Positions 1 to 64,000 of a DNA stretch of 64,000 bases are shown here, piece by piece. Below the pieces are notes generated by a model that was given only the letters and a program-made list of their open reading frames with translations, did not search any database and was not told where the DNA came from. The translations under genes were made by a program, and so were the position numbers. Each line of letters begins with the position of its first letter. The first letter of the stretch is position 1. Origin of the DNA: Acidobacteriaceae bacterium. Its GTDB lineage: Bacteria > Acidobacteriota > Terriglobia > Terriglobales > Acidobacteriaceae. Location of the stretch: the NCBI GenBank assembly GCA_027452245.1, contig DAIDGW010000217.1:62001-126000 (forward strand), given 5' to 3'.

Positions 1-2
1 CC

Positions 3-1118
3 TTCGGCAATGTCACTCCCACAGTACCCGCGACGTGCACGATCGCGGATCCAGTCGCGGCTTACCAGAATGCGAAAGTTCCCAGCGTGAATGGGAAGCC
101 GTATACCTCCCCGCTCTACGGAAACTTCGGAGCGATCCAGCAACTTAAACGACTTCATCCCAGATTGAAAGTACTTATTTCCCTGGGGGGACAGGCGGGC
201 AACGTCGCCGGATTTGTGTCGTCGGCAGCTACTCCGAAGGGCCGCGCCACACTCGCCTCTTCCTGTATCGATATGTTCGTGAAAGGTAATATCGCTCCAG
301 GGATCATCGCCCCCGGGCTGTTTGATGGTTTCAACCTCGATTGGGAATTTCCCGGTCCGGCCGACAAGCAGAACTTTACGGCGCTACTGGCGGAGTTCCG
401 CCGGGAACTCGATTCTTTAGGGAAGACGACTGGAAAGAAATACGTGTTGACGTTCGATTCTCCGGCAAATCCCCGGCAATACGTCAACATCGACTTGAAA
501 GCCGCCGCCGCACAGGTGGACTTCCTGACGATTGATGGCTATGACTATGCAGCACCATCAGAGAATCAGACGAACGAGGCATCGTCGTTATATGACACCC
601 TTGCGGATCCCCTGTATGCCGAAGGCCGTTACATTGATGCAACGGTGAAAGCCTATCTCCATGCCGGTGTTCCTCCGGCGAAGTATACGATGGGGCTCCC
701 GCTTTATGCAGTCGGATGGAGCGGTGTTTCCAAGGCAAATCACGGCTTGTATCAGAAGGCCTCCGCGCCATCGGCGGTGCCGCTGGCTAACGGTTCTGGT
801 TTGTGTCCGAACTGGGACAAAGCGACGGCTTTGCCGGGCTGTGACACGGTTCTGACCCCCGGATTCGCGACGTATTCCACTGTCGAGAACCTGATGACGA
901 AGCCGGGATATACCGTCTGGTACGACTCGGCGCGAGTTGGCGCGACCCTCTATGACGCGTCCAGCGGAACGTTTTACACATATGACAATCCGGCCGCGGT
1001 TGCCGTGAAGACGGCATACATTAAGAAACATAAGCTCGGCGGTGCGTATGTCTGGGCGCTGAATTGTGACGATCAGAAGGCATCGCTGACCAAAGCGATT
1101 GCGGCGGGCCTCAGATGA
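3..1118 (+). CDS. GH18 chitinase-like protein, N-terminus outside window
   Basis: Catalytic part of a secreted family 18 glycoside hydrolase, a family that cleaves beta-1,4-linked N-acetylglucosamine chains by substrate-assisted catalysis. The frame is open to the left edge, so the true start and any signal peptide lie outside; 371 residues are visible. A GTG at 87 also opens the frame, but codons before it (TCTIADPVAAYQ) match the same stretch in the paralogue at 4850-6181, so it is internal. The GH18 signature DGFNLDWEF (324-350) keeps the catalytic Glu, while the first inner Asp is Asn. GYDYA (537-551) and the C-terminal GGAYVWALN correspond to the usual substrate-binding Tyr-Asp and Trp motifs. 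It is the first of three GH18 genes in 6 kb. Reduced activity or binding-only function is possible because of the Asn. Confidence 0.9.
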   Translation, partial: FGNVTPTVPATCTIADPVAAYQNAKVPSVNGKPYTSPLYGNFGAIQQLKRLHPRLKVLISLGGQAGNVAGFVSSAATPKGRATLASSCIDMFVKGNIAPGIIAPGLFDGFNLDWEFPGPADKQNFTALLAEFRRELDSLGKTTGKKYVLTFDSPANPRQYVNIDLKAAAAQVDFLTIDGYDYAAPSENQTNEASSLYDTLADPLYAEGRYIDATVKAYLHAGVPPAKYTMGLPLYAVGWSGVSKANHGLYQKASAPSAVPLANGSGLCPNWDKATALPGCDTVLTPGFATYSTVENLMTKPGYTVWYDSARVGATLYDASSGTFYTYDNPAAVAVKTAYIKKHKLGGAYVWALNCDDQKASLTKAIAAGLR

Positions 1119-1391
1119 TTGGAACTTAACCTTCCTAAGATCACTCGTTGGACCGCCCGCCAAAGAAGTTAGGCGGCGGCATCACTCCCCACCCTGCAAT
1201 TTCGGCTTTTGTAACAAGATCGTGCACGGCCCCGCGTTTTCCCATCTGTGGAAAGGTCCCGTTCGATTTCTCGGACGCCCCACGCTTTCTAGTGGTTAGG
1301 AGTGTGCGCACGGATCGTCTGTCCGGATCACGCAACAAGAAAAAATTTATTGACCCGCAGGGTAGAAGACAAGTACCCTTGCGCTCCATAT

Positions 1392-1403
1392 TGCTATAGA
1401 GCA
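1392..1403. promoter_or_regulatory. Proposed GntR operator, copy 1
   Basis: TGCTATAGAGCA is a near-perfect inverted repeat (TGCT..AGCA arms) matching five other sites in the chitin locus. It lies upstream of the chitinase at 1584. Assignment to the GntR protein at 6332-7054 is inferred from proximity and from the symmetry typical of that family's operators. Confidence 0.6.
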
Positions 1404-1477
1404 GTGTTGTAAGACGATTCATTAAGGCTTCGCGGGTATTGGGGTAGCGCGAGAGTTGTGCCGAATAAATCTTAAAG

Positions 1478-1489
1478 TGCTATATACAA
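1478..1489. promoter_or_regulatory. Proposed GntR operator, copy 2 (degenerate right arm)
   Basis: TGCTATATACAA matches the left half and centre of the palindrome TGCTATATAGCA and is weaker in the right arm. It contains a possible -10 (TATATA, 1481-1486), so a bound regulator would block RNA polymerase. It lies 95 bases before the chitinase start at 1584. Confidence 0.5.
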
Positions 1490-1583
1490 CACGCTAATGC
1501 CGCTGGGCGAGGGCAGGAATTGCGGCTAGGCCCTCCCCCATCCACCCTTTACGGACGACCGTCCCCAAACTAAGGAGCTGCAA

Positions 1584-4500
1584 ATGACACAAAGGAGCAT
1601 CCCTATAAGTCCATTTTGTAGACGTATGGTTACTTTGCTGGCGATTTTACTGCTGGCACCGATCGCGCTTTTGGCCCAAACGTTAAGCCTGAGCCCAACG
1701 AGCTACAACTTTGGAAGCACCCCCGTAGGTACAGGTACGGCGTGGGAAACATTCACTCTCTCCAACAGCAGCAGTTCTTCGGTCAGCATCAGCAATGTGA
1801 CAGTGAGCGGTCCATTCGTGCTGTCCAGCAATTGCGGATCTGCGGTGGCCGCTAATGCCTCCTGTCCCATCTACGTTTACTTCTATCCCACAGCATCGGG
1901 TCCGGCGAGTGGAACTCTGACGGTAACGGATGGGGCCAGCAATAGCCCGCAAGCCGCGGCCCTCAGCGGAACGGGCGGAAGCGGCGGCGGCAGTTGCACG
2001 ACATCGCCCAGCGTCCCGACGGGACTGGCGGCTTCGGGAACGACCAGTTCGAGCACGAATTTGAGTTGGACGGCCGACACTCCTCCAGCGAACTGTACGA
2101 TCAGCAACTACACGGTGCTTGAGAACGGTAGCTCGGTCGGCACGACAAGCGGCACATCCTTTAGCGTCAGCGGCCTTTCGGCTTCGACCGCTTACACCTT
2201 CACGGTGGAAGCGACGGATAGTAACGGCACATCCGGCGCAAGTTCGCCCGTGAACGTCACAACGCTGGCGAATAATTGCACGACGGTTCCCGGCGCCCCG
2301 ACGGGACTGGCGGCTTCCGGCACGACCAGTTCCGGGACAAACCTGAACTGGACGGCGGATACGGCCCCGGCGAACTGCACAATCAGCAGTTACACCATTC
2401 TGCAGAACGGAACATCGATCGGCAGCGCGAGCGGTACCTCATTTACCGTGAGCGGTCTTTCGGCTTCGACTTCTTACAGCTTTGCGGTGGAAGCGACCGA
2501 TGCGGCTGGCACGTCAAGCGCCAGCACCGTGGTAAATGTGACGACACTGTCAGGCGGAGGCGGCTCGTGCGCCACGGCGTGGAGTTCGACTCAGGTCTAC
2601 ACACAAGGAATGACCGCGAGTGTGGCTGGAGAGAACTACGTCGCCAATTACTGGACGCAGAACCAGAATCCGTCAAGCAACAACGGCGGAGCTGGGAGCG
2701 GCGCGCCTTGGACTGCAACCGGCCCATGTTCCAGCTGTTCCACAGCGCCACCGACTCCGACAGGATTAGCAGCATCGGGAACGACAAGCTCGGGCACAAA
2801 TCTGAGCTGGTCGGCAGTAACGCCACCGGCGGGATGCAGCGTCAGCTACAAGGTGCTGCAGAATGGAACGCAGATCGCGGCACCGACCACAACGTCTGAT
2901 GCGGTGACGGGACTGAATCCATCAACAAATTACAGTTTTAGCGTGGAGGCGACGGATTCGGCCGGAACCTCGGCGGCAAGTTCGGCGGTGAATGTAACCA
3001 CGCTGGCGAGTTCGTGCACAACCAAGCCGAGTACTCCCACCGGATTTGCGGCATCGGGCACGACCGATTCCAGTACAAACCTGAGTTGGAACGCAGTCAG
3101 TCCTCCGAGCGGATGCACCATCAGCTACACGATCACTGGAGGGCCGACGAACCTGACTACCAGCAATACGACTGATACTGAGGGGGGACTGTCTCCTTCG
3201 ACGAACTACACGTTTTCGCTGACGGCGACCGACTATGCCGGTTCCTCGTCTGCGACCACGGTGAGTGTCACGACTTCGGCTCTCAGCAATCTGATGATGG
3301 CTGGGTGGTTCGAAGAGTGGGGAACGTACTACGCCAATTCGAACGTAGCGGACCTGCAGAACAACGGAGTAGCGGGTGTCCTTACGCATCTTATCTACGC
3401 CTTTGCCAAACCGGCCGCGAACGGCAGCAACGTGAGTTGTGCGCTCGCCGATTCATATGCCGACTACCAGAAGAACGTTCCGCAGGTGCCCGGAGCGACT
3501 CCGGCTACGGCACCGCTGCAAGGCAACTTCGGGGCGCTGGTGCAATTGAAACAGCTCCATCCCAACTTGAAAGTGCTGATCTCCATTGGGGGATGGAATC
3601 CTCCAACTTACAACCAGCTGTTTGATCTCGCAGCCAGCACGCAGGCGGAACGTCAGGCTTTCGTCAGTTCCTGCGTGAATATGTTTATCCAGGGCAATAT
3701 CGCCTCGGGTGTCTCCACCGGTACTCTCTTCGATGGATTCGATATCGATTGGGAGTTCCCGAACGCAAACGATACGGCCAACTTCACCGCGTTGATGACC
3801 GAGTTCCGCAACGAACTGACGACGTTGACGCAAACGACCGGCAGGAACTATCTGGTGCTTGCAGATTTGGCTGCCGGGCCGTCCACGCCGGGCGCTGCTC
3901 AGGATTCGGGCAATGATGGCGGTTACGACACGATCGACATCGCCGGCCTGAACGCAGTGTTGGACTACATGAACGTGGATGGCTATAACTACGCCGGAGA
4001 CTGGTCCAATGCCACCAACGACGCGTCTCCGCTGTACGACGAAGCTGGCAGTCCGTTGTACGGAAAGGGCGACACAATCGACTCGACCGTTCAGTACTAT
4101 CTCGGGCATGGCGCAACCCCGGCCAAGTACACCATGGGCTTCCCGCTCTATGGTGTGGGTTGGACTGGCGGGCTCACCTCAATGAATAGCGGCATGTACC
4201 AGAACGCAACCGGAACTACGGATCCCACCGGAGCACAAACTCCGAATGGCACCACCGCGGTTCCAAATGCCAATGGGGTAGGGAACTGTCCCACCGGCAA
4301 TAACCAGGGTGGTCCAGCAGCAGGCTGCGATTTCCTTCTGACCGATGGCATGGCGACGTACGGGACGATCGTGAACCTGCTCAACAACGGGTTCACGCCG
4401 AGCTATGACTCCACACGTTGTGCGACCCGTATGTTTAGCGCAACGAGCGACGCTGCGTATAGCTATGACGATTCCAACTCGGTGCAGTGCAAAGTGAATT

Positions 4501-4604
4501 ACATCAAAGAGTACGGACTGGGTGGAGGCTACGTTTGGGCCTTGAAGGATGACGACCCGAGCGGAGACCTGACTAAAGCTCTGGCTACGGATCTCAATCC
4601 TTAG
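1584..4604 (+). CDS. Modular secreted GH18 chitinase with FnIII and CBM5/12-like domains
   Basis: Secreted chitinase of 1006 residues. Order: signal peptide (about 1-31, ending LLAQ), an HYDIN/choice-of-anchor type Ig-like domain (about 33-131), two FnIII domains (about 142-323), a chitin-binding module of CBM5/12 type (about 328-382, with AWSSTQVYTQG and NYWTQNQNP), two more FnIII domains (about 389-568), then the GH18 domain (about 572-1006). The active-site motif is D717-G-F-D720-I-D722-W-E724, so all acidic residues of DxxDxDxE are present. The later Tyr-Asp motif reads DGYNY, with Asn for Asp. The C-terminal Trp motif GGGYVWALK is kept. The ATG at 1584 follows an AAGGAG site. FnIII units share long repeated DNA stretches, suggesting internal duplication. 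Two GntR-type operators lie upstream and a strong terminator follows. Confidence 0.95.
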   Translation: MTQRSIPISPFCRRMVTLLAILLLAPIALLAQTLSLSPTSYNFGSTPVGTGTAWETFTLSNSSSSSVSISNVTVSGPFVLSSNCGSAVAANASCPIYVYFYPTASGPASGTLTVTDGASNSPQAAALSGTGGSGGGSCTTSPSVPTGLAASGTTSSSTNLSWTADTPPANCTISNYTVLENGSSVGTTSGTSFSVSGLSASTAYTFTVEATDSNGTSGASSPVNVTTLANNCTTVPGAPTGLAASGTTSSGTNLNWTADTAPANCTISSYTILQNGTSIGSASGTSFTVSGLSASTSYSFAVEATDAAGTSSASTVVNVTTLSGGGGSCATAWSSTQVYTQGMTASVAGENYVANYWTQNQNPSSNNGGAGSGAPWTATGPCSSCSTAPPTPTGLAASGTTSSGTNLSWSAVTPPAGCSVSYKVLQNGTQIAAPTTTSDAVTGLNPSTNYSFSVEATDSAGTSAASSAVNVTTLASSCTTKPSTPTGFAASGTTDSSTNLSWNAVSPPSGCTISYTITGGPTNLTTSNTTDTEGGLSPSTNYTFSLTATDYAGSSSATTVSVTTSALSNLMMAGWFEEWGTYYANSNVADLQNNGVAGVLTHLIYAFAKPAANGSNVSCALADSYADYQKNVPQVPGATPATAPLQGNFGALVQLKQLHPNLKVLISIGGWNPPTYNQLFDLAASTQAERQAFVSSCVNMFIQGNIASGVSTGTLFDGFDIDWEFPNANDTANFTALMTEFRNELTTLTQTTGRNYLVLADLAAGPSTPGAAQDSGNDGGYDTIDIAGLNAVLDYMNVDGYNYAGDWSNATNDASPLYDEAGSPLYGKGDTIDSTVQYYLGHGATPAKYTMGFPLYGVGWTGGLTSMNSGMYQNATGTTDPTGAQTPNGTTAVPNANGVGNCPTGNNQGGPAAGCDFLLTDGMATYGTIVNLLNNGFTPSYDSTRCATRMFSATSDAAYSYDDSNSVQCKVNYIKEYGLGGGYVWALKDDDPSGDLTKALATDLNP

Positions 4605-4628
4605 AGACCGGCGCCAGCAATAAACAGG

Positions 4629-4665
4629 AGGCAGGCTGATGGTCATATCTTCAGCCTGCCTTTTT
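4629..4665. terminator. Bidirectional intrinsic terminator between convergent chitinase genes
   Basis: Perfect 11-bp stem (AGGCAGGCTGA, 4629-4639, pairing with TCAGCCTGCCT, 4651-4661) around an 11-base loop, followed by TTTT. It lies 24 bases after the modular chitinase stop and serves the plus strand well. The minus-strand gene ending at 4850 could use it less efficiently. Confidence 0.85.
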
Positions 4666-4849
4666 AAGTTTGCAGGACTACAACTTTCGATAGGAGCGTC
4701 CACACGACTCGCGGCCAAGCTTCGGTTGCGAGTGGAACGTATCTGAAAATGAGGCGGTGCCTAGGCCGGACGTCTTACGAGTTTCAAAATAAACGGCAGG
4801 CCGCACGTTTCCGTCCGTCCCGCCGAATAATCCAACGATGGCGCAGACT

Positions 4850-6181
4850 TCAGTGAGCGGTTCCAAGCACTTTTGCCATGCTTTTCACCATAGTTCCATT
4901 GGCATCATCGTCTTTCAGAGCCCAGACATAGGCTCCGCCGAGACCGCCTGGAACCTTGGTTTCGATGTAGAGCATTTTCAGATATGCCGTTGTGGGATTG
5001 TCGTAGGTGTAGAACGTTTCAGCAGCAGGATCGTACAGGGAAACGGCAATTCTTCTGGAATCGAAAGAATTGCTGTACCCGTTGGCGATGAGGTTCGCAA
5101 GCGTGTAGTAAGTCGCCAGCCCTGGCGTCAACAAGACGTCGCAGCCGGGGGTATTGCCGCTCAGGTCAGTACACAATCCGGTGCCGTTGGCGAGAGGAAC
5201 CAGAGACGGGCCAGTGGCGCTTTGATATAAGCCACGGTCGATGTTGGGAACACCGGCCCAGCCGGCGCCGTACAAGGGCAATCCCATGGTGTACTTGTGC
5301 GGCGGAACGCCCGCTTTGAGGTAGGCATTGACAGTGTCGTCGATGTCCAGCTTCTGTCCATACAGCGGATCCTGCCTGGAATCGAACAGCGGTGAGGCGT
5401 CGTTGGTTTGCAAAACCCAGGAACCCGAGTAGTTGTAGCCATCGACGGTGATGAAATCAACCTGCGCGGCAGCCTTTGGCAGATCGATATTTACATAGTT
5501 CTGCGCGCCCGCCGGACCGTCGAATGACATCACATAAGCCTTCCCGGTAATTTTCGTCAATGCGTTCAGTTGGTTGCGGAATTCCGTCAGCAACGCGGTG
5601 AAGTTCTGGGTGTCGCTGGCGGTGGGAAACTCCCAATCGATGTTGAAGCCATCAAACAAGCCGGGAGCGGAGATGCCGGTGGCGACATTGCCCTTCACAA
5701 ACATGTCGATGCAGGAAGCTGCCAGTTGCTGGCGCCCGGAAGGTGTGCTGGCAGCGACCACGAAAGCGGCAGTATTCGCAGCGGATGCTCCGCCAATCGA
5801 CATCAGGACTTTCAGCTTGGGATGGAGATGCTTGAGCTGCTGGATGGCGGCGAAATTTCCGTACATCGGTCCGGGATAAGCAGCCCCGGTCACGCTCGGA
5901 AGGTAGGGGTCCTGGTAGTCGGCCCACGAGTCTGCGATCGAACAGGCCGGCGAGGGAGTTGTGGTCACATTGGCGAAAGCGTACATCAAGTGGGTGAGCC
6001 TGCCGGCGACGCCATTCTGCTGCAGGTTCGCGATGTTGTAGCCGGCGTAGTAGATGCTCCACTCTTCGAAATATCCTCCCAGAATCTTCTCTTGCGCGAA
6101 TGATGGCACCACGAAGGCGATCATCGTCAAGCAGGTAAGGAGGAGGATACGGCGGGGACGAACGGCAAAACGAGCTGTCAT
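4850..6181 (-). CDS. Secreted GH18 chitinase-like protein
   Basis: Single-domain GH18 protein of 443 residues with a signal peptide (about 1-29, ending PSFAQ). The signature reads D177-G-F-N180-I-D182-W-E184: the proton-donor Glu and the adjacent Asp are kept, but the first inner Asp is Asn, as in the protein at 3-1118. The Tyr-Asp motif also has Asn (DGYNYSG). The C-terminal GGAYVWALKDDD is kept. The ATG follows a good site (GGAGG, 7-base spacing). The promoter region has a TTGCTA/TATACT pair with a proposed GntR operator inside the spacer and a second copy 43 bases further upstream. It is convergent with the modular chitinase. Chitin or chito-oligosaccharide processing is likely; with two altered acidic positions it could have low turnover or act in binding. 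Confidence 0.93.
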   Translation of the reverse strand: MTARFAVRPRRILLLTCLTMIAFVVPSFAQEKILGGYFEEWSIYYAGYNIANLQQNGVAGRLTHLMYAFANVTTTPSPACSIADSWADYQDPYLPSVTGAAYPGPMYGNFAAIQQLKHLHPKLKVLMSIGGASAANTAAFVVAASTPSGRQQLAASCIDMFVKGNVATGISAPGLFDGFNIDWEFPTASDTQNFTALLTEFRNQLNALTKITGKAYVMSFDGPAGAQNYVNIDLPKAAAQVDFITVDGYNYSGSWVLQTNDASPLFDSRQDPLYGQKLDIDDTVNAYLKAGVPPHKYTMGLPLYGAGWAGVPNIDRGLYQSATGPSLVPLANGTGLCTDLSGNTPGCDVLLTPGLATYYTLANLIANGYSNSFDSRRIAVSLYDPAAETFYTYDNPTTAYLKMLYIETKVPGGLGGAYVWALKDDDANGTMVKSMAKVLGTAH

Positions 6182-6218
6182 GCAAAACCTCCAAGCCGCA
6201 AGAAATACAAGCGGGCGG

Positions 6219-6247
6219 AGTATAGTTCTCTATAGCAGAATTAGCAA
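6219..6247 (-). promoter_or_regulatory. Sigma70-like promoter of the GH18 gene at 4850-6181
   Basis: Read on the minus strand, TTGCTA (-35, 6242-6247) and TATACT (-10, 6219-6224) are separated by exactly 17 bases. A copy of the GntR-type palindrome sits inside the spacer. The start codon lies 38 bases downstream of the -10. Confidence 0.55.
6226..6237. promoter_or_regulatory. Proposed GntR operator, copy 3
   Basis: On the minus strand it reads TGCTATAGAGAA, matching the family consensus except in the last two positions before the final A. It occupies the spacer of the promoter of the chitinase at 4850-6181, a placement expected for a repressor. Confidence 0.55.
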
Positions 6248-6279
6248 TAGGCTTGTAAAATATGAGAGAATGCGCAATT

Positions 6280-6291
6280 CGCTCTATAGCA
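6280..6291. promoter_or_regulatory. Proposed GntR operator, copy 4
   Basis: On the minus strand it reads TGCTATAGAGCG, one base from the copy at 1392-1403. It lies 43 bases upstream of copy 3, between the GntR gene's 3' end and the chitinase promoter. The spacing could allow cooperative binding. Confidence 0.55.
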
Positions 6292-6331
6292 GTTATAAGC
6301 CGCGATTTTGAGGCCAACGGAAGGAAATATC

Positions 6332-7054
6332 TCAGCGGAACCGGCGAATAAAGAGGGTGTGCCGTTCGGAACGATAGAAGCCCACCACGTAGATAGTGGC
6401 TTCCCCTTTTGACGAGTAGATCACTTGCCGAATTCGCAATACAGGAGATCCGTTGTGGACTCGCAGCAACTCCGCGAGACTGGATTCGGCCGCCGTAGCA
6501 TCGACTTCTTCATCCGAATAGGCGAGCTGAATTCCATAGGCATCCTCGAGGAGAGAAAATAGCGAGACTCTGCCCAAAGGCGCTTTCAGCAGGCTGGCAA
6601 ATTGTGCAGCAGGGAGATAGCAGGTTTCGAGAGCAAATGGGGCATCTCCGGTTTCGCGCAGGCGTTCGAGTTTTACCAGCGCGCTGGTTGCCGGTAAACC
6701 CAGGCGCGCTGCCACCTCGCCCTCCTGTTCGATGATTCGGGCCACCAGGACCCGAGAACGAGGAGCCAGCCCGCGGCTCGACATCTGCTCGGTGTAGCTC
6801 ATCAGCTTGTTGAAATGGATCTTGGGCGCGGCTACAAACGTTCCCGCTCCCCGTCTTCGCTCGACGACGCCTTCGTGTTCCAGACCAGCTAACGCATGGC
6901 GGGCTGTCATGAGACTCACCTTGTGGGTGCGGGCCAGCTCGCGCTCGGAAGGCACGAGATCGCCAGGCTTTAATTCCGCAGATTCGATCCTCTGGCGGAC
7001 GGCGCTCTGGATTTTCTTGTAGGCCGGAGTGCCATTTTGGGAATTCTTGGGCAT
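6332..7054 (-). CDS. GntR-family transcriptional regulator with UTRA domain (HutC subfamily)
   Basis: DNA-binding regulator of 240 residues. The N-terminal winged helix (about 10-75) shows the GntR pattern PGDLVPSERELA, then VSLMTARHALAGLE and a wing RRGAGTFVA. The rest (about 95-240) matches the UTRA effector-binding fold, with the usual LERLRETGDAPFALET and a C-terminal SERHTLFIRRFR. Members such as NagR/DasR sense phosphorylated amino sugars and control chitin or GlcNAc genes; that effector is an inference here. The gene sits between two groups of chitin genes, and a copy of the proposed operator lies 28 bases before its own start, suggesting autoregulation. No clear ribosome binding site precedes the ATG, so the start is moderately sure. 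Confidence 0.93.
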   Translation of the reverse strand: MPKNSQNGTPAYKKIQSAVRQRIESAELKPGDLVPSERELARTHKVSLMTARHALAGLEHEGVVERRRGAGTFVAAPKIHFNKLMSYTEQMSSRGLAPRSRVLVARIIEQEGEVAARLGLPATSALVKLERLRETGDAPFALETCYLPAAQFASLLKAPLGRVSLFSLLEDAYGIQLAYSDEEVDATAAESSLAELLRVHNGSPVLRIRQVIYSSKGEATIYVVGFYRSERHTLFIRRFR

Positions 7055-7081
7055 GAAATCGGGTGTAGAAGCCTTTCCATA

Positions 7082-7093
7082 TGCTATATAGCT
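7082..7093. promoter_or_regulatory. Proposed GntR operator, copy 5 (autoregulatory)
   Basis: TGCTATATAGCT differs from a perfect palindrome only in the last base. It lies 28 bases upstream of the GntR start at 7054, where a bound protein would cover the likely start point of its own gene. Confidence 0.6.
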
Positions 7094-7303
7094 GAAATTC
7101 GGCCCATAGGAAAGCCAAAAGCGTCAGGCAAGGATCAAATTTGCACAGCAGTAATCAAGACAGGCGGGTTATGGAGGGGATATTCGGTTGTAACCCCAAC
7201 ATTATCGGTTTTAGCCTCCTAACCCTACCCCCGGGGCTGGCATGAATTTGGGGACAAACGAGCAGTAAAGTGTACGAAAGGGAGCCGGACATGCATTTTC
7301 TTC

Positions 7304-7331
7304 TTGACCATGATCATCGAAATGCTATATA
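7304..7331 (+). promoter_or_regulatory. Promoter of the chitin-locus TonB receptor
   Basis: TTGACC (7304-7309) and TATATA (7326-7331) are spaced by 16 bases. The -10 lies wholly inside the perfect palindrome at 7322-7335, so regulator binding and polymerase binding should exclude each other. Confidence 0.55.
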
Positions 7332-7335
7332 GCAT
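7322..7335. promoter_or_regulatory. Proposed GntR operator, copy 6 (perfect 14-bp palindrome)
   Basis: ATGCTATATAGCAT is perfectly symmetric and is the strongest of six related sites between 1392 and 7335. It overlaps the -10 of the TonB receptor promoter. Confidence 0.7.
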
Positions 7336-7407
7336 ACTGCGTTCGTGCTAGCGCGTTTCCACTAGCAATCTCCTTGCCAGCCGGGACGCACTTCAGGAGG
7401 CTGTGTG

Positions 7408-10400
7408 ATGAAGCTATCAGCGCGTGTTGGGGGTTCGCCTGCTCTGCGAGCCGTCTCTTGTTTTCTATTCGTTGTCTCTCTACTCATTCTGAGCCTGTCA
7501 ACGGTTGCGCTGGCGCAGGAACTGCAAGCAACGCTCACCGGGACGGTTACCGATCCAAGCGGCGCTGTGGTGTCAGGAGCGAAGGTGGTGGTTCACAGTC
7601 AGGACACGGGTGCAGACATTCGCACCGTGACCACGACCAACACGGGCAACTTCAATATCACGAATATTCCTGCCGGGCACTACACGGTCACCGTGAGTCT
7701 GGCTGGGTTTCAAAACTATGTAGCCAGCAATGTGATTTTGAACGTCGCCGAGAAGCACACTCTGGATGTGCAGCTGAAGACCGGACAAGCGACCGAGACT
7801 GTCCAAGTAACCGCTGAAAACACGCCGATTCAAACCACGACTGCCGAAGAGTCGGGCACAGTGACCGGTGATCAGGTTCGCGGGCTGGCGCTGGACAACC
7901 GCAACTTCGAGCAACTGGTATTGCTCCAGCCGGGAGTTTCGAGCCAGCTTCCGGACAAGCCTGGATTTGGTCTAAGCAGCAACACGTCCATCTCGATCAA
8001 CGGCGCGCGTACAGGAGCAAATAACTGGACGGTTGACGGAGCTGACATCAACGACAGCGGATCGAACGGAACGCTGTTAAATACTCCGAGCATTGACGCG
8101 ATTCAGGAATTCACGCTAGAGCGCAGCAACTACGACGCGTCTTTTGGACGCAGCGGCGGCGGGCAGGTTGTGGTGGCAACGCGAACCGGAACGAACCAGT
8201 TCCACGGCAGCGCGTACGAGTTCAACCGCAATAACTTTTACAATGCCAATACCTTCGGAGCCAGAGCTGCCATAGCCTCGGCCATTGATAGCGGTACGCC
8301 GGCTGCAGTTGCAGATGCTGCCAACAAAACGCCAATTGAGCGATATAACGACTTTGGTTTTACCTTGGGAGGCCCACTCTATATTCCCAAACTCTTTCAT
8401 CCGGTGAAGAACAAGACATTCTTCTTCTGGTCGGAGGAATGGAGAAAGGCGAGCACGCCGGGTACAAACATCATCACGGTGCCTTCGGCGGCCGAACTGA
8501 GTGGCGTCTTCTCGGGCCCGATTCCGGTTGCACCTGCCGGCTGTGTGACCACGACAGGTACCACCTCGGCGATTAATCCATCTTGTTTCAGCAAGAACGC
8601 GATTGCCTACCTGAACGGCTTCATGAAAGCGTATCCGGCAGCTGCGAACGGGCAGCTCACCACCAACTTCAGCCAGTTGAACAATTTCCGGCAGGATATT
8701 ATTCGCCTCGACCAGAATGTTGGGGATCGCGTGCGAGTGTTTGCGCGCTACATGCAAGACTCGGTGCCGCAAAACTTCCCCTATGGTTTGTGGGGAGCTG
8801 CCAACTATCCCGGAGTGGAAACGACATCGCTCAATGCTCCCGGAAGGAATCTGGTCATAAACGCGACCGCGACCCTTTCTCCGAGGATTGTCAATGAGGT
8901 GGAGTTTGCCGATTCCTACGGAGCGATCAATTCGGTTCTGACCAACGCAGTGGCGGATTCGCCCGCGTTCACCAGCAAGCTTACCGGTCTTACGACGTAC
9001 CAGGACCCCTACGGTCGTGCGCCCAACATTACTTTTGCGTCGGGTGCGGCTGGTTTGACCAACACGAGCGCGCCCTACTTCGAGCGTAACAAGGACAGGA
9101 ACCTGTTTGACAACGTGTCGTTCCAGCGCGGGAACCATACGATCCGGGCTGGTTTTACCGCCATGTGGATGGTGAAAACGGAGAACGGGGACTCCGGGGC
9201 TGCGACTTTCACTTTCTCCAACAGTAACGGCAATCCTGAGTTTGCTAATTTTCTTTTGGGGCAAGCCACGACCTACACGCAACAGAGTCACGACACAGTG
9301 CCATTCCTTCATTACGTGAACTTTGAAACCTACGTGCAGGACGACTGGAAGGTAACGCCGCGGCTTACTCTCAATCTGGGCGTGAGATACAGCTTCTTCC
9401 CGTCACCGTACGACAGCAACAACACGTTGGTGAACTTCGCTCCCAGTGCGTTTAACGCCAGCAAGGCTGCCGCCATTGATCCGGCCACCGGGCAAATGAC
9501 GGGCGCGGGCGGCCTCAACTCGGCAACCTACGCCAATGGACTGATTTTCCCCGTCGGCAAAACATGTTCCACAGCACAGGGAATCGCGCCGTTGGCGAGT
9601 TGTTCGCCATACGGTGGCATCGTCAACCCCAATTCCAATAACAATTGGGGACCGCGGTTTGGCCTCGCCTACGATCCTTTCGGAGACGGGAAGTGGGCGG
9701 TCCGGGCGGGATACGGGATCTTCTATGACCGTACGCTCAACGGGATCTGGGAGCAAAATGCATTCAACGATCCGCCCCTGGTTCAGACATCAACGGTGAA
9801 TAACAATGGAACGGTCAGCGCCAACATTTTCGATAACGTTGCCAATGGAACGGCCGGCGCTGCACCATTGGGCCCAAGCAGTCTGACCATTACCGGAACG
9901 CCGACGTTCAAAGTACCGAGCTACCAGGACTACAATCTCTCGGTGCAACACGAACTCATGCCGAACACGGTGCTCGAAGTAGGCTATGTCGGGACCAAAG
10001 GCACCCACCTGCTCGGGGATATCAACCTCAACCAACCCACCGTTGCGACCAGATTGGCAAATCCCACGGCCGACGCGAACGCCCTCGTTCCCTACCTCGG
10101 ATACCAGGCCATTGTGTCGCGTGCAACTGTCTTCACCAGCAACTACAACTCTCTGCAAGTTTCATTGAACCGCCGGTTCAGCAACGGGTTGACCCTGGGA
10201 GCGTCTTATACGTGGTCGAAGCTTCTGACCACGAATCCGGTGGATCGAGGTTTAGGTGTCGCGAACGCGTATAACCTCAAAGGAGACTATGGTCTGTCCA
10301 CGCTGAACACTCCACAGATCCTGGTCATAAGCTACGTTTACGACTTCCCTTTCTACAAGAATCAACATAATCTGACGAGCTACGTGCTGGGGGGATGGGA

Positions 10401-10878
10401 GATCTCTGGGATTACAAACTTCCAGACCGGCCAATCTGTAACAGTTACCCAGCCATCGGATCCGTTTGCCACAGCTGCCAACAATAACTCGGGGCTGAAC
10501 ATGGCACGCGGAGCGACGGCTCAACTTCGCGCAGATCTGGTCGGAAATCCGCATGGACCGAAGACAGCAGCCGAGTTCTTCAACACGGCCGCCTTCGTAC
10601 CAGCGGTCGGCCACTTCGGGACTGAGCAACCTGGGACCGTGCTGGGGCCTGGATTCCAGCTCTGGGACATTTCCCTGGTCAAGAATATGAAGTTCGCCGA
10701 ACGTGTCGGACTGCAACTGAGATTGGAAGCGTTCAATGCCTTCAATCACGGCAACCCGCTTTCGATTGACACAAATCTAGGAGATAGCTCGCTCTACGGA
10801 GGCGCGGGCACATTCGGAGAGGTCAACGGCTGGCACGATCCCCGCACGTTGCAACTCGGAGCCAAGATTAACTTTTAG
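7408..10878 (+). CDS. TonB-dependent receptor, Oar-like, chitin locus
   Basis: Outer-membrane receptor of 1156 residues for TonB-driven uptake. Order: signal peptide (about 1-36, ending VALAQ), carboxypeptidase-regulatory-like domain (about 40-125, starting LTGTVTDPSGAVVSGA), plug (LDNRNFEQLVLLQPGV; later DGADINDSGSN), then a large beta-barrel ending LQLGAKINF with C-terminal Phe. The ATG at 7408 has an ideal AGGAGG site 7 bases upstream; the GTG at 7405 would be too close to it. Size and N-terminal extension are typical of Acidobacteriota receptors that work without SusD. The promoter contains the best GntR-type palindrome in the window, so chito-oligosaccharide import is the likely role, although the substrate cannot be read from the sequence. 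Confidence 0.92.
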   Translation: MKLSARVGGSPALRAVSCFLFVVSLLILSLSTVALAQELQATLTGTVTDPSGAVVSGAKVVVHSQDTGADIRTVTTTNTGNFNITNIPAGHYTVTVSLAGFQNYVASNVILNVAEKHTLDVQLKTGQATETVQVTAENTPIQTTTAEESGTVTGDQVRGLALDNRNFEQLVLLQPGVSSQLPDKPGFGLSSNTSISINGARTGANNWTVDGADINDSGSNGTLLNTPSIDAIQEFTLERSNYDASFGRSGGGQVVVATRTGTNQFHGSAYEFNRNNFYNANTFGARAAIASAIDSGTPAAVADAANKTPIERYNDFGFTLGGPLYIPKLFHPVKNKTFFFWSEEWRKASTPGTNIITVPSAAELSGVFSGPIPVAPAGCVTTTGTTSAINPSCFSKNAIAYLNGFMKAYPAAANGQLTTNFSQLNNFRQDIIRLDQNVGDRVRVFARYMQDSVPQNFPYGLWGAANYPGVETTSLNAPGRNLVINATATLSPRIVNEVEFADSYGAINSVLTNAVADSPAFTSKLTGLTTYQDPYGRAPNITFASGAAGLTNTSAPYFERNKDRNLFDNVSFQRGNHTIRAGFTAMWMVKTENGDSGAATFTFSNSNGNPEFANFLLGQATTYTQQSHDTVPFLHYVNFETYVQDDWKVTPRLTLNLGVRYSFFPSPYDSNNTLVNFAPSAFNASKAAAIDPATGQMTGAGGLNSATYANGLIFPVGKTCSTAQGIAPLASCSPYGGIVNPNSNNNWGPRFGLAYDPFGDGKWAVRAGYGIFYDRTLNGIWEQNAFNDPPLVQTSTVNNNGTVSANIFDNVANGTAGAAPLGPSSLTITGTPTFKVPSYQDYNLSVQHELMPNTVLEVGYVGTKGTHLLGDINLNQPTVATRLANPTADANALVPYLGYQAIVSRATVFTSNYNSLQVSLNRRFSNGLTLGASYTWSKLLTTNPVDRGLGVANAYNLKGDYGLSTLNTPQILVISYVYDFPFYKNQHNLTSYVLGGWEISGITNFQTGQSVTVTQPSDPFATAANNNSGLNMARGATAQLRADLVGNPHGPKTAAEFFNTAAFVPAVGHFGTEQPGTVLGPGFQLWDISLVKNMKFAERVGLQLRLEAFNAFNHGNPLSIDTNLGDSSLYGGAGTFGEVNGWHDPRTLQLGAKINF

Positions 10879-10903
10879 CCGGAAATTAGGTTGGGAGGTA
10901 TCA

Positions 10904-10936
10904 GGGCGTACGCGGACGAGCGTACGCCCAAATTTT
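10904..10936. terminator. Intrinsic terminator after the chitin-locus receptor
   Basis: Perfect 10-bp GC-rich stem (GGGCGTACGC, 10904-10913, with GCGTACGCCC, 10920-10929), 6-base loop, then AAATTTT. It lies between the convergent receptor and TPR genes and probably serves both. Confidence 0.8.
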
Positions 10937-10958
10937 GGCTCGAAAGTGACGGAAGAGG

Positions 10959-12179
10959 TTACTGGTTCTCGTTCTTTTTGATTGCCGTCTGGCGTTGCTT
11001 TTCTTGAAGGTCAACCGAGATTTTCTGCTCGCGCACTCCCTCGGCATTATGTCCGCTTCGCCGCAAGGCTGTACCCAGCACGAAATGCGCCTCGGCGTAA
11101 TCCGGATCGATCTGGATTGCTTTGCGGAGCGGCTCGATTGCTAGCTGGGGATGGTTGAGCGCCATCTCCGTGCGTCCCAGACCCAACAGCGCCTCCCGGT
11201 AGCTGCGATTAGCCTTAAGCGCGGCGCGGAAGCACGATTCCGCCTCCTGCAGCTTCGAGTTATTCAAGAGGATCTGTCCCAGGATGAAATTCGCCACGGG
11301 ATCAGTGGGGAAGTGCTGGAGTTCCAACCGAACCTCTTTTTCCGCCAGATCCGTATCGCCTTCGCGCCAGTAGAGATAGCCAAGGCCGGAATGCACTCCC
11401 ATGAAATTGGGATCGGCCTGTTCGGCCGCCTGATACTCCTTGATAGCATCGGCGCGATTCGACATTTCGTCGTAGGCAGTGGCCATCATTACGTGCGCGG
11501 CGGCCGAGTTGGGATTGATTTTCATGATGCGGGCGAACACGCTGGTCAGCGCCTTGTAGTCTTTCATCCGTAAGTACGCCTTGCCGAGCATGTCGAGCGT
11601 TTCGAGGTCGGAGGGATCGGCTTGATTCGCGGATTCCAGATACCTGGAAGCCTCGGCGTAACGATCGAGCGCGAACTCGCAGAGGCCCGCGAGTTCCTGA
11701 ATCTGAAAATCCGCGGGATTTGCAGCTGCAATAGGTTGCAGCAAGGTCATCGCCGGACGGTAGCGTTCGGCTTTGAAATAGGCGATTGCCAGATTGCGTT
11801 GGGTGGCCCGGTCGCCGGGGTGAAATTTCAGCGCATCTTCGTATAGTGGAATGGCCGCCGCTGGACGCCCCATTCGAGCCAACACAATGCCCAGATTGTT
11901 AAGGGCCGCCAGTGAATGCGGATCGATTTTCAGAGCGCTGCGAAGAGCTCTTTCCGCGGCGGGATTGTCATCGCGATGCATCGCCTCCAAAGCCTGCTCG
12001 AGGTACTTATGCATCTGGGCCTGCAAGCTACTGGATGAAGGATGGGGCGCGGACTGCGCGCGCACAACTACGCCATATGGAAACAGCAGCCCCATAACGG
12101 AGATTGACGCGATCCACCGTGCCATCTGATGCATACACATACGCCAGATTCTAGCCGAGTCCGCAGGTGTTTCGTTCAT
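10959..12179 (-). CDS. Secreted or membrane-anchored TPR protein
   Basis: Protein of 406 residues consisting mostly of tetratricopeptide repeats, which form helical scaffolds for protein contacts. The N-terminus has a hydrophobic segment (ARWIASISVMGLLFPYG) followed by VVVRAQS, which fits a signal peptide. At least eight TPR units follow (for example AALNNLGIVLARMGR, and AHFVLGTALRRSGHN near the end). I place the start at the ATG at 12179 because GGGAGGTGC directly precedes it; the longer frame up to 12290 has no signal, and a Met 12 codons later would also fit the signal peptide. It is convergent with the receptor and divergent from the barrel protein at 12498. No enzyme motif is seen. Confidence 0.85.
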   Translation of the reverse strand: MNETPADSARIWRMCMHQMARWIASISVMGLLFPYGVVVRAQSAPHPSSSSLQAQMHKYLEQALEAMHRDDNPAAERALRSALKIDPHSLAALNNLGIVLARMGRPAAAIPLYEDALKFHPGDRATQRNLAIAYFKAERYRPAMTLLQPIAAANPADFQIQELAGLCEFALDRYAEASRYLESANQADPSDLETLDMLGKAYLRMKDYKALTSVFARIMKINPNSAAAHVMMATAYDEMSNRADAIKEYQAAEQADPNFMGVHSGLGYLYWREGDTDLAEKEVRLELQHFPTDPVANFILGQILLNNSKLQEAESCFRAALKANRSYREALLGLGRTEMALNHPQLAIEPLRKAIQIDPDYAEAHFVLGTALRRSGHNAEGVREQKISVDLQEKQRQTAIKKNENQ

Positions 12180-12497
12180 GCACCTCCCGCCCTCATATTC
12201 TGGTGAAGTTACGTGATGGTTATCACCCGCAGGTGTGATTGTTTGCACCGAGGGACTATCTCTGAAGCTCATACGATGAAGTCTGGACATTTGCCCTCGG
12301 GCATATCCAACCCAAGCCCGTTCGCGGTGCCTTAATCATCAGGACGTCGCTGGCAAGATGTATGAGCGCGACAACGACCGCATCGCCTGCCTTTCGTCTG
12401 GCAAAGCATGAGTGGCGGGTATATCCCGCCTCAACTCGCACCACTTCACTCCGCAGACCACAAGGAGTTCCGGGCTATTGAAAGCAAAGGAGACCAG
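12180..12497. other. Divergent intergenic region, no gene seen
   Basis: A 318-bp gap between the TPR gene and the barrel gene. Short symmetric stretches occur (for example around 12210-12240), but none is long or repeated elsewhere in the window. No promoter pair stands out. I see no gene in it. Confidence 0.4.
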
Positions 12498-13601
12498 ATG
12501 TACAAGATCGCAGTAATTCTGGCGCTTCTACTACCAGTGGCAATGTTCTCTCAATCAACCTCTACATCGCCGAGTTCGGCTGAGACATACTCCGAGCAGA
12601 CGCCACCGGATGCGGCAACAAGCACCTCGTCTCATACGTTAAACGAGCCGGAAAGAGGAATATTGTCCTATATCGATTTCGGCGGTAGCTCGAACAGCAG
12701 TGGTCACATACTCACGACCGGATTCAGCCTGGGATATCAGTTCAACGAGCATATTCTGGCGAATGCCCGTGTTCCGTTCTACTATGTCTCGGCCCCTACG
12801 AGTTCCGCAACAACCGCCGGGGCGACGCAGACAACGACTTATACCGATCGGGGCGTCGGCGACCCATCTTTCTCACTCCAGCTTTTGTTTCCCAATCGCG
12901 TTCTGGACTACAGGACTTCGGTCACGACCTGGGTCCCGGTTGCCAACATCAATAGCGGGTTCACGACCGGTTCCACTTTGGTGGATTGGACGAATCATTT
13001 CAGCCAGCGGATTGGCCGATTGCGTCCATTCTCCCAAATTGACATTGCCAACACCGTTCCTGACACTCCGCTGTTCCTGCTTCCCTATACAGCTCAAGGT
13101 TTCAACGCACGGGTTGAAGGAGGCGCTGGGTTCAGCATGACCAAGATTTTTAACGCCGGCGCATCCTTCTATTACGTCGTGCCCTCCGGCCAGCAGCATT
13201 TGTACAGCCGCGAAGTTCAAACGGGCGCGGGCGGAACAGGTGCAAACGGGGGAACTGGAGGGACGGGAGGCAGCGGAGCAGGTGGAGGAAGCGGCACAGG
13301 TGGAACCGGTGGCAGCGGAGGAACCGGAGGAGGCGGAAATGGAGGAAGCGGCGGCGGAATGGGACTTGCCACGATCCATCCACGCGCCACTGGGAATCTC
13401 TACGGGTTTATGACTCAGGAAGTGACAGTCGGAAACGACCTCACCCGGGATCACGGATTCTCAACCTGGCTGACTGCCACCCTACCCCATTTTGTCGATC
13501 TGCAGATTGGATTTACGCGCAGCTACGGGTACGACTTGAACACTGTTTCTTTCGGAATAGGATTTGATCCGGTTCAAGCCCTGCGCCATCGGAACGAATA
13601 G
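12498..13601 (+). CDS. Outer-membrane beta-barrel-like protein with glycine-rich insert
   Basis: Secreted protein of 367 residues with signal peptide MYKIAVILALLLPVAMFSQ. Start 12498 is chosen because AGGAG precedes that Met and the signal peptide begins there; the frame extends upstream without signal. The body has alternating amphipathic strands (FSLGYQFNEHILANARVPFYY, split over two strands, and LQIGFTRSYGYDLNTVSFGI near the end), which suggests a small outer-membrane channel. Between two predicted strands a run of about 48 residues is almost only Gly, Thr, Ser and Ala (13219-13362). A surface loop is the simplest place for such an insert. Function unknown; porin-like transport is a guess from fold alone. 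Confidence 0.75.
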   Translation: MYKIAVILALLLPVAMFSQSTSTSPSSAETYSEQTPPDAATSTSSHTLNEPERGILSYIDFGGSSNSSGHILTTGFSLGYQFNEHILANARVPFYYVSAPTSSATTAGATQTTTYTDRGVGDPSFSLQLLFPNRVLDYRTSVTTWVPVANINSGFTTGSTLVDWTNHFSQRIGRLRPFSQIDIANTVPDTPLFLLPYTAQGFNARVEGGAGFSMTKIFNAGASFYYVVPSGQQHLYSREVQTGAGGTGANGGTGGTGGSGAGGGSGTGGTGGSGGTGGGGNGGSGGGMGLATIHPRATGNLYGFMTQEVTVGNDLTRDHGFSTWLTATLPHFVDLQIGFTRSYGYDLNTVSFGIGFDPVQALRHRNE

Positions 13602-13744
13602 GCTACACATTTCTGCGGCCCAGTTCCCCACCAGCGCTCCGGTGCTGCCCTCTGCACTGAAGGCGCAGGCACCATTCCGGTCTGTCGAGTTCTGACAGGA
13701 AAGCCTTCCATGTGCGCAGAATTTTCAGGAAGCACGTGAAAGCA

Positions 13745-13774
13745 GGAGCGCCTCCGGATTTCAGGAGACGCTCC
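13745..13774. terminator. Hairpin between convergent genes
   Basis: GGAGCGCCTCC (13745-13755) pairs with GGAGACGCTCC (13764-13774) with one mismatch around an 8-base loop. No clear U-run follows in either direction, so it is a weak terminator candidate for the genes ending at 13601 (plus) and 13805 (minus). Confidence 0.4.
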
Positions 13775-13804
13775 GTTGGGATTGAGTGGCAGCGACCACG
13801 TCCT

Positions 13805-15655
13805 TTAGAACTTGGTCGGAACGGTGGTCAGGTAGACTCCGCCCCAGCCGGCCACATCGTTGGCCATACTCACCGTGATCGCGAGCGCATTAGAGCGGAA
13901 GCCATCGCGCTCGATGCCCATCGCAGTCACCGGCAGCGGAAGCGGCGTAGCTCCCGCGATAGGGTTCCCGGACTCATCTACAGGGATATAAGTCGCAGCG
14001 GGATCGATCGAGGTTCCGTCCATGCCGGTAGCAGCGACCGTCACAAACGGTTGCAGAGTGTCGGGCCCCTTCCGCAGATAAATTCCATCTGTGGGATTTT
14101 CGTACTCTCCATTCACTACCTCTCCGGTTCTCGCCTTGAACGCCACGTCATAATTTTGGTTCAGGAGATTGCCGTCGACCAGACCGGAGACGGCAACGAA
14201 TTCGGCCGAACGCCAGCGTGCGGGCTCGCCATCGTCTTCGCCGCCGTCCATCCCTCCGCCTTCATCTGATCCTCCTCCCGCATCGCCGATGAAGGTGGTA
14301 CCGTCCCCAGCACCGCCGTCCCCACCGGTCCCGCCTTGCGGCGGTGGAACCTTACCGGAGAAGTTCCAGTAGATGAAGTCGGAGAAGTCCCCAGGGCTTT
14401 TTGCGACAGCGCGAGTTAAGCCGGTCACAAGGTCATAGACAAAAATGCCCTGATGCAGAGGAACCGTAGTGTGGAACCCGTTGCTGACCGTGCCGGGGAT
14501 TTCACCGTCACCGTAAAGCTCCTTGCAATAGGCAATTCTGTTTTTGTTGCCATCGGAAGGGCACTGCAGAACCAATTCTTTGGTTTCGGTGCCCCATGCT
14601 CCCCAAAAGCCGAGGAATCGCCCATCGAAAGAAAGGCCTTCACTGAGCTTGTTGAACACAGCGCCGGCCGCCTCGCCGGGGACCTTGCCACCGATCCGAA
14701 CCAGAGATAGGAGCTTGGGGGTACCGATCAGCACTGTCCCGTAAATTCCACCCATGGTGGGATGATCCTCGTTGTCGAAGCCGGCGAATACGGCAAATGG
14801 TCCGGCCGCACTGGGCGGGGCGGTGGATCCAAACTTAACCTTCAGGTTTCGGTTTGGATCGGGGATGATTGTGTCACTGCTGGCTATCAGGATAGCCGGC
14901 GAACTGCCGCCCGCAGGTGAAAGGGTGCCGCCGATCGGAGCGTTCTTCATTTTGCGATAGTAGACGCCAGTCTTGCCGACGGACACACCGTTCTCAGTTA
15001 CGGTGTAATTCCCCTTGAATACGAGGGTGGATCGATCCGTAATTGCGGGAGCGCCGGGGAAGACGTCAAACTTGATTCCGCCGGTGCCCGGGACCGCGAA
15101 GAATCCGAAATCAGGAACGATGCCCAGGTTGCTGGCCCCGGTAATCAGATCTCCGAAGGGGTTCGTGTAGATACCCGCCGTACCCGCTCGGGTCTCAGTG
15201 CCATCCGGGAGGAAGTAATTCCAGTCCGGCTGATGCCCGCCACGCGAGGCCATCGTATTCGACCACATGTCAATGCGCGGGAAGGCCGGAGGTTCAGCGA
15301 AGGTCGAACTGAGATCGTTCGGTTGCGGCACGAGCGTGTTCCGGTCGAACAATGTTTTCAGTTCTGTACCCAGGCGCATATTGCGATAGAAGATGCCGTG
15401 AGCAGGCTCTCCTGTGGTCCCGCCCTTGCTGCGCGCACGGAATACCACAAGTCGATTCACGTTCACGGATGGTTGGTTATAGCTGTTGAATGTTCGGGTG
15501 TCGCCAGGAACGACGACGCCGTTATTGACGACCACTTGCCACTTGAAAGCATGGTTGAGCACAACCGGCGACGATTGTGCGGAAACGATGGACGACGCCA
15601 GCAACAAGACAGCTGGCAGATAGACAGACAGAACACGAGAATGAGGGCACTTCAT
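13805..15655 (-). CDS. Secreted repeat protein with Asp/Gly-rich linker, function unknown
   Basis: Exported protein of 616 residues. The start at 15655 is supported by TTGGAGGAAAGA before the ATG and by a signal peptide there (about 1-26, ending SIVSAQS). The frame upstream to 15886 has no such features. The mature part has about four degenerate repeats with a shared pattern (GIFYRNM, GVYYRKM, GAVFNKL, GIYLRKG), each of roughly 100-150 residues, resembling the choice-of-anchor tandem repeat families. Around residues 500-540 an Asp/Gly/Glu-rich stretch (GGDGGAGDG, DGGEDDGEP) could bind calcium or act as a flexible linker. No catalytic motif found. It is convergent with the barrel gene. Confidence 0.75.
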   Translation of the reverse strand: MKCPHSRVLSVYLPAVLLLASSIVSAQSSPVVLNHAFKWQVVVNNGVVVPGDTRTFNSYNQPSVNVNRLVVFRARSKGGTTGEPAHGIFYRNMRLGTELKTLFDRNTLVPQPNDLSSTFAEPPAFPRIDMWSNTMASRGGHQPDWNYFLPDGTETRAGTAGIYTNPFGDLITGASNLGIVPDFGFFAVPGTGGIKFDVFPGAPAITDRSTLVFKGNYTVTENGVSVGKTGVYYRKMKNAPIGGTLSPAGGSSPAILIASSDTIIPDPNRNLKVKFGSTAPPSAAGPFAVFAGFDNEDHPTMGGIYGTVLIGTPKLLSLVRIGGKVPGEAAGAVFNKLSEGLSFDGRFLGFWGAWGTETKELVLQCPSDGNKNRIAYCKELYGDGEIPGTVSNGFHTTVPLHQGIFVYDLVTGLTRAVAKSPGDFSDFIYWNFSGKVPPPQGGTGGDGGAGDGTTFIGDAGGGSDEGGGMDGGEDDGEPARWRSAEFVAVSGLVDGNLLNQNYDVAFKARTGEVVNGEYENPTDGIYLRKGPDTLQPFVTVAATGMDGTSIDPAATYIPVDESGNPIAGATPLPLPVTAMGIERDGFRSNALAITVSMANDVAGWGGVYLTTVPTKF

Positions 15656-15812
15656 TCTTTCCTCCAAGAGCAGTTCTGTTGTTAGCGATTCTCTCCGGGG
15701 GTGGGCTGTAAATGCTTGTTCGTTCGCGGAAGCCAAGGCACAGCAGTCAGGGGGGTGCTGCGAGTGCATATTGAATACGCACGAACGTGTAATTACCGCG
15801 AGTAACAGGGGA

Positions 15813-16133
15813 CTAACAGCGGAGCACGCAAACGGAAGTGACGATGGACGGGCTCTGATGAGGGATAAGCCGCGTTTGACATCCAAAGAGAAGCGGCGTT
15901 GCTGTAGTCTGTACCATTCCTTGAGATTTTCTCGCCCGGGACATCTCTGCGTCAGGCACGGGATTTCCGGGCATGGCGATCGCCACGAAGTCGGGGTCGT
16001 CGGTGATATCAGATGTCAGCGGAACAACGACCACGGCAGCAATCACCACGAGCCCAACTAGCGCTGCCATACGACGAATCCAGATCGGCCGTAGCGAACG
16101 AGAGATCTTCGGTAATTGCCCGCTTTTGGTCAC
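15813..16133 (-). CDS. Possible small membrane protein
   Basis: Doubtful gene. The frame encodes basic residues (SRSLRPIWIRR), a clear hydrophobic helix (MAALVGLVVIAAVVVVP) and a hydrophilic tail, the pattern of a single-pass protein. Third codon positions are GC-rich through the first 60 codons, as in neighbouring genes. Against it, no ribosome binding site precedes the GTG at 16133 or the ATG at 16070, and the C-terminal third looks unstructured. I recognise no family. Confidence 0.3.
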   Translation of the reverse strand: MTKSGQLPKISRSLRPIWIRRMAALVGLVVIAAVVVVPLTSDITDDPDFVAIAMPGNPVPDAEMSRARKSQGMVQTTATPLLFGCQTRLIPHQSPSIVTSVCVLRC

Positions 16134-16380
16134 AGCTTTGAGAAATTTAGCAGTGGCAACAGAGCGTGAACCGTGATTCCAGACACGGGTGGTGGTGAGC
16201 GGATTTACACCGACCTGTGATGGATTTCTCAGTGCCAGTTTCCGCACGCAAATATGATGCAGTGGGATGGTCCGGTTCGGGCCTCCTTGGCCCATTACTG
16301 TGCTCCGACGGCGGTTTTGTCGCGCGGGCGTTGCCAGCATTCTCTTGGAATCAGGAACGACCGCAGAAATTGCCATCAGG

Positions 16381-18225
16381 ATGTTATTCGTGAGGCGCGT
16401 ACCTCTCATCTCGCTGGGCGGCCTCCTCGTGCTGACAGTTCTGGTATTTCTTGCCTGGAATGGTCTAGTCCAGCACGGTAATGCTGCTGCGGCCGATATG
16501 CTGCTCCGGCTTAGCCCTCACCGGAATGCCTTATCCCGGCAGAAGGTGGTTTTGCTCGCGATTGATGACTCGGCCGTCAGCCGCTATGGTCCACTGCCGA
16601 TAAATCGTGCGGTGCTCGCCGAAGTTTTGAAGCGAGTGGCGAATGCCGCGCCAGCAGTCCTCGTCATTGACATGCTGCTTTCGGAGAGGACAGTCCCGAC
16701 CGCAGATGGCAGCCTTGCCGAGGCGCTTAGCAGGTTCCCTAGAGTCGTTCTGGCAACCGCTCTGGATATTCCCGGAGATGGCAAGCGGCCACAGTGGCTG
16801 AGACCGCTTCCAGAATTTGAGGCCCACGCGGACGCCGTCGGGAACGTTCACATTGAACCAGATCCTGATGGCGTGGTTCGCACGCTGCTGCTGGCCAAGA
16901 GCGACGAAGAGCGACGCTACTGGGCACTTGGCTTTGAGGCATTTCGTGCGGCGATGGGAGCGCAAGCGCCAACCATCGAGTCTGCAAATGAACTGCAGAT
17001 TGCTACAGATCATATTCCCGCTCTGGCTTCCAACCATCGGCTCTTATGGATTCACTACGCTGGGCCGGAAGGCACGTTCCGGCGTATTTCGCTGGCGACG
17101 GTACTTGAGGATCCGGCAACGGCTTCGGACTTCCGCGGGAAGGTGGTGATTCTGGGAGTCACGGCGCAGGGTGCCGGCGATCGTGTCTTCACTCCCTTTT
17201 CTGCAGGGTTGGGAATGAGCGGCATTGAAGTTCATGCGAACGTTTTTAGCACGCTGGCAGACGACGCCTATTTGACGCCTTTAGCACCATTGGCGGAATT
17301 GTTTTCAGTCCTAGGAATCGCGCTGCTGATCGCTGGAGCTTTGTGGTGGCGGCAAGGACGCTTATTGATACCCACTGCGATCTCGGGAATCATCCTCATT
17401 CCTCTGCTTTCCTATGTACTGTTTCGTAATGGGGTGATCGTCCCTGTGGCATCGTGGATCGTGGTTGAGGTAGCCGCCTCGCTTACAGCCTTCCTTGTAG
17501 ATACCAGCTTTGTGCGCCGGCGTCTCGGGGAGGCGATTGCCGGGCGGCAAGATTACGCACTTCGCCTGCAGGCCGTCGCCCATGAGATCAAGACTCCGCT
17601 CACTGCAATTCATGCCTCTAGCCAGCTGATGACCGAAGCAAGCATTCCTGAGGGGAAGAAGGAGGAGATCGCTCAGCGCATTCAAAAGGAGGCTGGACGG
17701 CTTTCTGGAGTGGTAACCACTTTCCTCGATGTGGAACGGATTGCGGCCGGTGTGCTGAAGCTACGGAGACAACAATTGGATCTTGCCAGGATCGCCGCTG
17801 ACGCCAGTGAACGTGCCTCCTTGTTGGCAGTCAAGAAGAAGATCTCAATCGAGCAGGATCTTGATCCTGTGATTTTGGCAGCAGATGCGGAGTTGCTCCA
17901 GTATGCCATTTACAACCTGCTGGTTAATGCCATCAAGTACAGCCCGGAGCGAACTGAGGTTCGCCTGACCTTACGCTCCGATGCCGTTTGCGCACGCCTG
18001 GTGGTGGCAGATCAAGGATGCGGCATTGAACCCGCGGATCAGGAGCACATTTTCGAGCGCTTCTATCGCGCCAAGCAGCATCAGCAAGGTGAACCGGGTT
18101 CAGGCGTCGGATTGACCCTCGTGAAGGAGATTGTCACTCAACATGGAGGCACAATTGAAGTCGCGAGTGAGCCTGGAAAAGGTTCGAGCTTCACTGTGTT
18201 GCTTCCAAGAGAGGTGAAGGAATGA
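16381..18225 (+). CDS. CHASE2-domain sensor histidine kinase
   Basis: Membrane sensor kinase of 614 residues. An N-terminal membrane helix (LISLGGLLVLTVLVFLAW) is followed by an extracytoplasmic CHASE2 domain (about 45-310; VVLLAIDDSAV, LVIDMLL, VVILGVTAQ), then three helices (about 315-410). A HisKA domain carries the phosphoacceptor His in AVAHEIKTPL, and the ATPase domain shows N box NLLVNAIKYSP, G1 DQGCGIEP and G2 GSGVGLTLV. The frame is open from an ATG at 16267, but the N-terminal helix fits a start at 16381; neither has a strong ribosome site. The stop overlaps the next gene's start (ATGA), so kinase and regulator are translationally coupled. CHASE2 ligands are largely unknown. Confidence 0.93.
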   Translation: MLFVRRVPLISLGGLLVLTVLVFLAWNGLVQHGNAAAADMLLRLSPHRNALSRQKVVLLAIDDSAVSRYGPLPINRAVLAEVLKRVANAAPAVLVIDMLLSERTVPTADGSLAEALSRFPRVVLATALDIPGDGKRPQWLRPLPEFEAHADAVGNVHIEPDPDGVVRTLLLAKSDEERRYWALGFEAFRAAMGAQAPTIESANELQIATDHIPALASNHRLLWIHYAGPEGTFRRISLATVLEDPATASDFRGKVVILGVTAQGAGDRVFTPFSAGLGMSGIEVHANVFSTLADDAYLTPLAPLAELFSVLGIALLIAGALWWRQGRLLIPTAISGIILIPLLSYVLFRNGVIVPVASWIVVEVAASLTAFLVDTSFVRRRLGEAIAGRQDYALRLQAVAHEIKTPLTAIHASSQLMTEASIPEGKKEEIAQRIQKEAGRLSGVVTTFLDVERIAAGVLKLRRQQLDLARIAADASERASLLAVKKKISIEQDLDPVILAADAELLQYAIYNLLVNAIKYSPERTEVRLTLRSDAVCARLVVADQGCGIEPADQEHIFERFYRAKQHQQGEPGSGVGLTLVKEIVTQHGGTIEVASEPGKGSSFTVLLPREVKE

Positions 18226-19607
18226 GTGCGAAACCAGCGGTGCTCGTTGTCGACGATGATGAGGGAATCACTTTCCCGATCGCCACGTTTCTCGAAGCTA
18301 AAGGATATTCCGTGACAGTCACGAATAGCGGAAGCGAGGCTTTGCGTTTGGCGCAGGGCGCAACATTTCCGCTGATCCTGGCCGATATTTACATCGACCG
18401 CGTCACGGGGCTGGACATCCTGAGAGCGGCGAAACAAGCAGCGCCATCCAGTGCCGTGATCCTGATGACTGCCAAGGGGTCGGTGCGGACAACCGTCGAT
18501 GCGGAGTCGGGGGGCGCATTCGACTACCTGCCCAAACCCATCGATCTGAATCAACTGCTGCAAGTACTGCAACGGGCGGAGTTATCGCTGCAGCCAGAAG
18601 AAGCGCCCGCTGCAGACTCAGCATCGGGCGAGGCGATGATAGGCGTCACGCCCGTCATGGTGAGGCTGTACAAAGACATCGCACGTGCCGCACGTTCCGA
18701 GGCAACCGCCTTGATTTGCGGTGAAACCGGTAGCGGAAAAGAGCTGGTTGCTCGTGCCATTCACGCCGCCAGCGGTCGCGCCAAACAACAATTCCTGCCG
18801 GTGGACTGCGCCGCGATTCCTGAAAATCTCTGGGAAAGCGAACTGTTTGGCTCCACTCGCGGAGCGTTTACCAGCGCGGAAAAGGACCGCGCCGGCATTA
18901 TCGAACAGGCCCGCGGTGGTACCGTGTTCCTGGATGAGATAGGAGAAATTCCAACCTCCTTTCAATCGAAGCTGCTGCGCCTTCTGGAAGCCAAAGAGTA
19001 TCGTCCGGTGGGGGCGAGCGCGCCGAAGTTGGTGAGCGCGCGTATCCTGGCAGCTACGCACCGGCAACTGGAGGCGATGATACAAGCCGGAGAGTTTCGC
19101 GCCGATCTTTATCATCGCCTCAACGTGCTGCGCATCGACGTGCCCCCTTTGCGCGAACGGGTACAGGACATTCGGCTGCTGGCAAACCGTTTTCTCAGCG
19201 ACGCAAACTCTCGCCAAGGACGCCAGACCCGACTGGAACCGCCGGCCATGAAGATTCTTGAATCTCAGCCATGGCCGGGCAATGTTCGCGAACTAAAGAA
19301 CGCAATTGAACGCATGGTCGCCATGTCATCTCCAGGCCCTCTGGGGGAAGCTGAAGTCCGGCAGGCCCTGGGTACCAACGCGGCTCAAGTGACGTCCAGC
19401 GCGGTCGCCATGACGCTCGAGGAGGCGGAAAAGAAGCATGTGCTGGAAGCACTCCGCGCCTGCGGGGGGAATCGCACCCAGGCTGCAGAACGGCTCAACA
19501 TTCAGCGGCGAACTCTCTACAAAAAGCTCGAACGTTGGGGGCTTTTGCGCGAAGGGCACAGCGCCGTGCCCGAAACGCCAATATTCGAGGACGAGCGCAA
19601 ATCCTGA
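18222..19607 (+). CDS. NtrC-family sigma54-dependent response regulator
   Basis: Response regulator of 461 residues and partner of the preceding kinase (4-base overlap). Order: receiver domain (about 5-120; acidic DDDE near the start, phosphoacceptor Asp in LADIYID, Lys in LPKPID), AAA+ activator domain (about 140-380; Walker A GETGSGKE, Walker B FLDEIGE) and a Fis-type helix-turn-helix (about 415-455; [20 protein letters not shown]). The sigma54-contact loop reads GAFTSA rather than the usual GAFTGA. The family activates promoters of the GG-N10-GC type; one weak candidate lies just downstream before the FecR gene. The output is probably the FecR and hexapeptide-repeat genes that follow on the same strand. 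Confidence 0.95.
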
Positions 19608-19626
19608 GCGTTTGTTTTCAGTCGTC

Positions 19627-19642
19627 TGGCTGATTGCTTGTT
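19627..19642 (+). promoter_or_regulatory. Weak sigma54-type promoter candidate
   Basis: TGGCTG-N5-TTGTT resembles the consensus TGGCAC-N5-TTGCA (7 of 11 defined bases) and lies 37 bases before the FecR start. An overlapping alternative, TGGAAG-N5-GTGCA (19643-19658), keeps the GG-N10-GC spacing but is too close to the start codon. Suggestive only because an NtrC-type gene lies directly upstream. Confidence 0.25.
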
Positions 19643-19678
19643 TGGAAGCCAGAGTGCACGTTTGGAAGCGAGGCTACA

Positions 19679-20368
19679 GTGACTCGGACTCACTACAAAT
19701 TCGTTGCCCTGATCGTCCTGATATTCCTGACTGTATCCCTGCGGGCGCAGGATGGGGTAGCAGGGCAAATCTCCGCAGTGAAGGGCAAAGTCAGCCTTCA
19801 GCGGGGCGAATCTGCTCCTCTGCTCTTACGCGAGCACGACCAGGTTCAAGCCGGCGACGCGATCGTTACAGATGCCAAATCATCCGCAACGATACGTTTG
19901 CTGGACGGCAGCACGGTTCGCATCTATCCCAATTCTCATGTTGTGTTGCGCTCAGAAACCGGCAAGTGGAAGGAATTTCTCCATGTACTGCTGGGTAACG
20001 TGCGCGTACAGATCGAGAAGCTGAGCGGCCGCCCTAACCCTAAGGCGGTGACTACGCCCACAGCGATTATCGCGGTGAGAGGTACGATCTTCGCCCTTGC
20101 AGTCGCGCAGAACGGGGACACCAGGGTCGGACTGGAGAAAGGGCTGATTGCTGTGACGAGCCAACTCCATCCCGAGCAGGAAGTGTTGGTGAACCCCGGG
20201 CAAGAGGTCTGGGTTCGGCAAGGACAAGAACCCACGCAGCCCCGTCGAATGCAACGGGCGATGCCGGGTTTAACAGGCTCCGGCCCATCGGGAATTGGCA
20301 TGCGAGGAATGGGGGCTGGCGGACCCGCGCGCGCCACGGGCACGGGCAATCGCGGGCCACAGTTGTAG
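19679..20368 (+). CDS. Secreted FecR-domain protein
   Basis: Protein of 229 residues with a signal peptide (about 1-23, FVALIVLIFLTVSLRAQ) and a FecR domain (about 30-165; KGKVSLQRG, GDAIVTDAKSSATIRLLDGS, TAIIAVRGTIFALAV). Start is the GTG at 19679, with GCGAGG upstream; the frame extends to 19634 but without a sensible leader. It is not a membrane-spanning anti-sigma factor of the FecR type: only the periplasmic domain is present, and no ECF sigma gene is nearby. The C-terminal 35 residues are rich in Gly, Met, Arg and Pro. It follows the two-component pair and precedes the hexapeptide-repeat protein, so a cell-envelope function under control of that pair is likely. Confidence 0.88.
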   Translation: MTRTHYKFVALIVLIFLTVSLRAQDGVAGQISAVKGKVSLQRGESAPLLLREHDQVQAGDAIVTDAKSSATIRLLDGSTVRIYPNSHVVLRSETGKWKEFLHVLLGNVRVQIEKLSGRPNPKAVTTPTAIIAVRGTIFALAVAQNGDTRVGLEKGLIAVTSQLHPEQEVLVNPGQEVWVRQGQEPTQPRRMQRAMPGLTGSGPSGIGMRGMGAGGPARATGTGNRGPQL

Positions 20369-20411
20369 TGAGTTCGAGTCGCCAGCCTGATATCCGATTG
20401 GAGGTGACGTC

Positions 20412-21002
20412 ATGAAAACATTTGTGAAAGGAGTTCTGGTTCTTTCCCTGATGCTGGTCCCCAGTTTCGTCCTGGCGCAGCGGGCTGGCTCTGGCGGCAG
20501 AGCTACCGGTGCGGGCACGGGCAGCGCACAGCGTGATCACCTGCGCACGCGTGATCAGATAAGGACACCGGACCAATTGCGCACGCACGATCAACTGCGA
20601 ACCAAAGATCAGCTGCGAACACACGACACCCTGCAAACGAAAGACAATCTGCGTACTCGCGATCAGAAGCAGTCAAAGGATCAGTTGCGTACACAGGACC
20701 AAGTAAAGGCGAAGGACCAATTGCGTGACCGCGACAGACTACAAACCAAGGATCAACTGCACACACAAGATCAACTGCAAACCCGAAGCGGACAGACCGC
20801 AGGCCAAGGGCCGGGATCAACCGGACCGAATGGCGGTAGTGGAAACAACAACCAGCAGACCCGGAGCCGCACAGAGAGTCAGAATCAGGTTCGGAACCAG
20901 CAGCACAACCAGGCGGGGAACCAATCTGGTGACATGCAACAGAACCGGTTCCAAGAGCAGCAGCAGAACCGGGTCCAGGAGCGAAGCGATCCGCAGCCAT
21001 AA
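20412..21002 (+). CDS. Secreted hexapeptide-repeat protein (DQLRTK repeats)
   Basis: Protein of 196 residues that I do not recognise. It has a clear signal peptide (MKTFVKGVLVLSLMLVPS, cut near VLAQ) and a good ribosome site (GGAGG). Residues 42-125 consist of 14 tandem hexapeptides with consensus D-Q-L-R-T-K/H/R, highly charged and repeating exactly every 18 bases (20535-20786). The C-terminal 70 residues are Gln/Asn/Arg-rich and low in complexity (NQQHNQAGNQSGD, EQQQNRVQER). No hydrophobic core is obvious beyond one Leu per repeat. It is the last gene of the CHASE2/NtrC/FecR group and is followed by a terminator. A structural, ion-binding or surface role is possible; none can be shown. Confidence 0.8.
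   Translation: MKTFVKGVLVLSLMLVPSFVLAQRAGSGGRATGAGTGSAQRDHLRTRDQIRTPDQLRTHDQLRTKDQLRTHDTLQTKDNLRTRDQKQSKDQLRTQDQVKAKDQLRDRDRLQTKDQLHTQDQLQTRSGQTAGQGPGSTGPNGGSGNNNQQTRSRTESQNQVRNQQHNQAGNQSGDMQQNRFQEQQQNRVQERSDPQP
20535..20786 (+). repeat. 18-bp tandem repeat array encoding hexapeptides
   Basis: Fourteen in-frame 18-base units inside the gene at 20412-21002. Units differ in DNA (for example gatcagctgcgaacacac, gatcaactgcgaaccaaa) while the D, Q, L and T positions are conserved, which suggests selection on the peptide rather than recent slippage. Confidence 0.85.
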
Positions 21003-21332
21003 GGATAGTGGCAGCCTTCCCATGTGAATCGTTCGTTTCCTCGCACGGGATGCTCAGGCATCCCGTGCGCTTTGTTGTGGATGACATCAAAGGCGATTCG
21101 ATGAATGTCGGAAATGGAGGATCAATTGTTACGTTCGATTTCATTCCGTGAACCTGGATTTGCGTGTCCATTAAAACCTGATTACCAGGGTTCAGGAATC
21201 GTCCACATAAGAGATCCGTTTTCTGGGATGGTTAACGGGGCATTCAAGTTTGCATGGGCTCAAAATCACGTGCAGAATTAACCGTTGTCACTCAGGTCTT
21301 TTTCCATTTCATTCAAGTGGAGGAACAGCTTT
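21003..21332. other. Intergenic region before the amino-sugar operon
   Basis: The left part holds the terminator at 21043-21077. The right part (21080-21332) should contain the operon promoter but shows no convincing -35/-10 pair and no copy of the GntR or LacI palindromes found elsewhere in the window. Confidence 0.45.
21043..21077 (+). terminator. Terminator after the hexapeptide-repeat gene
   Basis: Perfect 11-bp stem (GCACGGGATGC, 21043-21053, with GCATCCCGTGC, 21058-21068) with a TCAG tetraloop, followed by GCTTTGTTG, a poor U-run. It lies 40 bases after the stop codon. Confidence 0.7.
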
Positions 21333-22082
21333 GTGAGCGCTGTCCAGTTTCGCGAACGCATTTCTGAGGCTCTCAATCGCATTTGGGAGACGCAGACGCA
21401 AAACATTGAAGGAGTGGCTGCGGTCATGGCCGACTGCATCGCCAAAGGTGGGCTGGTTCATTTGTTCGGGAGCGGGCATTCTGTGCTTCCGGTACAGGAC
21501 ATGTTTCCGCGCTATGGGGCTTTCCCGGGATTCCGTCCTTTAATGGATATGCGGCTCATGTGGACGAGTGTGATCGGTTCAGGAGGCGCAAAGGGGCTTC
21601 TGTGGCTGGAGCGTCGCGAGGGTTATGCGGCATTGCTTTTCGAGAACGAACCAATTCGCAGTGGCGATGTGATGCTCGTCTTTTCTCATGGCGGACTGAA
21701 TGCTGCTGGAATTGAAGTTTTGCAGGAGTCCAAAAAACGTGGCCTGACCACAGTGGCGATCACATCTCTCGACAATTACCGCAAACGGGAAGCAACCCAC
21801 TCGTCGGGCAAGAAGTTGGCGGATGTCGCCGATTATGTGATCGACAACTGCATTCCGGCTGAAGATGCACTAGTGACTGTGAAGGGATGGAAGGCTCCTG
21901 TCGCGGCCGGATCGACCGTTTCAACCGTGACCATTGCCATGGCGATCATCGCGCAGGTGGCTTCCGATCTTGCTGCGAAGGGACACAATCCGCCGGTTTT
22001 CGTATCGCCGAATGTTGCGGGAATACCGCCGGATAACAACAACCGTGTGTACGAAGAATACGAACGTTCTCTCAAACGGTAG
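21333..22082 (+). CDS. SIS-domain sugar-phosphate isomerase-like protein
   Basis: Cytoplasmic protein of 249 residues with one SIS fold, which binds phosphosugars in isomerases, etherases and regulators. Visible motifs are LFGSGHSVLPVQDMFPRYGA near the N-terminus, VMLVFSHGGLNAAGIEVLQ (the SIS Ser/Gly loop) and TVAITSLDNY. It resembles the UPF0309-type sugar isomerase family, which lacks an assigned reaction in many members. The start is taken as the GTG at 21333, 8 bases after GGAGGAA; the frame extends upstream without signal. It begins an operon with an MFS transporter, a ROK kinase and a PIG-L deacetylase, pointing to amino-sugar use. Confidence 0.88.
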   Translation: MSAVQFRERISEALNRIWETQTQNIEGVAAVMADCIAKGGLVHLFGSGHSVLPVQDMFPRYGAFPGFRPLMDMRLMWTSVIGSGGAKGLLWLERREGYAALLFENEPIRSGDVMLVFSHGGLNAAGIEVLQESKKRGLTTVAITSLDNYRKREATHSSGKKLADVADYVIDNCIPAEDALVTVKGWKAPVAAGSTVSTVTIAMAIIAQVASDLAAKGHNPPVFVSPNVAGIPPDNNNRVYEEYERSLKR

Positions 22083-22096
22083 GGCAGGAGTCTACT

Positions 22097-23263
22097 CTGC
22101 GACGACGACCGCTGTTCCTTAGCGCCTGCGCTGGAATTCTCGTCTTCGGCATTGTTCTGGCAATCCTTGGAACGGTGTTCGGGTTGCCGGAGATGCGGGC
22201 GCGGTTGCATATCGATCTCTCTCAGCAGGGAAGCCTGTTTCTGCAGTTTTACCTGGGCATTTTTTGCGCTTCTCTGGTCGTCGGTCCAGTCATCGATCAT
22301 GTCGGCAATAAGGCTAATCTCTTTGTCTCGTGCGTTCTGGTTTCCGTGTCCATGGTTTGGCTCGCGTTCGCGCGTTCTTTCACGTCTGCGAGCGCGGCTG
22401 CGATTCTACTAGGACTCGGGGGAGGCGGGTTAAACACCTGCACGAATGCACTCGTTTCCGATGTGTACGGCGATGAGCGTGGACCAATGCTGAACCTACT
22501 GGGAATCTTTTTTGGCATCGGTGCCATGCTGATTCCCCTACTTGCGGCCAGCATTGAGGGGCATTTTACGATTTCCCAGTTGCTTCTCTCTTGTGCGGTT
22601 CTGGCTGCCGTTTGTGCTTTCGGTTATGGCCTGCTTCCGTTTCCGGCGAAAACAGGTCAGGTGTTTTCTCTACGAGAAACTATCAGAGGTGCAAAATTTG
22701 AGGGAATAGGGCTGCTTGCTCTTATCTTGTTCCTGGAATCGGGAAATGAGGCATGCATCGCAGGATGGACCTCGACGTTCGTAAATACGATCGGTTACTC
22801 CGCGCGCACAGCGGCGTTGGTCCTTGCCTCGTATTGGGCTGCCCTGATGATCAGCAGAATATTGGCTGCGCGTGTTCTACGCGGGATGGGGAAGTCTCAC
22901 CTCGTCCTGATATCCGCTTTGACATCGCTGTTGGGTTGCGTAACGTTGCTTTCGGCGAGATCGTTGATGATGCTACTTGGTGGAACCGCTCTAATCGGCT
23001 TATCGTATGGCCCAATCTTCCCCACAACCTTAGCAATCGCGGGTGATCGTTATCAGGAACGAGCCGGGACGGTATTCGGGCTTTTGTTTTCGATTGCACT
23101 GCTCGGAGGCATGTTGTTTCCCTGGAGTGCCGGCGAGGTTGCGCAACATCTCGGCGTTCGCGCAGGCATGTTTGTTCCATCGCTTGGAGCGGCTGGCGTC
23201 ATTCTGCTGGCGGGTGTGGTGTTTGTAGGTGAGCGCATCCGATCTCCAAATCAGGCGCGTTAA
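22097..23263 (+). CDS. MFS sugar transporter with probable CTG start
   Basis: Inner-membrane major facilitator of 388 residues with about 12 helices, similar in layout to FucP/GlcP-type sugar:proton symporters. The first ATG/GTG/TTG in frame is the GTG at 22175, but this would delete most of helix 1, which is encoded upstream (FLSACAGILVFGIVLAILG). The frame is open back to 22037, with no ATG, GTG or TTG in that stretch. A CTG at 22097 has GGCAGGAG 6 bases upstream and gives a normal basic N-terminus (RRRPLF) before helix 1, so I take CTG as the start. The gene begins 14 bases after the SIS gene. Substrate unknown; the neighbours suggest an amino sugar or its oligomer. Confidence 0.85.
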   Translation: MRRRPLFLSACAGILVFGIVLAILGTVFGLPEMRARLHIDLSQQGSLFLQFYLGIFCASLVVGPVIDHVGNKANLFVSCVLVSVSMVWLAFARSFTSASAAAILLGLGGGGLNTCTNALVSDVYGDERGPMLNLLGIFFGIGAMLIPLLAASIEGHFTISQLLLSCAVLAAVCAFGYGLLPFPAKTGQVFSLRETIRGAKFEGIGLLALILFLESGNEACIAGWTSTFVNTIGYSARTAALVLASYWAALMISRILAARVLRGMGKSHLVLISALTSLLGCVTLLSARSLMMLLGGTALIGLSYGPIFPTTLAIAGDRYQERAGTVFGLLFSIALLGGMLFPWSAGEVAQHLGVRAGMFVPSLGAAGVILLAGVVFVGERIRSPNQAR

Positions 23264-23300
23264 GGCGATGCGGTGAGTTTGTCCAGTCGGATAAGGAGTT

Positions 23301-24272
23301 ATGGTGTCCTACGTCTTAGCGGTGGATCTTGGCGGGACGAAATGCTCGGCGGCTCTTGTGGATCGAAAGGGACGCATTGTCGCGCGCCGAACGGTTCCCG
23401 TAAACGTGACTTCTTCGTCCTCACCAGTGCGCCAGATTCTCGATCTGGCCCGGCATCTCTCCGCAGCTACAAAGCGAACGGCGCCGTTCTTTGCTGCCGG
23501 TATCGCGGTGCCGGGATTAGTTCGGCGCAATGGTACGGTTTGGGCACCGAACCTGCCGGGATGGAAACGCGTGCGGCTGGCAGATCGTCTGGAGCGCTCC
23601 CTTCAAATTCCGGTCGTGGTCGAAAGCGACCGGAACGCTGCGCTATTGGGAGAATGTTGGTGCGGTGCCGCACAGGGGAAGTCGGACGCAATCGTATTGA
23701 TGATTGGTACCGGGATCGGTGGGGGCGTCATGAGCGGTGGGCAAGTCGTCCGGGGTGCGCATGAGCTTGCCGGCTGCGCAGGATGGCTCGCGGTGTCACC
23801 GGAGAATCCTGACCCGAATGCGTCGGCGGTTGGAGAGTTGGAATCCTTGGCGGCGGGACCGGGTATCGCGAATGCGGCCAGGAAGCGGTTGCAAAGCGGA
23901 GAAGGTAGCAGTCTTTCGCAGCGTGATGCTTTCAGGATTACGGCGTATGACGTTGCCGCAGCAGCGCGAGAACGGGATCCAATGGCGTTGGATATATTCA
24001 TGCGGTCGGGTGCAGTGCTCGGGTTAGGTGTGGCGAACATGATCAGCCTGTTCGATCCGGAAGTGGTGATAATTGGGGGCGGAATGGCCGGCGCTGCTGA
24101 TCTATATTTGAAATCTCTGCGCGACGTTGTGGCTCGGAGGGCGCAGCCAATTGCGGCCAGAAAAGTGAAATTCGTTGTCAGCAAACTGAGAGATAAAGCT
24201 AATCTTCTCGGGTGTGCCCGGCTCGCATGGCAATTGTCAAAAATGCGCAATGTAGGGAAGGAGAGAAGATGA
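23301..24272 (+). CDS. ROK-family sugar kinase lacking the zinc motif
   Basis: Protein of 323 residues of the ROK family (glucokinase, N-acetylglucosamine or N-acetylmannosamine kinases). The ATP-binding motif LAVDLGGTKCSAALVD is at the N-terminus, the catalytic Asp in ESDRNAALLGE, and the second phosphate motif in IGTGIGGGVMSGG. The usual ROK zinc site (GHxxV then CxCGxxGCxE) is absent: the matching region reads ELAGCAGWLAVSP, then PNASAVGELES. No N-terminal helix-turn-helix is present, so it is a kinase type, not a repressor type. The ATG has AAGGAG upstream. Its end overlaps the PIG-L start by 4 bases. Phosphorylation of an amino sugar is likely. Confidence 0.92.
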   Translation: MVSYVLAVDLGGTKCSAALVDRKGRIVARRTVPVNVTSSSSPVRQILDLARHLSAATKRTAPFFAAGIAVPGLVRRNGTVWAPNLPGWKRVRLADRLERSLQIPVVVESDRNAALLGECWCGAAQGKSDAIVLMIGTGIGGGVMSGGQVVRGAHELAGCAGWLAVSPENPDPNASAVGELESLAAGPGIANAARKRLQSGEGSSLSQRDAFRITAYDVAAAARERDPMALDIFMRSGAVLGLGVANMISLFDPEVVIIGGGMAGAADLYLKSLRDVVARRAQPIAARKVKFVVSKLRDKANLLGCARLAWQLSKMRNVGKERR

Positions 24273-25060
24273 ACCGGCGGTCCTTTGCTCAGTCGGTTGG
24301 AGGCGTAGCAATCCTGGCGGCGATTCCTGATTTACCCGGGTTAACAGGGGATTCTGCCGCCGTCAGACCAGGGAGGATAATGGCAATTGCGGCGCACCCC
24401 GGCGATGGGATGTTCACCATGGGCGCCGTGCTCGCGGCGCAGATTGAGCGCGGAGGTTCGGGTGTATTGTTGAGCCTGTCACTGGGAGAGAAAGGAGCGC
24501 CAGTCCACATCCCGGTTCAACAATACGGTGCGATGCAGCGCAAGGCCACCGACGACGCGACAAGGCTTATTGGGGCAGAGGGAATGTTTTTTGATTATCA
24601 AGATGCCGAGATTCCGTTCAGCGAAGAGGCATCGCTGCGTGTTTGTGATGCAATTCGTGAGCATCGACCAGATGTGGTAATCACGCACTGGAGTGGCAGC
24701 TGGCATAAGGATCATCAGAACTGCTATTTGAACGTACGCGATGCTATTTTCTACGCCGGGTTACAAACTTTGAGCCGAGAGCACCCGGCCCATGCTGTCT
24801 CAAAAAGCTTCTATGCAGAAAACTGGGAAGATGCATCGAACTTCGTCCCCGACACTTACATCGATATTGATCCGGTTTACGAGAAGTGGCTTCAGGCATG
24901 CGGTCTCTACCCGATGTGGCGAGGGCAGACGGGATTCTTCCGATACAACGACTACTACAGCAGCCTTTCGGTAATACGCCGTTGTGTTTCGGGTTCTCGT
25001 CATGCGGTTGCGCTGATGTCTGACGTTGGCCAGAGGACGCGGCGCCTACTACAACTGTGA
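24269..25060 (+). CDS. Tat-exported PIG-L family deacetylase-like protein
   Basis: Protein of 263 residues of the PIG-L/LmbE family, zinc-dependent N-deacetylases acting on GlcNAc-type substrates. The start at 24269 overlaps the ROK stop (ATGA) and follows GGAGAGAAG. The N-terminus MNRRSFAQSVGGVAIL looks like a twin-arginine signal, implying export. The metal motif AHPDDE reads AHPGDG here: the His and second Asp (metal ligands in MshB) stay, but the catalytic-base Asp is Gly. The later His motif is present (HWSGSWHKDHQN). This may be a non-catalytic member or one using another base. It ends the amino-sugar operon. Confidence 0.85.
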   Translation: MNRRSFAQSVGGVAILAAIPDLPGLTGDSAAVRPGRIMAIAAHPGDGMFTMGAVLAAQIERGGSGVLLSLSLGEKGAPVHIPVQQYGAMQRKATDDATRLIGAEGMFFDYQDAEIPFSEEASLRVCDAIREHRPDVVITHWSGSWHKDHQNCYLNVRDAIFYAGLQTLSREHPAHAVSKSFYAENWEDASNFVPDTYIDIDPVYEKWLQACGLYPMWRGQTGFFRYNDYYSSLSVIRRCVSGSRHAVALMSDVGQRTRRLLQL

Positions 25061-25172
25061 ACCTTCGCGGCGCCGAGTCTGCAGGAACCAAAGCGAATGG
25101 AAGAATTAAGAATCGAAGTGACTTGTGGCGGACCCGGTAACCAATTTTACGGCCTGCAGAAACTGGATGGTA

Positions 25173-26222
25173 TCAGCTGGTTGGTTGCAGGGATGGGCGA
25201 GCCTTGCGCATGGTCGATTCACGTACGATCAGCTGCGGTACGAGCAACACTGTCTTCGGTTTTAATGGCTCTTCGGAACTGATTGCCCGCATGACCAGTC
25301 GCGCGGATCGTTGTCCGATCGTCTGGTGCTGCTGGTCGATGGTGCTCAAAGGAACACGCAACTCGCCGGCATAACGGTCGTTTCCTGCGCCGATCACGGC
25401 AAGGTCTTGAGGGATTCGTAATCCGGCCTCAAAAATAGCTTTGATGGCGCCAAGAGCAGTGGGGTCGTTATAGCAGACCACGCCATCGGGAACCGGACGC
25501 ATGGTCAGGAGCCGCTTCATAGCCTCATAGCCGCTCGTGTCGGCTCGCGTATCGCTGGAATCGCGGCTCACGATGTACTCCGGCCGCACTTTGATGCGGT
25601 GTGCGGCAAGCGCTGCCATGTAGCCGCGGACACGACCGATACCCGTACTGATCTCTGGCCCGCGAATGTGAGCGATTCTTTTGCACCCGGCCTCGATCAA
25701 ATGTTCCGTGGCCATGTGCCCGATGCGCTCGTCATCCACTCCCACGAAATTGCAGGTCGCGCCTTCAACGCTACGATCAATCAGAGCGAAAGGAACACCT
25801 CGGCTCTGGATCAGGTCCACGGTTTCAATCTTCGGATCGGCGGAGGCCAGAATGAGCGCATCCACCTGGCGGCCCAGAAAAAATTCGATTTGCTGTCTTT
25901 CCATCGCTGGATCTTCCTCAGACGACGCAACCATGACGGAGTAGCCTTCTGCGCGTACCTCGGCTGAAATTCCTTTCACAACCTCAGCAAAGAACGGATG
26001 TACCAGGTCCGGAACCACCACCCCGATGCTGAAACTCTTTCCGGTAGCCAGACTCCGCGCTGCCCAGTTTGGCTGATAATTCAACTGACGAATGCGCTCC
26101 TGGACGCGTGCTTTGGTCTGTTTACTGATGTCGGGATGATTGCGAATTGCCTTGGAGACTGTAATCACCGCGATACCGAGATCATCGGCGATATCGCGCA
26201 ATCGGACTCTGGGCCTGTTCAT
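25173..26222 (-). CDS. LacI-family transcriptional repressor
   Basis: Regulator of 349 residues. An N-terminal helix-turn-helix (RLRDIADDLGIAVITVSKAI, about 5-25) and hinge (LNYQPNWAARSLATG) precede a periplasmic-binding-like sensor domain (about 60-340; SIGVVVPDLVHPFFAEVVKG, DALILASADP, and a C-terminal TTIDQQHQTIG-type stretch). LacI members usually bind a free sugar and repress the adjacent sugar operon. The gene is divergent from the seven-gene sugar operon at 26419-37792, whose promoter carries two strong palindromes, one with the central CG typical of LacI operators. Control of that operon is the natural inference; the inducer is unknown. Confidence 0.95.
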   Translation of the reverse strand: MNRPRVRLRDIADDLGIAVITVSKAIRNHPDISKQTKARVQERIRQLNYQPNWAARSLATGKSFSIGVVVPDLVHPFFAEVVKGISAEVRAEGYSVMVASSEEDPAMERQQIEFFLGRQVDALILASADPKIETVDLIQSRGVPFALIDRSVEGATCNFVGVDDERIGHMATEHLIEAGCKRIAHIRGPEISTGIGRVRGYMAALAAHRIKVRPEYIVSRDSSDTRADTSGYEAMKRLLTMRPVPDGVVCYNDPTALGAIKAIFEAGLRIPQDLAVIGAGNDRYAGELRVPLSTIDQQHQTIGQRSARLVMRAISSEEPLKPKTVLLVPQLIVRESTMRKARPSLQPTS

Positions 26223-26322
26223 AGAGGGTTACCGCACCACTTTCTTTTCGTACGGCAAATTGCAAATTACCCAGCAAAGTAGTGTAACCGGGAAATTGGA
26301 ACTGACATGCTGTCCGATTTCG

Positions 26323-26338
26323 CTTGACAGCTGTCAAG
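26323..26338. promoter_or_regulatory. Perfect 16-bp palindrome over the -35 box
   Basis: CTTGACAGCTGTCAAG is perfectly symmetric and includes the -35 hexamer TTGACA. A shorter related inverted repeat GACATGCTGTC lies at 26304-26314. It could be a second binding site for the LacI protein or a site for another regulator, since it lacks the central CG. Confidence 0.55.
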
Positions 26339-26353
26339 TTGTAAACATACACT
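26324..26353 (+). promoter_or_regulatory. Sigma70-type promoter of the sugar operon
   Basis: TTGACA (26324-26329) and TACACT (26348-26353) are separated by 18 bases. The predicted start point near 26360 falls at the left edge of the LacI-type operator. The ribosome site GGGGAG and the ATG follow at 26409-26419. Confidence 0.65.
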
Positions 26354-26360
26354 CCCCGCT

Positions 26361-26378
26361 AACTGTAACGCTACAGTT
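26361..26378. promoter_or_regulatory. LacI-type operator at the transcription start
   Basis: AACTGTAACGCTACAGTT has two perfect 7-base arms (AACTGTA/TACAGTT) around ACGC, with the central CG common in LacI-family operators. Placed just after the -10, it would block the sugar operon when occupied. Confidence 0.65.
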
Positions 26379-26418
26379 TTCGTTGCAGGTTGGAATTTGA
26401 GCGATTGTGGGGAGCCCC

Positions 26419-29400
26419 ATGACCAGAAATTCTATTGACCTTCCGTCGGCATCTATCCGCGCTGAATCACGGCTAGGATGGATTCTCGCGTCCCTCTGTT
26501 TACTCTTCCTGCTGCTTGGGCAGGCCTGGAGTCAGGCGGATCAAGGAACCATCGCCGGTCTCGTGCAAGATCCGAGTGGTGCCGTATTGCCGGATGCGCA
26601 GGTGACGCTTACGAGCACGGACACCGGGTTGGTGCTGCGAACCAAGACGGACCGGAATGGCGCCTACACGTTCTCTCCGATAAAGATCGGCAATTACACA
26701 CTGACAGCGACTGTTCCGGGTTTCGAAACCATCACGCGCGAAAACCTTCACCTCGACGTCCAGCAGCGGCTCAATATCCCGCTCACTCTTACCGTGGGAC
26801 AGGAATCGCAAAGCGTGACGGTTACTTCTGAGGCGCCGCTACTTGAGAATCAGGACTCATCGGTCGGGCAGGTGGTGTCTACCACCGCGATCAATGACAC
26901 GCCCTTGAACGGGCGGAACTGGGTTTACATCGCGCAGTTGATGGCAGGAACGGAACCAACGGTTGGTTCGCGGGCAGGCGGCGAAGGTGATTTCGAGGCG
27001 AATGGACAGAGAGCTGAACAGAATAACTTTATCCTCGACGGCGTCGATAACAACGTCAACGTGATCGACTTTCTCGGCGGGTCAAGCCTCGCGGTACGGC
27101 CGCCTCCGGACGCTCTGGCAGAGTTTCAGGTGCAGACCAGCGACTACAGCGCCGAGTTCGGGCACTCCGCCGGTGCTCTTTTGAACGCCAGCATCAAGGC
27201 AGGATCGAACCAGATACACGGCGATATATGGGAGTACTTCCGCAACGACGTCCTTGACGCGCGTGATTTCGATTCGCTTTCGATCCCGAAATATCGCCAG
27301 AATCAGTTCGGTGCGACTCTCGGACTGCCGATCCTTAGGAACAAGCTGTTCTTTTTCGGTGATATCGAGGCGGATCGCATCGTGTTCGGCACTCCGTTCA
27401 CAATGTCGGTCCCGACGGCGCTGATGCGCCAGGGTAATTTCTCCGAGTTGCTGAATCCGTCGCTTACCGGCGCAGGAGCCCCGATCCAGCTTTATCAGCC
27501 GAACTCCGGTGGTACTGCGCTATTGCAGTGTAACGGCCAAAATAATGTGTTCTGTCCCAATCAAGTCAATCCGATCGCGAAAAGGATACTTAACCTGTTC
27601 CCAGCGCCAAATACGAACGGCGGCGCCACTTACAATAATTACAACGGTAATTCGAACTCGACAAACAATACCATTCAATGGGATACGCGGCTGGACTGGA
27701 CGATCAGTCAGAAGGACCAGGCGTTTGCGCGTCTCAGCTACGCCCATCAGAGCGGATACCTGGCACCGCCGCTCGGACCTGTCCTTGACGGAGGTACGTA
27801 CGCCGCGGACGGAACAGAGATCAACCTTGCCGAAAACCTTGCGATCAGCGAGACGCACATTTTTACTTCCACCCTTACGAATGAGTTCCGAGTCGGCTAC
27901 AACTATGGCCACTTTGGATATTTGCAGCCAAATTCGCAGAACAACCTGTCGGCGCAGCTAGGATTAGGCGGTATTCCTTTCAACACGAACGGCTATTTCA
28001 ACAACGGCGGGCTCCCTGCGTTCTATATCAACGGCCTCTCGCCTTTTGGTGCATCCACCTATTACCCGGTCAACGAACATCAAGATGTGTACCAGATTCT
28101 TGACAATCTCACCAAGGTGATCGGGAAACATCTTCTCAAGGTTGGAGTAAATTTCCAGAGCATCCGGAACGACTATTCGGTGCCGGCTGATTCGCGAGGC
28201 TTCCTCTACTACGACGGTCTATATACCAGCAACCTGGGGAACAGCTATACCGGTTATGGGGTTGCCGATTTCCTAGCCGACCAAATGAACTTCGCCCAGT
28301 TATCCAACCAGTCGCGGACGTCGGATGCTCGTTGGTATCGCGCGGCATATATGCAAGACGATTGGAAGATAGCCAGGCACCTTACGCTGAACCTGGGACT
28401 GCGCTACGAGTACTACCAGCCAAACAAGGAATTGGATAACGCGCAGGCCAACTTTTTTACTACAGGACCGCTCAGTCCGGGAGCAGGGGAAGGCGCATTC
28501 ATTCTCCCGGCGCAGGATAAAAACGTGTTTCTCGCGCCGCTATTTACTCAGACTCTGGCGCTCGATCATATTGCGCTGCAGTATTCCAACAATCCACATT
28601 TAATCGCGTCGCCCTCGGTGAACCTGGCACCGCGGATTGGATTCGCTTATCAACCCTTGGAGAACACGGTGGTTCGTGGCGGCTTCGGCATTTTCTACGG
28701 CGGACTGGAAAGCGTCGGTGCGAACCCGAATCTGGGCAGCAATTATCCCTTCCAGTTTCTCGATAACTTCAATCCTCCTAATTGCGCAGCGAATAGTTGC
28801 CCCTCCAGCGGCATCACCCTGGAACAGGGGTTCTCGCAGGCGCTCACCCAAGGGATTCAGAACTTTATCTCAGTCCCGGGGCTGACTGGCATCGATCCGA
28901 GCATCAAAACTCCTTACACCATGGGCTATAACCTGACAGTCGAGCAGTCAATCACCAAGAACATGGTTGCGACTGTCGGTTACGTGGGCAATGTCGCGCG
29001 GCACCTGGGCGTCTATATCGATATCAACGCGCCGCGGGCTCTGGTGAACGCCGCGCAGGACCCCACTCCGGAGCGCCCCTTCCCGGACTTCGGCGGAACA
29101 ACCTACACGTCATATTCTGGAGTGTCCACATACAATGCCCTGCAGGCGAAGCTGGAGAAGCGGTTCTCGAATGGCTTGAACTTCCTTGCCACCTATACGT
29201 ACTCTCATGCCTTGGATGATGCACAGACTCCGCTAACGCCGCTTGCGAACAATACCGATAGCGGCTACCGGAACACCGCGCTTATTCCGGTGATCGATGA
29301 TTACAGTAACTCTCCGTGGGATACGCGCCAGCGGTTCACCTTTAACGGTATGTACGACCTTCCATACGGATCCACTCGAAACCACAAATTCAACACCACG

Positions 29401-29958
29401 TTGTCGAATGTGCTGTTAGGAGACTGGTCGACCAGCCTGACCTTTGCTGCCCAGACCGGCAATCCGTTGAGCGTTTATCCCGACATAACTACTGCGTCGG
29501 GAGGCTATGCCAATGCAATCCTCATAAGAAATCCGTCCAAGCCCGGAGGAAGTCCGGATCCATCCAATCCAGGTGTAACCTGTGCTGTCCGGACGCACAC
29601 GCTGGCGAACTGGTACAATCCATGCGCCTTTGCGAACCCCCTGCCGGGTTCTTCCATTACCACTCCCATCACGACCACGGCGGGAGCGATTTCATATCTG
29701 GGAGGACGTCGCTTGCAGATTGATGGGCCGGGATACGAGCGAGTGAATATGTCAATCTTCAAGAACTTCACGACATTCCGGGAACAGTATCTGCAGTTCC
29801 GAACCGATGTGTTTAATGTATTCAATACGCCGGCTTATGGTCAGCCCAGCGTCGCGAACAACAGCTCCAGCGGAGGCCAGATCACGACCTCCCGTTTCTT
29901 CCAGAACTTCACCCCGGATGCGCGGTTCTTCCAGTTTTCCGTGAAGTACGTTTTTTAA
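26419..29958 (+). CDS. TonB-dependent receptor, Oar-like, sugar operon
   Basis: Outer-membrane receptor of 1179 residues. Signal peptide (about 1-37, ending QAWSQ), carboxypeptidase-regulatory-like domain (about 40-125, TIAGLVQDPSGAVLPDAQVT), plug (LNGRNWVYIAQLMAG; NFILDGVDNNVNV), then a beta-barrel ending FFQFSVKYVF with C-terminal Phe. The start is the ATG at 26419, preceded by GGGGAG; the GTG at 26407 overlaps that site and is less likely. First gene of a seven-gene plus-strand operon with only short gaps, repressed in all likelihood by the divergent LacI protein. It should import the glycan or oligosaccharide whose monomers the downstream isomerase and kinase use. Confidence 0.92.
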   Translation: MTRNSIDLPSASIRAESRLGWILASLCLLFLLLGQAWSQADQGTIAGLVQDPSGAVLPDAQVTLTSTDTGLVLRTKTDRNGAYTFSPIKIGNYTLTATVPGFETITRENLHLDVQQRLNIPLTLTVGQESQSVTVTSEAPLLENQDSSVGQVVSTTAINDTPLNGRNWVYIAQLMAGTEPTVGSRAGGEGDFEANGQRAEQNNFILDGVDNNVNVIDFLGGSSLAVRPPPDALAEFQVQTSDYSAEFGHSAGALLNASIKAGSNQIHGDIWEYFRNDVLDARDFDSLSIPKYRQNQFGATLGLPILRNKLFFFGDIEADRIVFGTPFTMSVPTALMRQGNFSELLNPSLTGAGAPIQLYQPNSGGTALLQCNGQNNVFCPNQVNPIAKRILNLFPAPNTNGGATYNNYNGNSNSTNNTIQWDTRLDWTISQKDQAFARLSYAHQSGYLAPPLGPVLDGGTYAADGTEINLAENLAISETHIFTSTLTNEFRVGYNYGHFGYLQPNSQNNLSAQLGLGGIPFNTNGYFNNGGLPAFYINGLSPFGASTYYPVNEHQDVYQILDNLTKVIGKHLLKVGVNFQSIRNDYSVPADSRGFLYYDGLYTSNLGNSYTGYGVADFLADQMNFAQLSNQSRTSDARWYRAAYMQDDWKIARHLTLNLGLRYEYYQPNKELDNAQANFFTTGPLSPGAGEGAFILPAQDKNVFLAPLFTQTLALDHIALQYSNNPHLIASPSVNLAPRIGFAYQPLENTVVRGGFGIFYGGLESVGANPNLGSNYPFQFLDNFNPPNCAANSCPSSGITLEQGFSQALTQGIQNFISVPGLTGIDPSIKTPYTMGYNLTVEQSITKNMVATVGYVGNVARHLGVYIDINAPRALVNAAQDPTPERPFPDFGGTTYTSYSGVSTYNALQAKLEKRFSNGLNFLATYTYSHALDDAQTPLTPLANNTDSGYRNTALIPVIDDYSNSPWDTRQRFTFNGMYDLPYGSTRNHKFNTTLSNVLLGDWSTSLTFAAQTGNPLSVYPDITTASGGYANAILIRNPSKPGGSPDPSNPGVTCAVRTHTLANWYNPCAFANPLPGSSITTPITTTAGAISYLGGRRLQIDGPGYERVNMSIFKNFTTFREQYLQFRTDVFNVFNTPAYGQPSVANNSSSGGQITTSRFFQNFTPDARFFQFSVKYVF

Positions 29959-29963
29959 CTGAT

Positions 29964-31592
29964 ATGGAGGAAATGCGAGGAATTAAAAAGACTCTGTCAG
30001 CCGCGACAGGCACGGTATTCCTCTCGTTGCTGCTCTCTTCTATCATTTGCACGGCGAACCCGGTTGGCAGCGTGCCGAGGTCGCCACGCGTCAGCATTGA
30101 TGCAGGCAGTCTCGCGGGCACTCCTTTCGGGGCTGATAACAAGGGCGGCGTCTTCCTCGGTATTCCGTACGCAGCGGCGCCCACCGCGGGTTTGCGCTGG
30201 CGCCCACCGCAGCCTGCCCCAGCGTGGAAGGGAATTCGAGAAGCCCAGGCCTACGGTCCTGCGTGTCCGCAACTCCCAAGCCCATGGCTTCCGGAAATGC
30301 TAGGGAGCAAACGGATGGTGACCGACGAAGCGTGCCTTTTCCTCAACGTTTGGACGCCCGACCTCGAGCGTAGTGCGAAGTTGCCCGTGATGGTGTGGAT
30401 TCATGGAGGAGGAAACATTGAAGGGTCGCAGGAATGGCCTCCACTGGGTCCGGTCCTGGCCAAGCATGGTGTGGTAGTTGTTACCATCAATTACCGCCTG
30501 GGCGTATTCGGTTATTTCTCCCATCCTGCACTAAGCGCGGAATCACCTCACCACTCTTCAGGAAATTATGGGCTACTGGACCAGATGGCGGCCTTGCGCT
30601 GGGTGCAGAAGAACATTGAAGAATTTGGGGGCGATCCTCGCAAGGTGACGGTGTTTGGCGCCTCCTCGGGATCGCTCGATGTCTGCGACCTGATGGCGTC
30701 TCCCCTGGCGAGAGATCTCTTCCGCTCCGCCGTTCTACAGAGCGGTGTTTGTGTAGACGGGCTTGCTCCGACTTTGGGACAGCAAGAGAACGATGGCACT
30801 CGCATGGCGAAGGACCTGGGCGCGGGAGATGGCGCGAACACCCTGCAAAAGCTGCGCGCAATTCCCGCCTCGGAACTGCTCGAACGCGCCGCCAGAGAAA
30901 ACAACGTAGATTTCAATCCCACGGTGGACGGGTGGGTCTTTTACGAACAACCCGCAATTACCTTCGGGCAGGGGCGGCAAGCTAAAGTGCCGGTAATCGT
31001 GGGCAGTAACTCCGACGAAGTTTCCATCTTTGCCAGTCCTCTGGTGGATGGAAAGTCATATCGTCCGAGGACCCCCGAGCAATATCGCCAGTGGCTTACC
31101 CGCACTTTCGGCGTCCATGCGGGGGATGTCTTCTCGGAGTATCCCGCAAAAGACGACAGCCAAGTCGCCACTGCATTTAGAAACATGGATACCGACTATG
31201 AATTCGGTTTTGGATCGAGGTTGCTGGCGCACGAGGTGACAGATTCGGGCCAGAAAGCTTACCTTTATGACTTTACTTATAAGGGGTCAGGTAAATTTCA
31301 AGAGCTCGGTGCATTTCATAGTGAGGAGAGCATCCTGCTCAGTAAGAAATACTGGACGAGTTGGGTGAGTAATCCGGACGATGAGAAGCTATCGAACATT
31401 CTTATCGGCTATTGGACCGAATTCGCCAGGACTGGCGTACCCCGGGGGCCGGGACTCCCCTCATGGCCGCCGTATGATCCCAGAAGTGACAGAGCCCAGG
31501 AATTGGGCACTCACGTCGGACAGATTCCCGTTCTTCGTGCGCAGCACTTCGATGTGTTTTATAAAAGTTTGCAGCAGTTGCTACACCAATGA
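29964..31592 (+). CDS. Secreted type-B carboxylesterase
   Basis: Protein of 542 residues of the carboxylesterase type B / para-nitrobenzyl esterase family, with a signal peptide (LSAATGTVFLSLLLSSIICT). Family motifs: GIPYAAAPTAGLRW, oxyanion-hole region VMVWIHGGGN, and nucleophile loop FGASSGSLD, where the usual GESAG has become GASSG with the Ser kept. A His in ELGAFHSEE fits the catalytic triad. It starts 5 bases after the receptor stop, at 29964 or the Met at 29973; no ribosome site separates them clearly. In this operon it may remove acetyl or aromatic esters from plant-type polysaccharide before sugar release. Confidence 0.9.
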   Translation: MEEMRGIKKTLSAATGTVFLSLLLSSIICTANPVGSVPRSPRVSIDAGSLAGTPFGADNKGGVFLGIPYAAAPTAGLRWRPPQPAPAWKGIREAQAYGPACPQLPSPWLPEMLGSKRMVTDEACLFLNVWTPDLERSAKLPVMVWIHGGGNIEGSQEWPPLGPVLAKHGVVVVTINYRLGVFGYFSHPALSAESPHHSSGNYGLLDQMAALRWVQKNIEEFGGDPRKVTVFGASSGSLDVCDLMASPLARDLFRSAVLQSGVCVDGLAPTLGQQENDGTRMAKDLGAGDGANTLQKLRAIPASELLERAARENNVDFNPTVDGWVFYEQPAITFGQGRQAKVPVIVGSNSDEVSIFASPLVDGKSYRPRTPEQYRQWLTRTFGVHAGDVFSEYPAKDDSQVATAFRNMDTDYEFGFGSRLLAHEVTDSGQKAYLYDFTYKGSGKFQELGAFHSEESILLSKKYWTSWVSNPDDEKLSNILIGYWTEFARTGVPRGPGLPSWPPYDPRSDRAQELGTHVGQIPVLRAQHFDVFYKSLQQLLHQ

Positions 31593-31610
31593 AATTCTGA
31601 GCTGATCGAG

Positions 31611-32603
31611 GTGCGCGTGCTTCGGATGCTCCTGTTCTCAGCCATTGCCTGCCTGCTTACCACAACCATGGATGCTGCCGTGAAAGTTGAGAAGATCGCT
31701 TACAAGGGATGGCCGAATTGCTATCTCGTCTCTAACGGAGAGATTGAGCTCATTGTTACCGCCGATGTTGGACCTCGGATCATTCGGTTCGGCTTTGTTG
31801 GCGGGCAGAATCTCTTCAAAGAATATCCAGAGCAGCTTGGCAAGATCGGTGAAGCCACATTTCAATTGCGCGGCGGAGATCGTATTTGGAAATCTCCGGA
31901 AGATCTGCAAATCACTTGGGCGCCGGATAATGTTCCCGTTCACATCAAAGTGACTGCCAATGGACTGATTGCACGCGCACCGGTTGAGCCGACTACCGGG
32001 CTGGAGAAGGAAATTGAGGTTCGGATGCCAGCCTCCGGCACATCGGTCACGGTTGCCCATCGCATCACCAATCGCTCTGGGAAAGAAATTCTATTCGCTC
32101 CATGGGTTCTGACCATGATGGCCCCCGGAGGTGTGGCCGTTTCCGCTTTTCCTCCCCGCGGAAAGCACCCCGAACATCTTTCGCCCACGAATCCGCTGGT
32201 CATGTGGGCCTATACGGACTTTTCCGATCCCCGCTGGAAATTCACCAGGAAGTACCTGATCCTTCGCCAGGACGCAAACAGCAGCGAACCGCAAAAAGCA
32301 GGGACCTTCAATCCCGACACATGGGCAACTTACATTCTCAATGGCCAGGCCTTTATCAAGCGAGCGGCAGCCGATCCGGGAAGAACGTATCCAGATTTCG
32401 GATCCTCATTCGAAATGTTTACCAGTAATGAATTTCTTGAAATGGAGACGCTCGGACCTCTCGCGAACGTTCGGCCAGGCCAGACCGTTGAGCAGGTTGA
32501 AAGCTGGGGGATTTTCGGCAATATAAATTTGGCCCAGTGGAACGATGAGGAACTGGATCGCGTGGTGCTACCGCTGGTGCAGGCAGTCGGGAGTGTCCGG
32601 TGA
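31611..32603 (+). CDS. DUF4380-like secreted protein (mutarotase-type fold)
   Basis: Exported protein of 330 residues; the leader LRMLLFSAIACLLTTTMDA is a signal peptide. The sequence (WPNCYLVSNGEIELIVTADV, then GPRIIRFGF; later ILFAPWVLTMMAPGG and VEQVESWGIF) resembles the DUF4380 family, related to galactose-mutarotase-like folds. The reaction is unknown. Start codon choices are the GTGs at 31611 and 31617 and the ATG at 31626; GAGG overlaps the first, so the start is uncertain by a few codons. It lies 18 bases after the esterase and overlaps the transporter start by 4 bases. A role in anomer conversion or sugar binding in the periplasm is plausible. Confidence 0.8.
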   Translation: MRVLRMLLFSAIACLLTTTMDAAVKVEKIAYKGWPNCYLVSNGEIELIVTADVGPRIIRFGFVGGQNLFKEYPEQLGKIGEATFQLRGGDRIWKSPEDLQITWAPDNVPVHIKVTANGLIARAPVEPTTGLEKEIEVRMPASGTSVTVAHRITNRSGKEILFAPWVLTMMAPGGVAVSAFPPRGKHPEHLSPTNPLVMWAYTDFSDPRWKFTRKYLILRQDANSSEPQKAGTFNPDTWATYILNGQAFIKRAAADPGRTYPDFGSSFEMFTSNEFLEMETLGPLANVRPGQTVEQVESWGIFGNINLAQWNDEELDRVVLPLVQAVGSVR

Positions 32604-34306
32604 TCGCGGTTTGGCTGTTTCAGCAAACCTCGTCTCGTCTGGCTCTCGGTCCCGTTGACCTCACAATCGTCGTGGTCTATTTCGTGCTTGTCCTCGGTTT
32701 GGGAATCTACCTCAAGAAGTTCACCAATACCGGGGAAGACTTCTTCATGGCCGGGCGCGAGATGACGGCGTGGATCGCGGGTCTCAGCTTCATCTCCGCC
32801 AATCTCGGATCGCTCGAGATGATGGGCTATGCTGCCGCGACTTATCAATACGGCATCCTGGTCGCGCACGCCTACTGGATCGCCGCGATTCCCGCGATTC
32901 TATTTCTCGCGCTCGTCATGCTGCCGTTTTACTACATCTGTAAAACTCATTCCGTGCCGGGTTATCTCAAGCTGCGCTACGGAGAGGGGGCGCGCTCCCT
33001 CTCGGCGATTTCGTTTGCCATCATGACTATCCTGATGAGTGGCATCAACATGTATTCGATGGCCATCATCATGAAAGTCATCCTTGGCTGGGATATTCAC
33101 TTCAGCATCTGGGTGTCTTCTTTGACCGTCGCGCTCTACGTTATGGCGGGAGGGCTACTTTCCGCAATTTTCAACGAAGTCTTGCAATTCTTCCTCATAT
33201 GGATCGGTTGCGGCGTCGTTCCCGTCGTTGGGCTGATCGAAACCGGTGGGTGGTCCGGCATGGTGCATCGAATCCAAGCCAATTTCCCCGGCCAGGATTT
33301 CATTCACATGTGGCGGACAACCGGTTCGTTTACCGGCAATCCCATGGGCGTGCATTGGACGGGCATTGTTTTCGGCTGGGGGCTTGCCATCTCGTTTGGT
33401 TATTGGACTACGGACTTTCTCGTTGTGCAGCGCGTGCTGGCGGCAAAAGACCTGCGCTCGGCGCAGCTGGGTACCGTCATCGGTGCCTTCTTTAAGATGT
33501 TGGTACCCCTCATTGTGATTGTCCCGGGGTTGCTTGCGCTCGCCGTGCTTCCGTTCCATCTTGCTCCCGAGAGCCAGGCAGGACTGCCGGGAGTCCATAC
33601 CTACAACGAAGCCCTGCCTCTCATGCTCGCGCGATATTGTGGCCCCGGCTTGTTGGGACTGGGAGTGACAGCGCTCGTGGCCGGATTCATGTCAGGCATG
33701 GCAGGAAATGTAACTGCCTTCACCACCGTCTGGACCTACGATATTTACAAACCGCTCTTGCGTAAGGATGCCAGTGACGCGCATTACGTATCCATGGGTC
33801 GCTGGTGCTCGTTGTTCGGCGTTTTCGTAAGTATCGGTACTGCCTACCTGGTGATGAATTTCTCCAGCATCATCGTCTACGCCCAAGTCGTGTTCGTATT
33901 TTTCATCGTTCCCATGTTCGGCACGGTCATTCTTGGAATGCTGTGGAAGCGCACAACTCCGGCTGCCGGTTTTTGGGGACTGCTGGCGGGTATTCTTACC
34001 TCTTTCGGCTTGTGGCTGTGGGTGAAACTCGATCCAGGTGCTCTTCATTACGTAGCGTTCTCCGAGCACGCCAAGGACATGGCAGAGAATGTCTATCGCG
34101 CCATGTGGTCTCTCATTGCGAATTTCGGTGTGACGATTCTCGTTACGTTTATCACAACTCCCAAGCCCGAATCTGAGTTGCATGGTCTCGTGTTTGGCTT
34201 AACGGAACTGGACCCACAGGGGCATTTTTCATTCTTCCGCCGCCCGATTACCTGGGCAGCGGCTGTCGGGTTGCTGTTTGTGGCTGTCAATATCTGGTTC
34301 TGGTGA
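32600..34306 (+). CDS. Sodium:solute symporter (SSS/SLC5 family)
   Basis: Inner-membrane transporter of 568 residues with about 14 helices. Family features include the early TGEDFFMAGREMTAWIAGLS stretch, the long first repeat (SANLGSLEMMGYAAATYQYG) and SFGYWTTDFLVVQRVLAAKD in the middle. The family couples sodium to uptake of sugars, acids or vitamins. The GTG start overlaps the stop of the DUF4380 gene by 4 bases. Between the outer-membrane receptor and the sugar isomerase and kinase, it is the likely inner-membrane carrier of the monosaccharide. Confidence 0.93.
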   Translation: MIAVWLFQQTSSRLALGPVDLTIVVVYFVLVLGLGIYLKKFTNTGEDFFMAGREMTAWIAGLSFISANLGSLEMMGYAAATYQYGILVAHAYWIAAIPAILFLALVMLPFYYICKTHSVPGYLKLRYGEGARSLSAISFAIMTILMSGINMYSMAIIMKVILGWDIHFSIWVSSLTVALYVMAGGLLSAIFNEVLQFFLIWIGCGVVPVVGLIETGGWSGMVHRIQANFPGQDFIHMWRTTGSFTGNPMGVHWTGIVFGWGLAISFGYWTTDFLVVQRVLAAKDLRSAQLGTVIGAFFKMLVPLIVIVPGLLALAVLPFHLAPESQAGLPGVHTYNEALPLMLARYCGPGLLGLGVTALVAGFMSGMAGNVTAFTTVWTYDIYKPLLRKDASDAHYVSMGRWCSLFGVFVSIGTAYLVMNFSSIIVYAQVVFVFFIVPMFGTVILGMLWKRTTPAAGFWGLLAGILTSFGLWLWVKLDPGALHYVAFSEHAKDMAENVYRAMWSLIANFGVTILVTFITTPKPESELHGLVFGLTELDPQGHFSFFRRPITWAAAVGLLFVAVNIWFW

Positions 34307-34316
34307 GAGGTTTCTC

Positions 34317-34532
34317 TTGAAGCAACACTTTTTACCGATCTGGTTTTTTATTGGCGCGTTGCTGGCTTTCTATGGACTTCTGATCTTCGCTTCTGGAATT
34401 CACGACCTATATATACCTTCAAGAGTTCCTGTCGCGATGCCGCAGTTGCACATCGCCATCTGGTGGGGAGCCGGGATGCTCGTGTTGGCCCTTGTATACA
34501 TCATCCGATTTTGGCCGAAACGCCCACAATGA
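34317..34532 (+). CDS. 71-residue two-helix membrane protein
   Basis: Small protein I do not recognise, read from a TTG at 34317 with GAGAGG 6 bases upstream. It has two hydrophobic helices (FLPIWFFIGALLAFYGLLIF and IAIWWGAGMLVLALVYIIRF) joined by a short polar loop, and a basic C-terminus (WPKRPQ). It lies 10 bases after the symporter stop, inside the operon. Position and topology suggest an accessory subunit of the symporter; this is inference. Confidence 0.7.
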   Translation: MKQHFLPIWFFIGALLAFYGLLIFASGIHDLYIPSRVPVAMPQLHIAIWWGAGMLVLALVYIIRFWPKRPQ

Positions 34533-34565
34533 ATCCTTTATACGTTTACCTAAGGAGTTGTTTCC

Positions 34566-36164
34566 ATGCGAACTGACGAAATCATCCTTGTAGCGAGCGG
34601 CGACCTCCGGCTTTCTGCAAACCAGACATGCTGGCCGGCGCAAGAGCAACTCGAGCGCCAGGTCACTATGGCAATTCAGAAATTCGGGCGCTCGGTTCGC
34701 CGTGGTCATTCTTACGATGCTGTCCACAAGCATGGCTTCATTCATAGTCAGCGTCATGGTATCGAGGTCTTTCGAAATATCCCGCCCGAAGCCCCTCTCG
34801 TCGTCGTTGAAGCGGTGTGGCAGTACACTCATCATGTTCTTCCGGGACTCACCAGCCATCGTGGCCCCATCCTCACCATTGCAAATTGGTCGGGACAGTG
34901 GCCCGGGCTGGTAGGAATGCTCAATCTCAATGCTTCCTTGGCAAAGGCCGGTGTTCCTTACAGCACCTTGTGGAGCGAGAACTGCACCGACGACTATTTT
35001 CTTGCCAGGCTGAAACAATGGTTGAACGGAGGCCCGGTCGCTCACGACGACAGCCACGTGCACGCTTTGAGTTCGGTCGCCATTCCTTCCGCCGCAGAGA
35101 GACTCGGAACTGAAGTTGGAGACAACGTGCGCACCCAGAAAGCCATTCTGGGCGTCTTCGATGAGGGCTGCATGGGAATGTACAACGCCATCATTCCCGA
35201 CGAACTTCTGCATGCGTGCGGCATCTTCAAGGAGCGCCTGAGCCAGTCGGCCTTGTTTGCAGAGATGCGGCGGGTATCGCAGCACGACGCGCAAAGCGTG
35301 CGGACCTGGCTCGATCGAAAAGGCATGTGCTTTCACACCGGATCGGATCCGTCCCGCGATCTGACCGATGATCAGATTCTTGAACAGTGCAGGATGTATG
35401 TTGCGGCGCTTCGTATCGCAGATGCATTCGGCTGTGATGCCATCGGTATTCAGTACCAGCAGGGCCTGAAAGATATCTGTCCGGCGTCCGACCTGGCGGA
35501 AGGACTCCTCAATAACGTGGACCGGCCGCCGGTGATGGATGAGCGGCACGAGCGCATTCTATTTGAGGGCGATGCGCTTCCGCACTTTAACGAGGTTGAT
35601 GAATGCGCTGGCGTCGATGCTCTCATCACCAATCGCGTATGGAAGCGCCTGGGCCTGGATCCGGAAACCACGCTTCACGACATCCGATACGGAGAGGAAT
35701 ACGGCGGCCAATTCGTTTGGGTGCTTGAGATTTCCGGTGCCGTGCCGCCCCACCATTTCGCCGGTGGTTATGCCGGTGCCGTCAGCGAACGGCAACCGCC
35801 TATGTATTTCCCGTTAGGTGGCGGAACGATCAAAGGAGTCAGTAAGCCGGGAGAAATTGTATGGAGCCGTGTGTTCGTTGAATCAGGGCGACTGAATGCG
35901 GATCTCGGCCGTGCGACAGTGGTCGAATTGCCAAAAGCGGAGGTCGAACGCCGCTGGAATTGCACCACGCCGCAATGGCCCATCATGAACGCCGTGCTGC
36001 ATGGAGTCTCACGGAATCAGTTGATGGCGCGTCATAAATCCAACCACATTCAGGTTGCGTACGGAAACGACGCAGCATCTGCGGATACCGCTATGATGGC
36101 CAAGGCCGTTGCCTTTCGTAAACTGGGCATGGACGTGAGCCTCTGCGGTGTCCAGACCGCGTAA
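34566..36164 (+). CDS. L-fucose/L-arabinose isomerase-like protein
   Basis: Cytoplasmic enzyme of 532 residues related to the L-fucose isomerase superfamily, Mn-dependent aldose-ketose isomerases. Visible family segments are VVVEAVWQYTHHVLPG, ILTIANWSGQWPGLVGMLN, FDEGCMGMYNAIIP and the C-terminal SNHIQVAYG. It is somewhat shorter than E. coli FucI (about 590 residues), so the exact sugar (L-fucose, L-arabinose, D-arabinose) cannot be set from sequence. AAGGAG lies 8 bases before the ATG. It precedes a ribulokinase-type kinase, giving an isomerase/kinase pair typical of pentose or deoxyhexose breakdown. No aldolase or epimerase is in the window. Confidence 0.85.
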   Translation: MRTDEIILVASGDLRLSANQTCWPAQEQLERQVTMAIQKFGRSVRRGHSYDAVHKHGFIHSQRHGIEVFRNIPPEAPLVVVEAVWQYTHHVLPGLTSHRGPILTIANWSGQWPGLVGMLNLNASLAKAGVPYSTLWSENCTDDYFLARLKQWLNGGPVAHDDSHVHALSSVAIPSAAERLGTEVGDNVRTQKAILGVFDEGCMGMYNAIIPDELLHACGIFKERLSQSALFAEMRRVSQHDAQSVRTWLDRKGMCFHTGSDPSRDLTDDQILEQCRMYVAALRIADAFGCDAIGIQYQQGLKDICPASDLAEGLLNNVDRPPVMDERHERILFEGDALPHFNEVDECAGVDALITNRVWKRLGLDPETTLHDIRYGEEYGGQFVWVLEISGAVPPHHFAGGYAGAVSERQPPMYFPLGGGTIKGVSKPGEIVWSRVFVESGRLNADLGRATVVELPKAEVERRWNCTTPQWPIMNAVLHGVSRNQLMARHKSNHIQVAYGNDAASADTAMMAKAVAFRKLGMDVSLCGVQTA

Positions 36165-36214
36165 ACGGATCGAGGTTCAGGAGCAGTCCGGTGGCTGCTC
36201 TCACGAGGGTCAGA

Positions 36215-37792
36215 ATGAGCATTGTTGCGGGCGTGGACTTCGGCACACTATCGGTTCGCGTTTCAATCTGCGACAGCGAGCGGGGAAAACTCGGAACCGG
36301 TACCGCTTTCTATCCGCTGCACCGCAAGCGCGAAGACCCGGATCACGCGTCTCAAAGCCACACTGACCACATGAGTGCCTTAGTGCAGGCAATGGGCGCA
36401 GCTGTGTCGGCCGCTGGCATTGACGGAAAAAGCATCGCGTCTATCGCCATCGACACCACCGGTTCGAGTGTGATTCCCGTCGGAGAAAACTTCGACCCGT
36501 TGGATGAATACTACCTTTGGTGTGATCACCGCTCCTGGCGTGAAGCCGAATTGATCACGCGAACGGCGCGGGAAACAAAATTGCCGGCTATCGATTGGTG
36601 TGGGGGCATGTACTCCTCGGAGTGGGGCTTCTCAAAGCTGCTTCATTGGCTCCGTCATAACCCTGCCAAACTTTCCCAGTTCGTCACCGCTTTTGAGCAC
36701 TGCGACATGGTCGCGGCGATTCTCTGCGGCATTCAGGATCCGCAGCAGGTTTCACGCAGCATCTGCGCAATGGGCCACAAGTGGATGTGGAACGCTGAAC
36801 TCGGAGGTCTTCCGGCACAAGAATTTCTGACACGAGTCGATCCTTTGCTGAATGGAATCCGCGACAAAATCGCGGGTCGCTTTGCCACTTCGGATGTTAT
36901 CGCTGGCGGGCTTTGTGCTGAATGGTCAAAGCGGTTGGGTCTGCGACCGGGCATTCCCATACCCGTCGGCGCCCTCGACGCTCACTGGGATGCTGTCGGT
37001 TCCGGCGTCCGTCTGGGCGATGTTGTCAATGTCATCGGCACCTCCACCTGCATTATTGGCATCAGCGAATCTTCCACGCTCGTGCCCGGAGTTTGCGGCG
37101 TTGTGCCGGGATCGGTAAACCCCTCCTATACAGGAATCGAAGCGGGGCTCTCGGCCGTCGGTGACATCTTCGAAGCCATCGCGCAACGCGCCTCAACCAC
37201 AGTCGCACAACTTGCGGCAGAACTGGAAAATTACAAGCCGGGGCAGAGTGGCTTAATGCGCCTGGTCTGGGATAACGGCGACCGTACAGTGTTGGTCAAC
37301 CCCAATCTTGGCGGCGTCACCCTTGGCTGGAATCTTGTGCACACCGCGGCAGACGAGTTGTTCGCCGCCATCGAAGGTACGGCCTTCCACACGCGAATCA
37401 TCCTTGAGCGGATGCAAAAACATGGTTCCGAGGTGAACCGTGTCATCAATGGCGGAGGAATCCCGAGAAAGAATCCGGTATTGAACCAGGTCTATGCAAA
37501 TGTGTTGAACAAGCCGATCCTGGTGCCGCGCGGCGATGTGACCGGCCTTGGATCCGCAATTTTCGCTTTCGTCGCTGCTGGAACTTTTCGGAATGTAGAA
37601 GGGGCACAGCGGGCAATGTGCCTTGATTATCAAGTGTTTGAACCCGAGTCATCGTCTCGGGTGATCTACGAAGAAATGTTCGAGCACTTTCAACGCTTGT
37701 ACTTTGCCTTCGGCCAAGAAAACGGTGGGCCCATTGAACTCGGACCTACGCTCCCAATGCTGAGACGGCTTGCGGCCTCGGCACGAAACTGA
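36215..37792 (+). CDS. FGGY-family carbohydrate kinase, ribulokinase-like
   Basis: Cytoplasmic kinase of 525 residues that phosphorylates a ketose from the preceding isomerase. The N-terminal motif IVAGVDFGTLSVRVSICD matches the ribulokinase (AraB) start, and the FGGY signatures IAIDTTGSSVIPV, WCDHRSWREA and INGGGIPRKNPVLNQVYANV are present. The start is taken as the ATG at 36215, which aligns with AraB; a GTG at 36191 with AGGAG upstream would add eight residues. Last gene of the LacI-controlled operon. L-ribulokinase is the best guess; L-fuculokinase or xylulokinase remain possible. Confidence 0.9.
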   Translation: MSIVAGVDFGTLSVRVSICDSERGKLGTGTAFYPLHRKREDPDHASQSHTDHMSALVQAMGAAVSAAGIDGKSIASIAIDTTGSSVIPVGENFDPLDEYYLWCDHRSWREAELITRTARETKLPAIDWCGGMYSSEWGFSKLLHWLRHNPAKLSQFVTAFEHCDMVAAILCGIQDPQQVSRSICAMGHKWMWNAELGGLPAQEFLTRVDPLLNGIRDKIAGRFATSDVIAGGLCAEWSKRLGLRPGIPIPVGALDAHWDAVGSGVRLGDVVNVIGTSTCIIGISESSTLVPGVCGVVPGSVNPSYTGIEAGLSAVGDIFEAIAQRASTTVAQLAAELENYKPGQSGLMRLVWDNGDRTVLVNPNLGGVTLGWNLVHTAADELFAAIEGTAFHTRIILERMQKHGSEVNRVINGGGIPRKNPVLNQVYANVLNKPILVPRGDVTGLGSAIFAFVAAGTFRNVEGAQRAMCLDYQVFEPESSSRVIYEEMFEHFQRLYFAFGQENGGPIELGPTLPMLRRLAASARN

Positions 37793-37837
37793 AGCTTGCC
37801 TGTTGTCGTGCTCAACTTGCAAAATATGCACTGCGCG

Positions 37838-37860
37838 AGGTCGGTGTTAACCTCCGACCT
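37838..37860. terminator. Hairpin after the sugar operon
   Basis: AGGTCGG (37838-37844) pairs perfectly with CCGACCT (37854-37860) around a 9-base loop, 46 bases after the kinase stop. No U-run follows, so it may be a rho-assisted terminator or an mRNA-stabilising hairpin. Confidence 0.35.
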
Positions 37861-37927
37861 GTCTGACGAATTCAGATAAAATTAGAGACGCGGAATTGGT
37901 CCAATCTGAAGTTCTGGGGAACCCTTC

Positions 37928-38941
37928 ATGTCCAAGTGTGTCCTGCGCCTGTGGTCACTGGTGTTTTCTGCCCTTGTGTTCTTATTGGTCCGTCCAATAG
38001 GGATTTTTGCTCAAGGGGCCTATAACAGCGGCTATGCGTCTCAAGCCAGCACGCAAATTCATTCCTTAAAGGTAACCGTACTTTCGACCATGTTGGTGGG
38101 AGATCACACAGGTATTGGAGAGTGGGGCTTTTCCGCTCTGATAGAGGCAGATGGACACCGCATTCTCATGGACACTGGGAGCCATCCTGATACAGTTCTG
38201 CAGAATGCAAATGACCTGAAAATCGATTTATCAAACGTTCAAGATGTGATTCTGACACACAACCACTGGGATCACGTAACCGGCTTAATGACGCTTCGCG
38301 AAGCGATGATGAAGAAGAATCCCGCTGCCTTGTCGCGCGCTTACGTGGCACAAGGGATCTTCTATAGCCGGCCTTCTCCAAAAGGCGAGCGCAATTCAAT
38401 GATCGCAATTAAGAAGGAGTACGAAGCATCGGGCGGCAAGTTCATTGAACTTGAACATGCTGCAGAAATCTTTCCGGGTGCCTGGCTCACAGGTCCTGTG
38501 CCGCGGAAGTATCCGGAACACAATTGGAGCAGCACGGGAAAGGTGGAGACTCCATCTGGACTGGTGGAAGACACTATTCCGGAGGATCAGTCCTTAGTGC
38601 TGAATACGACGGACGGACTCGTTGTCATCACGGGATGTGGACATGCGGGGATCATCAACATCCTGACATTTGCGAAACAGAAATTTCCCAATGAACCGGT
38701 CGATGCAGTCATTGGCGGACTGCACCTGTTCCCGGCAACCGATCAGCAACTGGATTGGACCGCCGACAAACTGAAGGACTTCAAAGTGGAGAATCTGGTC
38801 GGGGCGCACTGTACCGGTATTGAAGCCGTCTATCGCATTCGGGAGAAACTCGGATTACCACGCTCATCAGCCGTCGTTGGCACAGTGGGATCCACGTTTG
38901 TTCTCGGGCAGGGCATTCACACCGGGCCACTAGCCAAATAG
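37928..38941 (+). CDS. Secreted MBL-fold metallohydrolase
   Basis: Protein of 337 residues with a signal peptide (about 1-29, ending IGIFAQ) and a metallo-beta-lactamase fold. The metal motif is THNHWDH (HxHxDH), with GCGHAG and the final His motif GLHLFPAT. It resembles the MBL branch annotated as methanopterin-pathway beta-RFAP-synthase-like (GIGEWGFSALIEADGHRILM), although that pathway is not expected here and the real substrate is unknown. It is monocistronic, between the sugar operon and a convergent SDR gene; a perfect palindrome spans its stop codon. Confidence 0.88.
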   Translation: MSKCVLRLWSLVFSALVFLLVRPIGIFAQGAYNSGYASQASTQIHSLKVTVLSTMLVGDHTGIGEWGFSALIEADGHRILMDTGSHPDTVLQNANDLKIDLSNVQDVILTHNHWDHVTGLMTLREAMMKKNPAALSRAYVAQGIFYSRPSPKGERNSMIAIKKEYEASGGKFIELEHAAEIFPGAWLTGPVPRKYPEHNWSSTGKVETPSGLVEDTIPEDQSLVLNTTDGLVVITGCGHAGIINILTFAKQKFPNEPVDAVIGGLHLFPATDQQLDWTADKLKDFKVENLVGAHCTGIEAVYRIREKLGLPRSSAVVGTVGSTFVLGQGIHTGPLAK

Positions 38942-38949
38942 CTATTTGG
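38934..38949. repeat. Perfect 16-bp palindrome spanning a stop codon
   Basis: CCAAATAGCTATTTGG includes the TAG stop of the MBL gene and lies in the 31-bp gap before the convergent SDR stop. It may act as a weak bidirectional terminator, but the stem would be AT-rich and has no loop. Confidence 0.5.
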
Positions 38950-38972
38950 GATAGCACGATTGAAAACGTGAG

Positions 38973-39731
38973 TCAGCCTGCCAAGTACCCGCCATCAATG
39001 GGCAGCGCAGCGCCCGTAACCCAGGCTGACTCATCACTCGCTAGATAGACCGCCAGCCCGCCGATGTCGTCAGGCGTTCCCAAGCGTCCAATTGGGTGTG
39101 CCGCTGTTCTCTCGCGGCGAATCGTACCCGGATCGGGGGCTTGGGCCAGGATTTGAGCCGTAAGCTCCGTTTCGACGAACGAGGGGCAGATAGCATTTAC
39201 ACGGATCTTTTCAGGGCCGTGATCAATAGCCATGCTCTTGGTCAGCAGGACTACTGCGCCCTTTGAGGCGGCGTACGCGGCGCGGTTCCGTGCGCCAACG
39301 ATTCCGAGTACAGAGGCAATATTAATGATGGATCCTCCTCCCCCCTTGCGCATGAAGGCAAGAGCAGCCCGCGAAAGCAACCACACAGCTCGCACATTGA
39401 CGTCAAAAGTCTGGGCCCACTGTTCTTCTGTGATCTGCTCAGCTGTGCCCGGATGCAGCTTTCCTGCATTGTTGACGAGAAAGTTAAGACCGCCGAAACG
39501 CTTCAGAGTGCCGTCGAAGACGCGTTCGACATCGGCCGGATTTGTAACGTCGGCGGCCACAGAGAATGCCGCATCTCCGATTTTAGCGGCTAATTCCGCG
39601 ATGCGGTCATGGCGTCGTCCGACAAGGACGACCCGTGCTCCTTGGTTGGCCAAAGCGATGGCGCAGGCGTGGCCAATTCCACTGCCTGCACCGGTGACAA
39701 TTCCAATTTTCCCTTTCAGACGGTTGGTCAT
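38973..39731 (-). CDS. Short-chain dehydrogenase/reductase
   Basis: Cytoplasmic NAD(P)-dependent oxidoreductase of 252 residues. Classical SDR motifs: TGAGSGIG (cofactor), NNAG, and the active-site Ser followed by YAASK (Tyr and Lys), plus the C-terminal GAALPIDGGYLAG. The start at 39731 (MTNRLKGKIGIVTG) fits the family; the frame continues to 39857 but the added residues are not family-like. It lies 126 bases downstream of the third TonB receptor and may share its transcript. The substrate is unknown; many homologues are annotated as 3-oxoacyl-ACP reductase or sugar dehydrogenase. Confidence 0.9.
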   Translation of the reverse strand: MTNRLKGKIGIVTGAGSGIGHACAIALANQGARVVLVGRRHDRIAELAAKIGDAAFSVAADVTNPADVERVFDGTLKRFGGLNFLVNNAGKLHPGTAEQITEEQWAQTFDVNVRAVWLLSRAALAFMRKGGGGSIINIASVLGIVGARNRAAYAASKGAVVLLTKSMAIDHGPEKIRVNAICPSFVETELTAQILAQAPDPGTIRRERTAAHPIGRLGTPDDIGGLAVYLASDESAWVTGAALPIDGGYLAG

Positions 39732-39857
39732 GGAAATGATTGTAGCCTCTCGTGTTCCACGTAAGACTGTATTCAATCCAGCGATGGCATAGGTAATCAC
39801 CACTGAAATGCGAAAGCCAGCGCCGAAGCGCTGGCTTTCATTTTGGGGGAGCGGCAA

Positions 39858-42800
39858 TCAGAAGATAACCTTTAAAGCGAATTGCAGTTGTCGACTGCTG
39901 GTAGCAGTGGAATCCAGTGGAGCCAAGGAGCCATTGCTGGTGAGGTTTGCACTACCATCCTGGTTAAACAGTGTGCTGTTGACGATCGGCGGGTTGAAAT
40001 TGGGTCGGTTGAATATATTGAAGAACTCCGCCCTGAACTGGAGATTGACTCGCTCTGTGATCGCAGTGTCTTTCACCAGGGAGAAATCGAAATCGATGAG
40101 TCCGGGCCCATAGACGTCGTTTCTGCCGGCATTGCCGAGCAAATTTGAGCAAGTGCCGGGTGCCACAGTGCCTCCAGGAGCAAAGGGGTTGCAGAGGGAT
40201 GCAATCGCCGGAGTAGCCATAGGCAATGTGAAGCACTGCGCCTTGAGGTATCCGGCGGCACCTTGGGGATTTACCGGCGAAGAGCAATTGCCGCCAGTGA
40301 TCCGGTTGGGGTAGTCGAATGGCGCGGAGTCACCCAAGCCGAGTGGATCACCTCCAATGAGCGGAGTGAATGGCATTCCACTTCGGATCTGCATGATTCC
40401 GCCCATCTGCCACCCTTTTGTGGCGCGAGCCAAGGCGCCGGTGAAAGTGGCTCGGGTTGGAATGTTCCACAGATAATTGATTGTCAAGTTATGGGTGATG
40501 TTGAAATCTGCCGGCCCGCGGCGGTATCGCGGCAGGAAGTAGAACAGTGCCGGGATGGAGTTTAGGAACGAATCGCTGGCGATTGATCCGTCGCCTCCGT
40601 CAATTGCACGGCTCCAGGTATAACTGCCCTGCACTTGCATACCATGGGTCATGCGCTTCTCGACCTGCGCTTCCATCCCATTGAAGTAGGAATCATTGTT
40701 CCAGGTCAGGGCGTCCATTCGGCCAATCTGTGGACTCATGACGGTCGGAGGGGTCGTTGGTCCAAGCTTCGGCCACAGATACGGCGCATTGGAACCATTC
40801 ATGGGCAAGCTGCTATTGATGTCGTCTGCGCGGAAAATCTGGTGTACGCCGCGCGAACCGACATAAGCGAGCATTCCCGTGAGGTTTGGAAGCAACTCGT
40901 GCTGAATGTTTATGTTCCATTGCATCACGTAGTCACGTTTTGGATTCTGCTGGATGTAAGGGATACGCAGACCGATATTGCTGGCGGCTTGGGCGGCCAG
41001 AATATTGAATGCCCCGGTCGGGAAAGAACCTGCGGGAAGATTGTTTGCGGTGCCATTCTCGGTGAATGGCGCGGTGTTGGTAGCGAACTGCCCGAGAAGA
41101 TAGGGTAGCGGCAAAACGTCAAACATACCGAAGCCGCCCCGCAACGAGGTCTTGCCATTGCCCGAAGGATCCCATGCGAACCCTACGCGGGGCTCGAAAT
41201 TTCGGTAGGTTGGATTTTTCCAAACTGTCTTAGCGACGATCGTGCTTGCGAATGTCTGGTTGAACGGACTGGGGAGTGCCGAGAGATGACCCTGAGTTTC
41301 TGATGGCACGGTTGACATCTCGTAGCGCATTCCCAAATTCAAAGTCAAGGTTGGGCGCAAGTGTACGTCGTCCTGGATATAGCCGCCAAAGATGCTGGAT
41401 CGGAAATGGAATTTCAGGAATGGCGCACTCGGCAAAGGCGCGAACAGAACCAAAGGATTATTGGTCAAGAATCCGTTATTGGCCGGATCTGCCAAGCTGC
41501 CGAACGCGATTTCACCGGCGGGGGCCGGATCGAACGCGTTCAGTTGTATCCGCTCGAAGGCAAAGCCCACCTTCAGGTTGTGAATGCCTTTGGTTATGAA
41601 CAGATCGTCATATGCTTGGTATGAATCTTCAAAAAAATCAAGGCGTTCAATCTGGTTCAATCCCGGCTGAGCTGAAATGTAGCCAGCGACGTCAATCTGT
41701 GGGTTGTCCGCGCCTGGGCTTTCTCCCAGTGCCAGATTGCTGGCAAGTGGATTGATAGCTGCTTGGCCTTGCGAGGTGTGCAAAGAGCGATTTAAGCCAA
41801 AGCGAGCGGTATTGATAATCGAAGAGCTGATGATGTGAGTTTCTTCCAGGGCCACATAGGCTCGTCCCGTAGTGTTGGCGACTAGGACGTCATTTGCCGG
41901 ATCTGGCTGAACACCATTGGCAGCGTCATATTGATAGGTGGCGAAGAAACTGTCGTTGTCGGAAAAGCGGTGATCGAGGCGGGCGGTCCCAAAGTTCTCT
42001 GTGGTGTTGTGTCCGCCATCGAAGCCGTAAAAGCCAATGTCGCCATTATTGCTGTATCCCAGGCTGGGATTGGCCTGACCCCAAAGGCCGAGATAAGGCA
42101 AGACATTCTTGTCAATTCCGGTGGCCGGATCGGGATTGGCGGCGCCGGTTACCTTGTGCGGGGTGCACGCGTTGCCGACAGGTTTAGAGCAAAGTATGCC
42201 TTGTCGGACAGCTGCGGAGAAGGTCGGGACGACAGAGGTAAGGACTTGATTCTCGCGCAGTCCCTCGTAATCCGCGAAGAAGAACGTCTTGTCTTTGATG
42301 ATAGGACCGCCCAGGGATGCCCCAAACTGGTTGCGGTGGAAAAGTGGAATCGGACCGGGCAGATCGAAATAGTTCTTCGCATCGAACGCGCTGTTGCGCA
42401 TGAATTCGTACAAGTCGCCGTGAAAGGTATTGCTTCCAGGCTTGGTGAGAGCATTGACCACACCGCCCGCAGTACGTCCGTACTCCGCAGAATAATTGCT
42501 GGTCAACACTGAAAATTCCTGGACAGCGTCGACACCGAGCGTTGAACCTTCCACGCTACCGGGGCCGCCATTGCTGTAGTCATTTACGTTGATCCCGTCG
42601 ATGCGATAGCTGTTCTGGGTGGGGCGTGTGCCGGAGATGGTCATCTGCAACCCATAGCCGCGGCGTGCGCGATCCGGAGAGCCGGTATTGGCCTGAATTG
42701 ATCCAACGGAGTCAACGCCGGGCTGGAGAGTGGCAAGTTGAGTCCAGTCACGTCCATTCAGTGGTAATTGAACGACGGTTTGCTGGTTTACGACGCCGCT

Positions 42801-43223
42801 TATTGTAGAGTTTGTTAACTGAACGGGGGGTGCCTCGTCAGTAACTTCGATTTTCTCGCTCACCTGCCCGACCTGCAGTTTCAGGTTGAGCAACTGCTGT
42901 GCACCGACGGTGAGGACGACACTTTTCTGCACGGTGGTCGCGAAACCCTGCGCAGTTGCCGTTACGTCATAGACGCCAGGCAGAAGGTTGGGGGCTGAAT
43001 AGAGGCCCTTGGAATCAACCGTCACGTTACGAGTTTCGCCGGTCGCCTGATTTTTGATCGAGATCTGGACGTTCGGTATTACCGCACCGGTGGTATCCGT
43101 CACAGTTCCGGTCAGAGTGGCTCCGGAGACTTGAGCGTGTCCTGCAATCGGCAGGAAAAAAGCCAGAACAACAGACAAAACTACAAACGCACGGGACAAA
43201 TTTTCCCCAGTTCTAGTGTGCAC
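39858..43223 (-). CDS. TonB-dependent receptor, Oar-like (third copy)
   Basis: Outer-membrane receptor of 1121 residues. Signal peptide (about 1-30, RAFVVLSVVLAFFLPIAGHAQ split over core and cleavage site), carboxypeptidase-regulatory-like domain (about 35-120, LTGTVTDTTGAVIPNVQI), plug (LNGRDWTQLATLQPGVDS; IDGINVNDYS) and a barrel ending QLQFALKVIF. The start is taken as the GTG at 43223, 5 bases after AAGGGGG; the frame reaches 43271, but that extension has no ribosome site. Its neighbours do not fix the substrate. About 250 bases upstream lies a 29-bp sequence nearly identical to that in front of the winged-helix/TPR gene, so it may belong to that regulator's targets. Confidence 0.9.
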   Translation of the reverse strand: MHTRTGENLSRAFVVLSVVLAFFLPIAGHAQVSGATLTGTVTDTTGAVIPNVQISIKNQATGETRNVTVDSKGLYSAPNLLPGVYDVTATAQGFATTVQKSVVLTVGAQQLLNLKLQVGQVSEKIEVTDEAPPVQLTNSTISGVVNQQTVVQLPLNGRDWTQLATLQPGVDSVGSIQANTGSPDRARRGYGLQMTISGTRPTQNSYRIDGINVNDYSNGGPGSVEGSTLGVDAVQEFSVLTSNYSAEYGRTAGGVVNALTKPGSNTFHGDLYEFMRNSAFDAKNYFDLPGPIPLFHRNQFGASLGGPIIKDKTFFFADYEGLRENQVLTSVVPTFSAAVRQGILCSKPVGNACTPHKVTGAANPDPATGIDKNVLPYLGLWGQANPSLGYSNNGDIGFYGFDGGHNTTENFGTARLDHRFSDNDSFFATYQYDAANGVQPDPANDVLVANTTGRAYVALEETHIISSSIINTARFGLNRSLHTSQGQAAINPLASNLALGESPGADNPQIDVAGYISAQPGLNQIERLDFFEDSYQAYDDLFITKGIHNLKVGFAFERIQLNAFDPAPAGEIAFGSLADPANNGFLTNNPLVLFAPLPSAPFLKFHFRSSIFGGYIQDDVHLRPTLTLNLGMRYEMSTVPSETQGHLSALPSPFNQTFASTIVAKTVWKNPTYRNFEPRVGFAWDPSGNGKTSLRGGFGMFDVLPLPYLLGQFATNTAPFTENGTANNLPAGSFPTGAFNILAAQAASNIGLRIPYIQQNPKRDYVMQWNINIQHELLPNLTGMLAYVGSRGVHQIFRADDINSSLPMNGSNAPYLWPKLGPTTPPTVMSPQIGRMDALTWNNDSYFNGMEAQVEKRMTHGMQVQGSYTWSRAIDGGDGSIASDSFLNSIPALFYFLPRYRRGPADFNITHNLTINYLWNIPTRATFTGALARATKGWQMGGIMQIRSGMPFTPLIGGDPLGLGDSAPFDYPNRITGGNCSSPVNPQGAAGYLKAQCFTLPMATPAIASLCNPFAPGGTVAPGTCSNLLGNAGRNDVYGPGLIDFDFSLVKDTAITERVNLQFRAEFFNIFNRPNFNPPIVNSTLFNQDGSANLTSNGSLAPLDSTATSSRQLQFALKVIF

Positions 43224-43690
43224 GATAACCCCCTTCAGGTTTTCCCCAGGACGACCTAAATGCGAAGGCAATCTACAACTTTACCTGCTCGATCCGGATC
43301 GGCGGCACCATCGAATCTACAAAATTACGGAGAGTCGCGGTCTACGCCCTGCCACGATCATGCACTGATCTCGGAGGGAACTCGCTGCTTGACGGTATGC
43401 AGGCAATCGAACTTCCCCATAATCGATGCTGCAACCGTATTCGTTCATTCATTCGAAATCTTGTGGAATCTGCAAAAGAAATATTAAGAATTTCTTTTTT
43501 CGATGGTAACGAGAGCGCCAGCAACAACTTGTATGAATTCACAGTTGTTTTTGGCCATCCTGCCTCGCCGCCGATTTCCAAATCCAGATCATCCAAAATA
43601 GCCTGTCATTCATTTTCGAACGCCCACCCATACTGCAAAGTCTCTTCTTTACAGGGATGTGGAGGCAGCAGCACTAAATCTGCGCAATTG
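43224..43690. other. Intergenic region between the third receptor and the VOC gene
   Basis: A 467-bp gap that is more AT-rich than its surroundings. It contains the 29-bp element at 43472-43500 and a possible remnant of a winged-helix gene start beside it. Short frames on both strands show no family-like sequence. The promoter of the receptor should lie here, but no clear -35/-10 pair was found. Confidence 0.5.
43472..43540 (+). pseudogene. Possible remnant of a winged-helix/TPR gene 5' end, with upstream element
   Basis: Bases 43472-43500 match 28 of 29 bases directly upstream of the regulator gene at 53655 (53664-53692, opposite strand). After a 28-base gap (29 in the other copy) comes TTGTATGAATTC (43529-43540), matching TTGTATGAGTTC, the codons LYEF of the regulator. 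Beyond that the similarity stops. The equal spacing suggests a decayed copy of such a gene's start. Alternatively, only the AT-rich part is a shared binding site and the rest is chance. Confidence 0.4.
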
Positions 43691-44206
43691 TTAAAAGAAC
43701 TGACGCCACTTGAATAGATCAGGCCGATATGAGGGTAAATCGGCATACTGCACAAATTCCAGGAAATTACCCTCTGGATCTCGCACGAAAATGGCAGTAA
43801 TGCCTTCACGAATCGGTACCGCGTCTTCACTGACTAAATCCACATTGTGCTCTTTTAGCCGAGTGACGACGTCGTGGATATCTGGAACGACAAACGTGAG
43901 ATATGCGATCCCTTGCCGCTCGAAGACCCAGTCGGGATTCGGGCTCTGCTGCAGCACAGTCTTTTTGGGTTGAATCAGCTTGACGCGCTCGCCATACGGA
44001 GTCTGCAATCGAATGATTCGAAAACCATGCGGCCCGGTACCAAACTTCGTGCTCATCTCGGGAAAGGCCTCAGCATCGGTGGCGAAGCGGAGGCCGAGAA
44101 CTGCGGTATAGAAGTCAAACATCCGATCGAGATCGATACACACGATTCCCGGCTCAAGGGGAGCTACCATGCGTAGTGACCATGGCTGCTTGGGTTGACT
44201 GTTCAT
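43691..44206 (-). CDS. VOC/glyoxalase-fold protein
   Basis: Cytoplasmic protein of 171 residues of the vicinal-oxygen-chelate superfamily (glyoxalase, extradiol dioxygenase, epimerase types). Features: IVCIDLDRMFDFYTAVLG at the N-terminus, HGFRIIRLQTPYGERVKLI in the middle, and the C-terminal ITAIFVRDPEGNFLEFVQY with the metal Glu. Start 44206 (MNSQPKQP) lies 35 bases after the MFS gene; upstream Met residues lack signals. It is the last gene of the ALDH-ThDP-MFS-VOC operon. Reaction unknown; handling of a keto-acid or lactoylglutathione-like intermediate is a guess. Confidence 0.85.
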   Translation of the reverse strand: MNSQPKQPWSLRMVAPLEPGIVCIDLDRMFDFYTAVLGLRFATDAEAFPEMSTKFGTGPHGFRIIRLQTPYGERVKLIQPKKTVLQQSPNPDWVFERQGIAYLTFVVPDIHDVVTRLKEHNVDLVSEDAVPIREGITAIFVRDPEGNFLEFVQYADLPSYRPDLFKWRQFF

Positions 44207-44240
44207 GCGAATCTTTCCCGGATCTAGTTTCCAGCAAAAC

Positions 44241-45581
44241 TCAGGCAAGGCTCGGTTCAAAGCTCACAGGCCTGCGGGTCATTGTGAAACAAATCAGCGC
44301 CGCTACGACCAGAAGAAAACCCGCCAGATAAAAGGCGATATCGAAGCTGCCAGTCCATTTCACAATGTACCCGGTGACGATCGGTACCAGCGATCCGAAG
44401 ATGTTTCCTCCGAGGATCAGAAAACCCATCGCTGTTCCCACCATCTCGGGATTCCAGACCAAATCGTTGGTCAGGGCGATGTTCAGCGACAGCGCGCTCG
44501 AAATACATGCCAGTGAAATTGATATCAGCACAAGCAACACATATTCGTTACCAACCGCATTGGTCACCAGCACGATAGCCGACAGCAAGATGAATACCAT
44601 CAGCAGGGTCCGACGTTTGCCTTGTCTGACCGATTCGCCGGTTAAGATCATGTCACTGAATTTACCCACGAGCAATCCAAGAAACACGGCCACGATGTAG
44701 GGCACGGATGTAAACCAGCCTGCTTTCACCAACGACATGTGCCGCGATTGTACAAGGTATGAGGGAAGCCAAAACAAGAATAGAAGCATGGTGTAAGCGC
44801 AGCAGCCCTGAGTGATGAAAAGACCCCACATGGTCTTTCGCCCCATAAGCCGCATCAAGCTGCCCTTCGGAGGGGCAACTGGCTTAGCGCCCGAGTCCGT
44901 TCGACCCAGGATGTAATTACGCTCATCGTCTGGAAGCCATTTGCATTCTGCCGGAATTCGGAAAAATTTAAGCCACAGCGCGACCCAGACAAAACCAACT
45001 GACCCCGTGAGCATGAAGGAAAGGCGCCAGCCCTCTTTCATCAGCAACCAGGCGACAAACGGAGCGGAAACCGCCGGTCCGGCGAAGGTTCCCGCATTGA
45101 AGATTGCGGTAGCCAGTCCGCGTTCGCTTGCTGGAAACCACTGCCGAACAACCTTGCCGGAAGTTGGAAATGACGCTGCCTCGCCGGCGCCGAGAACCAG
45201 ACGGGTGGTCAGCATGCCACCGAAACTCATTGCCACGCCGGTGAGCATTCCCGCGATCGACCAGATCGTGACTGATAATCCATTCACGAATCGAGTGCCC
45301 ATCCGGTCGGTCATCCACCCCCAGAGCAGAAGGAAAAAGCAGTAAGTCCACTGGTAGGAAGAGAAAAGTATTCCCATCTTGCCGGCATCCCAGCCGAAAT
45401 CTCTGGCTATGGCGGGAGCAGCAACCGAGAGGTTGATGCGGTGGACGTAGTTGATGAAGAGATTAAGGAAGAGCAGGGAGGCAATATAGAAGCGCTTGCC
45501 GGACCAAAGAGAACCAACCTTAGCGCTTGCAATTGGCTCATTCGGCGATGCAGCAACGCTGAAGTTGGTTCCCTGTGCCAT
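44241..45581 (-). CDS. MFS transporter, anion:cation symporter type
   Basis: Inner-membrane protein of 446 residues with about 12 helices. The N-terminal half (NLFINYVHRINLSVAAPAIA, then the loop WGWMTDRMGTRFVNG, and RLVLGAGEAASFPTSGKVV) matches the ACS subfamily of the major facilitators, importers of organic anions such as hexuronates, glucarate, phthalate or tartrate. It lies 56 bases after the ThDP enzyme gene in the same operon and should bring in the organic acid that the operon degrades. Confidence 0.92.
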   Translation of the reverse strand: MAQGTNFSVAASPNEPIASAKVGSLWSGKRFYIASLLFLNLFINYVHRINLSVAAPAIARDFGWDAGKMGILFSSYQWTYCFFLLLWGWMTDRMGTRFVNGLSVTIWSIAGMLTGVAMSFGGMLTTRLVLGAGEAASFPTSGKVVRQWFPASERGLATAIFNAGTFAGPAVSAPFVAWLLMKEGWRLSFMLTGSVGFVWVALWLKFFRIPAECKWLPDDERNYILGRTDSGAKPVAPPKGSLMRLMGRKTMWGLFITQGCCAYTMLLFLFWLPSYLVQSRHMSLVKAGWFTSVPYIVAVFLGLLVGKFSDMILTGESVRQGKRRTLLMVFILLSAIVLVTNAVGNEYVLLVLISISLACISSALSLNIALTNDLVWNPEMVGTAMGFLILGGNIFGSLVPIVTGYIVKWTGSFDIAFYLAGFLLVVAALICFTMTRRPVSFEPSLA

Positions 45582-45637
45582 TTGTTCAGATCAACGTGCA
45601 GACTCCTCAATGGAGCTGTTTAGTGGGTGTGCGATTC

Positions 45638-47446
45638 CTAATCTTCGCCCCAGCCGAAGTTAGGCATAGGGTGAGGAATCGGCGGCAAATCCCAGCTTCC
45701 AGTCGCCAATGGCCGGATCTCACGATCGATCCTCACATCGAGGACCGTTGGTTTGCCAGACGCTATCGCCGCCTCGAGTTGCGGCGCGAGATCACCCGGC
45801 TTCTCGACCGTGACGCCTTGAGCTCCCATTGACCGTGCCATCATAGCGTAATCCGCAGAGTAGAGCTTGCCATTAACGTCAGTGAAACTGACGGCCAGTT
45901 CGCGATTTTTCCCGAAGTATCCCGCTTGTTGATCGCGGATAGCGCAATAGCCGAAATTGTTCCACACCAGCCAGACCACCGGAATGTCATATTCCACCGC
46001 AGTCAGCACGGCGCTGGCATTCATCATGAAAGCACCATCGCCACAAAGGGAAACGACTGGTTGTTCAGGAGCAGCCAACTTGGCACCCACAGAGCCAGCG
46101 ACAGCAAAGCCCATGGAAGCAAATCCCCACGTTTGCAGGAAAGTCCTCGGCTTCCAAGCCTCGTATTCTGCAACCAGCCAGTTATGATGAATCCCAACAT
46201 CGGCCAAAACGATGCCGTCCGCCGGAACGACCTTTCTCAGGTCGGCGACCGCTCGTTCGGGACGCATGGGGACGGCATCCGAAGTGCGCGGGGCACGTGT
46301 GGCTTCGTCCCATTTCTTCCGCCACTCTGCAATCCGGGCGAGCCAAGAACTGCGAGCGCCGTTTCCTGAACTGGTGGACTTCGCGAGCATTTGCTGCAAA
46401 AACAGCTTGGCATCACCTACAATCCCCAGTTCAGGGCGGAAGTTGCGTCCGATCTCTGCCGGATCAATGTCGACGTGAATGAGCTTGCTCGGCGGAATGT
46501 TGTAAGTGAAGCCCGGAAGCCACGCGCTGGTTGCACGGTCATCGAAACGCGTTCCTAGCGCAAGGATGACATCGGCGTTTCGACATGCTGCGTTTGCGGG
46601 CAAGGATCCGTTCCGGCCCGTGGGGCCGAGGCTCAGAGAGTTACGAGGATCAAAAACTCCCTTGCCAAAAGGGGTGGTTGCAACCGGAATACGAAACGCC
46701 TCGGCGAAAACAAGCAATTCGGGCTCGGCTGCGCTGAGCTCCACTCCGTGGCCGGCAACAATCACCGGCCGCTCAGCACTTTGGAGCAAGCGCAGAGCTT
46801 CGTCCACCGACGCTGGATCCGCTGCAGGACGGGAGTATTCAGCGATTGGCCACTCGTTATCCCGTTGAGCCGCACCCTCGTCAACCAACTCCACGAAGAC
46901 ATTCAAGGGAATATCGATATTCACTGGTCCTGGCCGGCCGTTGGTCATTAACGCGAAAGCCTGACGCAATGCAAGCGGCAACATGTCCGCTCGTGTGGGC
47001 TGAAAACTACGCTTCACATATGGACGCAAGACACTTACAAAGTCGCCTTGGAAAAATTTGCCTGTTTCTTGGAACGGTCCGCGATTCCATTGTCCCGTCG
47101 GAACATTTCCAGTGATATTGAGCATCGCGGAAGAATCAGCCGCGGCTGCGGCAATGGCCACGATCAGATTGGTTGAACCGGGGCCGCAAGAGGTGTAAGT
47201 AGCCGCTGGCTTCTGCGTGATCCGGAAGTAAGCCTCCGCCATAAATCCGGCCGCCGATTCATGATGGACAGAGATTGTCTTGATCTCTTCCTGCCGGTCG
47301 AATAATCCATCCAACAAGCCGAGTATGCCGTGACCGCACACCCCGAAAATGTAAGGAACCTTTTGCTGGATCAGGAAGTCAGCAATGTAAGCCGCCCCTT
47401 TGCATGCTGGCTTCACCCGTGCCGATTGCACTTCGCTGTGCGGCAT
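45638..47446 (-). CDS. Thiamine-diphosphate-dependent enzyme, acetolactate synthase/decarboxylase type
   Basis: Cytoplasmic protein of 602 residues in the three-domain ThDP family (acetolactate synthase, benzoylformate and oxalyl-CoA decarboxylase, sulfoacetaldehyde acetyltransferase). The N-terminal pyrimidine domain has the catalytic Glu in HHESAAGFMAEAY. The central domain carries GHGVELSAAEPELLVFAEAF-type sequence. The C-terminal domain has the ThDP motif GDGAFMMNAS, ending with WNNFGYCAIRDQ. GGGGAG precedes the ATG. It begins 15 bases after the aldehyde dehydrogenase. A 2-keto-acid decarboxylase feeding that dehydrogenase is the simplest reading; biosynthetic acetolactate synthase is less likely without its small subunit. 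Confidence 0.9.
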   Translation of the reverse strand: MPHSEVQSARVKPACKGAAYIADFLIQQKVPYIFGVCGHGILGLLDGLFDRQEEIKTISVHHESAAGFMAEAYFRITQKPAATYTSCGPGSTNLIVAIAAAAADSSAMLNITGNVPTGQWNRGPFQETGKFFQGDFVSVLRPYVKRSFQPTRADMLPLALRQAFALMTNGRPGPVNIDIPLNVFVELVDEGAAQRDNEWPIAEYSRPAADPASVDEALRLLQSAERPVIVAGHGVELSAAEPELLVFAEAFRIPVATTPFGKGVFDPRNSLSLGPTGRNGSLPANAACRNADVILALGTRFDDRATSAWLPGFTYNIPPSKLIHVDIDPAEIGRNFRPELGIVGDAKLFLQQMLAKSTSSGNGARSSWLARIAEWRKKWDEATRAPRTSDAVPMRPERAVADLRKVVPADGIVLADVGIHHNWLVAEYEAWKPRTFLQTWGFASMGFAVAGSVGAKLAAPEQPVVSLCGDGAFMMNASAVLTAVEYDIPVVWLVWNNFGYCAIRDQQAGYFGKNRELAVSFTDVNGKLYSADYAMMARSMGAQGVTVEKPGDLAPQLEAAIASGKPTVLDVRIDREIRPLATGSWDLPPIPHPMPNFGWGED

Positions 47447-47461
47447 ATTTTCTCCCCAGAA

Positions 47462-48955
47462 CTACTTCGCGATGCTGAAGCCTCCATCGAAGGTGTCAGA
47501 CATGCTCCAGAACATCGTTTTTACTTGCTGATACGTTCTGATGCCTTGCAGGCCTTTTTCGCGGCCCAGGCCACTGTCTTTGAACCCACCAAAAGGTGCT
47601 GCGGTGGAAAACTGCTTATAAGTGTTGATCCAGACCATTCCGGCTTCCAGAGCCCGCGCCACCCTCCATGCGCGTTTGTAGTCTGCCGTCCAAATTCCAG
47701 AAGCGAGACCATAGCTGACGTCATTTGCTTGCTGAATGAGATCGTCTTCGTTGTCGAAAGGCATGGCACACAACACGGGACCGAAGATCTCCTGCTGGGC
47801 AATGCTCGATGTATTCCGGATACCGGCAACGATGGTCGGAAGGTAGAACGCGCCCTTTGCGAGGCGCGCGTCGGCGGGGCGCTGTCCTCCAATAAGGATT
47901 TCAGCTCCCTCGTTGCGCGCGCCATTAACCATTTTTTCGATGAACTCGCGCTGCGAGAAGCTAGCGCTGGGACCGAGTTGCGCGCCTGGCGCATCTGGCA
48001 GATCGACTCGCAGAGACTTCGCTCTTTCGATAATCATCGAGATCACTTGGTCGTAGACCTTACGCTCGACGAATAGACGCGATCCCGCGGTACACGACTG
48101 GCCTGTTCCTTCAAATATTGCCACGGTTGCCGCGTCGGCGGCGGCTTTCAGGTTCGCATCAGCGAAAATAATGTGTGGCGACTTCCCACCCAGTTCCAGC
48201 ACAGCAGGAATAATTTTCTTCCCGGCAAATTCTGAAATTCTTCGCCCAACCTCGGTCCCGCCAGTGAACGAGACCATACGTACCAGCGGATGATTCACCA
48301 GCGCATCGCCAATCTTACTGCCGGAACCCGGAACGACATTCAGAATGCCGGGAGGAACTCCTGCATCGAGCGCAATCCTTCCCAGTTCAATGCCGCAAGT
48401 TGGAGTGAAAGACGCAGGTTTTAAGACAATGCCATTTCCCGCTGCCAGAGCCGCTGCAATCTTGTTGCAGGTCAATGTGATGGGAGAATTCCACGGCGTG
48501 ATGGCCGCAACGACGCCCCATGGTTCGTAGACCGTCATGCTCAAGTAATTCCCGCGCGGGGGCGTGATTTCTGATCCGAGAGTCTCAATGGCAGCGGCGC
48601 AGAACCGGAACGTTGCCGCTCCATTGGCCACTTGGTTCTTACATTCTTTCCAGACCTTCCCGTTTTCGAGCATCTGGCAGCGAGCCAGCAGGTCGGAGCG
48701 CTCGATCATCAAATCGGCTATCCGATTCAATAGTCTTGCGCGTTCGTGAGGCAACATATTGCGCCAGCCAGGATTGCTGGCCGCTTTCTGAGCAGCATGA
48801 ACCGCTGCGTCAATGTGGCCTTCAGTGGCAGCACAAACTTCGTAGTTGACTTCACCAGTGGCTGGATTGATATGGGTGATATGAGACGGAGTATCTTGAA
48901 TCCATTCCCCGGCGATAAGGAATGGCAACGGCTTCAGCCCAACGGCAGTCCCCAT
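47462..48955 (-). CDS. NAD(P)-dependent aldehyde dehydrogenase
   Basis: Cytoplasmic enzyme of 497 residues that oxidises an aldehyde to the acid. Family motifs: AITPWNSPITLTCNKIAAAL, FTGGTEVGRRI, catalytic Glu in LELGGKSPH and catalytic Cys in GQSCTAGSR; the C-terminal FGGFKDSGLGREKG is typical of the betaine/benzaldehyde dehydrogenase branch. The start at 48955 (MGTAVGLKPLPF) has GGGGAAC upstream and gives the normal family length; the frame to 49147 is not family-like. First gene of the operon ALDH, ThDP enzyme, MFS, VOC, and divergent from the alpha/beta hydrolase at 49098. Confidence 0.94.
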   Translation of the reverse strand: MGTAVGLKPLPFLIAGEWIQDTPSHITHINPATGEVNYEVCAATEGHIDAAVHAAQKAASNPGWRNMLPHERARLLNRIADLMIERSDLLARCQMLENGKVWKECKNQVANGAATFRFCAAAIETLGSEITPPRGNYLSMTVYEPWGVVAAITPWNSPITLTCNKIAAALAAGNGIVLKPASFTPTCGIELGRIALDAGVPPGILNVVPGSGSKIGDALVNHPLVRMVSFTGGTEVGRRISEFAGKKIIPAVLELGGKSPHIIFADANLKAAADAATVAIFEGTGQSCTAGSRLFVERKVYDQVISMIIERAKSLRVDLPDAPGAQLGPSASFSQREFIEKMVNGARNEGAEILIGGQRPADARLAKGAFYLPTIVAGIRNTSSIAQQEIFGPVLCAMPFDNEDDLIQQANDVSYGLASGIWTADYKRAWRVARALEAGMVWINTYKQFSTAAPFGGFKDSGLGREKGLQGIRTYQQVKTMFWSMSDTFDGGFSIAK

Positions 48956-48972
48956 TTTTTGTTCCCCAAAAA

Positions 48973-49000
48973 TTGACAGGTTGCTGATCCGCGCTATAGT
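48973..49000 (+). promoter_or_regulatory. Near-consensus sigma70 promoter
   Basis: TTGACA (48973-48978) and TATAGT (48995-49000) with a 16-base spacer lie about 100 bases before the alpha/beta hydrolase at 49098. The pair overlaps the leader of the divergent ALDH gene. Confidence 0.6.
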
Positions 49001-49097
49001 AGGCGCAAGACATTTCGAAAACGAAGCCTTGTACCATATCCCGAATTCGGGAATTCTAGCACCCCGAACCTGAAGAATACCTGATGAAGGGGACAAA

Positions 49098-50285
49098 ATG
49101 CGGAACTTGATTTCAGTGGGTGTGGTAGTGTGCCTGATCTTGGCCACTTTGTTGGCCGCTGCCCAAAATGAAGAACATTATTCCATGCCGCTTACGACCG
49201 TGCCCACGTTTTCGACCGAGAACATTGGACGCCAGGGGCATTTCTATGTAGGCGGTAAGTGGGTTCAGGAAAAAGATGGGCACCGCATGCGCGGTGCCAT
49301 GTACGTAGAGGTTTGGGTTCCAAAAAAAATACTACATCCCTACCCAATTGTTTTCGTGCAGGCGGGTGGCGGCCAGACCAGCATAGCCCTGCTCCAGACG
49401 CCCGATGGGCGTCCCGGTTGGGCTTACAACTTCGTAAATGCCGGCTACACGATCTACATGATGGACTTCCCGGCGCGCGGCCGCGCCGCATTCATTCCCG
49501 GACTAGACGGCGACATCGTTCCTCCCCGCACGGGCGAACTGATGGAGCAGGTCTGGAGTGGCGGCGCACCCGCGCCGTCCCCCCAGCGTGATTGGCCGAC
49601 GCGGAAAGACTATACGCAATGGCCGAGCAATGCACCCAATAAGGGCCAGATTGGCGATCCGGTATTTGATTACTTCTCGAAGATGGAATTGCCATTCCCT
49701 TCCGGCGATGACATGGAGCCATTGGCGGCTGAGGATCTGGTGCAACTGATGGACCTGATTCACCAGCCAGTGATTCTCCTCATGCACTCGCGACTGGCCA
49801 CATCCGGTTGGCTCGCCGCCGATGCGCGTCCGACATTAGTGAAAGCCATCATTGCAGACGAGCCATGGGAACCGCCAATTCAGAATGCGGAACTGGGTGT
49901 CACGGGTCCGGGACATATCTGGGGCCCTACAAATTTCCCGATCACTTACGATCCGCCCATCAAGAACGCCTCGGAGCTGCAGACGTATCGCGAAGCCAAA
50001 CCAGATGCTCCGGGCCTGATCCCCTGCTGGTTGCAGAAGGAACCGGTGCACAAGCTTATCAACCTCGAAGGCATTCCCGTGCTGGATGTCTCGGCGCAGG
50101 CGAGCTACCATCGCCCTTTCGCAAACTGCACTGCTAAGTGGCTGAATCAGGCTGGCGTCAAGACCGAGTATGTGAAACTGGAAGATGTTGGGCTTTCCGG
50201 CAACGGTCACCAGATGATGTCGGAAAAGAACAGCGCGGAAATTGCGAAGTTCTTCATGAAGTGGCTCGACAAGAATGCCCGCTGA
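49098..50285 (+). CDS. Secreted alpha/beta hydrolase
   Basis: Protein of 395 residues with a signal peptide (about 1-22, VGVVVCLILATLLAAAQ) and an alpha/beta hydrolase fold. Visible elements: YPIVFVQAGGGQTSIALLQT (oxyanion region), YTIYMMDFPARGRAA, the nucleophile area LLMHSRLATSGW and the acid/His region LSGNGHQMMSEKNSAE. The usual GxSxG is HSRLA here, so the Gly after the Ser is replaced. AAGGGGAC precedes the ATG, and a near-consensus promoter lies upstream. It is divergent from the ALDH operon and convergent with the bicupin gene. Ester or lactone hydrolysis in the periplasm is plausible; substrate unknown. Confidence 0.85.
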   Translation: MRNLISVGVVVCLILATLLAAAQNEEHYSMPLTTVPTFSTENIGRQGHFYVGGKWVQEKDGHRMRGAMYVEVWVPKKILHPYPIVFVQAGGGQTSIALLQTPDGRPGWAYNFVNAGYTIYMMDFPARGRAAFIPGLDGDIVPPRTGELMEQVWSGGAPAPSPQRDWPTRKDYTQWPSNAPNKGQIGDPVFDYFSKMELPFPSGDDMEPLAAEDLVQLMDLIHQPVILLMHSRLATSGWLAADARPTLVKAIIADEPWEPPIQNAELGVTGPGHIWGPTNFPITYDPPIKNASELQTYREAKPDAPGLIPCWLQKEPVHKLINLEGIPVLDVSAQASYHRPFANCTAKWLNQAGVKTEYVKLEDVGLSGNGHQMMSEKNSAEIAKFFMKWLDKNAR

Positions 50286-50301
50286 AAAGCACAACGCCGA
50301 A

Positions 50302-50332
50302 CTGCATGCGGCGATATCTGCGCCGCATGCAG
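50302..50332. terminator. Strong hairpin between convergent genes
   Basis: Perfect 12-bp GC-rich stem (CTGCATGCGGCG, 50302-50313, with CGCCGCATGCAG, 50321-50332) and a 7-base loop; CCGA/TCGG outside extend it with one bulge. No U-run on either side. It lies between the alpha/beta hydrolase and bicupin stops. Confidence 0.6.
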
Positions 50333-50374
50333 TCGGACGGAGATGTGCTCAACTCAGGTTTGTGAGGAGTACGT

Positions 50375-51547
50375 CTAAGCGATAATGCCTTTACCAGCTC
50401 TGGGGAGTAACGCCACTTGTTCCGCGGATAATCCAAAATTATCGGCGATCAGCGCGGGCGGATTTGCTGCCAGCCACTCCGAGATCGAGATCTCTTCATA
50501 GACAGGGCTATTGAACAGAATCAGAAGTCTGGTCGGCTCATTTCCAACCTGCTCCACGAAGTGCCCAAAGCCCTGCTTGATGAAAGCGATCTGGCCCGGT
50601 TTGAATTCTTCAGTTGCTACTCGACCATGCGCTCCGAAAATCGTGACTCGTGCCTGGCCCGAAATGTAGTATTGCCACTCATCCGCGTTCGGATGCCAGT
50701 GAAGTTCCCGCAGAGCTCCCGGTTTAAGGTCCTGAATTACTCCGGTGAGAGTCTTCTGGATTGGAAACTCCAAGGACGACACAAGCCGTTCTTCACCTCC
50801 GGGAAAAACAGAGGGGTGCGTTTCAAGCAGGCGGAACTTGTGAGGAAACTGGTTTTCGGAGAGGCCCCCATTTCGGATTTTCTCAGCAGTAGCAGGTGGA
50901 ACTCTGCCTTGGACGATGTAGGCTTCGTCCTTGGGAATACTGGAGAATGCTGTAGCCGGTAGATTCAAGTTTCGTGACAGAACTTGCGGAGAAGTATGGC
51001 CTAGCCAATCGGTGATGCTAAAGGTTCCAAATTCTGAAAAATGTCCGTCGTCGAAAACTAATACGAAGTGTGCCTCCTCGGGCCCCAGACACTGGAGAGC
51101 ATGGCCGTGCCCTTTTGGGAAATACCACACATCTCCGGGGCCGAAATCTGCTTGTTCGGCTTGCCCATTGGGAGCGATCACAGTCGTGCGCACATTGCCT
51201 CGAATAACGAAAGCCCATTCTGCAGCGATAGCGTGCCAGTGGAGTTCGCGCAATCCGCCGGGCCTAAGCCTCATCGAAACTCCGGCCATACTCTCAGAGA
51301 TCGGAAATTCGTCCACATTCGCTTCCTTGGCAGATCCTCCCGCGGTTATGCGCCCTTCGGACGCTTCAATGTCGTATTTGAACTTTTGTAAAGGCCGATG
51401 CCTTTTATAGGGTTCCGACTGCGGCATAGCAGATAATTCCGCTGGTATCGCGAGAGAAGCGGCAGTGATCGCCGCAGCTGATGAAGCCACTCCGAACAGG
51501 TCCCGGCGGCTCATTCGGTTTGCAATTTTGCTCGTATTCCCCTTCAT
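50375..51547 (-). CDS. Tat-exported bicupin, oxalate decarboxylase family
   Basis: Protein of 390 residues. A twin-arginine signal (MSRRDLFGVASSAAAIT, about 12-40) is followed by two cupin domains. Each has the manganese motif: ELHWHAIAAEW plus PKGHGH in the first, ELHWHPNADEW plus KQGFGH in the second. Oxalate decarboxylase converts oxalate to formate and CO2. The active-site lid, SENST in Bacillus OxdC, reads SEFGT (in HFSEFGTFSITDWL), keeping the Glu that directs decarboxylation. GGGGGA precedes the ATG at 51547. Export by Tat with a folded metal centre fits this family. It sits in a region of organic-acid genes. Confidence 0.92.
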   Translation of the reverse strand: MKGNTSKIANRMSRRDLFGVASSAAAITAASLAIPAELSAMPQSEPYKRHRPLQKFKYDIEASEGRITAGGSAKEANVDEFPISESMAGVSMRLRPGGLRELHWHAIAAEWAFVIRGNVRTTVIAPNGQAEQADFGPGDVWYFPKGHGHALQCLGPEEAHFVLVFDDGHFSEFGTFSITDWLGHTSPQVLSRNLNLPATAFSSIPKDEAYIVQGRVPPATAEKIRNGGLSENQFPHKFRLLETHPSVFPGGEERLVSSLEFPIQKTLTGVIQDLKPGALRELHWHPNADEWQYYISGQARVTIFGAHGRVATEEFKPGQIAFIKQGFGHFVEQVGNEPTRLLILFNSPVYEEISISEWLAANPPALIADNFGLSAEQVALLPRAGKGIIA

Positions 51548-51729
51548 GGTATCCCCCGCGAAACCCTGCTGGCTCGTAGTCCCAGTTGCGGAACAATCGA
51601 TGATCGACTGAGATTACACAAGGAACCTGAAGAATGCATGAGAAACGGCAAAAACAAATCTGAAATTCTGATTTGAATTTTCTAAATTCGGGAATGACTT
51701 CGTGAAGCGTTGCGAGATAGCGAAAGCAT

Positions 51730-53655
51730 TTAGAAAGCCACGAGCTTTGCGAGTTGCGCAAAGCGAGGCTCGGAATGCAAACTCGCCAACTCTGGATCTG
51801 AGCGCAGGAATACCAAAGATGTAGACCGATCATTAACCGCTTTCTGCAGCCATTGGAAGGCTTTGTCTCTTTCGCCCATCCCAACGTAGATGAGAGCGAT
51901 GGCATAGGGTGGAACATATTGTTTGCCGATTCGCTCCTGCAGGTTTTCGAGCACACTTCGTGCCTCGCGTAGTCTGCCCGATGCGCCATATGCATGACCC
52001 AGGGATCCCTCGTAGTATGGATCGCCCCCCGAGAGTTTTACGGCCTGTTCGAATTCATCGATGGCCATGGCATACTGCCCGTGTTGCTCGTACACCTGTC
52101 CCAGGCGGAAGTGGGTCCGCGGAAAATTCGGATCAATCTCAATAGTCTTTTTCAAGGTTTCGACTGCTTGTTCATATTGTCCAGCCAGAGCGTATGTCCA
52201 TCCTGCGTTGCTGCCGACGATCAGTGAAAGAGGATCGTCTTGCAACGCCTCTTGTGCTTCCGCAATGGCCTCGGGATACTGGCCCGTCGCCGCTAGTCGC
52301 TCCGCATACCAGGAATGCGCCATCGCGTAATGGGGATTCTCCTCAAGAGCGTGTCGGAACTCATCCTCGGAAGCAGCTGCGCTCCAATCGTAGTAGAAGT
52401 GAATAAACCCTAAAGTGGCATGAGCAGCGGCCACGCTGTCGTCCATTTGCAGCGCCCGAGTACCGGCGTCTTTAGCCGCCGGAAATGCTTGCTTTGGCGG
52501 TAGCACGGCGTACAACCCGAGAGTCGCGTAGGAATCAGCGATTCCCACGTAAGCATCTGCAAACCCGGGATCCATTTTGATCGCCTCACGAAAATATTCG
52601 AGGCCCTTGTTCAACCCGGTTTCGGTTCGCTTGTTCCAGAAGTAACGCCCTTTCATGTAGGCTTCGTAAGCCTCCGGGTTTTCCGTCGGCCGCTTCGTGA
52701 ATTTTCGAGTTTCGTCCTGGTTAAGTTGTAACCGGATGGATTGGGCCGCCATTTCCGACAGCGCATCTTCCAACGCAAAAACATTCGTAAATTGCCGGTC
52801 GAAAGTATCGGCCCAAAGCTGTACACCGTCTTGCACTCGAATCAATTGAACCGTGACCCGAACCCGGTCGCCATCGCGCTGAATCCGGCCATCGAGAACT
52901 GCATCGACTCCTTGCTCGCGTCCAATTGCTTGTGGGCTCAGCTGCCTTCCGGCATACTGCTGAATTGCGCTCGTCGGCCGGACGATGATCTTCCCTGTAT
53001 TCCCCAGCTTCGTGATCACAGCGTCGGCCATTCCCAAGCCCAAATATTTTTCAGGACTATTCGTCCCCAAGGTCTGGAAGGGCAGAACGGCAAGAGATCG
53101 GATAGGTGTTAAATCTTCAGCGCGCTTCAATTCCGCTCTGTGATGTGCGACAGCAAGCGCAGCTAGAATCAGCAAGCTGATCAGTGCCCCAGCAGCCAGG
53201 AAGCCCCTTGCGATCTTCTTGCTTCTATCAGAGTGGGAAGGTTCAGCACTCGCGGATATCTCGACCCGCGGCGGGAGGGTAATTGTTTCTGTTTCGGGCT
53301 CGCTTGCTATGACCAGCGCATCTTCATCCAGCTTTTTTACTTCGGCAACGAATCGATATCCCCGCTTCGAAATTGTCTCGATGTATCGGTGTTGCCCTCT
53401 ATCGTCGTTGAGTGCCTTGCGAAGCTGTGAGATTGTTACAGCCAGGTTACCTTCTTCCACAAAAGAACCCGGCCAAACAATTCGTAATAATTCTTCTTTT
53501 TCGACCAGGTGACCGGAACGATCTACAAGCGCCAGAAGGAGATCGAAAGCCTTAGGCGTGAGGGAAACTGGCTGACCGTCACACAGCAGCAAACGCTCTG
53601 GAGGATCCAGCTGAAAAGGCCCGAACTCATACAAAACGTTGACTGGAGTCGCCAT
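51730..53655 (-). CDS. Winged-helix DNA-binding protein with membrane helix and TPR domain
   Basis: One-component regulator of 641 residues. The N-terminal OmpR/CadC-type winged helix (about 5-105; [54 protein letters not shown]) is followed by one membrane helix (about 150-172, [20 protein letters not shown]). An extracytoplasmic FlgO-like domain (about 185-315; [27 protein letters not shown]) and then about six TPR units follow. This layout is very common in Acidobacteriota. A CadC-like mechanism, sensing outside and binding DNA inside, is inferred. The AT-rich imperfect palindrome just upstream (53664-53692), repeated before the third receptor, is a candidate binding site. Divergent from the DctA operon. 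Confidence 0.92.
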
Positions 53656-54038
53656 GGCGATTAAAAAAAGAAATTCTTAAGATTTCTTTTGCCATTCCCA
53701 CAGGACGTTCTGCTCCACGACCGCTAGCATGTTCACGCGGCTGAAATGTAAGCAGCTTCGTCTCGAAAGGCTGCGATTATATCGCAGTTGATCCGAGTCG
53801 AGTCAACCAGCAAAACGCTAGGTGGTTGATTTTATTAACCATCAGAGAATTTCTGCTCCAGTATTGATTGCGTGGACCCGGGAATGGAAGTCACAGGCCA
53901 ATGCAGCAAAGAATCGTTCTTGCTCCAACTGTCCGGGGCCATTCTTGGAGCACCAATCCAACCGTCTCAAAAGGGCTGTAAGCACTCCCGACTGGCAAAC
54001 CAAGCCGTTATGCACCCTCATCGGCGCGAAGGAGAATT
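53656..54038. other. Divergent promoter region, regulator / DctA operon
   Basis: A 383-bp gap. The left end holds the AT-rich 29-bp element; the remainder has no recognisable gene. A plus-strand frame from 53822 runs into the DctA region but is not family-like and is rejected. No clear promoter pair was found for DctA. Confidence 0.45.
53664..53692 (-). promoter_or_regulatory. 29-bp AT-rich element upstream of the winged-helix/TPR gene
   Basis: Eight bases before the start codon. It contains AAAGAAA and TTTCTTT arms around the perfect palindrome TCTTAAGA. Bases 43472-43500 carry the same sequence with one change. It may be the regulator's own operator, or a leader that moved together with a gene copy. 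Confidence 0.5.
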
Positions 54039-55346
54039 GTGACCTCCGACGCGTCCATCGTATTCGACTCTCGCCGGGATCAGGTTTCGGGTTCGGCGAA
54101 GAAGACACCCTGGTACGCCACGCTTTGGGTGCAGGTCGTGCTTGCCATGGTCGTAGCCATCGTCTTCGGCTATGTCAGCCCTTCCAAAGCCGCTGCGATG
54201 AAACCCCTTGGCGATGCGTTCATCCGCCTGATCACAATGGTGATCACGCTGGTCATCTTCTGCACGGTTGTTACTGGCATCGCGGGTATGGAAGATCTGC
54301 GGAAGGTTGGCCGGGTTGGCGGCAAGGCAATTCTCTATTTCGAAATCGTTTCCACACTCGCTCTGTTTGTCGGATTAGCGGTAGGCAGCATCGTGAAAAC
54401 CGGTTCCGGATTTAACGTCAATCCCGCAACCCTCGATGCTCATGCAGTCAGTGCCTACGCGGGGCAGGCCAAGGCGGAGACCCTGAGCGAGTTTTTGATG
54501 CACATTATCCCAAATACTGTCATCGGGGCATTTGCGAAAGGCGACATTCTGGAAGTACTACTGGTCGCCCTTCTCTTTGGATTCGCCCTCTCCGCTGCCC
54601 GGGACCGCTGCAAACCGCTCCTCAACTGGATCGAATCTCTGACCCAGGCAGTCTTTGCAATCGTAAATATCATTATGCGCTTCGCTCCCATTGGCGCCTT
54701 TGGAGCCATGGCCTTCACCGTGGGGAAATATGGCATTGCCTCGCTGGGGCCTTTAGCCAGACTGATCACTACGTTTTATGTTACCTGCGCACTTTTCGTA
54801 TTGATTGTCATGGGGGCAGTTGCGCGCATTGCCGGATTCGGCATCGTTCGCTTCCTCCTCTATATCAAAGAAGAAATTCTCCTGGTGCTGGCGACCAGTT
54901 CCTCAGAAACGGCCCTCCCCACTCTGATGGAAAAGCTGGAAAATCTTGGATGCTCCAAGTCCCTGGTGGGGCTGGTGGTCCCCACCGGTTATACATTTAA
55001 TACCGACGGCACAAGCATTTACATGACCCTGGCGGCTCTCTTCGTAGCCCAAGCTACGAATACTCACTTGCGGCTTGAGCAACAACTGGTCATCTTTGGA
55101 GTGGCGATCCTGACTTCCAAGGGCGCTAGTGGCGTGCAGGGCGCAGCCTTCATCGCCTTGGTAGGTACCCTGATGGTGATTCCAGACATTCCCGTTGCAG
55201 GTATGGCGCTCATTCTGGGTATTGATCGCTTTATGAGCATGTTTCGCGCCCTGATTAATATGATTGGGAATGGGGTTGCAACCCTCGTCGTCGCCCGGTG
55301 GGAAAATGAACTCGATCGCGCAACACTACGGAAGAATCTCGCCTGA
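54039..55346 (+). CDS. Dicarboxylate/amino acid:cation symporter (DctA/GltP family)
   Basis: Inner-membrane transporter of 435 residues. Family features: helix-rich N-terminus ([20 protein letters not shown]), the re-entrant Ser-rich loop [18 protein letters not shown], and [20 protein letters not shown] in the second half (the PTGYSFN motif of DctA). It takes up C4-dicarboxylates or acidic amino acids with protons or sodium. GTG start with AAGGAGAATT upstream. It is followed by an alpha/beta hydrolase (57-base gap) and a beta-propeller protein in one operon, all divergent from the winged-helix/TPR regulator. Confidence 0.95.
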
Positions 55347-55403
55347 ATTCCGATCGCCTCTGTGTTTTCTGCTTTTGTGCATCGAACCTGAAAGAGGGTA
55401 TTA

Positions 55404-56489
55404 ATGAACAAAAAGTTCTCGGCCTCTCGCCGGATGCTTCTGAGTACCGGCACATCGTGTGCCGTCGCCGGATTGGTTTCAGCTTCGGGAATTACGACGG
55501 CCACAGCTCAGATTGCCCCGCCTCTCGCTCACACCAACGACAGGGAAGACCCAATCTGGAGCAAGGTGTACTGGGCCAAGAAAGGGGATGTCTCTCTTTA
55601 TATTTTTCGAAAGAGAGTTGGCGACCCAGTTCGCGATCAAGAAAAACGCCCGATCCTATTTCTTTGCCATGGCTCCTCTGTATCTTCCAGACCCACATTC
55701 GACCTGGTCGTTCCCGGACACGATGACGATTACTCTTTGATGGACCGCTTTGCCCGATATGGATTCGATGTGTGGACGATGGATTTCGAAGGATACGGCC
55801 ACTCCTCCCCCAGCCCGGGCAATTCCGATGTGGCGGCTGGCGCCGAGGATCTCAAGGCAGCTTCCGAAGTCGTGCTCCGCGAAACCGGCCAGTCCCGCTT
55901 TCATCTATATGGAGAATCAGGGGGCTCGCTACGCGCTGGGGTTTTCGCAATGCAGGAACCGGATCGCGTGCATCGGTTGATCCTGGTTGCATTCACATGG
56001 ACAGGAAAAGGTTCGCCCACACTGACAAAGCGCGCCCAGTCCGCCGACTACTATCGCACTCATAATCGGCGTCCGCGCGACCGCAATATGATCCGCAGCA
56101 TTTTCACTCGCGACAAGCCGGGCACTTCCGATCCGGCAGTCGCCGAAGCAATGGCAGATGCCGAATTGAAATTCGGAGATACTGCGCCGACCGGGACCTA
56201 TCTGGATATGACCACCAAGTTGCCTTTGGTCGATCCCACAAAGCTAAAGGTGCCGGTCATGATCGCGCGCGGTGAATTCGATGGGATCGCGACCGAAGAT
56301 GACGTCTTGAATTTCTTCCGGAGGCTCCCCGTTCCCGATCGCGAATTCGTCGTCCTGCCCGGAGCGGCTCATGCCATCGCCCTGGGAACCAACCGTCGAC
56401 AGTTCTGGCACGTGATGCGTTCCTTTTTGGATATGCCGCCACGGCTCGATCTGGCAAATCCCACAACAGGAGACAAGTCCGGGCAATGA
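55404..56489 (+). CDS. Exported alpha/beta hydrolase
   Basis: Protein of 361 residues with a likely twin-arginine signal (SASRRMLLSTGTSCAVAGLV). Alpha/beta hydrolase motifs: oxyanion HGSSVSSRPTFDLVV, DVWTMDFEGYGHSSPSPG, nucleophile elbow LYGESGGSL (GESGG), acid loop in VMIARGEFDGIATEDDVLN and His in LPGAAHAIALG. The triad Ser-Asp-His is complete, in contrast to the protein at 49098. AAAGAGGG precedes the ATG. It overlaps the next gene by 4 bases. An esterase, lactonase or haloalkane-type reaction is possible; substrate unknown, but the operon with DctA suggests that an acid is released. Confidence 0.88.
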   Translation: MNKKFSASRRMLLSTGTSCAVAGLVSASGITTATAQIAPPLAHTNDREDPIWSKVYWAKKGDVSLYIFRKRVGDPVRDQEKRPILFLCHGSSVSSRPTFDLVVPGHDDDYSLMDRFARYGFDVWTMDFEGYGHSSPSPGNSDVAAGAEDLKAASEVVLRETGQSRFHLYGESGGSLRAGVFAMQEPDRVHRLILVAFTWTGKGSPTLTKRAQSADYYRTHNRRPRDRNMIRSIFTRDKPGTSDPAVAEAMADAELKFGDTAPTGTYLDMTTKLPLVDPTKLKVPVMIARGEFDGIATEDDVLNFFRRLPVPDREFVVLPGAAHAIALGTNRRQFWHVMRSFLDMPPRLDLANPTTGDKSGQ

Positions 56490-57502
56490 AACGCCGACAA
56501 TGCTTCCTGGGCTTCATCGTGTTGCTCTTCCCGTTATTACTTCAGGGTCAGATGCCCCCAACGACAGACCTGCCCCTCGTGTTGGATCGCATCATTGCCG
56601 TTCCGGGAGCCGACGGTCGTTTTGATCACATGTCTGTTGATACGAAGACGGGGCGTGTCTTCGCCAGCGTGTACGGCAATGACACAGTAGCCGTACTCGA
56701 CGTCCACCGCAGCCGGGAGATTCATACCATCAGCGGAGGCCTTGGTGAACCTCAGGGCGTCGCCTTTCTTCCTGATCTCAACCGGATTGTGGTGACAAAT
56801 AGCGCCGACGGCATCTGCAAGGTGTTTGACGGAACTACCTACGTACCGATTGCTTCAGTGAAATTCCCTGATGATGCCGACCAGGTTCGATATGCCCCAT
56901 CCACCCATTTGATTTATGTGGGGTACGGCGATGGAGCAATTGGAACGATTGATGCTAACAGCAACAAGATTGTTGGACAGAGCTTTGAACTGGGAGCTCA
57001 TCCCGAATCGTTTCAGCTCGAGCAATCAGGTCCGCGGATATTTGTGAACCTTGCGTCCCAAAGTCAGATCGCGGTCATCGATCGCAACACCCGGGAAATC
57101 AGGAAATGGAAACTCGTCGGGGCTGGCACAAACTTCGCAATGGCTCTTGATGAAAAGGATCGGCGCCTGTTCGTTTCAGCCCGCCGTCCGGCCAGTCTGC
57201 TTGTGCTCGATATGGATACCGGACGCCAAGTCGCAAAGCTGCCCGGAGCAGCCGATTCCGACGATATGTGGTACGACGCGACACGGAAGCGTATCTATAT
57301 TCCGGGAGGGGAAGGTCTGATTTTCATTTACCAGCAGATCGATGCCGATCGCTATCTTCTGCTGGCGAAAGTGCCGAGTACGATCGGGGCTCGTACCAGT
57401 GCATATTATGGTCAGGTCGGGAAACACAATAGCCTCTACCTCGCAGTGCCAAATCGAGCGGACAAAGGGGCCGAGCTCTGGGTATATGAAACCCGCGACT
57501 GA
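56486..57502 (+). CDS. Secreted YncE/YVTN-type beta-propeller protein
   Basis: Protein of 338 residues with a signal peptide (about 1-22, CFLGFIVLLFPLLLQGQ) and repeated propeller blades (DHMSVDTKTGRVFASVYGND, AVLDVHRSREIHTI, LDEKDRRLFVSARRPAS, DMDTGRQVAKLPG). Such seven-bladed YncE-like proteins bind ligands or partners and rarely have enzymatic activity. The start overlaps the hydrolase stop (ATGA), so both are made together and probably act together in the periplasm. It is convergent with the redox operon, with a gap of only 17 bases. Confidence 0.88.
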   Translation: MKRRQCFLGFIVLLFPLLLQGQMPPTTDLPLVLDRIIAVPGADGRFDHMSVDTKTGRVFASVYGNDTVAVLDVHRSREIHTISGGLGEPQGVAFLPDLNRIVVTNSADGICKVFDGTTYVPIASVKFPDDADQVRYAPSTHLIYVGYGDGAIGTIDANSNKIVGQSFELGAHPESFQLEQSGPRIFVNLASQSQIAVIDRNTREIRKWKLVGAGTNFAMALDEKDRRLFVSARRPASLLVLDMDTGRQVAKLPGAADSDDMWYDATRKRIYIPGGEGLIFIYQQIDADRYLLLAKVPSTIGARTSAYYGQVGKHNSLYLAVPNRADKGAELWVYETRD

Positions 57503-57519
57503 CAGCGCTCCTGCAAACA

Positions 57520-58896
57520 CTATCTTGCCGCTTGAGCCAATTGTTTTAGCTCCGCATCCGCCTCCTTGGCTGCTGAGCTCGCTTCGGGAATTATGTCGCG
57601 GCTTCCAAACGAAATGCCGACCTTCTTCAGGAATTCGTTAGGAGGTGTGCCTCCGGCAAAGATCCAGACGTAGTCGTTGGGAATTTCCTGGACGGTTCCA
57701 TTGATGTCTAGAATGACTGACTCCGGCTTGAACTCGACCGGATTGGATTGGAAGAGCACCTTTACCTTGCCCTTCTTCGAGAATTCTTCGATACGCTTAG
57801 TGTTGCGCTCTTTAATTCGGCTGAAACGCTCTCCGCGATAGCAGAGAGTTACTTGGTTGCCAGACTGGTTTGCTAATCCCATAGCGGCTTCCACGGCGCT
57901 GTCTCCCCCGCCGACCACTAGGATTCGCTTATTGATGTAATGATCCGCTTCTATCAGGCGATACATTACCTTTGGCAATTCTTCGCCTTTGACTCCAAGT
58001 TTGCGCGGTTCGCCGGCACGTCCAAGAGCCAAAATGACGGCATGTGTCCGATATTCTCTTGTCGCCGTCTTGACGGTGAAGATGCCAGCCTCATCGCTTT
58101 TCACATCCTCAACCTTTTCTCCTGTCGAGACATTGAAGTCCGCGCGATTCAGAACCATATCCCAGAAAGCGAGCAAGTGCTCTTTGGAAAGCTGCATCTT
58201 CTTGAACTTGCCATACATAGGAAATTCCACTGGACTGGTCATGACCAGCTTCTGCCGCGGATACTTCGCCACCGTGCCTCCAACTTCATCACGTTCAAGG
58301 GTGACGTAATTGAGCTTATTCTCAATAGCCCTCAGCGACGCGCTAATGCCAGCCGGCCCTGCGCCCACAATTACAACGTCGTAAATGCCTTTCGGGGATA
58401 GGACATTCGTTCCGAATCTGCGAGTAATTGTATCAACGCAGTCGCGCCCTTGATTGACAGCATTCTTGATGAGCGCCAGCCCACCAAGTTCGCCGATAAC
58501 GAATAAGTTAGGGATGTTCGTCTCGAATTCTGGAGACAATACTGGCATGTCGGCACCCATTCGGGGATTGGCCATCACCATGGTGATGGCACCCACTGGG
58601 CAGGCATCTGCGCACAAGCCGTGTCCGATGCATTTATAACCATTCACAATCACGGCTTTGCCGGCAATCATGGCGAGTACGTCGCCTTCCGGACAGACTG
58701 AAGTACAAGTGGCGCAGCCGATACAGTAGTTCGTATCGATATGAGGATGTTGCGCTTTCGGTCCCTCAGAAAATAGCTTCCCCTTCTCGGCGGCTGCCTG
58801 CGCTCTTTCGTCTCTCTTCTTCAGACTTCGAAGATAGCCGACGACAAAGAAGAGAATAACGAAGATGCCAATACCCAATGTCAGTAAGTTATCCAT
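57520..58896 (-). CDS. Membrane-anchored [4Fe-4S]/FAD oxidoreductase, YpdA-like
   Basis: Protein of 458 residues. An N-terminal membrane helix (LLTLGIGIFVILFFVVGYL, about 3-21) is followed by two [4Fe-4S] motifs (CIGCATCTSVCPEGD; CIGHGLCADACPVGA, about 57-105) and a thioredoxin-reductase-type flavoprotein domain with FAD site VIVGAGPAGISA and NADPH site ILVVGGGDSAVEAA. The redox CxxC of thioredoxin reductases is missing; the segment GGTVAKYPRQKLVMTSPVEF matches bacillithiol disulfide reductase YpdA. It should pass electrons between NAD(P)H, FAD and the iron-sulfur centres at the inner membrane. The start is the ATG at 58896, 7 bases after the upstream cytochrome gene. Last gene of the redox operon. 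Confidence 0.93.
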   Translation of the reverse strand: MDNLLTLGIGIFVILFFVVGYLRSLKKRDERAQAAAEKGKLFSEGPKAQHPHIDTNYCIGCATCTSVCPEGDVLAMIAGKAVIVNGYKCIGHGLCADACPVGAITMVMANPRMGADMPVLSPEFETNIPNLFVIGELGGLALIKNAVNQGRDCVDTITRRFGTNVLSPKGIYDVVIVGAGPAGISASLRAIENKLNYVTLERDEVGGTVAKYPRQKLVMTSPVEFPMYGKFKKMQLSKEHLLAFWDMVLNRADFNVSTGEKVEDVKSDEAGIFTVKTATREYRTHAVILALGRAGEPRKLGVKGEELPKVMYRLIEADHYINKRILVVGGGDSAVEAAMGLANQSGNQVTLCYRGERFSRIKERNTKRIEEFSKKGKVKVLFQSNPVEFKPESVILDINGTVQEIPNDYVWIFAGGTPPNEFLKKVGISFGSRDIIPEASSAAKEADAELKQLAQAAR

Positions 58897-58903
58897 ACTG
58901 CTC

Positions 58904-59860
58904 TCAGAAGTACCCAAGGACAAATTGCAATGCAATGTGAATTACGGCGAGAACCGCAAAAGCATAGCTGAAGGGTTTATGGACCACGTGCCACATATGG
59001 AACACCTTCTGCGATCGCGACAGAAACAAAATACGCTTGGAAAGAGACGCCTCTGCCGATGCCGCCTGAATTGCACGTTCTAGTTCACGATGACGGGTGG
59101 GAAGAAATCCCGCTACCGTGCTTAGAAGGGCTACGCCCCGCAAGGCGTGGCGGCGCAATCGGGCTACCCGGAACATGCGAAGCATGTCCAGTGCAATCAT
59201 GTATGGGATTGCGATAACAATGGGTAACCTTTTCACCCATTGTTCGTTGGGCAATTTGAGAAGAGCTCTGAGGTCAGCTTCAGGCAAAAGGTTCTGGGCT
59301 GAGAGTTGCTGCCCCAGTTGCTCCTGCATCTCGTGCAACTCTTTCATCGAGAGCTCGGCAGTCGTTACTTTTCGGGGTATCTGCCCGTAAAGGTAGCGGC
59401 CTACCACTCCGCTGGCAGAGACAGCGAACATAATCCAGAACGCCATTCCCGCAATTCCTCTGAATTTCAATGTAGAGTGGAACGCTATGATGAACGGTGC
59501 AGTCAGCCCCATCAAAATATGAATGTCGAGCCAATGGCGGGTGCTGCCAATGGTTGCGAGCCAAGGCCAGTGCTTTCGCAGTGGATAAAGGAATATTCCG
59601 AGAAAGAGTGCGACACCGAGAAATCCCAGGTAAATGCCGATTGTTCCGCTCGGCCGCAGCAGGTGGTGTTTCGGGGAGAAGGGACGATCCATGGCAGAAA
59701 GCTTGTAGTAATCAAACCCATAGATAAAGATAGCTAGATTGATCGCAATAGCGACCGTATAAAGCGCGAGCATCAGCCTCCGATGACTTCTTTCGCCGTT
59801 CGAAGGGGCACTTACGACACCGGGCACTATTCGGGCCGCGGCAGTTGCGTTAGCACTCAT
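58904..59860 (-). CDS. Heme-b-type integral membrane protein
   Basis: Inner-membrane protein of 318 residues with about five helices (LMLALYTVAIAINLAIFIYG, IGIYLGFLGVALFLGIFLYP, HWLDIHILMGLTAPFIIAFH, IAGMAFWIMFAVSASGVVG and the C-terminal PFSYAFAVLAVIHIALQFVL). His residues in DIHILMGL, AFHSTLKF, HMWHVVHKPF and AVIHIA are placed to ligate b hemes, as in cytochrome b and ferric-reductase-like proteins. A cytoplasmic helical region (KELHEMQEQLGQQL) could contact the flavoprotein. Its stop is 7 bases from the flavoprotein start, and its own start overlaps the previous gene (ATGA). A quinone or electron-transfer link between flavoprotein and periplasm is inferred. Confidence 0.85.
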   Translation of the reverse strand: MSANATAAARIVPGVVSAPSNGERSHRRLMLALYTVAIAINLAIFIYGFDYYKLSAMDRPFSPKHHLLRPSGTIGIYLGFLGVALFLGIFLYPLRKHWPWLATIGSTRHWLDIHILMGLTAPFIIAFHSTLKFRGIAGMAFWIMFAVSASGVVGRYLYGQIPRKVTTAELSMKELHEMQEQLGQQLSAQNLLPEADLRALLKLPNEQWVKRLPIVIAIPYMIALDMLRMFRVARLRRHALRGVALLSTVAGFLPTRHRELERAIQAASAEASLSKRILFLSRSQKVFHMWHVVHKPFSYAFAVLAVIHIALQFVLGYF

Positions 59861-60669
59861 TGGTTTGTAACCTTTTCTTCGGTACTGACCGAGAATCTCT
59901 TGTATTCACTGAACTCATGCAAGTTACGCCAGTGCTGCCGGGGAGTCTGTACGTCAACGATTGCCTGGGTTGGGAACCAGTACGCCTCTTTGGAATCGGG
60001 GAACGGTACGGGAGCGAAGTCGATCTCGGAGTGGAATGAATTCAATCCGACATCCTGTAGTGTTGCCCCAATCCCCGCTTCAATTTTGGCGATCGATCCC
60101 GTCTCCGGATCGACCCAGCCTGTGCCGGAAAGCTCCAAGGGATATTCGCGGCCACGCAGAGCCAAAGCCGCCGGACTTTTCATGCCGCGAATGTGCTCAA
60201 AGTTGATCTTGTCAAAGGCGTGGCCATTGATCGTCTCCTGTCCGGCTAAGTCGAAGTGAAATGCCGCCGAATAGTAGGGATGGAAAACGAGAAATAAGGT
60301 TGCAAACCCATTGCTCAACAACATCGTCCTATTGCGACGATCTTGTTTGGCGCGGTGTAAGAGCAGGCGAGACTCCGATAGGTTCAACTCACCTCCCGAA
60401 GTGGACAGGATTACGAGATAGTCATAAGTTGACACTTCTTTTAGTTCAACCTTTTCATCTCTGCTCAACTTTTCCTGCCGAACGTGCTCGGTGCATTTCA
60501 CATCCGAGAATTGGTCAAGAAACGCCGATGTCCGCTTGTTAGCCCGCGCAAGTACCGCGTCGAGCGTCTGCGCAGAAGTCGCGCGACAGACACCGCCGCA
60601 GATAGCTGTTATTAGAGCGACGGTCATCAGAGTTCTCTTCATGGTTCGTTTGCTTTTCTTGCGTCTCAT
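59857..60669 (-). CDS. Secreted protein of unknown function in the redox operon
   Basis: Protein of 270 residues with a basic leader and signal peptide (LMTVALITAICGGVCRATSA). The mature part (SDVKCTEHVRQEKL, YDYLVILSTSGGELNLSESR, FHFDLAGQETINGHAFDKIN, SGTGWVDPETGSIAKIEAGI) resembles outer-membrane-lipoprotein-sorting-like beta folds, with no heme or metal motif. I do not recognise a named family. The start at 60669 overlaps the upstream stop (ATGA), a sign of translational coupling; a Met nine codons later is possible. It may help to assemble or anchor the surface cytochrome and barrel. Confidence 0.75.
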   Translation of the reverse strand: MRRKKSKRTMKRTLMTVALITAICGGVCRATSAQTLDAVLARANKRTSAFLDQFSDVKCTEHVRQEKLSRDEKVELKEVSTYDYLVILSTSGGELNLSESRLLLHRAKQDRRNRTMLLSNGFATLFLVFHPYYSAAFHFDLAGQETINGHAFDKINFEHIRGMKSPAALALRGREYPLELSGTGWVDPETGSIAKIEAGIGATLQDVGLNSFHSEIDFAPVPFPDSKEAYWFPTQAIVDVQTPRQHWRNLHEFSEYKRFSVSTEEKVTNQ

Positions 60670-63230
60670 TCTTTGTGCCTGGACCGGGAGTCAAACCGAT
60701 ATCCCATCGATATCATGAATTGGTTGTAGCTAAAGGGCCCGCGATTGTTTGTGAAATTACCCTGAAGGTAGTAATGCGGCCCGATCGTTGTTTCAACGGT
60801 TCCTGTCACGAAAACAGCACTGTTATTCACCGTGAGCGGAGAATTGAAGTTCTGTTTTCCCCCCAAGACTTCTAGCCGGAACGTGTCCGACATTTGCCGC
60901 GACAGCGAGATCGACTCGTAGAATCCTGTTCCGAACGAGCTGTTGAATCGCGCATAGTGAACATCGGCGCGAAGCCGCATTACAGGGAGTCTGCCAAAGG
61001 TTACGCCATACATTTCGTTCCATGACGATTTGGAATCGCCCGTTCCACTGCTCTTACCCAGCGTGCTCGAAACGAAGATACCCTTGAGAAGTTCCAACCG
61101 TCCCCCGGCGCTGAATCCCTGGAATAAGTACTTGTCGAGCAGACCCGTGCCGACCAGCGTAGGATCGAACGTAGGAATATCTCGAAAATAGTTGTAATTC
61201 GCATCCAGCTCCAGTCGTGGAACCGGATTAATTCGAATCGTGGAGAAGTTCCGGCCCAGTCCCATACCCGGCGTACGTGCTACGCCGTTTCCAACGGGGT
61301 TATCGAATTGCGCCGATTCGTAAAGCGCAATTGTGCGTCGATAAGAAACGCTATCCTCGATGAAAAGGAACGGGCGAGTAATCGCCCAATTCGACATATT
61401 GACTCCAGCGCCGGTGGTGAACGTGTAATGTAACGTGTCGTACGCGCCGCCTTCAAAGTTTACGAAAAGTCCACCCATCCGATTACTGGGACTGTAATCC
61501 CAGGACGACGGGTCAGGCGTGGAGCCAGCAAACATCCCAATGATGGTTCCTTTCGCAACTCTGTCGCCGAGATAACCTCCATCCAGCGTATCCAGACTAG
61601 GAGCCCAGGGAAGATACAGCCGCCCGAATCCCGCCACGATGTCCGAATTCGGGTTGTCATACGTCATGTTGATGTGATAAGTACGGTTAATTAGATCCTG
61701 CAGCGTGGGCTGACTTTGAGCTGAACTCGAAGTTAAACGACCCCGCCAATATCCGCTGAGATTCCAATAGGTGCCGCCGATGCGGGTAATGTCACCGCGA
61801 AAAACAACTCCGGTTTCGGAACTCGACACAACCGAACTGCCGTGCCCAATCGTATCCATGTAGTCCATGCCAATTTCCCCACGGGCCCGATTGACCGAAG
61901 GCAACGGCGGCCGGGGAACTTCCTGACGCGCTTCCTCATCGAGCGTGTCATCTTGCGTGAATGAAACGACTGCGGGGTACTGCCGGGTCGCACTGAGCGT
62001 TCGCTGCTGAACCAAAGCATCCGCGTCTGCATTTGAAAGGTAGGCAAGATCGCCTACTTTGACCGGGCGCTTGGCTGAATGGATATCGGTCACCGCTGAG
62101 GTCTCGGCCACACCAATTACGTCAAGTTCAGCGACTACGTGAGGATCGGCGGCGTTGGCGCTTTCTCCCTGGCGCGCCGGAGTATCGGTCTCCAGAATTT
62201 CGAGTTTCATGCCCTCGGCTAATCCCTGAGCTCGGCCGCCTTCCAGATAAACCGCTCCTTCGGCGACGTACTTCACTTTGAATACGGTCTTCAAATTCGG
62301 ATCGTCGCTGCGCGCAATCATTGTCGCAGCGTGATTCGACTGGGCGCTCGACGAGGAAGACGTCGGTTCGCCCTCAGGTTGCGCGTTGTGAGCTATTGTG
62401 GATACGCCCGCGATTGGCGACGAAGAACTTGCCACGCTGGGAGAAGTGACGCTGGGCGTATTTGGAGCGGTCTGGAACACCGCGCCCATTGCGTCCGAAG
62501 GAGAGGGTTTCGTCATTCCTGCTCGTGGACTTGATGGTGCGACTGCCGTCGCGATTTGCCTCTGATCGAAAGTCTGCTGACCAGGAGCGTTCGCGATAGA
62601 AGTTCCGGAATCAGGAGAGGCCGTACCGGTTGCCTGCTGCACGGGAATAGGACTGGTTTGTGTTGCTGTTCCTGAAGCATTGTCCGGAGCCTGCATTCCT
62701 GGTGCTGGCAGAGGATTACCCGGCGGTGTCGACGCATCGCCAGCGGCAATTGAGCGATTCCCCTGCCGGCGGTGGAATATCCCGGAAAGCGTCCCTGACA
62801 TGGCCGCGGCGGGAGCGCCCGCACCCGAATTTCGGGCAGCGGCAGCGTCGACCAGGAGAATCACTCGATTCCCTTCAGCCTTGACTGAAAAAGAATGGGA
62901 CTGATCCAGATCAATGACTAGCCGTGTGACCAGCGGATTTGCGCTGTGCCGCGCAATCCTGATGCTTCGAATTCCATTCTTGCCGACGTCAATCCTTCTG
63001 TCGTTCTGAGCTGGTTCGATTCCATGGAAGTCCAACAGGATCCGGGAAGGGTGCGTCGCTGTCTCTGTAACTGGCGAAACAGGAGTGCTGAGAACAATTT
63101 CCACACGAACAGCTTGGCCGGCCAATGTCACTTTGACATCCTGCAGCGTTGCTCTTGCAGGCGCATTCTGCGCTATTCCGGACGTCAGAAGTAACGTACA
63201 GGTCACGATACCTATCCCCAAGACTTTCAT
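60666..63230 (-). CDS. AMIN-domain outer-membrane beta-barrel protein
   Basis: Protein of 854 residues. Signal peptide (about 1-20), AMIN domain (about 28-130; VRVEIVLSTPVSPVTETATH, RILLDFHGIE, SIRIARHSANPLVTRLVIDL), a long Ser/Pro/Gln/Thr-rich linker (about 145-310), a small beta domain (VKYVAEGAVYLEGGRAQGL) and a C-terminal half of many amphipathic strands (YWNLSGYWRGRL, LRADVHYARFNSSFG, FRLEVLGGKQ, ending FMISMGYRFDSRSRHKE). AMIN domains bind the cell wall; the C-terminal half looks like an outer-membrane barrel. It lies 78 bases after the multiheme cytochrome gene and overlaps the next gene. A pore that holds or passes the cytochrome is the attractive reading. Confidence 0.85.
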   Translation of the reverse strand: MKVLGIGIVTCTLLLTSGIAQNAPARATLQDVKVTLAGQAVRVEIVLSTPVSPVTETATHPSRILLDFHGIEPAQNDRRIDVGKNGIRSIRIARHSANPLVTRLVIDLDQSHSFSVKAEGNRVILLVDAAAARNSGAGAPAAAMSGTLSGIFHRRQGNRSIAAGDASTPPGNPLPAPGMQAPDNASGTATQTSPIPVQQATGTASPDSGTSIANAPGQQTFDQRQIATAVAPSSPRAGMTKPSPSDAMGAVFQTAPNTPSVTSPSVASSSSPIAGVSTIAHNAQPEGEPTSSSSSAQSNHAATMIARSDDPNLKTVFKVKYVAEGAVYLEGGRAQGLAEGMKLEILETDTPARQGESANAADPHVVAELDVIGVAETSAVTDIHSAKRPVKVGDLAYLSNADADALVQQRTLSATRQYPAVVSFTQDDTLDEEARQEVPRPPLPSVNRARGEIGMDYMDTIGHGSSVVSSSETGVVFRGDITRIGGTYWNLSGYWRGRLTSSSAQSQPTLQDLINRTYHINMTYDNPNSDIVAGFGRLYLPWAPSLDTLDGGYLGDRVAKGTIIGMFAGSTPDPSSWDYSPSNRMGGLFVNFEGGAYDTLHYTFTTGAGVNMSNWAITRPFLFIEDSVSYRRTIALYESAQFDNPVGNGVARTPGMGLGRNFSTIRINPVPRLELDANYNYFRDIPTFDPTLVGTGLLDKYLFQGFSAGGRLELLKGIFVSSTLGKSSGTGDSKSSWNEMYGVTFGRLPVMRLRADVHYARFNSSFGTGFYESISLSRQMSDTFRLEVLGGKQNFNSPLTVNNSAVFVTGTVETTIGPHYYLQGNFTNNRGPFSYNQFMISMGYRFDSRSRHKE

Positions 63231-63308
63231 ATATCCCTAACTCGCTGGCCTCGTTTCTTACCTGTCTCCCTGCCATGATTCTGTTGGGCTCATGCGCACT
63301 GCTGCTTT

Positions 63309-64000
63309 CTAGTCGCCTTGTCCTGTGGGATGGCACTGATAGCAATTCGTGCTGTTGTATACGTACCCGTTTACGTTCGGGTGCTGGAAGTTCGCAGAAT
63401 TGTTGTTGCCATGACATCCGGTGCACTGGAACACCGAGTAATCATTCGAATTGGTGTGACACGTCTGGCATATGTTATTTGCACTGCCATGCGTCGTCGG
63501 GAACTGTGTGTACTGCGAGTGGTTGAACGTCGCGCCCGTCCATGCGGTGGTGTTATGACAGGTCTGGCACGTTGTCGGAAAGTACTGTGGTTGCGCTGCG
63601 TGCCCGGGATTCGTTGTGTTGTTGTAATCCGTCTGGTGGCAGCCGATGCAGACCGTCGGCAGCGTAGTGTAGTTGTTATTCACGTGACAATCGCTGCACT
63701 GCCGCGGTGGAACCGTGTGTGATCCAGTCAGCGGAAATGCTGTGTTGTTGTGGTTGAACGTGGAATCTGTCCATACGGTCGTGTCGTGGCACAGGTCACA
63801 CTGCTGCGGAAATCCCGCGGCTGCGTGCGCCGGATTGGTAGTGTTGTTGTAATCCTTGAGATGGCATGTTACACACGCTGTGCTATTGAGGGTGTAGTTG
63901 CTGTTAGTGTGGCAGTCGGTGCACAGCCGCGGTGGGACCGTGTGCGCGCCCGTTAAAGTAAAGCCGGTGGTTGCGTGATTAAATGTGCCGTCCGTCCACA
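63309..64000 (-). CDS. Multiheme cytochrome c, cut by window edge
   Basis: The frame is open from the right edge to the stop at 63309; 230 C-terminal residues are visible. It contains nine CxxCH heme-binding motifs (CTDCH, CVTCH, CDLCH, CSDCH, CIGCH, CQTCH twice, CTGCH, CYQCH). The sequence is built of repeats of 75 residues (225 bp) with three hemes each and shared segments such as HTVPPR, DYNNTTNP and TFNH. The protein is rich in Asn and Thr, fitting an extracellular location. The start and any signal peptide lie outside. It heads the visible redox operon and is the likely terminal electron carrier of the group. Confidence 0.92.
   Translation of the reverse strand, partial: WTDGTFNHATTGFTLTGAHTVPPRLCTDCHTNSNYTLNSTACVTCHLKDYNNTTNPAHAAAGFPQQCDLCHDTTVWTDSTFNHNNTAFPLTGSHTVPPRQCSDCHVNNNYTTLPTVCIGCHQTDYNNTTNPGHAAQPQYFPTTCQTCHNTTAWTGATFNHSQYTQFPTTHGSANNICQTCHTNSNDYSVFQCTGCHGNNNSANFQHPNVNGYVYNSTNCYQCHPTGQGD

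Follow-up and report, generated by a model that had tools for sequence, protein, structure and literature searches.

A recurring multiheme cytochrome gene cluster of Acidobacteriota as a candidate trans-envelope electron conduit

The window analysed here, a stretch of 64,000 nucleotides from an Acidobacteriaceae bacterium, ends in a group of genes whose combination raises two questions: do they encode a path for electrons across the cell envelope, and does this path resemble one already described? Few bacteria are as common in soil as Acidobacteriota. Fe(III) reduction is reported for members of the phylum in the available part of one paper (PMC8790237). The available part of a survey of 24 genomes describes mtrA/mtrB candidates in several strains and a complete mtr/omc operon in none, and its authors inferred that pathways like those of Shewanella or Geobacter are not in use in these bacteria (PMC5900883). 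The operon described below provides a concrete candidate for another route that can be put to the test, and one of its carriers, Occallatibacter savannae AB23 (L132), is in culture. In its available part, the description of the congener Occallatibacter bavaricus, not itself a known carrier, reports microaerophilic growth and no anaerobic growth (PMC12935467), which we counted against a conduit.

Gene order and conservation

Consistent with the preliminary description, five linked minus-strand genes were confirmed among the open reading frames of positions 57520-64000, and the cluster is larger than noted there. The features are as follows:

fr, 57520..58935, minus strand: membrane-anchored Fe-S flavoprotein, 471 aa
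cb, 58904..59860, minus strand: membrane cytochrome b, 318 aa
sec, 59857..60669, minus strand: 270 aa, probably secreted or periplasmic
amin, 60666..63230, minus strand: AMIN/barrel protein, 854 aa
mhc1, 63309..64000, minus strand, cut by the window edge: long multiheme cytochrome c; complete gene to window-equivalent 65327 (L002 8309-10327), 654-672 aa depending on the start chosen, 25 CXXCH
mhc2, window-equivalent 65604-67688 (L002 10604-12688), outside the window, upstream of mhc1: 23 CXXCH

The contig goes on to the right, where further cytochromes had been suspected: the multiheme cytochrome gene at the window edge is indeed one, with 25 CXXCH motifs when completed, and behind it lies mhc2 with 23. 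The start of fr is probably the ATG at 58893 (457 aa), which leaves a 10-base gap to cb; with two 4-base overlaps and a 78-base gap, the four junctions are as tight as first described (overlapping or under 80 bases). Scans for promoters and terminators gave sites no more numerous than in shuffles. The cytochrome c assembly family PF01578 has five matches in the same genome. A divergent octaheme gene and a membrane gene (L002 13076-15128) were considered as operon members and rejected, as the 80 named loci contain no relative of either above 60 bits; they lie more than 8 kb from cb here, so that where mhc1 is longer, relatives could fall beyond the flanks, which span 10 kb at most. One distant relative occurs in L048 (72.7 bits).

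The order mhc2 / mhc1 / amin / sec / cb / fr recurs in Acidobacteriota. We surveyed the named loci, which are the best 80 of 371 relatives, and retained the 47 with at least 9 kb upstream of cb: a barrel gene and a sec relative are present in all 47, mhc1 in 46 and the four upstream genes together in 44. At the level of genomes, a strong cb match (E<=1e-30) was found in 33 of 297 from the phylum, and an mhc2-like match (E<=1e-20) accompanies it in 33/33, against 4/264 of the others; for fr (E<=1e-60) the corresponding values are 26/33 and 2/264. The survey of gene order in other genomes that the preliminary description had proposed thus finds the order kept and the co-occurrence real. That unrelated neighbours were joined by chance would draw on the patchy distribution (the one other genome of the same genus searched, G084, has no match), which also counts against the conduit proposed below, and on nothing else; the 44/47 loci among these best 80 of 371 and the contrast of 33/33 with 4/264 rule it out as an explanation, and we give it a negligible probability.

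Distances of cb, sec and amin are correlated (Mantel 0.74-0.84, 46 loci) and those of mhc2 moderately so (0.48 with cb, 0.49 with sec, 0.56 with amin), values to which species relatedness contributes because the test had no unrelated-gene control. Four loci (L093, L104, L121 and L134, apparently the same contigs as L034, L037, L041 and L042) were left out of this test and kept in the gene-order, heme-count and key-residue counts. The weakest link is fr, the part most often missing beside cb. It has no match at E<=1e-60 in 7 of the 33 strong-cb genomes. Of the 64 loci that extend far enough downstream, 6 lack it beside cb; four of these six genomes have a good copy elsewhere and two weak matches only. 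The two lowest Mantel correlations also involve fr: that with amin is 0.28, and that with mhc2 is 0.30, a value equalled or passed in 11 of 999 permutations.

Inner-membrane components

The cb protein has five to six predicted transmembrane segments and two histidine pairs, H114/H128 and H294/H308, each 14 residues apart. Recounted on all 113 cb loci above 100 bits, the first pair is kept in 113/113 and the second in 112/113, the exception being a gap in a broken ORF; both are also kept in 29/29 aligned sequences (29 of 39 loci). Two conserved His pairs on two transmembrane helices are the pattern of a di-heme cytochrome b, and cb is accordingly expected to hold two hemes b. The heme-b-type membrane protein proposed initially, as opposed to a heme-free one, is supported at the level of primary structure, the four candidate ligands being invariant wherever the sequence is complete. 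Against named b-cytochrome families, Pfam returned only DUF4405 (E 0.0026, under the cutoff) and NCBIfam none at E<=0.01.

The fr protein begins with a single transmembrane segment, preceded by no K/R in 12 residues and followed by a mean of 4.2 in 15 (24 sequences), so that its body is expected in the cytosol. Two cluster motifs follow, C71/C74/C77/C81 and C102/H105/C108/C112. In the alignment (24 of 82 ORFs), extended by recounting key residues on all 82 fr loci above 500 bits, position 105 is His in 81/82 and Gln in 1/82. The membrane-anchored two-[4Fe-4S] flavoprotein of the preliminary description thus keeps its anchor and both motifs, the second with a histidine in place of the canonical cysteine.

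Its FAD/NAD(P) fold is that of YpdA, the bacillithiol disulfide reductase Bdr (Z 24.5, 263 aligned, rmsd 2.3 to 7a7b). However, fr has additional ferredoxin and transmembrane parts, scores 172.9 against TIGR04018, below the cutoff of 339.9, and carries its second FAD motif (about 128-175) ahead of the FAD/NAD(P) domain (183-447), so that it appears to be a YpdA-fold protein in circularly permuted form. Moreover, the cysteine of GGGPCG, which is catalytic in YpdA, is replaced by Ala (76/82) or Gly (6/82), and a disulfide reductase function was rejected on this ground. The label of YpdA-like reductase consequently holds for the fold and not for the catalytic position or, apparently, the order of parts. 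An input from a flavoprotein to cytochrome b would bypass quinol dehydrogenases, which belong to the known conduits.

Multiheme cytochromes and barrel protein

The mhc1 protein is composed of tandem triheme repeats, units of 75-77 aa with 3 CXXCH each. It combines its 25 CXXCH with exactly 25 other His and no spare Cys, so that by these counts Met might not be needed. It matches Cytochrome_C7 above its cutoff, reaches 36.9 bits against nanowire_3heme TIGR04257 (cutoff 40) and 27.1 bits against TIGR03507, the OmcA/MtrC-family surface decaheme (below the cutoff of 209.3); a PDB sequence search gave no match at E<=0.01. Among the best 80 of 371 relatives, mhc1 ORFs contain 12-79 CXXCH, 42/52 having a number equal to 1 mod 3, and lengths change mostly in steps of three motifs, whereas mhc2 has 23 CXXCH in 40/44 ORFs; these counts exclude mhc ORFs that reach the start of the locus or hold under 10 CXXCH, and include some ORFs probably broken by frameshifts. 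In L139 the repeats are visible as 225-base tandem units (19.9 copies); the tandem-repeat finder detected no DNA repeats in the mhc1 and mhc2 of the locus studied here. The relatives of mhc1 form a natural graded-length series of single-chain heme wires. Against the DmsE-family decaheme TIGR03508, a family akin to MtrA, mhc2 reaches 53.4 bits, below the cutoff of 192.2.

As in mhc1, tandem triheme domains within one chain characterise the Geobacter nanowire cytochromes of c7 type (GSU1996 and kin). According to the available part of a paper on these proteins, GSU1996 carries 12 hemes, one in each domain being of the His-Met type (PMC10138318), compared with 25 CXXCH in mhc1 and up to 79 in its relatives.

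The amin protein starts with a signal-like N-terminus, followed by an AMIN domain (27-127), a disordered linker (133-311), a FlgT_C-like domain (about 315-400) and, in the model, a 22-stranded outer-membrane-type barrel (448-847). Of the AMIN/beta-barrel protein first described, the predicted barrel stands, and the AMIN domain is optional: scanning the aligned barrel proteins (43 of 76 ORFs) revealed it in just 15/43, and it was discarded as a defining feature of the system. The barrel model gives Z 17.1 both with OpdO (272 aligned, rmsd 4.5) and with PiuA (357 aligned, rmsd 5.3). VIA-align places transporters and porins on top, with MtrB absent among the 50 matches listed, which excludes nothing; Foldseek places the pilus ushers FimD/PapC first. 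The model thus resembles transporters, porins and ushers, outer-membrane proteins as anticipated, and not specifically a cytochrome-holding barrel. The barrel matched no NCBIfam family at E<=0.01, hence not the MtrB/PioB family TIGR03509; a TIGR03509 search of the same genome was likewise silent, and the control genomes gave no match either. The sec protein has a hydrophobic signal-like N-terminus and no match in Pfam; a Pfam scan of 8 of the 87 sec ORFs gave no meaningful family either.

Two other functions can be proposed for these envelope proteins. In the first, the barrel with its FlgT_C-like domain would be a secretion pore for the finished cytochrome and sec a chaperone, and cb and fr would keep either the cytochrome or its heme-attachment cysteines in the reduced state. 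The usher ranking of Foldseek and the disulfide reductase fold of fr are compatible with such an assembly role, which we nevertheless consider very improbable given that fr lacks the YpdA cysteine, that VIA-align favours transporters and porins, and that heme-b transmembrane transfer is not known to be required in cytochrome c maturation. In the second, both cytochromes would be periplasmic and act as an electron store, or capacitor, for times when acceptors run short, the barrel being a porin or exporter for something else. Indeed, mhc1 has a signal-like N-terminus and no surface anchor was seen, and the long monomeric Geobacter proteins GSU1996, GSU0592 and GSU2210 are presented, in the part available, as periplasmic nanowires with a proposed storage role (PMC10138318). 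We regard such a store as unlikely, yet the least unlikely of the alternatives: the constant barrel and near-constant mhc1 upstream of cb in the 47 loci (among the best 80 of 371), barrel distances that track those of cb and sec, and the composition of mhc1, poor in K/R and rich in N/T next to a basic mhc2, speak against it and in favour of the conduit proposed below.

Proposed electron path and known systems

We favour, with a probability of roughly 65%, a trans-envelope electron conduit of Acidobacteriota with a new architecture, probably directed outward to Fe(III) or humics. Briefly, a carrier in the cytosol, probably NAD(P)H or ferredoxin, would pass electrons to the membrane-anchored fr; these would cross the inner membrane via the two b hemes of cb and reach the fixed-length 23-heme mhc2 in the periplasm. 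They would then pass through or beside the outer-membrane barrel to the length-variable triheme-repeat mhc1, and from there to an acceptor outside the cell, for example humics or Fe(III) minerals. As the AMIN domain is optional and fr is the part most often missing beside cb, both the "NAD(P)H" and the "surface" ends of this path are ones that we infer.

The same components could work inward, with Fe(II), reduced humics or partner cells as electron sources and the quinone pool or NAD(P)+ as the destination. Direction is not given by sequence, Fe(II) oxidisers are known to have related Mto/Pio barrels, and the loci without an adjoining fr leave room for another cytosolic partner. However, many of the records that carry the operon are, by their titles, MAGs of palsa, bog, fen or groundwater origin, from lineages generally regarded as heterotrophic; a flavoprotein with an NAD(P) domain would also fit a donor role more easily in energetic terms. 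We regard an inward conduit as unlikely, and as somewhat less probable than the periplasmic store. We also put forward, tentatively and as clearly less probable than the outward conduit in general, a more specific form of it: a phylum-specific extracellular electron transfer machine leading from NAD(P)H through a permuted fr to a di-heme cb without the quinone pool, with a 23-heme periplasmic bridge and an outside wire of 12-79 hemes tuned by tandem duplication of triheme units, which might be how soil and peat Acidobacteriota respire Fe(III) or humics, by a route so far unrecognised.

As in the porin-cytochrome conduits (MtrCAB/MtoAB/PioAB; Geobacter Omb-Oma-Omc, Ext), an outer-membrane barrel is encoded together with multiheme cytochromes. 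In contrast to their decaheme pairs, the cytochromes here have 23 and 12-79 CXXCH, and the cluster includes an inner-membrane cytochrome b and mostly also a flavoprotein. The initial impression that this gene set matches no known conduit was supported by literature searches: no title among the matches listed names the set (subscription papers and preprints being outside their scope), and "AMIN domain" and "multiheme cytochrome" occur together in none of the papers searched. The main text of a 2014 survey on porin-cytochrome clusters names neither Koribacter nor Solibacter. For a peat metagenome, one paper mentions a 16-heme cytochrome resembling one of Koribacter versatilis (PMC3669403), and another reports large proteins with at least 8 CXXCH for all of its wastewater Acidobacteriota MAGs (PMC8100337); these proteins may be relatives of mhc1 or mhc2.

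Finally, homologous but distant cb-fr pairs exist in the same phylum (L066-L071). The stretches fetched contain no 23-heme or long cytochrome, and 6/6 pairs lie near two 10-CXXCH genes. Their fr proteins, of about 790-810 aa, are longer than the one described here; that of L069, the sole one read through, has the normal motif order, additional C-terminal Fe-S motifs and cNMP-like domains.

Operon layout and conservation

The five linked minus-strand genes of the preliminary description are all present, and extension of the sequence to the right, within a contig of 138 kb, completes the truncated multiheme gene and reveals a second cytochrome gene in the same direction. The features are:

57520-58935, minus strand, membrane-anchored Fe-S flavoprotein (fr)
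58904-59860, minus strand, membrane cytochrome b (cb)
59857-60669, minus strand, probably secreted protein (sec)
60666-63230, minus strand, AMIN/barrel protein (amin)
from 63309, minus strand, long multiheme cytochrome c (mhc1), continuing beyond the window
outside the window, minus strand, second multiheme cytochrome (mhc2), upstream of mhc1
68076-70128 in window-equivalent numbering (L002, the same contig beyond the window, 13076-15128), plus strand, divergent 8-CXXCH protein and membrane protein, beyond mhc2

The true start of fr is probably the ATG at 58893, since most homologues begin there, and the fr-cb gap is then 10 bases; the remaining junctions comprise two 4-base overlaps and one 78-base gap. 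The complete mhc1 and mhc2 contain 25 and 23 CXXCH motifs, respectively, and are separated by about 330 bases, counted from the mhc1 ATG start. In the divergent pair, the 8-CXXCH protein has an N-terminal transmembrane (TM) segment, a Multi-haem_cyto match and a below-cutoff similarity to hydrazine dehydrogenase, the membrane protein is without family, and no close relative of the pair was found in the 80 named loci (the best 80 of 371 cb relatives).

Among 297 genomes of the phylum, the cb protein matched in 51 (E<=1e-5), 33 of them strongly (E<=1e-30). A mhc2-like match (E<=1e-20; possibly partial, and in a few genomes on a different contig from cb) was found in 37 genomes, comprising all 33 strong-cb genomes and 4 of the 264 others, and fr (E<=1e-60) in 28, namely 26/33 and 2/264. 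The distribution is patchy: in the single other genome of the same genus that was searched, none of cb, mhc2 and fr matched. Scanning public genomes yielded 371 cb relatives, and the titles of the best 80 all name Acidobacteriota or its genera or orders. In the fetched neighbourhoods, the six-gene order recurs in the nearest relatives, and many more distant ones have cb beside mhc2 or mhc1. In 47 loci, the sequence extends at least 9 kb upstream of cb; these include sec (47), the barrel gene (47), mhc1 (46) and mhc2 (45), all four being present in 44. Downstream, fr was found in 58 of the 64 loci with at least 2.5 kb of sequence (on the same strand in 53); for the six others, a good copy lies elsewhere in four genomes and only weak matches were found in two. 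Protein-distance correlations over the 46 loci in which the five tested genes are all present, given as raw values that include shared species ancestry, were 0.84 for cb-sec, 0.79 for sec-amin, 0.74 for cb-amin, 0.48-0.56 for mhc2 with these three and 0.28-0.48 for pairs with fr.

Cytochromes and barrel protein

The mhc1 proteins have 12-79 CXXCH, a number equal to 1 mod 3 in 42 of 52 ORFs, and the window copy is built of units of 75-77 residues with three CXXCH each. Outside its signal region, the number of other His equals that of CXXCH (25 each) and there is no spare Cys; the protein is poor in K/R (3.5%) and rich in N/T. By comparison, 23 CXXCH are found in 40 of 44 mhc2 ORFs, the window mhc2 having 27 other His and a calculated pI of 8.8. 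The median of other His per heme is 1.01 in 76 mhc1-like ORFs (at least 18 CXXCH) and 1.22 in 71 mhc2-like ORFs. In a Candidatus Solibacter MAG (L139), the 79-CXXCH mhc1 has grown by tandem duplication, as its DNA contains a 225-base unit repeated 19.9 times (or, read as a 444-base unit, 10.1 times with 81% matches); no such DNA repeat remains in the window's own mhc1 and mhc2. Hemes are spaced by about 0.8 nm in solved multiheme cytochromes, so that 23 hemes would correspond to about the width of the periplasm and 25-79 hemes to about 20-60 nm.

In cb, H114 and H128 are conserved in 113/113 sequences and H294 and H308 in 112/113 (the remaining one being a gap), with a spacing of 14 residues in both pairs, the arrangement of a di-heme transmembrane cytochrome b; no curated b-type family reaches its cutoff with cb. 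The sec protein has a signal-like N-terminus, and no family was found for it. The amin model (mean pLDDT 70.1, pTM 0.50) is composed of AMIN, a disordered linker, a FlgT_C-like domain and 22 strands, and among its Foldseek and VIA-align matches, outer-membrane ushers, porins and TonB-dependent transporters predominate. AMIN and FlgT_C were detected in 15 and 13 of 43 barrel proteins (E<=0.1), and no NCBIfam model matched the barrel at E<=0.01.

The iron-sulfur flavoprotein

In 24 fr sequences, K/R are absent from the 12 residues before the TM segment and number 4.2 on average in the 15 after it, so the protein body is likely cytosolic. Four Cys make up the first cluster motif in 82/82 sequences. 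In the second, the second Cys is replaced by His (His105 of the window gene, 57520-58935) in 81/82 and by Gln in one, and an unusual cluster ligation is possible. By pattern count, 14/78 fr proteins, including those of L034, L037, L100 and L122, have a double zinc-ribbon-like insert (CPRC...CxxCG) that separates the TM segment from the Fe-S domain.

The description of fr as a YpdA-like reductase stands for the fold: residues 183-447 of the model (mean pLDDT 76.9) resemble Bdr (YpdA) 7a7b (Z 24.5, rmsd 2.3, 263 aligned). It does not extend to the YpdA cysteine, whose position is occupied by Ala in 76/82 and Gly in 6/82 sequences. The alignment stops at residue 268 of the 323-residue Bdr chain. 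Searched alone against the PDB, fr 122-182 matched 31 sequences, each weakly (best E 0.076), all flavoproteins by name, of the disulfide-reductase or glutamate-synthase/ferredoxin-reductase kind. Because these matches fall late in each chain, in a region taken to be the second FAD motif, and because this motif (ETNVPGLY..) follows the NAD domain in a distant homologue in L069, fr seems to be circularly permuted, with the last YpdA part shifted earlier in the chain.

Proposed electron path and related systems

Beside the gene set, motifs, folds and linkage, which are observed, we infer an order of electron flow with its donor, direction and location: electrons would pass from a cytosolic donor through fr, cb and mhc2 to the barrel with mhc1, and then to an outside acceptor. 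Since many titles of the best 80 of 371 relatives mention palsa, bog, fen or groundwater, and Fe(III) reduction by Acidobacteriota is reported in PMC8790237, the likeliest acceptors would be Fe(III) or humics. An obligate anaerobic role is disfavoured, since a congener of the cultured carrier showed microaerophilic and no anaerobic growth (PMC12935467).

We call the operon one that would work like a porin-cytochrome conduit, yet belongs to no described family by the tests made, as the preliminary description had suggested. Indeed, the barrel is without NCBIfam model, mhc1 and mhc2 fall far under the cutoffs of the OmcA/MtrC and DmsE decaheme models, and this gene set is undescribed in the examined parts of PMC3669403, PMC8100337, PMC6018796 and PMC12977616. 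"Acidobacteri" is likewise absent from the main text of PMC11475568, a survey of novel multiheme clusters. In other sources, a Holophaga genome is reported to encode porin-cytochrome complexes with MtrB- and Ext-type barrels (PMC7399161), Geothrix fermentans has an omcA/mtrC-related cytochrome cluster and the genomes surveyed have mtrA/mtrB candidates and no complete mtr/omc operon (PMC5900883), and GSU1996 is described in PMC10138318.

A distant paralogous system was seen in L066-L071, in which cb and a fr of about 790-810 residues are followed by two 10-CXXCH genes, with two further large proteins; the L069 fr is non-permuted with extra Fe-S motifs, and one 10-CXXCH gene there presumably carries FHA-like domains. 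In the own genome, cytochrome c assembly family ORFs adjoin ORFs with 16, 4, 11 and 4 CXXCH (L172, C81:54001-74000), possibly another electron-transfer cluster. On C114 (L173, 1707-10387), a 1211-aa ORF near ORFs with 6 and 11 CXXCH, which from its N-terminus we take to resemble pyruvate:ferredoxin oxidoreductase, hints at anaerobic metabolism. Finally, 5-CXXCH ORFs on C133 and C247 (L178, L179) adjoin large ORFs that, judged by their first residues, are similar to the Fe-S and membrane subunits encoded in operons of the alternative complex III or polysulfide-reductase type.
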